Shown here one piece after another: positions 1-33,959 of a DNA stretch of 33,959 nucleotides (positions are counted from its first letter, which is position 1; each line of letters starts with the position of its first letter). Position numbers and translations under genes: made by a program. The notes beneath the pieces are model-generated. The model was not told the DNA's origin. It searched no databases and saw only the letters and a list, made by a program, of their open reading frames with translations. The stretch is from Patescibacteria group bacterium (GTDB lineage Bacteria; Patescibacteriota; Minisyncoccia; Phycocordibacterales; UBA1006): the NCBI GenBank assembly GCA_020428645.1, contig JAGQMN010000008.1, positions 1 through 33,959 on the forward strand, written 5' to 3'.

Positions 1-864
1 CTCCTTGAAGAGATTGATTATTTTTACGAGGCTCGGAACATTGAACTGATGAGGAAAGATTTTGAAGGTTACGATAATATTCTCATTCCGCAGTATTACC
101 CTGATCTCAGCAGTAAGCAGATTCTTGTAATGGAATGGATTGATGGACACTCCATGCTCGACCTTATTCGCATGAAACGCAAGGAAGAACTGCCTGATTT
201 TGATTTTTCTCTCGAGGAAAAATTTGAAGAAATTATCAGGGATGTTGCGATCAAATCGTTGCTCCGAGGATATTTTCACGCGGATGCGCACCCGGCGAAC
301 ATCATGATCACCAAAGAGGGCAAGATTGCCCTTATCGATTTTGGTTTGATACAATTTTTCAGCAGAGAGGTGAGGAAGGGAACCATTTTGTTTTTGCTCG
401 GCATTACGTCAAACGACATCGAACTCATTTTTAAATCAGCCGAAATGCTTGGTAAAGAGGACGCACAATTTAACCGTGATGAGGTATACGAAGAAATAAG
501 CCGCCACCTCTACGATTACCTTGATGCTTCAGCTCATGATGTCAGCTCGACCAAAATTTTGTTCAGTATTTTAAAGGTGTGCCTCGAGCAGGGCTTTCAA
601 TATCCATGGAGCCTTGTCCTCTATACACGTACGGCCGTGAACCTCGACGGGCAAATTTTGAGGGTTCATCCAGGCTTCTCATTCTCGTCGTACGGTAGAC
701 AGTACTTGCTTGAAGTGTATCTTAAGACGCTGCTTGAAGAACACACGTCAGCATCGCACGTTATTAAGATGACCGAAGACGTAATCGATTTGGTTCGTGA
801 TTTGCCAAAGAATTTGAAAACCATCATAGAAAAAATGGCAAAAGAAAAACAAACCACCACATAA
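1..864 (+). CDS. UbiB/ABC1/AarF-family atypical kinase, 3' part of the gene
   Basis: The reading frame is already open at base 1, so only the C-terminal ~287 residues are present and the true start lies outside the window. The fragment carries the HADxHPxN catalytic-loop signature (HADAHPANIM) followed by a DFG-type metal-binding motif (LIDFGLI), which are hallmarks of the ABC1/UbiB atypical kinase family. Known members affect quinone or lipid metabolism, and many bacterial ones have no proven substrate. After the catalytic core comes a helical region and a basic C-terminal end (residues KKLxxIIEKMAKEK-like), with no clear second membrane hairpin of the kind seen in proteobacterial UbiB. It converges with ruvB, and the two genes share a terminator at 851-880. 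The family call is firm; the biological role is not. Confidence 0.88.
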   Translation, partial: LLEEIDYFYEARNIELMRKDFEGYDNILIPQYYPDLSSKQILVMEWIDGHSMLDLIRMKRKEELPDFDFSLEEKFEEIIRDVAIKSLLRGYFHADAHPANIMITKEGKIALIDFGLIQFFSREVRKGTILFLLGITSNDIELIFKSAEMLGKEDAQFNRDEVYEEISRHLYDYLDASAHDVSSTKILFSILKVCLEQGFQYPWSLVLYTRTAVNLDGQILRVHPGFSFSSYGRQYLLEVYLKTLLEEHTSASHVIKMTEDVIDLVRDLPKNLKTIIEKMAKEKQTTT

Positions 865-880
865 TGTAGTGGTTTTATTT
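851..880. terminator. Bidirectional terminator between the UbiB-like gene and ruvB
   Basis: AAACCACCAC (851-860) pairs with GTAGTGGTTT (866-875) with one mismatch and is followed by a T-rich tail. The stem overlaps the stop codons of both convergent genes. Confidence 0.75.
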
Positions 881-1840
881 CTCAAAATGTTCATATGCCT
901 TTTGTGTTACGACCCGTCCGCGAGGAGTCAGCTGAAGGAGTCCTTTTTGTATGAGGTAAGGTTCGATGACGGATTCAATAGAATCAATTTCCTCATGTGT
1001 TGCGGTCGCAATGGTTTTGAGCCCAACAGGTCCCCCGTTGAATTTTTCAATAATTGCGGTCAGCACGTCACGGTCGGTTTGTCTGAGACCGAGTGCATCA
1101 ACACCAATCATATCGAGTGCTTCGAGCACGGTAGCTTCATCAATCGTTGTGCCATGTACCTCCGCAAAATCACGTACGCGTTTCAAAAAGTAGTTAGCGG
1201 TTCGTGGCGTTGAACGACTGCGTGCGGCAATCGCGTGTACACCACCGTCAGTAATTTCTATGTTGAGCTTACGTGCTGACTGGTTGATAATCTGCTCCAT
1301 TTCAGAATCAGTGTAGAATTCCAACTTAAAGACTCCACCAGAGAATCGTGAACGCAGTGGTGAAGAGAGCATGGCAATTTTGGTCGTTGCAGCAATCAAC
1401 GTGAATGGAGGCAGGTCGAGCTGTATAGTTCGTGCAGATGGTCCTTTACCAATAATGATGTCGAGCACCCCTGACTCCATAGCAGGGTAGAGCACTTCTT
1501 CGATGTTGGTGTTTAATCGGTGAATTTCGTCAATAAAGAGTACGTCTCCTGCACTGAGGTTTGTCAGGATACTGGCAAGATCCCCAACTTTTTCAATGGC
1601 GGGACCAGAGGTGATTTTGATATCTTTACCCATTTCTTTTGCAATGAGGTGCGAGAGAGTTGTCTTACCGAGTCCTGGAGGTCCGTAAAAGAGGAGGTGT
1701 TCCGCCTGTTGATTACGCTTTTCTGCTGCAGTTAAGAGAATGTGAAGGTTGTCCTTAATTGATTGCTGACCCACATACTCATCCCACGTATTGGGGCGTA
1801 ACTGTGGATCGAGGAGTTGTGTTGTAGGTACGTTTGACAT
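875..1840 (-). CDS. ruvB: Holliday junction branch-migration ATPase RuvB
   Basis: 321 aa, normal RuvB length. It is the AAA+ motor that RuvA loads onto Holliday junctions to drive branch migration during recombination repair. Walker A GPPGLGKT is at residues 53-60 and Walker B DEIH at 104-107. The sensor/arginine region (LRSRFSGG) and the C-terminal winged-helix end (IEPYLIQKGLLQLTPRGR) are intact. ruvA is encoded separately at 19639-20208 on the same strand, so there is no ruvAB operon here. The ATG at 1840 is chosen because a TATACT hexamer (1847-1852, minus strand) ends 6 nt upstream, which predicts transcription starting on the A of this codon (leaderless mRNA). No Shine-Dalgarno sequence is seen. 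Confidence 0.97.
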   Translation of the reverse strand: MSNVPTTQLLDPQLRPNTWDEYVGQQSIKDNLHILLTAAEKRNQQAEHLLFYGPPGLGKTTLSHLIAKEMGKDIKITSGPAIEKVGDLASILTNLSAGDVLFIDEIHRLNTNIEEVLYPAMESGVLDIIIGKGPSARTIQLDLPPFTLIAATTKIAMLSSPLRSRFSGGVFKLEFYTDSEMEQIINQSARKLNIEITDGGVHAIAARSRSTPRTANYFLKRVRDFAEVHGTTIDEATVLEALDMIGVDALGLRQTDRDVLTAIIEKFNGGPVGLKTIATATHEEIDSIESVIEPYLIQKGLLQLTPRGRVVTQKAYEHFEK

Positions 1841-1846
1841 GTGTAC

Positions 1847-1852
1847 AGTATA
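1847..1852 (-). promoter_or_regulatory. -10 element of ruvB, leaderless arrangement
   Basis: TATACT on the minus strand, separated by exactly 6 nt (GTACAC) from the ruvB ATG. No convincing -35 hexamer. Confidence 0.65.
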
Positions 1853-1989
1853 CCTTATTTAGGTACTCCTTTCGAAATATTGACAAAAATAAGTTATTCA
1901 CATATTATACACACCTGTTTGTAGTGTTCTTTATAGAGAGGTGTTATGATCCCCTTGTACTGATCTGTTTTTGGATGCAGTAAAAACAC

Positions 1990-2017
1990 TTGACAATATA
2001 TTCTAATATGATAATAT
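1990..2017 (+). promoter_or_regulatory. Promoter of the candidate ncRNA
   Basis: TTGACA (1990-1995), 16-bp spacer, TAATAT (2012-2017). The expected start is near 2024, four bases before the long closing stem of the RNA begins. Confidence 0.6.
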
Positions 2018-2023
2018 ATTGAC

Positions 2024-2236
2024 AGTTCCTTGAACATAGTAATCTCTAAGCGATCAGATCTCGCGAATTTGGCTTTGCGGATAGGAATGATTGGCACCCA
2101 CCTTAGTAGTGGACTCGCTGACCATCTCGTTGAAGTCTAGTCATCCTTTAATTTTAAAGTTTCTTCTGTTTGTTTAGAGATTACTGTACTCAAGGTCACC
2201 GCGCAAAGCTCCCATATGGGAGCTTTGTTTGTTCTG
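2024..2236 (+). ncRNA. Candidate structured non-coding RNA of unknown family (~200 nt)
   Basis: The 414-bp gap between the ruvB and pilB start codons has no plausible gene but contains a complete RNA transcription unit. The ends of the RNA pair over 22 positions: CCTTGA (2028-2033) with TCAAGG (2190-2195), and, after a 2-nt internal mismatch, AT plus AGTAATCTCTAA (2036-2049) with TTAGAGATTACT plus GT (2174-2187). About 20 of 22 positions pair. Inside lie small hairpins, for example GCGA/TCGC (2050-2064) and CCAC/GTGG (2098-2112). A perfect terminator hairpin follows at 2204-2236. Long terminal stem, size and own promoter and terminator would fit a 6S-like regulator, but I do not recognise conserved 6S, SRP, tmRNA or RNase P motifs, so the family is left open. 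Confidence 0.6.
2204..2236 (+). terminator. Intrinsic terminator of the ncRNA
   Basis: CAAAGCTCCC (2204-2213), ATAT loop, GGGAGCTTTG (2218-2227): a perfect 10-bp stem followed by a T-rich tail, directly upstream of the pilB -10 element. Confidence 0.8.
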
Positions 2237-2239
2237 TTG

Positions 2240-2245
2240 TATACT
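2240..2245 (+). promoter_or_regulatory. -10 element of pilB
   Basis: TATACT, 9 nt before the ATG at 2255. It implies a leader of at most a few bases. Confidence 0.5.
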
Positions 2246-2254
2246 ACTGGTATC

Positions 2255-4360
2255 ATGGTCGATTTTGATAATACCCAGCAATCCAAAAAAATAACTGAGA
2301 TCAAACGTAAAGAAGAAGAATCGTTTGTCGAACGCATTGCCGACAAATTTAATCTTCCGTACATTGATTTGACGGGAACGACTATTGAAACTGATGCACT
2401 TGTAACCCTTGATCAGTCAGTTGCCGAGCGTGCCTTTGTTGCTCCATTTAAAATTGTTGGCAAGGACTTGTATGTTGGGGTGAAATCACCAAACTTACCA
2501 CAAACGAAACAAATACTCGACGAACTCGCGAAAAACTATAACCTCGGAGTTCATATGGTATCAAACCGAAGCCTCGAAAAGGCGTGGGAACGATACGCTG
2601 ATGTGTCCAAAGCATCTGCTTCTGAAGGTGGAATGCTCGATATTTCTGAAGACGATTTAAAAAATATTGCGTCAAAAATTTCAACGAATGCTGATGTTGC
2701 TGCTATTTTTAACGAAGTGCTTGCAGATACTGAGTCAAAAAAAACGAGCCAACTCATGGAAATTATTTTTGGTGGGGCTATTGCAACCGCATCTTCAGAT
2801 GTACACATCGAAGCCCAAGAGGGCCGCGTGCGTCTGCGATTTCGACAAGACGGTGTTCTCCAAGACATTACAACATTTGACTACGATTCGTACCATCGGT
2901 TGCTCTCGCGTATTAAATTGCTCTCTGAGATGAAGCTCACCCAAACACAGAATGCACAGGATGGACGCTTTACCATTGATTATGACAACAAAGAAATTGA
3001 AGTCCGTGTATCAGTGATTCCAAGTGCCTACGGTGAGTCGTTTGTGATGCGTATCTTGAATCCCGATGGTATCAAGGTTGGGGTTGAACACCTCGGTATT
3101 GAACCGCGACTCTTTGAAATTTTGATGAAGGAGATCGAAAAACCAAACGGTATGATTCTGACCACGGGGCCAACAGGTTCAGGTAAGACCACAACGTTGT
3201 ATTCATTCATGAACAAAGTCTACTCTCCCGAAGTGAAGATTTTAACCATCGAAGATCCAATTGAGTATCACCTCGAAGGTATTAGCCAAACCCAGGTGAA
3301 TCGTCAGAAAGGATACGACTTCCTTTCAGGTCTCCGCGCTGCACTCCGTCAAGATCCTGACATTGTGATGGTGGGAGAAATTCGAGATTCGGAAACAGCG
3401 AGCATTGCGGTGAACGCGTCACTCACCGGACACATGGTATTTTCAACGCTCCACACGAACGGCGCAGCTGGGGTGATTCCACGATTGCTTGATCTTGGGG
3501 TATCACCACAGATTCTAGCTGCCGCACTTTCGGTATCACTCGCACAACGATTGGTGCGTAAGGTATGTACCGACTGTAAATACCAAGAAGTACCACAAGC
3601 ACACGAAGAAACCATTATTCGGGATATTCTCGTTGAGGCTGACCGAAACGGTAAACCACTCCACGAGTATGGATTGTCGGTTGATCAACCGATCATGCTC
3701 ACCAAGGGACGTGGGTGTGATACCTGTAATGGAACGGGATACAAGGGTCGTATTGGTATCTTTGAGGCGATTATTACTGATGAGAACATTGAGGCACTCC
3801 TCAACAAGAAACCTTCTGAACAGGAAGTTCGCAAGGTCGCGGAAACCCAAGGACTTCTCAACATGCGCGAGGACGGTATTATCAAGGTGCTGAATGGAAC
3901 CACGAGTTTGTCCGAGGTGCAAAAGGTTGTTGATCTCGATATCCGAGGTGTTACTGATTCAGCTGTACATAAAACAAATAACACCCCGTCATCGATTATT
4001 GATACAACCTCGATGAACCCAAACGCACTCTTGAATACTAAAAGTGTTGAAATGGGACTCCTCATTGATTACCTCAAAAAACTCGAGGATGAGCAACAGC
4101 TCGATCCAGAGAAAGATGTCTCAAACGAGATTAACGAGGTACGTACAACGATTCTCGAATTGCTAAAACATAGCGAAGCAGAAGAGGTCTTTGATGAGAA
4201 AGAAAATTTTGCGTTGACCCACAAAACATTTCAGCGACTTGCCAACGATGTTGCTGAACTTCACAATCATTCGCAACAGAATCCATCGGGTGATACCGCC
4301 AAGAAACTCCGTCGTATCCGTGAAGAAATAGAACACCACGACGTACTCAAAAAAGCCTAA
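2255..4360 (+). CDS. pilB: Type IV pilus assembly / type II secretion ATPase (GspE/PilB family) with a C-terminal extension
   Basis: 701 aa. Cytoplasmic hexameric ATPase that powers pilin polymerisation. An N-terminal GspE-N-like domain (about 25-130) is followed by the ATPase: Walker A GPTGSGKTTT near residue 305, Asp box DPDIVMVGEIRD, His box STLHTN, and the tetracysteine zinc motif CTDC (about 438-441) with CDTCNGTG (about 488). Residues beyond ~566 form an unusual ~135-aa charged, coiled-coil-like extension (for example LIDYLKKLEDEQQL) not found in standard PilB. A longer frame begins at 2216, but that start lies inside the terminator hairpin of the upstream ncRNA. The ATG at 2255 (MVDFDN) fits the TATACT at 2240. 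No other pilus genes are in the window. Confidence 0.93.
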   Translation: MVDFDNTQQSKKITEIKRKEEESFVERIADKFNLPYIDLTGTTIETDALVTLDQSVAERAFVAPFKIVGKDLYVGVKSPNLPQTKQILDELAKNYNLGVHMVSNRSLEKAWERYADVSKASASEGGMLDISEDDLKNIASKISTNADVAAIFNEVLADTESKKTSQLMEIIFGGAIATASSDVHIEAQEGRVRLRFRQDGVLQDITTFDYDSYHRLLSRIKLLSEMKLTQTQNAQDGRFTIDYDNKEIEVRVSVIPSAYGESFVMRILNPDGIKVGVEHLGIEPRLFEILMKEIEKPNGMILTTGPTGSGKTTTLYSFMNKVYSPEVKILTIEDPIEYHLEGISQTQVNRQKGYDFLSGLRAALRQDPDIVMVGEIRDSETASIAVNASLTGHMVFSTLHTNGAAGVIPRLLDLGVSPQILAAALSVSLAQRLVRKVCTDCKYQEVPQAHEETIIRDILVEADRNGKPLHEYGLSVDQPIMLTKGRGCDTCNGTGYKGRIGIFEAIITDENIEALLNKKPSEQEVRKVAETQGLLNMREDGIIKVLNGTTSLSEVQKVVDLDIRGVTDSAVHKTNNTPSSIIDTTSMNPNALLNTKSVEMGLLIDYLKKLEDEQQLDPEKDVSNEINEVRTTILELLKHSEAEEVFDEKENFALTHKTFQRLANDVAELHNHSQQNPSGDTAKKLRRIREEIEHHDVLKKA

Positions 4361-4376
4361 AAAATAGGTCTTTTTT
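4349..4376 (+). terminator. Terminator of pilB
   Basis: AAAAAAG-CCTA pairs with TAGG-CTTTTTT (one bulged T) over an A-rich loop, overlapping the pilB stop codon. Confidence 0.7.
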
Positions 4377-4391
4377 AACGGGAAAGAGGCA

Positions 4392-4419
4392 TTGACAATA
4401 AAATATATTTTGGTATATT
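4392..4419 (+). promoter_or_regulatory. Promoter of the lipoprotein gene at 4474
   Basis: TTGACA (4392-4397), 16-bp spacer, TATATT (4414-4419). Start expected near 4426, giving a leader of ~48 nt. Confidence 0.75.
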
Positions 4420-4473
4420 TTAAAACAAACTATTGTATAACCGCGTTTACACGCCTTCAAATACCTTAAAAAA

Positions 4474-5313
4474 ATGAAAAAATTACTAACACTTATGGCG
4501 CTTACGTGCGTTATTGCTGTATTAATTTCTTGTGGAGCAACCCCAAAAAGACAACAAACAGTTGTGCCGGAAAAGTCAAAATTCCAAGAAATTGAACTGA
4601 CCATACCTAATTTGGTAAAGAACAACATCCTCGGTTCCGATCGGATACAAGGCTACGAGGTCTCAACCCGTACCTCAATATCCTTTATTGAGGAAACCCT
4701 GGTTGAGAACGATGGTAGTGGTAATTATCGTTTCCACATGAAAGAGTTGTTTTTACCGGCTGGTTACGACGGAGATATGCTAGCACCAGGAGATGAATTT
4801 GCAGACGGTTTGTATAAAACCATTTCTATTTCGTATCCAGGTGATCAACGTAATCTGGTGATTGAATATGAGGTTGTTCTGAAAACTCCACCCCTGAAAA
4901 AGCTTAAGGCTGGAGATGTACCGAACGATATGATAAAACAATCAATCTTGAAAATAGCTGTTGATAACACAAACTATCTTCGCGTCAATACTGGTTCATA
5001 TAAAGGTTATTACGTAGCCTTGAAAGATGGGGTATTGGTGCCATGGGTTGATACTACTGCTGATCCCCTCGGACGGACACCGGATCGGTACTATTTCAAA
5101 CTCTTAAAAGAAGGAGATATTACTGACAATCGCTTGTACGTAGATGACCATGGTTATCTTAGAAATGACAATGATGACTACGTTGCCCGTGGTGATGATG
5201 AAAATTCAATTCGGTACATCGGTCCTGAATTGGCAAGAATCCCACTTGGTTACATCCAAAAGGAAGTAGTCCCAGAGCGAGAAGAATTTGGCAGAAAGCC
5301 CGACACAAACTAA
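4474..5313 (+). CDS. Predicted lipoprotein of unknown function
   Basis: 279 aa. The N-terminus MKKLLTLMALTCVIAVLISC is a lipoprotein signal peptide with lipobox LISC, so Cys20 would be lipidated and the mature protein anchored on the outer face of the cytoplasmic membrane. The mature part shows no domain I can name. It is mixed beta-rich, with conserved-looking segments such as YKGYYVALKDGVLVPW, and ends in a charged tail. It has its own TTGACA promoter and a ~48-nt leader and is the first of four consecutive exported-protein genes. Signal peptide style and codon texture are reminiscent of Bacteroidota lipoproteins, but this is an impression only. It could be a surface-attachment or envelope-maintenance protein; no function is claimed. 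Confidence 0.8.
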   Translation: MKKLLTLMALTCVIAVLISCGATPKRQQTVVPEKSKFQEIELTIPNLVKNNILGSDRIQGYEVSTRTSISFIEETLVENDGSGNYRFHMKELFLPAGYDGDMLAPGDEFADGLYKTISISYPGDQRNLVIEYEVVLKTPPLKKLKAGDVPNDMIKQSILKIAVDNTNYLRVNTGSYKGYYVALKDGVLVPWVDTTADPLGRTPDRYYFKLLKEGDITDNRLYVDDHGYLRNDNDDYVARGDDENSIRYIGPELARIPLGYIQKEVVPEREEFGRKPDTN

Positions 5314-5332
5314 GTTTGTAAACAAAATGTAT

Positions 5333-5365
5333 AAAACACCCCTGTATTGACAGAGGGTGTTTTTA
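5333..5365 (+). terminator. Terminator of the lipoprotein gene
   Basis: AAAACACCCCTGT pairs with ACAGAGGGTGTTTT (one bulge) around an ATTG loop, followed by T residues. Confidence 0.8.
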
Positions 5366-5367
5366 TA

Positions 5368-5396
5368 TTGACATATAATATAAAATATGCTAAATT
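5368..5396 (+). promoter_or_regulatory. Promoter of the secreted-protein gene at 5548
   Basis: TTGACA (5368-5373), 17-bp spacer, TAAATT (5391-5396). The expected start near 5403 gives a ~145-nt leader. Confidence 0.75.
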
Positions 5397-5401
5397 AATT
5401 A

Positions 5402-5547
5402 TAAGAGTCAAGTTCTTTAAAAAGTTCTGTGAAAGGTTTCTTTGAAAAGGAATGCGACTCTTACGAGCTGATGGTTGGTGTAACGATGACCTCGTAAGAG
5501 TCGGATCGTCCAATTCTTATATAAAAAATATATATAAAAACCTTTCA
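5402..5547 (+). promoter_or_regulatory. Structured 5' leader with mutually exclusive stems
   Basis: CGACTCTTACGAG (5455-5467) and CTCGTAAGAGTCG (5491-5503) form a perfect 13-bp stem with a 23-nt loop. An 8-nt copy of the downstream arm, TAAGAGTC, lies at 5402-5409 at the extreme 5' end and could compete for the same partner (GACTCTTA, 5456-5463), although the predicted start may trim its first base. An outer stem TGAAAGGTTT (5430-5439) with AAACCTTTCA (5538-5547) ends at the base before the ATG. A short frame ATG 5471 to TAA lies in the loop/stem. This is the layout of a cis-acting translational or attenuation switch; the ligand, if any, is unknown. Confidence 0.55.
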
Positions 5548-6495
5548 ATGAAAAATTTAATCTTAACTATTACATTATTACTTGGTTGTTGGGCACAAGC
5601 TCAAGAAACTATTGTTCTCTATGGAGAACCAACTCGCGCCAAAGTTATGGCCGCAGGTATGAACTACTACATTCAAGATCCAGCAAATGGACTTGATCCA
5701 GCCAGTCGTGCTGTTGTTGCTGATGATGCGAAAGCGTTCGGTAGAAATGGAAAAGAAGTTAGGTTATCTTACAAAGGATTTGCTAAAAATGTCTTTGTGA
5801 GTAACACCCTTCACAACCAAATGCACGGATCAACTTCTAATGTTTCTGTATCCGATATCATGAACAAGTACTGTGTCGTTCAAAGAGACGCTATACTAGC
5901 AATGTTATCTTTACTACCGAAACAACAGATTGTTGAAGATGGCTTCAAACTCAAAAAGTTTGAAGAGGGTATCGGCACCGGAGATGGGTACATCGAACAG
6001 AATCGCCAGAGATGGGAGGATGGTTCAAGTAAACCCGAACCCGAACCCGAAGTTGTGTACATTGATTGTACTGGTACCCAGGAATTTAAAGATTGGAAAG
6101 AATGGGTGTATGCATATCAAAATCACAAGAGCATTTATGTTGATGGGCAAATTGTTCGTCAAAAGTATCGTTTCCTTGAGAGGCAATATGAATTCTTAAG
6201 AAAAACTGATTGTGGTGCCATATATGTTATGCCAAATCGCAACAGTGACGGAAAAGTTGTTGTTGCTGGACTTATTGGTTTTGGTGCTGGAGTATTGGTC
6301 GGTAAGGAATTTGGTAAAGAAAAGGTTGTGTATAGAAATAATCCTATTACTCAATCTAATCCTACTAGGCCAACAACAACCACCGATAACCCACCTGTTG
6401 GACCTATTCCTGGAAATAAAACAATTTCAGGTAGAAGCACAACACGAGTTGTATTAGCTGGCAGAAACCCAATTTCTGTTAGAAAAAAAAGTTAA
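5548..6495 (+). CDS. Secreted protein, paralogue of the next gene, unknown family
   Basis: 315 aa from ATG 5548. The N-terminus MKNLILTITLLLGCWAQAQE is a signal peptide, with possible cleavage after AQA or a lipobox-like LLGC. Around residues 130-155 it carries KKFEEG...EQNRQRWE, followed by a Pro-Glu repeat (PEPEPE, coded by three tandem CCCGAA units at 6034-6051). Near the C-terminus comes a glycine-rich hydrophobic stretch (VVVAGLIGFGAGVLVG) and a tail with PVGPIPGNK. The gene at 6641 repeats this order (EKFEEN, EQNRQRWE, VVAGVATVGVVAAG, TIGPIPGDK), so the two are diverged tandem paralogues. The frame stays open back to 5452, but the signal peptide favours 5548. A long structured leader precedes it. 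Function unknown. Confidence 0.8.
   Translation: MKNLILTITLLLGCWAQAQETIVLYGEPTRAKVMAAGMNYYIQDPANGLDPASRAVVADDAKAFGRNGKEVRLSYKGFAKNVFVSNTLHNQMHGSTSNVSVSDIMNKYCVVQRDAILAMLSLLPKQQIVEDGFKLKKFEEGIGTGDGYIEQNRQRWEDGSSKPEPEPEVVYIDCTGTQEFKDWKEWVYAYQNHKSIYVDGQIVRQKYRFLERQYEFLRKTDCGAIYVMPNRNSDGKVVVAGLIGFGAGVLVGKEFGKEKVVYRNNPITQSNPTRPTTTTDNPPVGPIPGNKTISGRSTTRVVLAGRNPISVRKKS
6034..6051 (+). repeat. Tandem hexanucleotide repeat CCCGAA x3
   Basis: Three perfect copies of CCCGAA encoding Pro-Glu repeats within the secreted protein. Units are in frame, so copy-number slippage would only alter linker length. Confidence 0.8.
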
Positions 6496-6514
6496 TGAAA
6501 CCTACAAAATGAAT

Positions 6515-6546
6515 AAAACCCTGCACGCTATTGTCGCAGGGTTTTT
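6515..6546 (+). terminator. Terminator of the 5548 gene
   Basis: AAAACCCTGC (6515-6524) pairs perfectly with GCAGGGTTTT, followed by T residues. Confidence 0.85.
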
Positions 6547-6580
6547 CGTTATAAAACATGTGGAAAAACACCCTAAAACA

Positions 6581-6609
6581 TTGACATTTCTTATATTTAT
6601 TGATATTTT
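6581..6609 (+). promoter_or_regulatory. Promoter of the secreted-protein gene at 6641
   Basis: TTGACA (6581-6586), about 17-bp spacer, TATTTT (6604-6609). Leader of ~25-30 nt. Confidence 0.65.
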
Positions 6610-6640
6610 TTAATACAAACAATACTTAAAATATCTGAAA

Positions 6641-7546
6641 ATGAAAATAAAACTCTTAATGCTAGCTATGCTGTTATGTGCTTTTGGAAAAGTACATTCA
6701 GCCGAAGTGCCACCAGGCACAGAAACCGAACCACATTACCTTTTACAAGGAGAGGGTAGAAGTCTTGATGCTGCAATTATTATTGCAAATGCGAACAGCT
6801 CCCACTTTCCTGTTAAGGTAGAAACAGTCTCTGGAATGGGAACTAACGTCATCTATCAACTTGTTGGTGGTGACGCCTACGGTATATCTGCTAAGGAGGA
6901 AATTACCCTTGGCAAAACAGTTCGTGATAACGTTCTTGCTTTGAATACGAGTGCAAGTATTAATTCAGTATGTCCCGAACAAGCGGGTCAATTTGCTCGG
7001 GTTTCGAAAAAAGGTTCTGAACTTTTTCTCAAAATTATTGAAGAGAAAACCAAAGAACCAGAATTTGAACTCGAAAAATTTGAGGAGAATACCGTCACCC
7101 GCAATGATCCCGATCTGGAGCAAAATCGTCAGCGCTGGGAAAATAATCTCAACAAGGCAACTACAGGTAGGGTAGTCTCATACGTTGACACTGATGGAAG
7201 TAAAAAAACCATCCCGGTAGATACAAAAGTTGAGTACCAACTTACGCAATGCCAAGCATATTGGGCGGAATTGTATCCACGTGCGTATCAAGCCTGGTCA
7301 GATCCACAATCCCCAACATACGATTCACGAAGAGCCTTCAATAAACAGACCATATCTGATGGTTCTGACCGCAGGAAAATGCGTCGTTGTTTTGAGGGTC
7401 CATCAGTAGGGCGTGTTGTTGCTGGAGTTGCAACTGTTGGAGTTGTTGCTGCTGGAACCTACGTTGCTGTTGATGCATTAACTCATGATGACAACGGAGA
7501 TGGTGATGGCGGAACGATTGGGCCCATACCGGGAGATAAGGATTGA
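6641..7546 (+). CDS. Secreted protein, second paralogue, unknown family
   Basis: 301 aa. The N-terminus MKIKLLMLAMLLCAFGKVHSA looks like a signal peptide, probably cleaved near VHSA. It shares with its upstream neighbour the block KFEE...EQNRQRWE, a C-terminal glycine-rich hydrophobic segment (VVAGVATVGVVAAGTYVAV) and the end motif GPIPGDK, here after an acidic DDNGDGDGG run. The N-terminal half differs strongly from the paralogue. A hydrophobic glycine-zipper-like segment near the C-terminus of an exported protein suggests membrane insertion or oligomerisation, but this is inference. It has its own TTGACA promoter and ends in TGA. No named domain recognised. Confidence 0.78.
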   Translation: MKIKLLMLAMLLCAFGKVHSAEVPPGTETEPHYLLQGEGRSLDAAIIIANANSSHFPVKVETVSGMGTNVIYQLVGGDAYGISAKEEITLGKTVRDNVLALNTSASINSVCPEQAGQFARVSKKGSELFLKIIEEKTKEPEFELEKFEENTVTRNDPDLEQNRQRWENNLNKATTGRVVSYVDTDGSKKTIPVDTKVEYQLTQCQAYWAELYPRAYQAWSDPQSPTYDSRRAFNKQTISDGSDRRKMRRCFEGPSVGRVVAGVATVGVVAAGTYVAVDALTHDDNGDGDGGTIGPIPGDKD

Positions 7547-7563
7547 ATTAGTGTTATCAGTGT

Positions 7564-7586
7564 GGCGCGTCGCGTAGCGATGCGCC
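7564..7586. repeat. Strong GC-rich hairpin after the secreted-protein gene
   Basis: GGCGCGTCGC, loop GTA, GCGATGCGCC: a 10-bp stem with one G-T wobble, in the 199-nt gap before the surface protein. It lacks a T-run. A second imperfect hairpin (7619-7643) and ATAAGC/GCTTAT arms (around 7645-7675) also lie in this gap; no gene is seen there. Confidence 0.6.
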
Positions 7587-7684
7587 TATCCTGGTAGCCA
7601 AAAATACCATACAATACGTATAGACACATTTCGTTTGTCTCTATAAATAAGCCCTTGCCCACAACGAGAGCTTATGTGTAGATA

Positions 7685-7712
7685 TTGACAAATATATTAT
7701 ATATGCTATATT
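7685..7712 (+). promoter_or_regulatory. Promoter of the FN3 surface protein gene
   Basis: TTGACA (7685-7690), 16-bp spacer, TATATT (7707-7712). Leader of ~27 nt. Confidence 0.75.
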
Positions 7713-7745
7713 TATCACATTAATTATAAAAATTTTTTGTTTACT

Positions 7746-10700
7746 ATGAAAACGTTTATTACTACAACACTAAAAACTTTTGCGATTCTCGCGGTGATGT
7801 TTGCCGGAGTGGCTTTTGCTGATGCGGCTACTTACGAAAACGATCCACTCCAAAACGGTACTGGTATTACCTCTATTTCTGAAGGTACTGGTTCATGTAA
7901 TGGATGTAGTGGACAGGATACGTCAGTTCCTGTTGATATTGATCAACCAGGAGAATGGACAGAGGTAACCGTATACACGGACTATATGACGCAAATTGGA
8001 TCAACCCAATCAATTTTTACTGCGCGATCATACTACCAAGTACAGAATGCGCTCAACCAAAGCTCATCAACATTTACCTTTACGACTCAGCTCAAGGCAT
8101 CCAATGCATCAACGAAAACGGACTCGGTAACGGTAACTAACCTTCCAAGCTCTTATAAGGTTGAATACGTAAGCGGGCACATCGAAAACCAGCATGCGCA
8201 ACAGTATCCTGGTACGTGTCAGTACCCTCAGCATGGGTATGACTACTCAGTAAACAGTCAAATTTTTAACTCAGGTGGGCAACAGATTGGATACGGAGGG
8301 CAGCTCGATACGACTGGTGGCAACTACTGTGCACAGGGAACGGTATCGGTAACCTATCGTATTACGAATACTGAACCAACAGCTCCAAACGTGGATGTTA
8401 CGACAACCGGTGCGGATAACATCACTACCTCCGCAGCGCGTCTCAAGGGGCGACTCGAATCAGGTAATAGTGTTAACGTATGGTTTCGGTATTCAACGAG
8501 TTCAAGCGTTACCTGTTCAACAGGGACGAACACGAACGCATCACCAAGCAATGTAAGTGGAGGAACCAACTTTACGGGAAATATTTCTGGATTGACTCCA
8601 AACACGCGGTACTACTACCGCGCCTGTGCCAACGGTGATAGTGGAGATCGTCTTTACTTTGATACCCAAGAGGTAACTACTAATTACACCTATGCCTGGG
8701 AGCCAGGAGAGTGGGGTTCATGTATCAACAATATCCAAACATTAGATTTTGATTGTGTACGATATCCTGGGGGTGACATTGTTGCAGATAATCAATGTTA
8801 TATACACGTTGGTCCCAAACCAGTCGAAACACGTGAGTGTGGAGTAACCGGTGATGATTTAACCATTACTACTGAACCAGCAAACGTTGATGAAAACTCC
8901 GCAACAATCAATGGTGAAGTACAAACAGGAGAAACGGGGCATGTATTCTTTGTGTGGAACGTAGAAAGTCCTAATGTTGATTGTGTAAATGGACCATACT
9001 TTGCTTATGTTCCCGATGTTAACTATCCTCTTGAAGCAGGTGATACATTTAGCTATACATTCCCAAATAACAGCATTACTCCAAATACCACTTACCATTA
9101 CAAGGCATGTGCTCGTGATGATAACAACAATATTGTCTCAGGAATCCGTCGTGAGTTTACCACTGATGATAATGGCGGTATGCAACATCCAGATGCGAAT
9201 ACCCAGTCACCACAAGACGTAGGTGAAGATTCAGCTGAATTACGTGGATCAATTGATATGAACGACTTTGATAACGGAATCGTATTCTTTGTCTACGGAC
9301 AGGATGAAGATCGTATCGCAGACGTTGATAATCATTATGATACCTATAATGATGTTGTTGATGACGAAGATAACGATCAGTTTGAAGCAGAGTTTGTTGA
9401 TGGCAACTTTGATGGTGATGATGATTTCACAGAAGAGGTAAACAACCTCGAAGAGAACGAACGGTATTACTATCAGATTTGTGTAGAGTACGATGATGAA
9501 AACAACGACCCACGGCTTGAGTGTGGAGGTGTTGAAGACTTCGAAACTGATAACAACAATAACAACAATAACAACGATGATACAGAAATCGAAACTGATG
9601 CGCCACGAAATGTAACGCAAACAACCGCAGAAATGTGTGGAGACCTTGTTGATGACGGTGGAAATTCAGTCCAAACATGGATTGAATTCCGAAATGCGAA
9701 TCAAAGTTTCTACAACTATACTCCTACACGTCAGCGTCGAGAGGGAACATTCTGTGAACGAGTGAGCGGGCTCACACCTAATACAACCTATATCTACCGT
9801 GCGTGTACCCCTGATGATTGTGCGCCAACGCGTTCATTTAGAACACTCGGAAATACGATTCAACAAGGACAATTACCTGTTATCACAACTGATCCGGTAA
9901 CTGATATTCGTTCAAATTCAGCGGTACTCAACGGTACCTACGTAACGAATGCGCCATCAGGAACCTGTCGATTTGACTACGGTCGTACATCGGCGCTCGG
10001 GCGAAGTACCCGAACCTACAACGTGAGCGGATATGGAGCATGTGTTCATAGCTTTACGAACCTTGCTTCAAATACCCAATACTGTGTGCAGGCGGTTATT
10101 GAAACAGTATATGGAACCGACCGTGGTTCAGTGCGATGTTTCACTACTCCTCCATCAACAGGGGGGCCAACACCACCACCAGTAGTTGTTGTTGAAGATG
10201 ATACTGAAATTGACCTCCTCGGCCTTGGTCTTGGAATTTCACTCGTTCGTCTCGACATTGATGATGACGAAGAAGTGATCATTCGCGGTGAGAATATCGA
10301 TTATGTCGTATCATGGCAGAACGTTTCAGAACTCGATCTCTTTGATCTTGAATTGAAAGTGGTTATTCCTCCAGAGATTCAGGTCACTGATATCTCACGT
10401 GGTCGATTCGATCAAGATGAAAATACGATTTACTTCACCATTGATGAACTCCGTGGCGCTGATGTTGAACGAAACATCCCCGGAGAAGATGGGGACATGA
10501 CCATCTCTGGTCTCGTCAATCGTGGAACCGTTGGTAACCTCGTTACTGCAGAAGCAGAAATTTCATACGATAACCCAATTAACGATGCACGTGAAGATGC
10601 CATCGCGTGGGATATTGATGAATATGGAGTACAGGTTGCCGGGGTAACCGCTTCGGTCTTCGGACTTGGAAATATTACCTTTCTCGGATGGCTCGTGATT

Positions 10701-10937
10701 CTCCTCGGACTCTTCATTATCTTCTTGGTAGCCCGATGGCTTTACCTTGAACGTGAAGAAATGCGTGCCCAGGCGTATGCAGGATACATGCCGTATCCCG
10801 CGCCAGCACCGTACAACGGAGGGTACGCCGCGCAAGCGAATGTACCTATGTATGCTGAACCAGACGTTCCGTACATGCCACCGGTAGCATCACAACCACG
10901 TGATACCTACCAACCATACCGACCAAATCGAGGATAG
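7746..10937 (+). CDS. Large membrane-anchored surface protein with FN3-like repeats and a TSP1-like module
   Basis: 1063 aa from ATG 7746; an in-frame TTG at 7737 is less likely. Signal peptide ~1-30 ends FADA. An N-terminal beta-rich domain with a CNGC pair is followed by FN3-like domains, recognisable by NSATINGEV- and LTPNTTYHYKAC-type strands, at roughly 215-310, 370-475, 480-600, 612-700 and 710-805. Between the first two sits a thrombospondin type-1-like module (about 318-368: WEPGEWGSC ... PVETRECG). An Asp/Asn-rich linker with eight Asn (~602-610) divides repeats 3 and 4. A DUF11-like beta domain (~826-965) precedes one transmembrane helix (~979-1002) and a Pro/Tyr-rich cytoplasmic tail. 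Likely an adhesin or cell-contact protein; partner unknown. Confidence 0.85.
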   Translation: MKTFITTTLKTFAILAVMFAGVAFADAATYENDPLQNGTGITSISEGTGSCNGCSGQDTSVPVDIDQPGEWTEVTVYTDYMTQIGSTQSIFTARSYYQVQNALNQSSSTFTFTTQLKASNASTKTDSVTVTNLPSSYKVEYVSGHIENQHAQQYPGTCQYPQHGYDYSVNSQIFNSGGQQIGYGGQLDTTGGNYCAQGTVSVTYRITNTEPTAPNVDVTTTGADNITTSAARLKGRLESGNSVNVWFRYSTSSSVTCSTGTNTNASPSNVSGGTNFTGNISGLTPNTRYYYRACANGDSGDRLYFDTQEVTTNYTYAWEPGEWGSCINNIQTLDFDCVRYPGGDIVADNQCYIHVGPKPVETRECGVTGDDLTITTEPANVDENSATINGEVQTGETGHVFFVWNVESPNVDCVNGPYFAYVPDVNYPLEAGDTFSYTFPNNSITPNTTYHYKACARDDNNNIVSGIRREFTTDDNGGMQHPDANTQSPQDVGEDSAELRGSIDMNDFDNGIVFFVYGQDEDRIADVDNHYDTYNDVVDDEDNDQFEAEFVDGNFDGDDDFTEEVNNLEENERYYYQICVEYDDENNDPRLECGGVEDFETDNNNNNNNNDDTEIETDAPRNVTQTTAEMCGDLVDDGGNSVQTWIEFRNANQSFYNYTPTRQRREGTFCERVSGLTPNTTYIYRACTPDDCAPTRSFRTLGNTIQQGQLPVITTDPVTDIRSNSAVLNGTYVTNAPSGTCRFDYGRTSALGRSTRTYNVSGYGACVHSFTNLASNTQYCVQAVIETVYGTDRGSVRCFTTPPSTGGPTPPPVVVVEDDTEIDLLGLGLGISLVRLDIDDDEEVIIRGENIDYVVSWQNVSELDLFDLELKVVIPPEIQVTDISRGRFDQDENTIYFTIDELRGADVERNIPGEDGDMTISGLVNRGTVGNLVTAEAEISYDNPINDAREDAIAWDIDEYGVQVAGVTASVFGLGNITFLGWLVILLGLFIIFLVARWLYLEREEMRAQAYAGYMPYPAPAPYNGGYAAQANVPMYAEPDVPYMPPVASQPRDTYQPYRPNRG
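9552..9576 (+). repeat. Asn-codon microsatellite in the surface protein
   Basis: A run of alternating AAC/AAT codons encodes eight consecutive Asn residues in a linker between two FN3-like domains. Confidence 0.75.
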
Positions 10938-10956
10938 TTTATCTATCTTTCGTAGA

Positions 10957-10983
10957 CAAAAACACCACTTGTTGGTGTTTTTG
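10957..10983 (+). terminator. Terminator of the surface protein gene
   Basis: CAAAAACACCA pairs with TGGTGTTTTTG over a short loop, with T-rich flank. Confidence 0.85.
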
Positions 10984-10995
10984 TTATGCATACTA

Positions 10996-11001
10996 TATAG
11001 T
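10996..11001 (+). promoter_or_regulatory. -10 element of tsaE, leaderless arrangement
   Basis: TATAGT, then exactly 6 nt (TTTTCT), then the ATG at 11008. Confidence 0.6.
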
Positions 11002-11007
11002 TTTTCT

Positions 11008-11442
11008 ATGCAGGTGACCATACACACTACAAACGAACTACATGATTGGGTATACTCGTTCGTTCACACTCTCAATCAACGAAACCAGGCAACCATTGTT
11101 ACACTTTCAGGTGATCTCGGTGCTGGTAAAACAACATGTGTTCAGTACATTGCACGTGTACTCGGCATTGATGAACCAATTACAAGTCCAACATTTGTTA
11201 TCCAAAAAGAGTACCCAGTATTTGGTCATGATTGGATTACTCGGTTGGTACACATTGACGCGTATCGTCTTGAAGATAAAAACCAACTCGAATATTTAGG
11301 GTGGCAACACCTTGTTGATGATCCGCATACACTCATCTGTATTGAGTGGCCAGAAATGGTTTCTGGTATTGCTATACCGGATGCTCTTCAAATAACCTTT
11401 TCACTACAGGATAGCAATACGCGATTACTCACCGTAGTGTAA
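11008..11442 (+). CDS. tsaE: tRNA threonylcarbamoyladenosine biosynthesis ATPase TsaE
   Basis: 144 aa, normal for the family. TsaE is the small P-loop ATPase that works with TsaB/TsaD in making t6A37 on ANN-decoding tRNAs. Walker A GDLGAGKTT lies near residue 36, the SPTFVIQKEY segment follows as in other TsaE proteins, and the HIDAYRLED and CIEWPE blocks are conserved. The frame extends upstream to 10900 but that stretch overlaps the previous gene and its terminator. ATG 11008 is chosen because TATAGT ends 6 nt before it and the protein then starts where the family does. polA begins 34 nt downstream with its own -10. tsaB and tsaD are not in the window. Confidence 0.95.
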   Translation: MQVTIHTTNELHDWVYSFVHTLNQRNQATIVTLSGDLGAGKTTCVQYIARVLGIDEPITSPTFVIQKEYPVFGHDWITRLVHIDAYRLEDKNQLEYLGWQHLVDDPHTLICIEWPEMVSGIAIPDALQITFSLQDSNTRLLTVV

Positions 11443-11464
11443 AATCCTTTCATACGCTCCATGG

Positions 11465-11470
11465 TACAAT
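11465..11470 (+). promoter_or_regulatory. -10 element of polA, leaderless arrangement
   Basis: TACAAT, then exactly 6 nt (AGACTT), then ATG 11477. Confidence 0.65.
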
Positions 11471-11476
11471 AGACTT

Positions 11477-13858
11477 ATGGAGAGAAACCCCAAACAACAA
11501 CTTCTCGTCCTCCTTGACGCACATGCGATTATCCATCGAGCGTACCATGCGATGCCTGATTTCACGACGAGCACTGGTGAACCTACTGGTGCCATTTATG
11601 GTTTTGCTACCATGGTGTTAAAAATTATTGATGAATTTCAACCTGATTACATCGTTGCCTGTTATGATTTGCCTGGTGCTACATTTCGACACGAAGCTTT
11701 TGAAGATTACAAGGGTACACGGAGCGAAACCGATGATGCACTGGTGATGCAGTTTGATGCAACGCGTGATATCTGCGATGCATTCTCTATTCCTATATAC
11801 GATGCGCCTGGATTTGAAGCTGACGATATTTTAGGAACCATTGCGACCCAGCTAACAAATAACAAGAAGGTACAAATACTTATCGCTTCAGGTGATATGG
11901 ATACGCTCCAACTCGTTGATGGACAGCGTGTTCAGGTGTATACCCTCAAGCGTGGTTTGAATGATACGGTTACCTATGATGAAGCTGCTGTACGAGAGCG
12001 TTTTGGATTTGCTCCACTGTCAATTATTGATTACAAAGCACTCCGTGGCGATCCGTCTGACAACATTCCTGGTATTAAAGGCATTGGAGAGAAGGCAGCA
12101 ACATTGGCAATTCAAGCATTCCGTACTATCGAAGCTATGTACCAAACTCTTGAGCAAAAAGGTGAAGAAGCGCTTAGGAATGTTGGTCTCACTAAACGTA
12201 TGGTAACCCTAATACAAGAAGGGAAGGAAGAAGCAGAGTTTTCAAAAGTTATTGCTACGATTCGTCACGATGCTCCTATTATTTTCGAGCTTCCAGAACA
12301 CTCATGGAACAATGCGGTTGATACTGAGCGGGCACTTGCTATCTTTGAACGGTATGAACTCCGATCACTACCTCAACGTCTTGAATCGTCGCTTGGACTT
12401 TCAGGGCTTGTCAAGAAATCTGAGATGAAAGAACCCGTAGAAATGCGCGATTCGGTATATACAACAACATCGGCAATACAATTGTGGCTCATTGATTCTG
12501 ACTACACCGATGCACACGTTGATGATATTACGCAGTATACAAAAACTTCTGATATTGCACAGGCACAAGTTAAGATTGAAAAAGAACTCGAACAAGATAC
12601 AGAAAGTTTCAAGGTGTTTACCCACATTGAAGAGCCATTAATTCCAATTATTGCGGAGATGCAGCGTAATGGGATTTTGGTGGATCAGCAATTTTTTACC
12701 AAGCTCTCAAAAAATTACCACACTGAGCTTGATATTTTGGTTAAAAAAATTCATGCTCATGCGGGAACCGTCTTTAACATCAACTCTCCCAAACAGCTCT
12801 CAGAAGTGCTATTTGAAAATCTTGGATTACCGACGAAAGGTATCAAAAAATCAAAAACCGGCTCCTATTCAACCAACATTGCAACCCTCGAAAAATTGAT
12901 TGATGAGCACGTTATTATTCCGTTGCTCATGGAGTATCGTGAACTTGAAAAATTGCTCTCGACGTACATTGATAACATTCCGAATATGGTTGGTGAGGAT
13001 GGTCGATTACATGCTGAATTCATTCAAAATGGAACAGTAACTGGCCGATTCTCATCAAAGAATCCAAATATGCAAAATATTCCAACGCGAACAGATCTTG
13101 GACGAAAAATTCGCGAAGGATTTATTGCGACGGATGGGTACCATCTCGTATCACTCGATTACTCGCAGATTGAACTTCGGTGTCTTGCTATCCTTTCAGG
13201 TGACCCTGCGTTAATACATATTTTCCAGGAAGGACAGGATGTACACCAGGCAGTAGCTGCCCTCATTGGTGGTGTTCCGCCCGAAGAGGTTGATCGAGAA
13301 ATGCGTCGCAAAGCAAAAATTGTAAACTTTGGAATTTTGTATGGTATGGGAGTGAACGCACTGCGCAAACAGATGGGTGGTGAACGTTCGGAAGCACAAG
13401 CTTTTCACCAAGGATTTTTTGAGCAGTTTCCACGAGCAACACAATACCTCGAAGATACCAAGGAACATGCACGGGAACATGGATTTACAAAAACATTGTT
13501 TGGTCGTAAGCGCCGGTTTAAAAAAATTCATTCAAAGCTCCCTTTTATTCGTGCGATGGAAGAACGCATGGCACTGAACGCACCTATTCAGGGAACCAGT
13601 GCTGATATGATCAAGCTCGCTATGATTTACATTAATATGTGGCTTGAGCAGAAAGATGCACAAGATAGTGCGCGACTCATTCTTCAAATTCACGACGAGA
13701 TTATCTATGAGGTAAAAGATAGTTTTATTAAAACATTCGAGAATAAGGCATGTGAGATTATGCGCAATGTATTGAAAGATTCATACCTTAATTATGATTC
13801 ACCAGTACCGATTCTCGTACATGCATCTCATGGCAAGCATTGGGGAGAACTGAAGTAA
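11477..13858 (+). CDS. polA: DNA polymerase I with a degenerate proofreading domain
   Basis: 793 aa, shorter than the ~930 aa of E. coli PolA. The N-terminal ~290 residues are the 5'-3' exonuclease/flap endonuclease (DAHAIIHRAYHA, GFEADDILG, RGDPSDNIPGIKGIG). The region where the 3'-5' exonuclease should lie (about 300-390) is cut to ~90 residues without a recognisable DxE motif, so proofreading is almost certainly absent. The polymerase core is complete: motif A SLDYSQIELR near 558, motif B with RRKAKIVNFGILYGM near 610, motif C LQIHDEI near 735. It would process Okazaki fragments and fill repair gaps. ATG 11477 follows TACAAT by 6 nt. The codon use matches its neighbours. Confidence 0.97.
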   Translation: MERNPKQQLLVLLDAHAIIHRAYHAMPDFTTSTGEPTGAIYGFATMVLKIIDEFQPDYIVACYDLPGATFRHEAFEDYKGTRSETDDALVMQFDATRDICDAFSIPIYDAPGFEADDILGTIATQLTNNKKVQILIASGDMDTLQLVDGQRVQVYTLKRGLNDTVTYDEAAVRERFGFAPLSIIDYKALRGDPSDNIPGIKGIGEKAATLAIQAFRTIEAMYQTLEQKGEEALRNVGLTKRMVTLIQEGKEEAEFSKVIATIRHDAPIIFELPEHSWNNAVDTERALAIFERYELRSLPQRLESSLGLSGLVKKSEMKEPVEMRDSVYTTTSAIQLWLIDSDYTDAHVDDITQYTKTSDIAQAQVKIEKELEQDTESFKVFTHIEEPLIPIIAEMQRNGILVDQQFFTKLSKNYHTELDILVKKIHAHAGTVFNINSPKQLSEVLFENLGLPTKGIKKSKTGSYSTNIATLEKLIDEHVIIPLLMEYRELEKLLSTYIDNIPNMVGEDGRLHAEFIQNGTVTGRFSSKNPNMQNIPTRTDLGRKIREGFIATDGYHLVSLDYSQIELRCLAILSGDPALIHIFQEGQDVHQAVAALIGGVPPEEVDREMRRKAKIVNFGILYGMGVNALRKQMGGERSEAQAFHQGFFEQFPRATQYLEDTKEHAREHGFTKTLFGRKRRFKKIHSKLPFIRAMEERMALNAPIQGTSADMIKLAMIYINMWLEQKDAQDSARLILQIHDEIIYEVKDSFIKTFENKACEIMRNVLKDSYLNYDSPVPILVHASHGKHWGELK

Positions 13859-13987
13859 CAATGAGACTATGTAAGTAGTCCATTCTACCTCACCTCAGAC
13901 GTGTTCCGGGATCGTTCTCACCTTAAAATTAATCTAGAATTTATAAATTAATTGCGTGTTTACAAAATATTATTTTGTGAATAATTG
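13859..13987 (+). promoter_or_regulatory. Intergenic region with a 17-nt perfect palindrome
   Basis: The 17-mer ACAAAATATTATTTTGT at 13962-13978 is an 8-1-8 perfect inverted repeat about 10 nt upstream of the next start codon; TATTAT inside it (13968-13973) is a plausible -10. This is the geometry of a repressor operator over a promoter. A small hairpin GACTA/TAGTC lies at 13863-13878. No T-run terminator follows polA. Confidence 0.45.
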
Positions 13988-14374
13988 ATGTATATGAAGA
14001 AAAAATATTTAAAAAGTTATATGAGTAACTTTGTTATTATTCTTGCAATGTTTGGAATCCTATACTTTGTGCTCTGGTTGTTTATTCCTGGTGAATGGGC
14101 AATTGCAGACCTTGAGGTATCAACATTGGTTCATGAGGGACGATTAGAAATTGAAAAAGATTTTAGAGCAACCGGAATATACTCGTATCCTGAAAAAACG
14201 AGTAAGAAAATCTATGCGTTAGGTTACACCCCGAGTTTCGAATTAAAAGAAAATGGTGGTTATACGTACAGTGTTGTTTTAGATACGGGTATAGACGAAG
14301 CCTACTGTATTCATGAAAATGGAGATGTAGGACGTTATGCAAATTGGGGTTGTGATCCTGAAGACAAGTTATAA
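13988..14374 (+). CDS. Small single-pass membrane protein of unknown function
   Basis: 128 aa from ATG 13988 (MYMKKKYLKS), or 126 from 13994. A basic N-terminus is followed by one strong hydrophobic helix (FVIILAMFGILYFVLWLFIP), then ~95 residues predicted outside the membrane with two cysteines near the end (AYCIHENGDVGRYANWGC). It resembles a signal-anchored exported domain; a pilin-like fold is possible, but the typical type III prepilin motif is missing. The region upstream is AT-rich and holds a palindromic candidate operator, so it may be regulated singly. It has its own terminator. Family not recognised. Confidence 0.65.
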   Translation: MYMKKKYLKSYMSNFVIILAMFGILYFVLWLFIPGEWAIADLEVSTLVHEGRLEIEKDFRATGIYSYPEKTSKKIYALGYTPSFELKENGGYTYSVVLDTGIDEAYCIHENGDVGRYANWGCDPEDKL

Positions 14375-14397
14375 CACCAAGTGGTGTTTTATTTTGT
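14373..14397 (+). terminator. Terminator after the small membrane protein gene
   Basis: AACACC/GGTGTT stem with an AAGT loop and a TTTATTTTG tail. Confidence 0.7.
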
Positions 14398-14400
14398 CAC

Positions 14401-14429
14401 TTGTCACTCCGAACTAATCACTTTACACT
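14401..14429 (+). promoter_or_regulatory. Promoter of holA, leaderless arrangement
   Basis: TTGTCA (14401-14406), 17-bp spacer, TACACT (14424-14429), then 6 nt to ATG 14436. It is the clearest leaderless promoter in the window with both elements. Confidence 0.7.
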
Positions 14430-14435
14430 GAAGCT

Positions 14436-15113
14436 ATGCTCTACCTCCTCTTGGGAAAATCTGATCATCGCAAAGACTACGTTCTACAACTCGTCAAACA
14501 ATACACTGCTACTCCTCAGCATGTGTACGATAACGACATTGCGGATCGCGAGCTCACCGATATTGTTCAAACGCAAACGGGGCTCTTTGGCGACAAGGAA
14601 TTGTACGTTATTCACGATCTTGCCCGAAATCTTGATTTGAAAAGTTTTCTTGCTGAGTTTGCAGAATCCGATAATGTGTTCGTTTTCTCTGAGGAAAGTA
14701 TCACTAAACCCATTCTCAAAGCATTTGAAAAAGTAAGTGCAATCATAGAAGACTTTGGCAAAGAAGAGAAAACGAAAACAGAATCGTTCAATATGTTCTC
14801 GTTGACTGACGCTCTTGGCGCACGAGACAAGAAAAAACTATGGCTCCTTTTTCAGGAAGCACTCAAAAACGGCAGTCCTGAGGAAATTCATGGTATTCTG
14901 TTTTGGCAACTGAAAAATCTTGCGCTCGTTCACGGTTTGAATACAAACCCTGGTATGAATCCGTTTGTATACAAAAAAACCCTTGGTTTTGCAAAAAATT
15001 TTTCTTCTGAAGAGATACGAGGATTGAGCCGATCACTTACTCACACGTTTCATAATCGTGATACGTATTCAACACTTGATATTGATATTGAGAAATTTAT
15101 TCTCTCATTATAA
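14436..15113 (+). CDS. holA: DNA polymerase III delta subunit-like protein (clamp loader)
   Basis: 225 aa, well short of typical HolA (~330 aa). The delta subunit opens the beta sliding clamp within the clamp loader. The N-terminal part (LLLGKSDHRKDYVLQLVKQ, LFGDKELYVIHDL) matches the start of the AAA+ fold, which in HolA lacks a Walker A. The middle block FSLTDALGARDKKKLWLLFQEALKNG and FWQLKNLALVH correspond to the conserved collar region, where HolA reads F-x-L-x-D-A-x-x-x-R-D. The first domain is compressed. Reduced HolA forms are expected in CPR genomes. The start at 14436 follows TACACT by 6 nt. It converges with the Cache gene over a shared terminator. Confidence 0.8.
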   Translation: MLYLLLGKSDHRKDYVLQLVKQYTATPQHVYDNDIADRELTDIVQTQTGLFGDKELYVIHDLARNLDLKSFLAEFAESDNVFVFSEESITKPILKAFEKVSAIIEDFGKEEKTKTESFNMFSLTDALGARDKKKLWLLFQEALKNGSPEEIHGILFWQLKNLALVHGLNTNPGMNPFVYKKTLGFAKNFSSEEIRGLSRSLTHTFHNRDTYSTLDIDIEKFILSL

Positions 15114-15139
15114 AAACCAACATCTGTTGGTTTTTATTT
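15112..15139. terminator. Bidirectional terminator between holA and the Cache gene
   Basis: AAAAACCAACA pairs perfectly with TGTTGGTTTTT. It overlaps the stop of the minus-strand gene. Confidence 0.85.
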
Positions 15140-15784
15140 AATGATACGTTGTGTTCGTAGCACGAGGAGGAGGGTAATGTAGAACATGAGCGAGAACAGC
15201 ATAATAATTGCTTTCTTCACGATACTTATTCTCAAGAGTACCCGTTCTGCGGCAATATCGAGTCCGAGCATACCTTCCACGTCATCATTTTCATCAAGAA
15301 TTGGTGCGTATGCTGAAAACCATTCACCCCAACTGTCAGTGTATGGACCATCAGCATAGGTAATACCAAGTTGGTGATTCATAATATCCCGCGCAGTCGC
15401 ATCTAAATATAGATCTCCAGGAGCTGAGTAATCAAATGAAGCCGGATCCTCAGAATCAACGTAGAAAAATTGTTGACCATATTCATTAAGACCCATGATG
15501 TACACAAATCGGATATCATCATTAGCTGCGCGTATGGCACGCATGTGATTTTTTAGTTCCTGATATGATTCTTTTGATAGATCACTTTCATTACCATCGA
15601 GGTCAGTAACCAGTCTTGGTTCGAGGAGTACCGCAATGGTATTCGCCCGCATGAGAAGGTTTTGTTTTTCATCCACCTGCATTTCGTTGACAACAAATTT
15701 CGTCAAAAAGAATCCCGAAATAGCAATAAGCACGAGAATGATGACTCCTAATCCTACATTTGTTGATATTTTTGTTGTTTTCAT
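15134..15784 (-). CDS. Membrane protein with an extracytoplasmic Cache-like sensor domain and no output module
   Basis: 216 aa from ATG 15784 (MKTTKIST). Helix 1 (VGLGVIILVLIAISGFFLTKF), then ~150 residues outside the membrane, then helix 2 (AIIMLFSLMFYITLLLVL) and only eight more residues (RTQRIIK). The outer domain resembles double-Cache/PAS-like sensor domains: ANTIAVLLEPRLV, IRFVYIMGLNEYGQQFFYVDS and DGPYTDSWGEWFSAYAPILDENDDVEGMLGLDIAAERV. Such domains normally feed a histidine kinase, cyclase or chemoreceptor module, which is absent here. A 48-aa membrane peptide gene ends 1 nt upstream (TAG-T-ATG), so the two are translationally coupled. Longer frames to 15850 overlap that gene and are not used. 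Confidence 0.75.
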   Translation of the reverse strand: MKTTKISTNVGLGVIILVLIAISGFFLTKFVVNEMQVDEKQNLLMRANTIAVLLEPRLVTDLDGNESDLSKESYQELKNHMRAIRAANDDIRFVYIMGLNEYGQQFFYVDSEDPASFDYSAPGDLYLDATARDIMNHQLGITYADGPYTDSWGEWFSAYAPILDENDDVEGMLGLDIAAERVLLRISIVKKAIIMLFSLMFYITLLLVLRTQRIIK

Positions 15785-15785
15785 A

Positions 15786-15932
15786 CTATTCATATAACCG
15801 GTACTGTTCAGTTCGCTTTTCTTCAATACTATTAACATACTTTGAAACATCGCGGGACAGGAACGAGAAGAGAAACACGTTCGATATAATGACTATTGAT
15901 ATAATGAGCCACGTTAAATTAAAATTTCCCAT
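15786..15932 (-). CDS. 48-aa single-pass membrane peptide
   Basis: Starts MGNFNLTWLIISIVIISNVF, continues through a hydrophobic helix to LFSFLSRDVSKYVNSIEEKRTEQYRLYE-type charged residues, then TAG. The hydrophobic helix followed by a charged amphipathic tail is the composition of a real small membrane protein rather than noise, and its stop codon is separated by a single base from the ATG of the Cache gene. It probably forms a complex with, or regulates, the output-less sensor; this is inference. No Shine-Dalgarno is seen before either gene. Confidence 0.6.
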   Translation of the reverse strand: MGNFNLTWLIISIVIISNVFLFSFLSRDVSKYVNSIEEKRTEQYRLYE

Positions 15933-16034
15933 AATAATTGTTGCATATTGTTAGACTAGACGACCAAACACCTGTTTATTTTTTGATATATACATCTATA
16001 GTAACAGATTTCGTTTGGTATGACACGCTAATGG

Positions 16035-17000
16035 CTACATGATACCGATGATTTTGGCAATAAACACGAGATAGAAAAATAGCATCGCAGCTCCCTCCCA
16101 TGGGCGAATGCGATTATCGAACATCACAAAGATGGCAATAAATGTTGCGATAACCAAAAAAGGCAGTCCTACCCTAAAGGTAACAGGGTCAATGGCGAGT
16201 GGTCGTATAATTGCAGGAATACCGGCAATCAAGAGTACATTAAACGTATTTGATCCGAGTACATTTCCCACAGCCATTCCGTGATTACCTCGGCGAACCG
16301 CAGCAACTGATGTCAGAATTTCAGGCAGTGACGTTCCAAATGCAACGACCGTAATGGTGAGTGTTGATGAGGAAATATTGAGGAGTTCTGAGAGGGTAAG
16401 AATGCTGTCAATTAAATATTTTGCAGAGACCGAGAGGACTGCAATGCTTACCACGATAATGCCAATATATTTGAGAATGTGTTTTTTATTTTTGGTATGT
16501 TCATGACGTCCTTCAATGTCGGCCATTTCATCATGATCATCATCACCTGGTTCAGATTTGATATTATAAATAATGAAAATACCAAAGAACAGGAGTAGTG
16601 CAATACCTTCGACGAGTGAAATTGTTGTATCAAGGGCAAAGTATCCAAAAACTGCCATCGACATGAAAAAAAATGGCAAATCAACATCAATCAATGATGT
16701 ATTCATTCGTAGTCCTTTCTTCGCAACAATTCCAGCAATTCCTAGAATAAGAAGTGCATTGGCAATGTTTGAACCAATGATGTTGTCGGCAACGAATTCC
16801 GTTGTACCTGCGCTTACCGCAAAGAGTGAAGACACCAGTTCAGGGAGAGATGTTCCAATAGCTACGATGGTTGCCCCAACAATAAATGAACTCATACCCA
16901 GCACGAGTCCCATTTTCTCACTATATTCAGTAAAGTAATCCGCTGATTTAATGAGACCTAATAAACTTACAATAAAGATAATAATCCAAAGGGCGATCAT
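16035..17000 (-). CDS. Ca2+/cation:Na+ antiporter (CaCA family, YrbG type)
   Basis: 321 aa from ATG 17000 (MIALWIIIF); an ATG six codons upstream is less likely. About ten hydrophobic helices in two inverted halves. The alpha-repeat signatures are clear: GTSLPELVSSLFA with GSNIANALLILG in the first half and GTSLPEILTSVAA with GNVLGSNTFNVLLIAG in the second. The central cytoplasmic loop is acidic and His-rich (GDDDHDEMADIEGRHEH), as in CaCA regulatory loops. It would export calcium against sodium or protons. The upstream sequence overlaps the -35 of the tRNA-Lys promoter on the other strand, so the two units are divergent and closely packed. Confidence 0.93.
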   Translation of the reverse strand: MIALWIIIFIVSLLGLIKSADYFTEYSEKMGLVLGMSSFIVGATIVAIGTSLPELVSSLFAVSAGTTEFVADNIIGSNIANALLILGIAGIVAKKGLRMNTSLIDVDLPFFFMSMAVFGYFALDTTISLVEGIALLLFFGIFIIYNIKSEPGDDDHDEMADIEGRHEHTKNKKHILKYIGIIVVSIAVLSVSAKYLIDSILTLSELLNISSSTLTITVVAFGTSLPEILTSVAAVRRGNHGMAVGNVLGSNTFNVLLIAGIPAIIRPLAIDPVTFRVGLPFLVIATFIAIFVMFDNRIRPWEGAAMLFFYLVFIAKIIGIM

Positions 17001-17022
17001 ATGTTTACATAGTATCATATTA

Positions 17023-17051
17023 TTGACTTTCCAAATTCTTTTTCCTATAGT
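17023..17051 (+). promoter_or_regulatory. Promoter of tRNA-Lys
   Basis: TTGACT (17023-17028), 17-bp spacer, TATAGT (17046-17051). Start expected near 17058, ~32 nt before the mature tRNA. Confidence 0.75.
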
Positions 17052-17089
17052 GGTGGTGTCCTACGGTGCATTTTTATTTTGAAAGGTAC

Positions 17090-17162
17090 CCCCCTGTAGC
17101 TCAGTCGGTAGAGCAGCAGCCTTTTAAGCTGACGGTCGAAGGTTCGAGCCCTTCCGGGGGGA
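17090..17162 (+). tRNA. tRNA-Lys (anticodon TTT)
   Basis: Acceptor CCCCCTG (17090-17096) pairs with CGGGGGG (17155-17161). D-arm GCTC...GAGC, anticodon loop CTTTTAA with anticodon TTT, T-arm GAAGG-TTCGAGC-CCTTC, discriminator A. The 3' CCA is not encoded (next bases CAT), so it depends on a CCA-adding enzyme. Confidence 0.97.
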
Positions 17163-17170
17163 CATAAAAC

Positions 17171-17196
17171 AAAAAAACCGCATGTGCGGTTTTTTT
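17171..17196 (+). terminator. Terminator of tRNA-Lys
   Basis: AAAAAAACCGCA pairs with TGCGGTTTTTTT; strong stem with a T-run. Confidence 0.9.
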
Positions 17197-17198
17197 GT

Positions 17199-17204
17199 TA
17201 ATAT
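17199..17204 (+). promoter_or_regulatory. -10 element of the SpoU methylase gene, leaderless arrangement
   Basis: TAATAT followed by exactly 6 nt (ACAACT) and ATG 17211. Confidence 0.5.
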
Positions 17205-17210
17205 ACAACT

Positions 17211-17684
17211 ATGAAAAAATCTGCTTGGCTTCACAACATTCGTTCGGTATACAACGTTGGTTCGATTTTTCGAACTGCTGATGCAGTAGGTATTGATCAC
17301 ATCTATCTCTCTGGATACACGCCCTTACCTGTGGATCGGTTTGGTCGTAACCGATCAGACATGCACAAGATTGCCCTTGGTGCAGAACAATCATTGTCGT
17401 GGTCGCAATTGAAACATATTCCACAGGATATTATTGATTTACAACAGAGTGGTGCACAGCTCGTATGTGTTGAGCAGAACAATAGATCTGTTTTATATGA
17501 TGCATATACACCTGATACAACATGTACAGAAATAATTCTTGCGATGGGAGAAGAGGTTAACGGTTTTGAAGAAAATATTCTCGATATTGCCGATACCATC
17601 GTTGAAATCCCCATGCGCGGTGAGAAAGAATCCCTGAATGTTTCAGTTGCATTCGGTATTGTTGCATATCAAATGTTCAAATAA
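17211..17684 (+). CDS. SpoU/TrmH-family RNA 2'-O-methyltransferase
   Basis: 157 aa, the size of a minimal SPOUT methylase without an N-terminal RNA-binding extension, comparable with TrmL. Motif 1 NIRSVYNVGSIFRTADAVG contains the catalytic Asn and Arg. Motif 2 is ILAMGEEVNGF and motif 3 IPMRGEKESLNVSVAFGI, forming the trefoil knot that binds S-adenosylmethionine. The target could be a tRNA wobble ribose (TrmL) or an rRNA site; the sequence does not decide. It sits directly behind tRNA-Lys but has its own -10 and is not co-transcribed with it because a strong terminator intervenes. Confidence 0.93.
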   Translation: MKKSAWLHNIRSVYNVGSIFRTADAVGIDHIYLSGYTPLPVDRFGRNRSDMHKIALGAEQSLSWSQLKHIPQDIIDLQQSGAQLVCVEQNNRSVLYDAYTPDTTCTEIILAMGEEVNGFEENILDIADTIVEIPMRGEKESLNVSVAFGIVAYQMFK

Positions 17685-17712
17685 AAAAGCCTCTCGAAAG
17701 AAAGGCTTTTTG
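17684..17712. terminator. Terminator after the SpoU gene
   Basis: AAAAAAGCC and GGCTTTTT arms around a ~12-nt loop, between two convergent genes. Confidence 0.75.
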
Positions 17713-17735
17713 AGAACAGTGCGTTCCTTATAAAA

Positions 17736-19505
17736 TTATTCAGTAAAAGTTAATGTGTTAGATGCGGTTACAACCGTTCCAACACCATCGGTACCTTTTA
17801 CTGTAAGTGTCACCATATCGGTGGTTCCAGCTCCGCCCGAAGGTACAAATACTTCCGCACCGATGTAGATGCCATAGGTATTTGAACCATTCAGGATTTC
17901 TTCTTGATGAGGAAAGCCTGTAACAAACACTCCACCTTGGATAATACCAGCTAACCAGATTCCAGAGCCAGTTGAAGTTTCCTCCCAGCTGATTGAAATT
18001 GGTAGACTGTTGCCAATTTGAACGTTATCAATGTACCCGTTAGGATCCCATCCAACAGGAAGGGTATCTAACTGTAAATCAAACCGTTCAAACTGATCGT
18101 CGCCAGTTGAAGTAACTGTAAAGTCACCTACCTGCATGGTTGTTTGTCCACTCACCACGATACCTCCGTTTACGAGATTAAATTCGGCCGTGTAATTATT
18201 CGCAAGGGTCATAAAGCTCCCTGAGTCAACAATTTCACCATTGATACGGGCACTATATATTACTGTTTCCACCTGTTTATAACCGATAGTAGTAAATGAA
18301 TCTTGCACTTGCACGCTACCTGGAGACATTTCCACAAAGGTAGTTTCGGTGTTGGTTGAGCTTGAAAATTCAACCTCAACAGTAACCAGACTGTTTCCTT
18401 GGTTGGTATAAATCCAACCAACGGTACCACTATTTGAGGTAACGTTGGTCACGTTACCAAATGCAAATACCACTTGCCCTGGACTACTTGTTTGGAATTC
18501 AATAAATTCAAACGGTGTCTGTGCGTCATTCAAGAAAAACTCAACTAGATAATCGATACTCATGTTCAGGCCGTTAAGTACCTCTTCAATAGGATAATCA
18601 TCGGTATTATTAGGTAGATTCAAATTCTCCGAATTAGTTACTCCGTTACCGGTAACATCCATACGAACTGTACAATCAGTACAGTTGCGCGTTAATGTTC
18701 CAATTACCGTCGCACTATTGCTGGTAATATTGATCACACTCAACCCTTGGATACTGGCGGTATCATTTTGATTCACTTCAATAGTAAAATCAAAGATAAT
18801 CTGATCCTGTGGATCTCCGTTAATGTCTGGAAATCCATATATAGGATTACTTGGGTCAGTATTACGAATACGTACCCGATACTCACCGGTAAGGTTTGCT
18901 AGGTTATACGACCACTCTGTTAAGCCCTCTTCAAAAGGTAATAAGAGTGTCGTTTCCTCGCCAACAACGGTTGAGTTCCGAAACAAGGTAGCTGCGATTT
19001 GACCATCTAACAAGGAATTATTTTGATAGTTAATTCCCAAGTTGATCGTGGTCCCATCATAGCTATGTTCTAGATTTAATAGTTCAACGGTTTGGTTTCC
19101 AGGATCTCCGTTCCCCATGTCATCCTCATACTCCAAGACTATTTGCTTTTCAGCAGATGCTACAACAGTATTTCCATTGTATGCTTCAACAATAGCAATG
19201 ACCGTACTACCATCTGGTGCGTAATCTGGATGAACATTAACACTTGTACTAAACGTACCGTCAGAGTTAATGTCCAACTGTTTTTGGTCAAGAATATTGC
19301 CATTCACAGAAGATTCATAGAATACACCATCTGGACTACCGGTAACTTGACCTGAGAACGTTACTACTCGGGTGATTTTATCAAATGCCACCGTGAGCGT
19401 TATGTTTACAGGTTCGTCACTCGGTGTTCCGTCATCATCATCGTTATTACACGATGTGAACACTAGGACAAAAAAGGGCAGTAAAAGAAAAATTAATTTT
19501 TTCAT
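17736..19505 (-). CDS. Large Ig/FN3-like lipoprotein with an acidic export signal
   Basis: 589 aa. Signal peptide MKKLIFLLLPFFVLVFTSC with lipobox FTSC, then NNDDDDG directly after the lipidated Cys19. A cysteine followed by several Asp is the lipoprotein export signal (LES) that Bacteroidota use to send lipoproteins to the cell surface. The rest is beta-sandwich-like with FN3/Ig-style repeats (VTGSPDGVFYESSVNG, INITSNSATVIGTLTRN, VTNVTSNSGTVGWIY). No enzymatic motif. It has a TTGACT-17-TAAATT promoter and a leader of ~45 nt. The LES-like start and gene style suggest acquisition from, or convergence on, Bacteroidota; a monoderm-like CPR cell has no outer membrane for LES sorting. Probably a surface-exposed binding protein. 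Confidence 0.75.
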   Translation of the reverse strand: MKKLIFLLLPFFVLVFTSCNNDDDDGTPSDEPVNITLTVAFDKITRVVTFSGQVTGSPDGVFYESSVNGNILDQKQLDINSDGTFSTSVNVHPDYAPDGSTVIAIVEAYNGNTVVASAEKQIVLEYEDDMGNGDPGNQTVELLNLEHSYDGTTINLGINYQNNSLLDGQIAATLFRNSTVVGEETTLLLPFEEGLTEWSYNLANLTGEYRVRIRNTDPSNPIYGFPDINGDPQDQIIFDFTIEVNQNDTASIQGLSVINITSNSATVIGTLTRNCTDCTVRMDVTGNGVTNSENLNLPNNTDDYPIEEVLNGLNMSIDYLVEFFLNDAQTPFEFIEFQTSSPGQVVFAFGNVTNVTSNSGTVGWIYTNQGNSLVTVEVEFSSSTNTETTFVEMSPGSVQVQDSFTTIGYKQVETVIYSARINGEIVDSGSFMTLANNYTAEFNLVNGGIVVSGQTTMQVGDFTVTSTGDDQFERFDLQLDTLPVGWDPNGYIDNVQIGNSLPISISWEETSTGSGIWLAGIIQGGVFVTGFPHQEEILNGSNTYGIYIGAEVFVPSGGAGTTDMVTLTVKGTDGVGTVVTASNTLTFTE

Positions 19506-19553
19506 GGTTTTTATGGGTTTTTAAAGGTTCTACTTTGTTTACATTTTGCATTT

Positions 19554-19582
19554 AATTTAACAAAATATTGACAATAAGTCAA
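19554..19582 (-). promoter_or_regulatory. Promoter of the LES-like lipoprotein gene
   Basis: On the minus strand TTGACT (19582-19577), 17-bp spacer, TAAATT (19559-19554). The -35 lies in a perfect inverted repeat ATATTGAC-5-GTCAATAT (19565-19585), a candidate operator. Confidence 0.7.
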
Positions 19583-19599
19583 TATACATGGCTCAATCA

Positions 19600-19626
19600 A
19601 AAACGAGCTTGTGGATAGCTCGTTTT
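19600..19626 (-). terminator. Terminator of ruvA
   Basis: AAAACGAGCT pairs perfectly with AGCTCGTTTT over a 7-nt loop; on the minus strand it is followed by a T-run just after the ruvA stop codon. Confidence 0.85.
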
Positions 19627-19638
19627 CCTGAAAAATCC

Positions 19639-20208
19639 TTAGTGTATATGGTTCAATGCTGATTTAATACGATCGTTTGTTTCCGTGATACTATCGTCAA
19701 CCTTTTCGAGCGCCTGGTATGCCTGGGCAGGTGAGTAGCCGAGCGCAACCAAGGCATCAACAACATCAGCATCACCACTGTGGACGAGTCGTTCTGTTTC
19801 TCCTGCATAGTCTTTGAGTTTGTCTTTCAACTCAACGCACATACGTTCAGCAGTCTTTTTCCCAATACCTGGTACCGAGGTGAGAAACGCAATGTTCTGC
19901 CCAACGATCGCCTGGTACAGGGTGTCGGTAGAGGCAAGTCCAATAATTCCTAATGCTGACTTTGGTCCAATACCTGATACCTCGATCAATTTTTTGAAAA
20001 AGTAGAGTTCGTTTTTGGTTTCAAATCCATACAGTTCAAATGAGGTTTCGCGTACAACCGTGTGAATCCACAACGATATCGTTTCCTGCATGAGCGTCCA
20101 GTTGAGGGTTGGTTCAGTTAGTTCAATGTGGTAACCAACGTCGCGAACATCGAGCACGAGCCCGCCATCAAGTTCGTATAAGGGTTTTCCAGTAAGATAG
20201 GAGATCAT
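19639..20208 (-). CDS. ruvA: Holliday junction DNA helicase subunit RuvA
   Basis: 189 aa, close to the usual ~200. RuvA tetramers bind four-way junctions and dock RuvB (encoded at 875-1840). The N-terminal OB fold (MISYLTGKPLYELDGGLVLDVRDVGYHIEL) is followed by the two helix-hairpin-helix motifs, LIEVSGIGPKSALGII and LTSVPGIGKKTAERMCVELKDKL. The C-terminal RuvB-binding three-helix domain (DVVDALVALGYSPAQAYQALEKV) is intact after a short acidic linker. ATG 20208 lies 6 nt downstream of TACAAT, again a leaderless arrangement. The gene stands alone, not next to ruvB or ruvC. Confidence 0.97.
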   Translation of the reverse strand: MISYLTGKPLYELDGGLVLDVRDVGYHIELTEPTLNWTLMQETISLWIHTVVRETSFELYGFETKNELYFFKKLIEVSGIGPKSALGIIGLASTDTLYQAIVGQNIAFLTSVPGIGKKTAERMCVELKDKLKDYAGETERLVHSGDADVVDALVALGYSPAQAYQALEKVDDSITETNDRIKSALNHIH

Positions 20209-20214
20209 GGTTAT

Positions 20215-20220
20215 ATTGTA
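20215..20220 (-). promoter_or_regulatory. -10 element of ruvA, leaderless arrangement
   Basis: TACAAT on the minus strand, exactly 6 nt (ATAACC) before the ruvA ATG. Confidence 0.65.
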
Positions 20221-20228
20221 TCATGTTA

Positions 20229-20259
20229 AAAAGTGAGCGTTGGGAAGACACTCACTTTT
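20229..20259 (-). terminator. Terminator of the 47-aa ORF
   Basis: AAAAGTGAG and CTCACTTTT form a perfect 9-bp stem overlapping the small ORF's stop codon, just upstream of the ruvA promoter. Confidence 0.7.
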
Positions 20260-20401
20260 AACGTTCGTTTTGGATTCCTTCAATTCTATCTTTTTCTTGT
20301 TCTGGTGTACGCATAATTCCATCAGGACCTTGAATTAGGCTATTCACAGTCTCTTGTGCTGATTGTTTGTCTTCTTGACTTGGTATTTTAAATTCTTCCA
20401 T
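20258..20401 (-). CDS. 47-aa hydrophilic small protein, unknown function
   Basis: Runs MEEFKIPSQEDKQSAQ ... GPDGIMRTPEQEKDRIEGIQNER then TAA. It is strongly charged, rich in Gln and Glu, and predicted helical with no hydrophobic segment. A dedicated intrinsic terminator overlaps its stop codon, and it begins in a ~70-nt divergent gap shared with the ClpP-like gene; both points support a real gene. It is too short for confident homology by eye. Possible roles include a small regulator or partner of the divergent ClpP-like protein, which is inference from position only. Confidence 0.5.
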   Translation of the reverse strand: MEEFKIPSQEDKQSAQETVNSLIQGPDGIMRTPEQEKDRIEGIQNER

Positions 20402-20471
20402 TGCTATAGTGGTTACTTGACTTAATTTATAATGATGTTATTGTACACCAGAAACTCTAAATAGTCAAACT

Positions 20472-20942
20472 ATGTTATTCACAATCGAAGATACATTTGA
20501 CCTTGTCTTACTGGGCGAGATTATAAAAGGTGATTTTAAAAAGCTCATTCAAATGTTTCCATCTGTACGCGATAAACATATATTTTTTTGTAGTAATGGT
20601 GGGCGTTTAGTAGAAGCCTCTAAAATACACCAATATCTTTATGGAAAGAATATTTCTATAACTGCAGGTGAAAAGATAGATTCTTCTGCGATGATTATCT
20701 TTCTTGCTCCAGATGTGAATGACCGTTATGCAAAAAAATATACGCAATTTACTTTTCATAATCCAATTTTTGAGAATGGAACAACCGCAGAACAACAAGA
20801 ACAGAGAAATAACTTTGCTACCCTTGTTGCACATAAGACAAATCTTTCTATAGAGGGAGTATTTGAACTTATGAACAATGAAGTTGTATTGAATTCAGAT
20901 GAAGCCCTTAGTTATGGAATTATTAGTAAAATCATTGAATAA
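20472..20942 (+). CDS. ClpP-like serine protease-fold protein
   Basis: 156 aa, shorter than ClpP (~195) and without its N-terminal loops. The crotonase/ClpP fold is indicated by FFCSNGGRLVEASKIHQYL (ClpP has an SPGG motif here), then ITAGEKIDSSAMIIFLA where Ser71 takes the nucleophile position, FTFHNP with His96 as catalytic His, and NNEVVLNSDEALSYGIISKII matching the ClpP RDxFMSAEEALEYGLID end. At the catalytic Asp position it has Glu137, so activity is uncertain. It may be a stress protease or a pseudo-enzyme. A -10-like AATAGT lies 6 nt before the ATG, and TATAAT sits further upstream at 20428. The AT content is higher than in neighbours. Confidence 0.75.
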   Translation: MLFTIEDTFDLVLLGEIIKGDFKKLIQMFPSVRDKHIFFCSNGGRLVEASKIHQYLYGKNISITAGEKIDSSAMIIFLAPDVNDRYAKKYTQFTFHNPIFENGTTAEQQEQRNNFATLVAHKTNLSIEGVFELMNNEVVLNSDEALSYGIISKIIE

Positions 20943-20970
20943 AAAAGCCGACACCGTGTCGGCTTTTTTT
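20941..20970 (+). terminator. Terminator of the ClpP-like gene
   Basis: AAAAAAGCCGACAC pairs with GTGTCGGCTTTTTT; very strong stem with a T-run. Confidence 0.92.
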
Positions 20971-20978
20971 ACTCATGA

Positions 20979-20984
20979 TAAAAT
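20979..20984 (+). promoter_or_regulatory. -10 element of the RluA-family gene, leaderless arrangement
   Basis: TAAAAT followed by exactly 6 nt (TTAATT) and ATG 20991. Confidence 0.6.
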
Positions 20985-20990
20985 TTAATT

Positions 20991-21755
20991 ATGAACATCG
21001 ACATTCTCTTTGAAAATGATCACCTCCTCGTCATCAACAAACCTGCTGGGCTGGTAGTGCATAGTGACGGAAAAACTGATGAGCCAACAGTGGTTGATTG
21101 GATTTTGAATCACTATCCTGATATTAACGGGGTGGGTGAGAACATGCACATTCAACACAAAGGCAAGCAAATTGAACTCAATCGTCCCGGCATCGTGCAT
21201 CGCATCGACCGGGATACCTCAGGATGTCTCGTTATTGCAAAAACACAAGAGTCATTTGAACACCTCAAACAGTTGTTTAAAGATAGAGAGGTAGATAAAA
21301 CGTACGTTGCGCTCGTGTACGGAAATATTCGTGAAGAGGAAGGCACCATTCATCAACTGATTGGCCGTCATCCCAAAGATTTTCGCATGTGGGTAGCGGG
21401 TGAGCATGGTCGCGGGACACTTCGTGATGCGATTACAGACTATCGTGTTCTTGGACGATACATCGACACCTCAACCAAAGACAAACAGGGTCAGTATGAC
21501 CGATACACCTACGTTGCCTGTACACCACACACTGGACGGACTCACCAAATTCGCGTTCACTTGAAATATATGCAACATCCTATTGTCGCGGATAGTTTGT
21601 ATGCTGGTAGGCGCACACACACTCTCGGCCTTACACGCATGGCGCTCCATGCACAGTCGATTCATGTTATTGATTTTGGTGGAGAGTTCATTCACGTCGA
21701 GGCACCACTACCTGATGATATACAGACAGCTATTAATTCTTTATCTCTTGCATGA
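20991..21755 (+). CDS. RluA-family pseudouridine synthase
   Basis: 254 aa. It isomerises uridine to pseudouridine in rRNA or tRNA. The catalytic motif HRIDRDTSG holds the essential Asp73. Flanking family blocks are VINKPAGLVVHSD, KTYVALVYG, and HTGRTHQIRVHL near the C-terminus. There is no N-terminal S4 RNA-binding domain, unlike RluC/RluD, so it is closer to the RluA/TruC type; the exact target cannot be read from sequence. It ends in TGA. The next gene starts 19 nt downstream behind its own -10. Confidence 0.95.
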   Translation: MNIDILFENDHLLVINKPAGLVVHSDGKTDEPTVVDWILNHYPDINGVGENMHIQHKGKQIELNRPGIVHRIDRDTSGCLVIAKTQESFEHLKQLFKDREVDKTYVALVYGNIREEEGTIHQLIGRHPKDFRMWVAGEHGRGTLRDAITDYRVLGRYIDTSTKDKQGQYDRYTYVACTPHTGRTHQIRVHLKYMQHPIVADSLYAGRRTHTLGLTRMALHAQSIHVIDFGGEFIHVEAPLPDDIQTAINSLSLA

Positions 21756-21762
21756 GACACCG

Positions 21763-21768
21763 TATAAT
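21763..21768 (+). promoter_or_regulatory. -10 element of the DUF3592 gene, leaderless arrangement
   Basis: Consensus TATAAT followed by exactly 6 nt (GAATCT) and ATG 21775. Confidence 0.7.
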
Positions 21769-21774
21769 GAATCT

Positions 21775-22461
21775 ATGAAACAACGCATTAAAAAAACTGC
21801 TCTTTTCATGCTCGTGTTTGGGTTACTTATAACCAGTATTAGTGGATATTTTACATTTAAACAGTATGAACTTATCCAGCATGGGCAACGTGTTAGCGGT
21901 ACGGTAACTCGTATCATCAGCGTTCAAGGGGATGACGGTACGACCTACAAACCCGAAGTTACCTATACGATTGGTGGTCAAACAAAAACGTATACCCCTT
22001 CCTACAGTAGTAGCATCACGACACGTGAGGTGGGCGATAGGGTTGTTCTCTATGTATATGGGAACCGTGCTACCTTTGGTGGTTTTCATGCAGGATGGAT
22101 TGGATTGACCGTGGCTCTTGGACTTGGGCTCATCTTTGCTCTTGGTGGTCTTGTATGGATGTTACGTCACCTCAAACGATACGACACGTACGCACGATTG
22201 AAACGGTATGGACGAAAGATCACAGCTCGGTTCGTTCGCAAGGATGTAACGAGTTATAAACTCAATGATCAGGCAGGATCGATTATCTATGTTCAAGAAG
22301 ATGGTGGTGAACGCATCTTTCAAACCCATCCTATTTTTAGTGACTTTTCAATAAAATGGCTCGAAGAACACGTCTTTGACGTGTACATTGATCCAGCAAA
22401 CCCAGAAGAGTACTACATCGACATTGAAAAACACTTTGGTGAACCATCACCTCATTATTAA
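21775..22461 (+). CDS. DUF3592-type membrane protein
   Basis: 228 aa from ATG 21775; the frame is open further upstream to 21583 but that overlaps the pseudouridine synthase gene. Helix 1 (KTALFMLVFGLLITSISGYFTF), a ~75-residue beta-rich domain with GTVTRI and YTPSYSSSITTREVGDRVVLYV, helix 2 (GWIGLTVALGLGLIFALGGLVWML), then a second beta domain of ~95 residues (GRKITARFV ... FDVYIDPANPEEYYID). The V-x-Y-x-P-x-N-P-x-x-Y pattern is typical of DUF3592 proteins, whose function is unknown. It converges with a CBU_0592-like gene over a weak terminator. Confidence 0.8.
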   Translation: MKQRIKKTALFMLVFGLLITSISGYFTFKQYELIQHGQRVSGTVTRIISVQGDDGTTYKPEVTYTIGGQTKTYTPSYSSSITTREVGDRVVLYVYGNRATFGGFHAGWIGLTVALGLGLIFALGGLVWMLRHLKRYDTYARLKRYGRKITARFVRKDVTSYKLNDQAGSIIYVQEDGGERIFQTHPIFSDFSIKWLEEHVFDVYIDPANPEEYYIDIEKHFGEPSPHY

Positions 22462-22483
22462 AAAATCACGCGATGTGGTTTTT
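22461..22483. terminator. Weak bidirectional terminator
   Basis: AAAAATCAC and GTGGTTTTT arms with one wobble, between convergent genes. Confidence 0.55.
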
Positions 22484-22736
22484 ATAAGAAAAAATATTTT
22501 ATCAGACTGACAATACCGATACCCATCCAAAAAATTTCAAGAACGAGGTTTGACCAGTTGCGGTCAGCGTACACACGGATACCTAAAAAGAGCGCGGCAA
22601 TTAAATTCATACACGCGTAGGGTACCCCAGTTGAATCAATGTATCCCCATGCATTGAGTCCGTATGCGAGAAAGAGCAGTATGGTACCTAACCATCCAAT
22701 CGTAATAATAAGGCGAGAACGTTGTCGTATCATCAT
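22482..22736 (-). CDS. CBU_0592-like small membrane protein
   Basis: 84 aa from ATG 22736 (MMIRQRSRLI); the longer frame to 22811 overlaps the rplS start and is rejected. Three hydrophobic segments (IITIGWLGTILLFLAYGLNAWG, YACMNLIAALFLGIRVYA, LVLEIFWMGIGIVSLIKYFFL). The pattern WLGxxLLxxAY ... NLxxAxxL ... VLExxWxxI matches the CBU_0592 family of small bacterial membrane proteins, whose role is unknown. TACTAT (22743-22748) ends 6 nt before the ATG on the minus strand, the same leaderless geometry as other genes. It diverges from rplS with only 64 nt between the start codons. Confidence 0.7.
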   Translation of the reverse strand: MMIRQRSRLIITIGWLGTILLFLAYGLNAWGYIDSTGVPYACMNLIAALFLGIRVYADRNWSNLVLEIFWMGIGIVSLIKYFFL

Positions 22737-22742
22737 GCGTTC

Positions 22743-22748
22743 ATAGTA
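22743..22748 (-). promoter_or_regulatory. -10 element of the CBU_0592-like gene, leaderless arrangement
   Basis: TACTAT on the minus strand followed by exactly 6 nt (GAACGC) and ATG 22736. Confidence 0.5.
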
Positions 22749-22800
22749 ACATATCTCAAGAGTTGATATTTGAACAGACTGTGATAATGTGGACACCGTT

Positions 22801-23394
22801 ATGAGTAACATTCAAGAACAATTCCTTCCAGAATCAGTTCGAAATCGTAAAGATCTCGACATCCGCGCGGGAGACACCGTGCGCGTTAACGTAAAGATTC
22901 AGGAGAAGGGTAAAACTCGAATTCAAGCATTTGAAGGGCTCGTTCTCGCTCGCAAACACGGCGCCGAGAACGGAGGGACCTTTACGGTCCGCAAGGTATC
23001 AAACGGTATTGGGGTAGAACGTATCTTCCCATTGTATTCACCGGCAATCGATTCTATTGAAATTCTACGTCGGGCAAAGGTACGACAATCAAAGTTGTAC
23101 TTCCTCCGAGACGTGGTTTCAAAGACACTTCGCTACAAGCTTCGCCGTATTACCGATATGGGTACGGGAACCGCCGACCTTCCAGAATGGGATTCAGGGG
23201 AACCTGAGGTAGCAGCAGAAGATATGATGGATGAGGAAGTTATTGAAGAAACACAGAAAACACCATCTACCAAAGATGGGACGCCAGTATCAGAAGAAGT
23301 AGCAACTGACACGGCACCAGAATCGGAAATCAAAGAGGAAGAAACATCGGAAGAAGTAGTTGAAGAAGATTCTTCAGAGGAAAAAGAAGCCTAA
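22801..23394 (+). CDS. rplS: Ribosomal protein L19 with a long acidic C-terminal tail
   Basis: 197 aa from ATG 22801; bacterial L19 is usually ~115-130. L19 sits at the interface of the large and small subunits. The first ~115 residues are a complete L19 ([69 protein letters not shown]). The remaining ~70 are almost entirely acidic and Ser/Thr-rich ([15 protein letters not shown] ... SSEEKEA), likely disordered. A GATAAT -10 (22783-22788) lies 12 nt before the ATG, leaving at most a ~6-nt leader; an in-frame GTG at 22789 would fall inside the promoter. rplS stands alone, without trmD or rimM beside it. Confidence 0.97.
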
Positions 23395-23409
23395 GTATAG
23401 GTTTTTTTT
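23388..23409 (+). terminator. Short terminator after rplS
   Basis: CCTA/TAGG stem followed by eight T residues; weak stem but good T-run. Confidence 0.5.
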
Positions 23410-23441
23410 ATTGGTGTGACTCGTGGTACACTGTACGTGTT

Positions 23442-23702
23442 ATGAAAAAAGATTTACGATCAGTTTCTGAGTTTCGCTTTCACCTACGCCGATTTATAAG
23501 CATCTCTGTCTTTGTGTTCTTTGCAATGTTTTGCTTTAGCCTACTCTTTGTGATCTTCAATCAATCACCACAGATTTTACACGTGACGCTACCAATATGG
23601 GTGCACTACTTAGGGATATTCATCTCATTTTGTATGATGCTCATGGGTCTGGTGTACATTGTGTTGATGAAAAAATATTTTCTTGAAACACAGAAACATT
23701 AA
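23442..23702 (+). CDS. Two-helix small membrane protein, unknown
   Basis: 86 aa. A basic N-terminus (MKKDLRSVSEFRFHLRR) precedes helix 1 (FISISVFVFFAMFCFSLLFVIF) and helix 2 (WVHYLGIFISFCMMLMGLVYIVLM), with a basic end KKYFLETQKH. Topology predicts both termini in the cytoplasm. TACACT (23427-23432) lies 9 nt before the ATG. It lies between rplS and the VKOR-fusion gene with separate promoters on both sides. It resembles DUF485-like small membrane proteins in layout only; family not assigned. Confidence 0.6.
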   Translation: MKKDLRSVSEFRFHLRRFISISVFVFFAMFCFSLLFVIFNQSPQILHVTLPIWVHYLGIFISFCMMLMGLVYIVLMKKYFLETQKH

Positions 23703-23728
23703 AACAACAACACCCTTTATCTATTCTC

Positions 23729-23757
23729 TTGTAACTGCTCACTAATAACTTTATACT
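23729..23757 (+). promoter_or_regulatory. Promoter of the VKOR-fusion gene
   Basis: TTGTAA (23729-23734), 17-bp spacer, TATACT (23752-23757), 8 nt to the ATG. Closely similar in sequence to the holA promoter. Confidence 0.6.
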
Positions 23758-23765
23758 GGTAGTAT

Positions 23766-24800
23766 ATGATTTGGCTTACTCTTGGTATTATTATTTCATC
23801 GTTAGGAGGGTTGTTACTGACCCGCTACATTGCAACCAACAAACATTCAGCAGAGCATATGGTCTGTCCGATTGGGCAGGACTGTCACTCGGTGGTAAAT
23901 AGTCGATTTTCTAAATTTTTTGGACTCTCGGTAGAGACCCTCGGTACCTTGTACTATGGTATTATTGTTCTGCTGTATCTTGCAAGCATTGTACGTGACG
24001 TTCCACAGTCGGTGATGTTGATTGGTCTCTTATTTTCAGGTGTTGGTTTTGCCTTTTCAATGTACCTGACGATTATTCAACTTTTTGTGATTAAAAAATG
24101 GTGTACCCTCTGCCTGACTTCAGGAGCGATCAGTTTTATGATTATTGTGTTGGCGTTTCTTGGCTATGAGTCGGTGTTTGTTGAATTTGCGTACACACAT
24201 CGTGATTTGTTCAAGTGGGTATACACACTTGGTATGTTAGCAGGGACGATAGTAACGACACTGCACGCACGCACGTTTGTTCGTTTTTTGAAAGATTTTA
24301 CGATTACCCGTGTTGAAGAACGACGACTCGAAATGTTTTCACACACTGCCTGGGTAGCACTTGGGTTTTCGTTCCTCTCAGGACTCGGTCTTGTGTTGAC
24401 TGATCGCTGGCGTGAATATACTGATAGCAACGCGTTCATCGTCATGGTGGTTATTATGGGAGTATTGATTACGTACGAGGTCATTCTCAATATGGTCATC
24501 AGTCCAAAATTAATTGGTGCGCACTTTGATGAAACATCTCTCGAAGCCCATGACCATGCGTTTTCTCGAAAGGTAGCATTTGCTATGCTCGCACTCGGTA
24601 CGGTATCGTGGTACGTACTCCTCCTCTTGTCAGTGTTTAACTGGTTTCAATACTCGTCGGGCGAACTATTTGTGGGGTACATTATTCTGATTATTCTCGC
24701 GGTTGCGGTGACGATGTACGTCGAGGTCATCATCCAGCGCAAAGCACAACGTGCATACCACATCCACGACGATACTGTTGACGTTGAAACAACATCCTAA
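23766..24800 (+). CDS. VKOR-domain oxidoreductase fused to a C-terminal multi-helix membrane domain
   Basis: 344 aa. Residues ~1-135 form a vitamin K epoxide reductase-type domain: loop cysteines Cys34 and Cys40 (VCPIGQDCHSVVNSRFSKFFG), and the quinone-reducing CXXC Cys113/Cys116 (WCTLCL) on helix 4. VKOR homologues replace DsbB and re-oxidise periplasmic thiol oxidants to make disulfides in exported proteins, several of which here have paired Cys. Bacterial VKORs are often fused to a thioredoxin/DsbA domain. Here the C-terminal ~200 residues hold about five more helices and no CXXC, a different fusion I do not recognise. It ends in an acidic tail. Confidence 0.88.
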   Translation: MIWLTLGIIISSLGGLLLTRYIATNKHSAEHMVCPIGQDCHSVVNSRFSKFFGLSVETLGTLYYGIIVLLYLASIVRDVPQSVMLIGLLFSGVGFAFSMYLTIIQLFVIKKWCTLCLTSGAISFMIIVLAFLGYESVFVEFAYTHRDLFKWVYTLGMLAGTIVTTLHARTFVRFLKDFTITRVEERRLEMFSHTAWVALGFSFLSGLGLVLTDRWREYTDSNAFIVMVVIMGVLITYEVILNMVISPKLIGAHFDETSLEAHDHAFSRKVAFAMLALGTVSWYVLLLLSVFNWFQYSSGELFVGYIILIILAVAVTMYVEVIIQRKAQRAYHIHDDTVDVETTS

Positions 24801-24816
24801 TTTGAGGTTGTTTTTC
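24788..24816 (+). terminator. Terminator of the VKOR-fusion gene
   Basis: AACAACATC pairs with GAGGTTGTT (one mismatch), followed by T residues. Confidence 0.65.
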
Positions 24817-24817
24817 T

Positions 24818-24844
24818 TTGAAAATTTTATTGGCTATGTATACT
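24818..24844 (+). promoter_or_regulatory. Possible promoter of the tRNA-His unit
   Basis: TTGAAA (24818-24823) and TATACT (24839-24844) with a short 15-bp spacer. The transcript would carry a ~130-nt leader before the tRNA. Confidence 0.4.
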
Positions 24845-24882
24845 ATATTTTGTCTTTCAAGAGATGTTTGAGAGCAAAATAT

Positions 24883-24935
24883 ATGGCGACTATGCAGAAT
24901 AATAGTTAAGCACGGTTATTACGGTAATAACCAGC
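24883..24935 (+). repeat. Partial, diverged copy of the tRNA-His 5' half
   Basis: GGCGACTATG and, further on, ACGGTTATTAC echo GGTGACTATG and ACGGTTATTAC of the intact tRNA-His at 24985, but with an insertion between them, a perfect inverted repeat GGTTATTAC-G-GTAATAACC, and no tRNA fold. It may be a relic of duplication or recombination at this tRNA. Confidence 0.35.
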
Positions 24936-24984
24936 CGTAGCTAATCAATTTCAATTCTCGCTCAGTGTTCCATAATAATATTAT

Positions 24985-25057
24985 GGTGACTATGGTATAA
25001 CGGTTATTACTCCGGGTTGTGGTTCCGGCAATGTGGGTTCGATTCCCGCTAGTCACC
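24985..25057 (+). tRNA. tRNA-His (anticodon GTG)
   Basis: Acceptor GTGACTA (24986-24992) pairs with TAGTCAC (25050-25056), with the histidine-specific extra G-1 (24985) opposite C73. Anticodon arm CCGGG-TTGTGGT-TCCGG gives anticodon GTG. T-arm GTGGG-TTCGATT-CCCGC. The 3' CCA is not encoded. Confidence 0.96.
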
Positions 25058-25058
25058 C
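25040..25058 (+). repeat. Direct repeat, copy 1 (3' end of tRNA-His), att-like
   Basis: CGATTCCCGCTAGTCACCC, comprising the 3' part of the T-arm and the acceptor strand. An identical copy lies at 25248-25266. Such duplications are left when an integrase uses a tRNA 3' end as its attachment site. Confidence 0.7.
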
Positions 25059-25064
25059 AGCATA

Positions 25065-25096
25065 GAAAAGAGCTAGGTTCACCCCTAGCTCTTTTC
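25065..25096 (+). terminator. Terminator of tRNA-His
   Basis: GAAAAGAGCTAGG pairs perfectly (13 bp) with CCTAGCTCTTTTC over a 6-nt loop. Confidence 0.88.
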
Positions 25097-25247
25097 TCGT
25101 GCATGATGTGACTACGAGAACACGAGTGTGTTCGAGAGGGAATCGAAAAGAGTGAGTATATCGAGCGTAGCGAGATTCGAACGGCGGGGTCGAGCGAATG
25201 AGATTATCGTGAGTCCGTAGGACGAAACGAGAATCCATGAGGGTGAC

Positions 25248-25266
25248 CGATTCCCGCTAGTCACCC
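25248..25266 (+). repeat. Direct repeat, copy 2 (tRNA-His 3' end duplicate), att-like
   Basis: Identical 19-mer to the end of tRNA-His. It is preceded directly by GGGTGAC, which equals the tRNA 5' acceptor sequence, so the remnant looks like a tRNA-His copy with its middle deleted. The 190 bp between the copies hold a terminator, a small GAACAC/GTGTTC hairpin (25118-25133) and GTCC-GTA-GGAC (25213-25223), but no convincing gene. Confidence 0.7.
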
Positions 25267-25302
25267 CATTTAGTGCTAGCACGAGAAGGTTCGTTTTGGC
25301 AT

Positions 25303-25334
25303 AACAAAAAGCACTCACTTAAGTGCTTTTTGTT
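25303..25334 (+). terminator. Perfect terminator upstream of the HEPN gene
   Basis: AACAAAAAGCACT pairs perfectly (13 bp) with AGTGCTTTTTGTT. No gene ends here now; it may have served the deleted tRNA copy or a lost gene. Confidence 0.8.
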
Positions 25335-25353
25335 ATTCATAATTTTTAGCTGA

Positions 25354-25359
25354 TATAAT
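25354..25359 (+). promoter_or_regulatory. -10 element of the HEPN gene, leaderless arrangement
   Basis: Consensus TATAAT followed by exactly 6 nt (TAAATC) and ATG 25366. Confidence 0.7.
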
Positions 25360-25365
25360 TAAATC

Positions 25366-26298
25366 ATGAATATTGATAATGTGTTTGATAGTAATATTTT
25401 TATTTGTGATGAGAATGACCAAGGACAAGGAATGACAAGTGTTTGTATCATTAATGGGATAGAAGTAGATTCTGATTTTACTGTCGGACCCCTCACTCTT
25501 AGACCCTTAGATAAAGCCGTCGATCATTTCCCTCGTGATATAAGAAAAGATCTTCAGCACGCAGTTTTAGAGTTTAGATATATTGATAGAAAAAATTCTA
25601 TTTCTAGATATGCTGAACCGTCTATTATCCAATCTGCAGCAATAAAAACTTTCAAGTTAATGGTTGATAGTTGGGCTGGAGCAACTTTGATTTATCATTT
25701 TGATGATACAGGAGCACAAAATGGAGGAACTTCAGGATCACGAAGATGGGAAACAGCCGACACAGAATATGTTCGGGAAGGAGCAAAACTGGAGGTAAGT
25801 GAAGAAAACAAAGAATTATTTAAAAATATTTTTTATTCAAGTTTTGGAAAATTAGAACATGCAATTGATAGGTATGATCGAGCATGTGCAGAAATAAAAG
25901 ATGAAAGTATTCTAGATTTTATCATCTCATTAGAAGCAACTCTTGGGTATGGTCTTAATACTGAAATTTCACATCGTTTTTCTTTAAGAGGAGCAATTCT
26001 CTTGTCAGAAAATGAATCGGAGCGAAGTTCTTATTATGATTTGTTTAAAACATTATATAAACTTAGATCTGTGATTGCACATGGTGAACCTCTTCTAGAA
26101 AAAGAACTAACTAAGGGTGTATATGTTTCTGCAATTCAAAACTTAGGTTTTTCTTACGAAGAGCATGAGAGTTTTAAAATAAGAATTGCTGCAGATATTG
26201 CGAGACAGGTTACTCGTAGAGTTTTACTTAAATTTATCTTAAATGAAGAGCTTTTAGATAAAAACAAATTACTTAATTTAGAGTTAGGGATTAATTAA
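25366..26298 (+). CDS. HEPN-domain protein (ApeA-like C-terminal domain), possible RNase/defence protein
   Basis: 310 aa. The C-terminal half is a helical HEPN domain of the ApeA-like type: FIISLEATLGYG ... ISHRFSLRGAILL ... YDLFKTLYKLRSVIAHGE, with the RX4H catalytic motif formed by Arg234 and His239. HEPN RX4-6H proteins are commonly metal-independent RNases in toxin-antitoxin, abortive infection and other defence systems. The N-terminal ~150 residues are beta-rich and not recognised, and may be a sensor or binding module. The gene is more AT-rich with more AGA and TTA codons than its neighbours. It sits between a duplicated tRNA-His end and a decayed recombinase, which suggests arrival on a mobile element. 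Its 3' end overlaps the recombinase remnant on the other strand. Confidence 0.75.
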   Translation: MNIDNVFDSNIFICDENDQGQGMTSVCIINGIEVDSDFTVGPLTLRPLDKAVDHFPRDIRKDLQHAVLEFRYIDRKNSISRYAEPSIIQSAAIKTFKLMVDSWAGATLIYHFDDTGAQNGGTSGSRRWETADTEYVREGAKLEVSEENKELFKNIFYSSFGKLEHAIDRYDRACAEIKDESILDFIISLEATLGYGLNTEISHRFSLRGAILLSENESERSSYYDLFKTLYKLRSVIAHGEPLLEKELTKGVYVSAIQNLGFSYEEHESFKIRIAADIARQVTRRVLLKFILNEELLDKNKLLNLELGIN

Positions 26299-26469
26299 GT
26301 GAATCTTTTTCTTTTGTAAGATTAACTGACCCTTAAGACAATTCATAATTTCTCGTTTTTCTTCAAGCGACCCTTCTTTAAGAATAAATGTAGCGTAAGC
26401 GAGAGTATTAATATCTTTTAAAAATACTTGAGCCTTCTCACCAAGAATCGTTTCGTGGAATTTTTTAAT
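26284..26469 (-). pseudogene. C-terminal remnant of a site-specific (probably serine) recombinase
   Basis: An open frame of 61 codons begins right after an in-frame TAG at 26470-26472 and has no start codon. It reads FHETILGEKAQVFLKDINT and continues through LAYATFILKEGSLEEKREI, then NCLKGQLILQKKKIHLINP, and stops with TAA at 26284-26286. The block GSLEEKREI followed by L-x-x-x-L-x-L-x-x-K-K resembles the extreme C-terminus of large serine recombinases. Everything upstream (catalytic and DNA-binding domains) is gone. Family assignment rests on this one block and is moderate. Its stop lies inside the 3' end of the HEPN gene. Confidence 0.5.
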
Positions 26470-26505
26470 CTAAGTTCCATATCCTATCCACAAACTGACC
26501 CAAAC

Positions 26506-26532
26506 AAAAAACCAAGCCTCGCTTGGTTTTTA
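26506..26532 (-). terminator. Terminator of the cupin gene
   Basis: AAAAACCAAGC pairs perfectly with GCTTGGTTTTT over a CTC loop, overlapping the stop codon; works on both strands. Confidence 0.88.
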
Positions 26533-26934
26533 CTCACTCGTCACTCCATCAAAGTGATCAGCATCATGGTTCGCCTCGGCGTCGGCTTTGGTCATGTGGA
26601 TCACACCGTTTCTGTGTTCGGCTGGGCCGTAAACGGTGTAGAGTTTCATCGGGATATCGCCCGTGTTGGTGACGTTATGTTCAGCACTGGCAGGGATCAC
26701 AATCGCAAAGTCATCTGCGACTGGTGTTTCAACGCCATCGATATACGCGACACCCGTTCCTGATTCGATTCTGATGAATTGGTCGTTGTTTTCGTGCACC
26801 TCTTTGCCGATATCTTCGCCTGGGGCGAGATTCATAACAACTAGTTGTAGGTGTTCGCCTGTATACAGAACCTGACGAAAATTATCGTTCGCTAATGTTT
26901 TCTCCTCAATATTTGCAATAAATCCTCTCTTCAT
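26530..26934 (-). CDS. Small single-domain cupin protein
   Basis: 134 aa from ATG 26934 (MKRGFIANIEEKTL). A cupin barrel is shown by the two motifs: GEDIGKEVHENNDQFIRIESGTG (motif 1, G-X5-H-X-N variant) and IPASAEHNVTNTGDIPMKLYTVYGP (motif 2 with its His). The end is His/Asp-rich (EANHDADHFDG). Cupins of this type bind a metal and often act as small isomerases, dioxygenases or sensors; the substrate is not evident. A frame extends to 26976, but that ATG overlaps the -10 TATACT (26968-26973, minus). The predicted start near 26961 gives a ~27-nt leader. Divergent from alr. Confidence 0.85.
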   Translation of the reverse strand: MKRGFIANIEEKTLANDNFRQVLYTGEHLQLVVMNLAPGEDIGKEVHENNDQFIRIESGTGVAYIDGVETPVADDFAIVIPASAEHNVTNTGDIPMKLYTVYGPAEHRNGVIHMTKADAEANHDADHFDGVTSE

Positions 26935-26967
26935 ATTTTTATGATTGGTTACGTTTCTAATACCTTT

Positions 26968-26973
26968 AGTATA
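26968..26973 (-). promoter_or_regulatory. -10 element of the cupin gene
   Basis: TATACT on the minus strand; it would start transcription near 26961, ~27 nt before the ATG. Confidence 0.45.
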
Positions 26974-27005
26974 CATCTAAAATAGTTCGCATAGGTAAAT
27001 ATTGC

Positions 27006-27011
27006 TATACT
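27006..27011 (+). promoter_or_regulatory. -10 element of alr, leaderless arrangement
   Basis: TATACT followed by exactly 6 nt (TTTCCT) and ATG 27018. Confidence 0.65.
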
Positions 27012-27017
27012 TTTCCT

Positions 27018-28151
27018 ATGTTCAACATCCACCAAGAACTCCTCACTCGTCCAACCTTTGTAGAAATTGATATGGATGCCGTGCGTCATAACCTGGCGCA
27101 GGTGCGGGCGATTGCACCTACCCAAAAAATTCTCGCGGTGGTGAAGGGAAATGCCTACGGACATGGCGCGATACCGATGGCACAACTATTTCAAGATGAG
27201 GGCGTTGATTACCTTGGTGTTGCGATTCCCGAAGAGGGTGTTGAATTACGACGTTCTGGTATCACTCTACCTATCCTCGTTCTCTCAGCAATTGCTGATA
27301 AACAAATCCCGGTGTGTATTGAGTACGATCTATCAATTACTGCACCGTCTGACGAAAAACTCGAAGCAATTGATCAGACTGCTGCATCATTTGGTAAACG
27401 TGCAACGGTACATTTAAAAGTTGATACGGGGATGGGTCGCATTGGGGTGAATTGGCAACGGGTTAAAAAATTTATCGCCGTGATGGAGCGATGTAACCAC
27501 ACTGATTTTGAAGGTTTGTACTCGCACTTTGCGTGTAGTGATGAGGTATCAGATACTACGCAGGTACAAATTGATCGTTTCAACGAAGTTATCACGACAT
27601 TTGAACAGGCAGGATACACATTTCCGATTAAACACCTCGCAAATTCGGGGGGTATTATCTTTCACCCCGATTCTCATTTCGATATGGTGCGTGCAGGGAT
27701 GATGCTCTACGGACTTTTTGAAGGTATTGATGTTCCCAATAGTGTTACCTTGAAACCAGCAATGACATGGAAGACTGAGGTGGTGTACTTCAAGTACATT
27801 GAAGCGGGAACTGGTATCGGATATGGACACAATTTTGTTGCAACAGAAGGAACACGTATTGTGACATTGCCGGTTGGATATGCTGACGGCTACCAACGGG
27901 CTATGGGTACAAACGGTAGGGTTATCATTAACGACACAATATATCCCATTGCAGGACGTATCTGCATGGATCAAATGATGATCAATCTCGGACCTGATGG
28001 TGAGGCCTACAAAGGGGATGAGGTGATTCTCGTTGGTTCATCACCATCACACGCCATCACATTTTTTGATATTGCGAACTGGAGCGGAACGAGTATCTAC
28101 GAGCTGTTGTGTCAGATTTCATACCGCGTACCACGAATATATAAAAACTAG
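27018..28151 (+). CDS. alr: Alanine racemase
   Basis: 377 aa, full length. PLP-dependent interconversion of L- and D-alanine for peptidoglycan precursors, in the cytoplasm. The PLP-binding lysine is Lys43 in AVVKGNAYGHGA. Other family blocks are KVDTGMGRIG, LANSGG, RAGMMLYGL, GIGYGHNF with the catalytic Tyr (near residue 268), LPVGYADGYQR and GRICMDQMMINL. The C-terminal beta-barrel end (ELLCQISYRVPRIY) is intact. Its presence implies the cell makes at least part of its own murein. Leaderless promoter TATACT. It converges with znuB over a strong terminator. Confidence 0.97.
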   Translation: MFNIHQELLTRPTFVEIDMDAVRHNLAQVRAIAPTQKILAVVKGNAYGHGAIPMAQLFQDEGVDYLGVAIPEEGVELRRSGITLPILVLSAIADKQIPVCIEYDLSITAPSDEKLEAIDQTAASFGKRATVHLKVDTGMGRIGVNWQRVKKFIAVMERCNHTDFEGLYSHFACSDEVSDTTQVQIDRFNEVITTFEQAGYTFPIKHLANSGGIIFHPDSHFDMVRAGMMLYGLFEGIDVPNSVTLKPAMTWKTEVVYFKYIEAGTGIGYGHNFVATEGTRIVTLPVGYADGYQRAMGTNGRVIINDTIYPIAGRICMDQMMINLGPDGEAYKGDEVILVGSSPSHAITFFDIANWSGTSIYELLCQISYRVPRIYKN

Positions 28152-28170
28152 AACTGAGTTCTAGTTTTTA
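28143..28170. terminator. Bidirectional terminator between alr and znuB
   Basis: AAAAACTAGAAC pairs perfectly (12 bp) with GTTCTAGTTTTT around TGA, overlapping both genes' ends. Confidence 0.92.
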
Positions 28171-28983
28171 GTGAGTTCTCATACCTATAGCTTTTGTTAT
28201 CAAGAGAGTAAGAGCGAAGATTATGCTCGCTGATAGTACGATGGATGCTCCTGAAGGTAAGTCTAAGTAGTAAGATGCAATGAGACCACCAATAAAGGCA
28301 ACAAGTGCACATACAATTGACGAGACAATGTAAGCATGAAACGAATGGGTTACGAGTTTTGCAGTAACGGCTGGGGTAATCAGAAGAGCACTGACGAGTA
28401 CGATTCCAAGGAGTTTTACTCCAAGCACAATTGCAATTGATAAGAGGATGTAAAACAAAAGGTTGAGTTTTGTGGTAGGTAAACCTGAAGTCCAAGCTAA
28501 TTCTTCTGATAGCGACAGTAAGGTGAGTTGTTTAAACAGTGTGAATATGATTGTAAGGATAAGAATTGACAGCACGAGTATAATCCATACGTTACCCCAC
28601 GTGACCGAGAGAATGTTTCCAAACAAAAAGCTAATGAGGTCTGGTTGGTATCCAGGTTGCAGTGAGATAATCGTTATACCGAGTGCCAAACCTGTTGTGA
28701 AGATAATTCCAATGACAGCATCAGAAGCAAGTTTTCCGTACCGTTCTAGAAGAAATATGAGCACACCAAACATGATGCCGACGCCGAGTGCACCGTAGAA
28801 CGGTGTTATACCGATTACGATCGCGAGTGCAACACCAAACAGAGATGCATGTGCAATACCGTCTGCGAAGAATGACATCTTGCGGAGAGTTGCAAACGAA
28901 CCAAGGACTGCCAGGAGCGGTGCCAGAACAATTCCGGCAATAAAGGCGCGCTGCATGAATTCAAGTTGTAGTATATCAATCAT
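28168..28983 (-). CDS. znuB: Zinc (metal) ABC transporter permease, ZnuB family
   Basis: 271 aa, eight to nine hydrophobic helices typical of the ABC-3 metal permease family. The N-terminal LEFMQRAFIAGIVLAPLLAVLGSF and the block ADGIAHASLFGVALA are family signatures, as are GVKLLGIVLVSALLITPAVTA and the hydrophobic end. It forms the membrane channel for the substrate delivered by ZnuA and is powered by ZnuC. It starts 2 nt after the znuC stop, so translation is coupled; no Shine-Dalgarno is seen. Zinc versus manganese cannot be settled from the permease alone, but the His-rich ZnuA points to zinc. Confidence 0.93.
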   Translation of the reverse strand: MIDILQLEFMQRAFIAGIVLAPLLAVLGSFATLRKMSFFADGIAHASLFGVALAIVIGITPFYGALGVGIMFGVLIFLLERYGKLASDAVIGIIFTTGLALGITIISLQPGYQPDLISFLFGNILSVTWGNVWIILVLSILILTIIFTLFKQLTLLSLSEELAWTSGLPTTKLNLLFYILLSIAIVLGVKLLGIVLVSALLITPAVTAKLVTHSFHAYIVSSIVCALVAFIGGLIASYYLDLPSGASIVLSASIIFALTLLITKAIGMRTH

Positions 28984-28985
28984 AG

Positions 28986-29708
28986 TTAGTGGCAGTTGTG
29001 CTTGTACGACGATACATCGTGGCCATAGAGGCTATTAATAATTTCCGGAGATAGTGTTTCTTCAGGTGCTCCGCTACAGAGCATTGTTTTGTTAACACAA
29101 ATTACCTGGTCAGCAACCTGTGAGACAAGGTGCACTTCGTGAGATACCATAACGATGGTCACCTGATGACGTGTGCGAATATCTTTCATGAGTTCATAAA
29201 AGTTCTCTTCACCTCCAATGTCGATACCACTGACTGGTTCGTCTAGAAACAGAATTTTTGGTTTACCCAGGAGACTTCGCGCAATGAGTACCCGTTGGAG
29301 CTGACCTCCTGAGAGAGTACCGATCAGTGATTGTGCAAGGTTTACTACTCCAAGGTGATCGAGTACTTCAGTTATTTCTATGTCAGATCCACGGTGGGAT
29401 GACTTTAAAAATTCAGTAACGGTGATTGGGAATGTTTGATCAAAGGTGATTCGCTGAGGTACGTAACCAATGATACCTCGCTTATCTTTTGGTTTACCGC
29501 TGTAGATGTTGACTGTTCCATAGGTTGGAGTCAACAACCCAACCATACCCTTTAAGAGAGTAGTTTTTCCTGAACCGTTTGGTCCAATAAGCATTGTAAT
29601 TGAACCTTCTGTAATAGAAAACGACACGTCGTGTACCACGTCATGTCCTTTCTGGTAGCCAAAGCTTGCGTTTTGTAATTCGATTGCCATCGGTTTAGCC
29701 ATGTACAT
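28986..29708 (-). CDS. znuC: Zinc (metal) ABC transporter ATPase, ZnuC family
   Basis: 240 aa from the first ATG at 29708; an internal ATG at 29690 (MAIELQNASF) is also plausible and fits the family start better. Walker A GPNGSGKTT, Q-loop YVPQR, signature LSGGQLQRV, Walker B KILFLDEPVSGID and H-loop VSHEVH are all intact. It energises ZnuB. It starts 2 nt after the znuA stop codon. The C-terminal end contains CVNKTMLCSGAPEETLS and a His/Cys end (YKHNCH), as often seen in zinc ABC ATPases. Confidence 0.95.
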   Translation of the reverse strand: MYMAKPMAIELQNASFGYQKGHDVVHDVSFSITEGSITMLIGPNGSGKTTLLKGMVGLLTPTYGTVNIYSGKPKDKRGIIGYVPQRITFDQTFPITVTEFLKSSHRGSDIEITEVLDHLGVVNLAQSLIGTLSGGQLQRVLIARSLLGKPKILFLDEPVSGIDIGGEENFYELMKDIRTRHQVTIVMVSHEVHLVSQVADQVICVNKTMLCSGAPEETLSPEIINSLYGHDVSSYKHNCH

Positions 29709-29710
29709 AT

Positions 29711-30670
29711 TTATTTTAATGTATCTACGACAGCCTGTACATTGTAGCGCATGAGTTCAATGTAACTTGATCGTCCTTCGACACCGCCAAGTGGGTCAAT
29801 CGTAGCAAAACCTAAATTGTGGTCAGTTGCAAACGCCTTGATTGAATCAGTTGATAGCTGTGGCTCAAGGAATAGTATTGATACGTCGTGTTCTTCTACT
29901 TCTTCTTCAAGAGTTTCAAGGTATTGAGGTGTTGGATTCTTTCCAGCTGAAGGCTCAAATGTTCCAACGATGTTCAATCCAAACTCGTCGGCAAAGTAGT
30001 ACCACGCATCGTGTAGTGAAATAATGTTTGGGTTTGAAATACTAGCTGTTTGACCTTCGAGTTCCTCTTCAAGTATTTCGAGCTGTTCAAGGTAGGCGTT
30101 AGCGTTTGCTTGATAACGTGTTGCATTTTCTGGGTCAAGTTCTGAAAGAACGTCAGCAATGTTGGTAGTTATTTGTTGTGCGTTATGAACTGACAACCAG
30201 TAGTGAGGATCGATTGGTCCATGGTTGTGACCCTCATGTTCTTCGTCATGTCCATGTCCATCTTCTTCATGTTGATCATCATGTTCGTGCTCTTCATGAT
30301 CATCAACAGTCGCTCGTAAACTGATTCCTGTATCAACACGTACCACATCAGCACCAACTGATTCTGCTAGATTGTGAGACCAGTCATCGAGACCTTGTCC
30401 GATGGCAAAGACCGTCTGTACACCAGAAAGCTCTTTGAGTAGGCTTGGTTGTGGATCAAAAGTGTGTGGCGAAGCCCCTGATGGAAGCATTAGTACAACT
30501 TCAAATTCACCACCAGCAATGTTTTTGGTGATATCGTAGAGCGGAAATATGGTTGCCGCTACCTTCTTTGATTGAGTAGGGCGAACTGATTCTCTGGTTT
30601 GATGGGTAATTATCATTCCTGTTACAACAGTGAGAACTAATATTCCCATTATAATAATTGATTTCTTCAT
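29711..30670 (-). CDS. znuA: Zinc-binding extracytoplasmic protein ZnuA
   Basis: 319 aa. The N-terminal helix (SIIIMGILVLTVVTGMIIT) has no lipobox Cys, so the protein is probably anchored by an uncleaved helix rather than lipid. The cluster A-I fold is shown by VAATIFPLYDITKNIAGG, GASPHTFDPQPS (first metal-ligand His) and LHDAWYYFADEFGL. A His/Asp/Glu-rich loop at about residues 122-152 (HEEHEHDDQHEEDGHGHDEE...) is the hallmark of zinc-specific binding proteins. It begins the znuACB operon, divergent from the Zur-like gene. A TATAAT -10 (30740-30745, minus) and a 7-1-7 dyad lie upstream, so repression by Zur is likely. Confidence 0.94.
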   Translation of the reverse strand: MKKSIIIMGILVLTVVTGMIITHQTRESVRPTQSKKVAATIFPLYDITKNIAGGEFEVVLMLPSGASPHTFDPQPSLLKELSGVQTVFAIGQGLDDWSHNLAESVGADVVRVDTGISLRATVDDHEEHEHDDQHEEDGHGHDEEHEGHNHGPIDPHYWLSVHNAQQITTNIADVLSELDPENATRYQANANAYLEQLEILEEELEGQTASISNPNIISLHDAWYYFADEFGLNIVGTFEPSAGKNPTPQYLETLEEEVEEHDVSILFLEPQLSTDSIKAFATDHNLGFATIDPLGGVEGRSSYIELMRYNVQAVVDTLK

Positions 30671-30739
30671 AAAAATATAAATTGGTTACCTGATATAAAA
30701 CCAGCACTCGTGATGAGCCTACTGGGTCTTACTTAATAC

Positions 30740-30745
30740 ATTATA
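30740..30745 (-). promoter_or_regulatory. -10 element of the znuACB operon
   Basis: TATAAT on the minus strand; upstream TTGCAA could act as a -35 but the spacing is short (14 bp). The leader is ~60 nt. Confidence 0.55.
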
Positions 30746-30749
30746 TATT

Positions 30750-30764
30750 TGCGAAATATTTGCA
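30750..30764. promoter_or_regulatory. Candidate Zur operator (7-1-7 dyad)
   Basis: TGCGAAATATTTGCA: inner and outer bases match in 5 of 7 arm positions around a central T, the arrangement used by Fur-family boxes. It lies between the divergent znuA and Zur-like genes and just upstream of the znu -10. ATATTTGC also occurs as a direct repeat (30745-30752, 30756-30763). Confidence 0.5.
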
Positions 30765-30800
30765 AGTTATTAGATTGCATATTTTTGAAGAAGTGAAAGA

Positions 30801-31199
30801 ATGGAGTACATGTACAATGAACTCTTGAAAACATCAGGCCTGTCAGTCACCCAACAACGTTTATCAATACTAAACGCGCTCAGTAACTTCAATCAACCTG
30901 CTACTATCGAACAATTGGCACAAACTATTGATATTCATATAAACACCTCAACCATCTACCGTTCACTGCGAGTGCTTGTTGATGCTGGTATTGTCTACCA
31001 AACTGATTTTCGAGACGGGGTATCATACTTTGAATTTCAAGAGGATCACCATCATCACGTTGTGTGTACGTCGTGTGGAAAGCAAGAGCGTATTGATGTC
31101 TGTATTGGAACCCATGTACCTAAAATTGAAAAATCAACTGGCTACACTATTACTAACCACATGTTAGAATTTTTTGGACTATGCAAAAATTGTTCATAA
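30801..31199 (+). CDS. zur: Fur-family metalloregulator, probably Zur
   Basis: 132 aa. An N-terminal winged helix (TQQRLSILNALSNFNQPATIEQLA ... HINTSTIYRSLRVLVDAGIV) is followed by the dimerisation domain with the metal site HHHHVVCTSCGKQE and a second CXXC pair (CKNC) for the structural zinc. The gene is divergent from znuACB, which favours Zur over Fur or PerR. It would repress zinc uptake when zinc is replete. The ATG at 30801 is used; a second ATG three codons later is possible. The 3' end overlaps the YibE/F gene by 19 nt, making these two a co-transcribed unit. Confidence 0.88.
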   Translation: MEYMYNELLKTSGLSVTQQRLSILNALSNFNQPATIEQLAQTIDIHINTSTIYRSLRVLVDAGIVYQTDFRDGVSYFEFQEDHHHHVVCTSCGKQERIDVCIGTHVPKIEKSTGYTITNHMLEFFGLCKNCS

Positions 31200-32251
31200 T
31201 TATACTCTTGGTATTTCTTCAGATTCCTGTATATGCCCAAGGTACCGATGTGTCATTTGACAGCACATATGAGTCTGCAGTTGTTACTGGTACAACCCAG
31301 GGGCAAGGTGAAAATATACTGTACGTTACTGAACTCCCATCAGGAGAAACTATTAATCTTGATACGTACGGCGAAGCCGTGCCAATAGGGTCACGAGTGT
31401 ACCTCGAACACTTTACCGATCAAGGGTACTATAATTTTGTTGCAGTAAATAGAAACAAGGGAATTCTCATACTCCTCACTGTTTTCATATTTTGTATTTT
31501 AGCCTTGGCGGGTAAAAAAGGGGTACGTTCACTTATAGCATTGGGTGCATCGATGGGGCTACTCTTTTGGGTACTCGTTCCGCTGTTGGTTAATGGCTTT
31601 GACCCTATTGTTACTACGTTGGTCTTTGGACTTGGTGTTTTAGGATTTTCGATTTTTATCACTCATGGTCTCAATCGTCAGAGTCTCGTATCGTTCATCG
31701 GATCTTTTTCTTCTATTGTTATTGCGGCGGTACTTTTATATTGTGTAACACGAGCCGCTTCTATGACAGGATTTATTGACGATCATATACAATATCTCTC
31801 ATTTGCAACTGATAACACACTTAACCTTGTTCGCATTATCTCAGCATCCGTGTTGATCGGAATTCTTGGAGTGCTCGACGATATCACTATTACCCAGGTA
31901 GCCGTTGTGCGCGAACTCTCTGATAACGATACCCTCAGTAAACGTAACATTTTTCAAAAGTCGCTTCGGGTTGGGCGTGACCACGTCGCCTCACTCGTTA
32001 ACACATTGGTGTTTGCATACCTTGGTGCAACTCTTCCTATGGTTATGTATGTTTCATTGCTGGAAATCCCTTTTTGGATACTTACCAGCTATGAGTTTAT
32101 TTTTGTTGAAATTATTCGCTCACTCATCGGTGCTATAGCGCTCACGTTGGCTGTTCCTGTTACTACATGGTTGGCTACATACGTATTTATCAAGTCAATA
32201 CGTACAGAAGGGGAAGCCTTTTCTACCGCTTGTTCTCACAACCATCACTAG
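31181..32251 (+). CDS. YibE/F family membrane protein
   Basis: 356 aa. Signal-like first helix (KLFIIILLVFLQIPVYAQ), a small beta domain outside the membrane (about 25-90, with GQGENILYVTELPSG), then seven or so helices. Family blocks include NRNKGILILLTVFIFCILALAGKKGVRSL, TVLFGVLDDITITQVA-like (here GILGVLDDITITQVAVVREL) and the DHVASLVNTLVFAYLGATLP segment, all characteristic of YibE/F. In Lactococcus a family member has been studied in bacteriocin sensitivity, but the transported species is unknown. It overlaps the Zur gene, which suggests metal-linked regulation; that is inference. It ends in SHNHH, possibly metal-binding. Confidence 0.85.
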   Translation: MQKLFIIILLVFLQIPVYAQGTDVSFDSTYESAVVTGTTQGQGENILYVTELPSGETINLDTYGEAVPIGSRVYLEHFTDQGYYNFVAVNRNKGILILLTVFIFCILALAGKKGVRSLIALGASMGLLFWVLVPLLVNGFDPIVTTLVFGLGVLGFSIFITHGLNRQSLVSFIGSFSSIVIAAVLLYCVTRAASMTGFIDDHIQYLSFATDNTLNLVRIISASVLIGILGVLDDITITQVAVVRELSDNDTLSKRNIFQKSLRVGRDHVASLVNTLVFAYLGATLPMVMYVSLLEIPFWILTSYEFIFVEIIRSLIGAIALTLAVPVTTWLATYVFIKSIRTEGEAFSTACSHNHH

Positions 32252-32274
32252 GATATACTCTATATACCTATGGA

Positions 32275-32667
32275 ATGGAATACACCACATCACCAAGCGT
32301 TATGGTTACTGAAGATAATCAGTCACTGAATGCGGTTTTGGTTACAAAGATGAATTCAGAGGGGTTTACCGTGTATCATACATTTAATGGTAAAGAGGCA
32401 CTTGAGATTGTATACGACAAGAAACCTGATCTCATTTTGCTCGATCTCTTTATGCCAATATACGATGGATATAATTTTCTCAAATCTCTCAGGCAAGATG
32501 TGTGGGAGAAGAACGCACGTATTATCATTTTGACCAACACTAGCCTGGCAGATGACAAGGTTATAGAATTGATTGAACAAGAAAAACCTCTATCGTTTTT
32601 AGTTGAGACGTCAACGAAACTCCAAGATCTCGTATCACACGTCAACGAAGCGCTCGTTACTGTTTAG
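32275..32667 (+). CDS. Stand-alone response-regulator receiver protein
   Basis: 130 aa, a single CheY-like receiver with no output domain. Acidic pair VTEDN near residue 11, phosphoacceptor Asp57 in ILLDLFMP, and Thr87 in IILTNTS are present. The conserved Lys of the KP(F/Y) motif after beta-5 is replaced by Glu111 (SFLVETST), so phosphorylation-dependent switching may differ. The frame extends upstream to 32167 inside the YibE/F gene; ATG 32275 (MEYTTSPS) leaves a normal receiver start. A -10-like TATACC is 6 nt upstream and TATACT is at 32254. No kinase is adjacent. Such short receivers are frequent in CPR genomes. Confidence 0.88.
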   Translation: MEYTTSPSVMVTEDNQSLNAVLVTKMNSEGFTVYHTFNGKEALEIVYDKKPDLILLDLFMPIYDGYNFLKSLRQDVWEKNARIIILTNTSLADDKVIELIEQEKPLSFLVETSTKLQDLVSHVNEALVTV

Positions 32668-32682
32668 AACGCTTCGTTTTTT
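32644..32682 (+). terminator. Terminator after the receiver gene
   Basis: AACGAAGCG pairs with CGCTTCGTT, then a T-run; overlaps the end of the coding sequence. Confidence 0.75.
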
Positions 32683-32697
32683 CATGTATAAAAGTGG

Positions 32698-32703
32698 TAT
32701 ACT
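32698..32703 (+). promoter_or_regulatory. -10 element of the gene at 32710, leaderless arrangement
   Basis: TATACT followed by exactly 6 nt (CTAGGT) and ATG 32710. Confidence 0.65.
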
Positions 32704-32709
32704 CTAGGT

Positions 32710-33959
32710 ATGAAAAAAGGTGTTCAACTACAGACAGGTAACACCATCGGGATGCAGTGGTACCCGAAAAAAATCGCCTTTGTGTCGAGTGTTTTTGTAC
32801 TGGCATTCATGCTTATTTTTAGTAATCAACGGAATGCTATTGTGTATGCCAGTATCGCATTGATTCCTTCAGAACAGTGCTCTGGTGATTTCAACGGAGC
32901 ATCCCATGCGAGTGGATTTTCAGATTTACCAGAAATGAATGAGGAATCATTCAGTGGTACTAACGCTGCATCGACTTCAACGCCCAATGCTACTCTCGTG
33001 TGCCATGTTTTTAATGGTGCTATTCCTGAAACCTCAGAACAGAAATTAGTACTCAATATCTCGTGGGTAATGAGACCGGCGGCCACTACTGAATTTTTTG
33101 AGCACACACCAGAGCCAACCATGAGTGCATCTCAGCTTCAATCTGATATTGATACCAATACTGATACAGTAGTAGCAGATCTTGATGGAAATACCATTAT
33201 ATTTGAATCTGAACCTACTGAGGTGATACTGGATCAACCAGAAGTAAGTATTGACGAAGAACCCTCACTGCCTGATGTAGATCCATCGGTACTCGACGAT
33301 ATCCCGGACGAATCTTTAGAAGTTGACATAGATATGTTAGAAATACCAATCGATTCTATGTTGGATATGGAATCCGACAACTCTGAAATCACACCCGAAA
33401 TTTCTGAAGAAACATTAAGTTTTTTTTGGAATCTCTTTACCTCAGATGTATATGCACAAGAGCTCCCAGAACTCGTTGAGTCTCAAGAAGAGGTGACACC
33501 CATCGAACAACCAACTGCTATTGATAGCGCTACATCTGAAACACTTACCGTTGAAGAAACCACGAGTATCCCATTAGAAAACACCATTCAGGCTGATCTT
33601 GAAGATGCTACTGAGACTGTAATTATTGATTTCAATGGTACGTATGATGCTGTGCCTGTAGTGACGAATGATGTATTGTCGGATGTAGAGGTAGTAGAGG
33701 CGAGTGTTAATGCTTCACCTCTTCAATCTGATATTGATACCAATACTGATACAGTAGTAGCAGATCTTGATGGTGAAGTGCACATCATTCGTGATCATAT
33801 CATACCAGTACCACCACGTGAAAATATTCCCTCATCGTCTCTTGTTGAAATACTCTACTCTTTAGGTGATGGTTGGCAGACTCTTGATGTTATTGATGAG
33901 GTAGACGGTCTTGCGAGTTTTGAGTTACCTCATACGGTAGTTGCTGGTGATCTTTCAAA
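32710..33959 (+). CDS. Acidic membrane-anchored surface protein, 5' part of the gene
   Basis: The frame from ATG 32710 stays open to the end of the window (416 codons, no stop), so the gene is cut by the window edge. A basic cytoplasmic start (MKKGVQLQTG ... YPKK) precedes one helix (IAFVSSVFVLAFMLIF), then a long exported region very rich in Glu, Asp, Thr and Pro. An identical 18-residue block, LQSDIDTNTDTVVADLDG, occurs at about 143-160 and 338-355, encoded by an exact 53-nt repeat. A hydrophobic spot SFFWNLFTSDVYAQEL lies near residue 245. Low-complexity acidic stalk proteins of this type are common on CPR surfaces; no enzymatic domain is seen in the part present. Confidence 0.75.
   Translation, partial: MKKGVQLQTGNTIGMQWYPKKIAFVSSVFVLAFMLIFSNQRNAIVYASIALIPSEQCSGDFNGASHASGFSDLPEMNEESFSGTNAASTSTPNATLVCHVFNGAIPETSEQKLVLNISWVMRPAATTEFFEHTPEPTMSASQLQSDIDTNTDTVVADLDGNTIIFESEPTEVILDQPEVSIDEEPSLPDVDPSVLDDIPDESLEVDIDMLEIPIDSMLDMESDNSEITPEISEETLSFFWNLFTSDVYAQELPELVESQEEVTPIEQPTAIDSATSETLTVEETTSIPLENTIQADLEDATETVIIDFNGTYDAVPVVTNDVLSDVEVVEASVNASPLQSDIDTNTDTVVADLDGEVHIIRDHIIPVPPRENIPSSSLVEILYSLGDGWQTLDVIDEVDGLASFELPHTVVAGDLS
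33136..33188 (+). repeat. 53-nt exact direct repeat, copy 1
   Basis: Starts CTTCAATCTGATATTGATAC and ends CAGATCTTGATGG. An identical copy lies at 33721-33773, in the same frame of the same gene. Confidence 0.9.
33721..33773 (+). repeat. 53-nt exact direct repeat, copy 2
   Basis: Identical in sequence and frame to 33136-33188, 585 nt away. The nucleotide identity over 53 bases, including all third positions, indicates recent duplication or gene conversion. Confidence 0.9.

Follow-up and report, generated by a model that had tools for sequence, protein, structure and literature searches.

The DNA analysed here (the window, 33,959 nt) is contig C38 of a 720-kb assembly that is 88% complete; the genome size and gene content point to Patescibacteria (CPR). 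It carries an intact tRNA-His gene, a second copy of the 3′ end of that gene, two terminator-like hairpins, an accessory open reading frame (ORF) and, on the opposite strand, a fragment of a serine recombinase gene (table 1). The 19 nt closing the tRNA gene (25040-25058, C56-C74) are found again, identical, at 25248-25266, that is, 208 bp downstream, as the preliminary description of this locus had reported; chance is very far from accounting for an exact 19-nt repeat over so short a distance, some hundreds of bases. In what follows, X denotes the 3′ end within the gene, R the distal copy, and L a stretch between them that is the reverse complement of the 3′ end. The copy resembling the 5′ half of the tRNA, located upstream at about 24884-24930, is likewise real, and is present also at tRNA-His of the genomes G009, G008 and G011. 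The motif GGTGACC ahead of the repeat had been taken for the 5′ acceptor sequence of the tRNA; it is part of a conserved core, and it precedes the repeat at tRNAs of many isotypes.

Table 1. Features at the tRNA-His locus, in positions of the window.
Feature	Position	Strand	Basis
Leader: copy of the tRNA 5′ end and complementary stretch (5′-type mirror)	24884..24930	+	
tRNA-His(gtg), intact	24986..25058	+	ARAGORN; empty-site comparison
Original 5′ part of tRNA-His, to U55	24986-25039	+	Empty-site comparison
X: C56-C74, arrived with the insert, without encoded CCA	25040-25058	+	Empty-site comparison
Inserted unit of 208 bp, X-hairpin-L-core	25040..25247	+	Omission restores the G010 arrangement
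Terminator-like hairpin and T-run, directly 3′ of X	25064..25098	+	Inverted repeat
Acceptor part of L, reverse complement of the tRNA acceptor 3′ strand (GTGACTA)	25108..25114	+	Direct reading
Small hairpin within L, at the acceptor/T-stem boundary	25115..25134	+	Direct reading; similar ones in other spacers of ~80 nt
T-stem/T-loop part of L (AGGGAATCG), 5′ strand of helix P1	25137..25145	+	Covariance model
Junction GAAAAGAG and P2 region, P2 badly formed in the window copy	25146..25187	+	Covariance model
P3 hairpin GGTC...GACC, abutting the displaced tRNA 3′ end	25188..25248	+	Covariance model
R: displaced original tRNA-His 3′ end, encoded CCA kept	25248..25268	+	Runs on as ...CCCCATTTAGTGCTAGC, exactly as in G010
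Original tRNA-His terminator (earlier called an orphan terminator)	25301..25336	+	G010 alignment; inverted repeat
Accessory ORF, 310 aa, outside the insert	25366..26298	+	In 2/197 genomes; without family match
Large serine recombinase, C-terminal relic, outside the insert	26293..26463	-	Homology to intact relatives

A VKOR-like gene upstream of tRNA-His is kept across the genus, and the locus can therefore be traced between genomes. In the relative G010, tRNA-His encodes CCA, has no repeat, and is followed by CCCCATTTAGTGCTAGCACGAGAAGG and then by a terminator, AACAAAAAGCACTCA...AGTGCTTTTTGTTAT; the identical series follows R in the window. Local alignment of the two loci scores 309 when 25040-25247 is omitted from the window and 226.5 when the window is left intact, and in the comparison with all other tRNA flanks the pair of His flanks scores 73, shuffled queries reaching 28 at most. 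The match and the gain in score indicate that 208 bp, the exact ends of which are ambiguous by the length of the 19-nt repeat, were inserted between U55 and C56 of tRNA-His. It also follows from the alignment that the new 3′ end (X) came without CCA, that the old end (R) retains it, and that the hairpin at 25301-25336, although real, is no orphan but the original terminator of the gene. The preliminary description had proposed comparison with a relative lacking the insertion, and tRNA-His of G010 is such an empty site. The proposed integration scar, with a restored gene and a displaced 3′ end, is thereby confirmed, except for its extent, the insert being confined to the 208 bp that separate one copy from the other. 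No ORF in these 208 bp matches any family. In G009 and G006, tRNA-His has neither a unit nor an encoded CCA, and the trailer in G009 is the same as the new trailer in the window; judging from this common trailer, G009 has probably lost its unit.

The HEPN-like ORF and the recombinase relic, which had both been read as parts of the integrated element, are located beyond the original terminator of tRNA-His. The label HEPN rests on one motif, RSVIAHG; searches of the ORF (25366-26298) against Pfam, NCBIfam and PADLOC gave no match, and its single-sequence AlphaFold2 model, at pLDDT 34, is unusable. The recombinase assignment was right: the stretch 26293-26463 is 86-91% identical to the C-termini of two intact G010 ORFs (430-431 aa), which match PF00239, PF07508 and PF13408, and it represents the C-terminus alone of full-length proteins with Resolvase and Recombinase domains. 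G010 has no unit, yet an intact 431-aa serine recombinase is encoded on the same side of its tRNA-His, with an unrelated small gene between recombinase and tRNA and phage terminase-like genes farther along. The supposed tie between recombinase and repeat does not hold, as the same arrangement is found at about 95 tRNA genes in units that contain no recombinase. The most plausible reading of the ORF and the relic is a decayed serine-recombinase prophage, distinct from the insert, beside the original terminator. A second C-terminal relic of a serine recombinase lies on contig C11 of the window genome (46272-46433), about 1 kb past the unit of tRNA-Gln, and prophages of this kind may have a preference for the vicinity of tRNAs. 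The intact prophage-like region by tRNA-His of G010 (L170) also has a reverse transcriptase match (G010:C4:52832-53440).

In the window genome, exact copies of the 3′ end are found downstream of the tRNAs for Gln, Phe, Met, Ile and Val, a copy with one change behind tRNA-Asp, and partial copies behind the tRNAs for Tyr and Ser; the exact copies and the Asp copy stand about as far downstream as the one at tRNA-His. Because such copies stand behind many tRNAs, the tRNA-His repeat is one case of a recurrent arrangement. A covariance model, built from 11 units and extended to 73, matches the window at 25137-25256 with 81.5 bits and a weak P2. It has 15 matches in the window genome: 14 stand downstream of a tRNA, on the same strand as that tRNA, and for 13 of these the distance is at most 250 nt. 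With matches up to 350 nt away counted, at least 12 of the 36 tRNAs carry a unit. Model R1 matches 42 of 148 relatives, and model R2 matches 39 in a phylum-wide set of 381 genomes; 18 loci were inspected among the phylum-wide matches, and most of them, other classes included, show the tRNA-unit arrangement, R containing CCA whenever CCA is encoded by the tRNA. The model gave zero matches in 61 unrelated loci (484 kb). Exact-pattern matches to part of the core in GC-rich unrelated genomes are apparently due to chance and served only as a negative control, and two candidates from a pattern scan of viral sequences were not confirmed by the model. With Rfam 15, at gathering and at relaxed thresholds, only tRNAs and chance matches were obtained, and no intron or structured RNA family. 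A literature search limited to open-access papers yielded no description of these units.

Altogether 95 units were mapped in 43 genomes by a detector that needed a copy R and an arm L, and the frequencies given here are biased accordingly towards well-formed units, decayed ones being undercounted. The units nearly always start 50-90 nt downstream of a tRNA on the same strand, and their order is the new tRNA 3′ end (X), a hairpin, L, the core with its three-way junction, and R. Mostly L starts 47-60 nt past the end of the tRNA; in a second group the distance is about 75-85 nt, and there L contains an additional small hairpin at the boundary of acceptor and T-stem. A small hairpin of this kind with a CTGC-like loop recurs in L at L091, L026, L305, L118, L319 and L125 and in the Asp and Met units of the window genome. 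The spacer contains a terminator-like hairpin in 70 of the 95 units; in other classes some units have a hairpin without a T-run, and one unit lies within a run of tRNA genes. The repeats may run past the tRNA into the trailer, to about 76-89 nt, and sometimes through the hairpin into L. Loss of CCA was considered as a general mark of the units, but it is significant in family f1 alone (0/41 against 9/54) and absent overall.

The two copies of the 3′ end are not conserved evenly. At positions 56-63, R agrees with X in 96-100% of the 95 units, and farther out in 73-85%. The distribution is bimodal, all nine distal positions being identical in 58 of the 95 units, and in many units R is lost past the T-stem. 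Read as its reverse complement, L is the same as X in 93-100% of units at positions 56-61, a share that falls to about half at 65-68. At sites of disagreement between X and R within positions 57-64, the zone of helix P1, L agrees with X 24 times and with R 5 times.

The core is a real conserved three-way junction of about 100 nt that, on the evidence of the alignment, is formed by the tRNA-sense strand. In the 73-unit alignment 93.4% of the cells pair, and two-sided changes occur at 21 of the 25 pairs; helix 4, the P3 hairpin, pairs in 98.6% of the cells. The covariation score is 0.475, against 0.152 for shuffled alignments and at most 0.072 for slid partners, with an effect size that is inflated because this alignment was fitted to the structure; an earlier free alignment had already given compensatory pairs at 13 of 25. 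Wobble pairs of the GT/TG type number 70 and AC/CA 24, an asymmetry pointing to folding of the tRNA-sense strand, which fits either RNA or single-stranded DNA. The folding energy of the window copy, taken as a single sequence, is unremarkable among shuffles (z -1.46).

The insertion history is well supported, and tRNA-His is not its only witness. At tRNA-Glu, G007 carries two units. When the proximal unit is dropped, what is left corresponds to tRNA-Glu of the window genome with its single unit (score 259, against 131 with both units kept), which means that a newer unit entered the same T-loop site ahead of the older; the two genes have different anticodons (CTC and TTC), and their orthology was judged from the flanks. 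On this single pair, units can stack, with the newest closest to the tRNA. Tandem or nested units are present at tRNA-Tyr of the window genome, at tRNA-Asn of G107 and at other tRNAs. At L313 (G335), amid a run of tRNA genes, R is followed by a further copy of the unit over at least 76 nt, perhaps a perfect tandem. The acceptor part of L at tRNA-His (GTGACTA) is identical in G013; the His units of the window genome and of G013 seem to be persistent across genera, and many units may be old.

Cores are shared within genomes rather than within isoacceptors. Out of 94 cores, 36 have their closest relative at another tRNA of the same genome, where 2.7 would be expected, and only 3 have it at the same isoacceptor, where the expectation is also 2.7. 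The Gln and Ser units of the window genome have cores that are 97% identical and arms that are different, and the Val and Ser units of G055 have most of the core in common and a different hairpin and arms. Near-identical cores with differing arms imply that cores pass between tRNA genes and that the arms fit the new place. In G014 the cores are mosaic (L137, L138, L333): P2 is common to the Gly, Arg and Lys units, and P3 is combined otherwise. The pattern suggests some exchange between resident units, and gene conversion between resident units could also be the source of core likeness within a genome.

Taken together, our results favour, with a probability of about three in four, the reading that the window holds one copy of a small cassette without ORFs that inserts into tRNA genes at U55|C56 of the T-loop. 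X is a fresh copy of the 3′ end of the host tRNA, which keeps the tRNA whole, and the old end lies displaced behind the core as R. The core would be the mobile part, recognised in its folded form by a trans-acting factor, and X and L would be rebuilt from the target at insertion, most likely when DNA synthesis folds back on the hairpin that follows the tRNA. X, hairpin and L do form a single long quasi-palindrome centred on that hairpin, as fold-back synthesis would leave. Several aspects weigh against the cassette. No recombinase or integrase was found inside the units read, nor any enzyme for insertion, nor a circular or excised form, and the preference of L for the intact tRNA over R is unexpected for a pure relic. 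The possible gene conversion between resident units, the seeming persistence of some units across genera, the bias of the counts towards well-formed units and the fold of the window copy, just 1.46 sd ahead of its shuffles, also count against it. A more far-reaching version can be put forward tentatively, at clearly less than even odds: the unit may be a self-retargeting element. Its core of about 100 nt, guided by base pairing of L with T-loop and T-stem, would be copied into tRNA genes whatever their isotype, each insertion rebuilding L and X and the host tRNA never being lost.

The agreement of L with the intact tRNA would also fit a functional RNA, in which tRNA, hairpin, L, core and R would make up one transcript, L would pair with the tRNA 3′ end or with R, the core would be a switch controlling tRNA folding or maturation, and concerted evolution would keep the copies of a genome alike. 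Strong covariation and the strand asymmetry of the wobble pairs agree with this, as do the nearly fixed position behind tRNAs and those units of another class that lie within a tRNA operon without a T-run terminator. However, a terminator-like hairpin precedes most units (70/95), many have lost R past the T-stem, the tRNA in question is without a unit in sister genomes, and two pairs of empty and occupied sites together with the tandem stacks show repeated insertion; we consider a functional RNA less likely than the cassette, though the strongest of its rivals. The long quasi-palindrome, the varying length of the repeats and the mosaic cores would also be produced with no mobile element at all, if replication slippage and template switching at the terminator palindrome duplicated and inverted tRNA 3′ ends and homologous recombination swapped the cores. 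Slippage cannot alone supply a new tRNA with the conserved core of about 100 nt, which recurs with the same junction at many tRNAs and in several classes of the phylum; we consider this reading improbable.

Self-primed copying of a terminated tRNA transcript would likewise yield X, hairpin and L, and the core could then have been inserted by reverse transcription primed on that transcript. The repeats, however, go beyond the mature tRNA ends, and an RVT_1 match is absent in G006 and G015, each with at least 6 model matches, so that a reverse transcriptase is not required in carrier genomes; the odds of a retro-element are very low. Reverse transcription of the mature tRNA was itself ruled out, as the repeats continue past the tRNA end. 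The least credible of the readings, with hardly any weight left, is that of the preliminary description, a conventional integrative element of which the HEPN cargo and the recombinase end were retained. A tRNA duplication and a recombinase relic do lie within 1.4 kb of sequence, and a similar relic follows the tRNA-Gln unit at about 1 kb, but the insert stops at 25247 and is followed by R, the original terminator and only then the accessory gene, and G010 has an intact serine recombinase here without any unit.

The cassette has partial counterparts among known systems. Closest in principle are the Islander genomic islands: their integration breaks a tRNA gene that the incoming DNA makes whole again, and the fragment pushed aside remains as a marker of the distal boundary (PMC4383910). 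The units resemble these islands in regenerating the tRNA and leaving a displaced fragment at the other end, but they are about 200 bp long and without integrase; in contrast to the narrow attachment site of an island, their cores group by genome and not by isoacceptor, and most isotypes are served, with arms matching each. MITEs and other short non-autonomous transposons are also short, non-coding and repeated, with inverted arms and direct repeats, whereas in the units the arms follow the target instead of being fixed own ends, and the direct repeats range from about 6 to about 90 nt. Casposons, which are kilobase elements encoding Cas1 and a polymerase, duplicate the tRNA 3′ end as the units do, but the units encode nothing like either protein. 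Group I and other tRNA introns share with the units a position within a tRNA gene and a guide-like stretch complementary to the flanking tRNA; unlike them, the units have no Rfam intron match and supply their own tRNA 3′ end, and splicing is therefore not needed.

In integrons, the attC site is a folded single strand with the core boxes GTTRRRY/RYYYAAC. Integron cassettes are, like most of the units, short and added singly at one end of an array, an order of addition seen here in one pair (tRNA-Glu). The junction of the units, however, is GTGAC|C56 with tRNA-derived arms and without GTTRRRY/RYYYAAC boxes; their target is the tRNA T-loop, their site is a three-way junction, and most have no gene. 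Arrays of integron-like gene cassettes were rejected as a general picture, since almost all units lack a gene and are directly preceded by a tRNA of their own. A unit at tRNA-Ser(tga) of the window genome (L002 1773-2219, contig C6) lies about 665 nt from the tRNA, spans a DUF695 gene and is possibly a gene-carrying unit. An insert recurring at dozens of different tRNA genes with locally copied arms corresponds to no known mobile element as described.

Site-specific elements normally bear a fixed copy of a single target. Here one family of cores is found at most isotypes with arms always fitting the local tRNA, which implies that the target-specific sequence either originates during insertion, by being made or picked up there, or is kept matched to the tRNA later. 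Either route would be a new rule for DNA elements living in essential genes, in a phylum with very small genomes. It would account for the many partial tRNA copies and repeats near tRNAs in such genomes, and would provide a natural model for precise and harmless insertion into tRNA genes.

The arrangement also has a mirror form upstream of tRNAs. Among 153 tRNAs, about 18 are preceded at 75-200 nt by a copy of their own 5′ end, often with the complement of the 5′ half behind it; examples besides the leader in the window (24884-24930) are L003 (1129-1319), L006 (upstream of 1501), L044, L048, L139, L146 and L152. At tRNA-His this 5′ mirror appears to be placed between promoter and tRNA and to track the sequence of each species.
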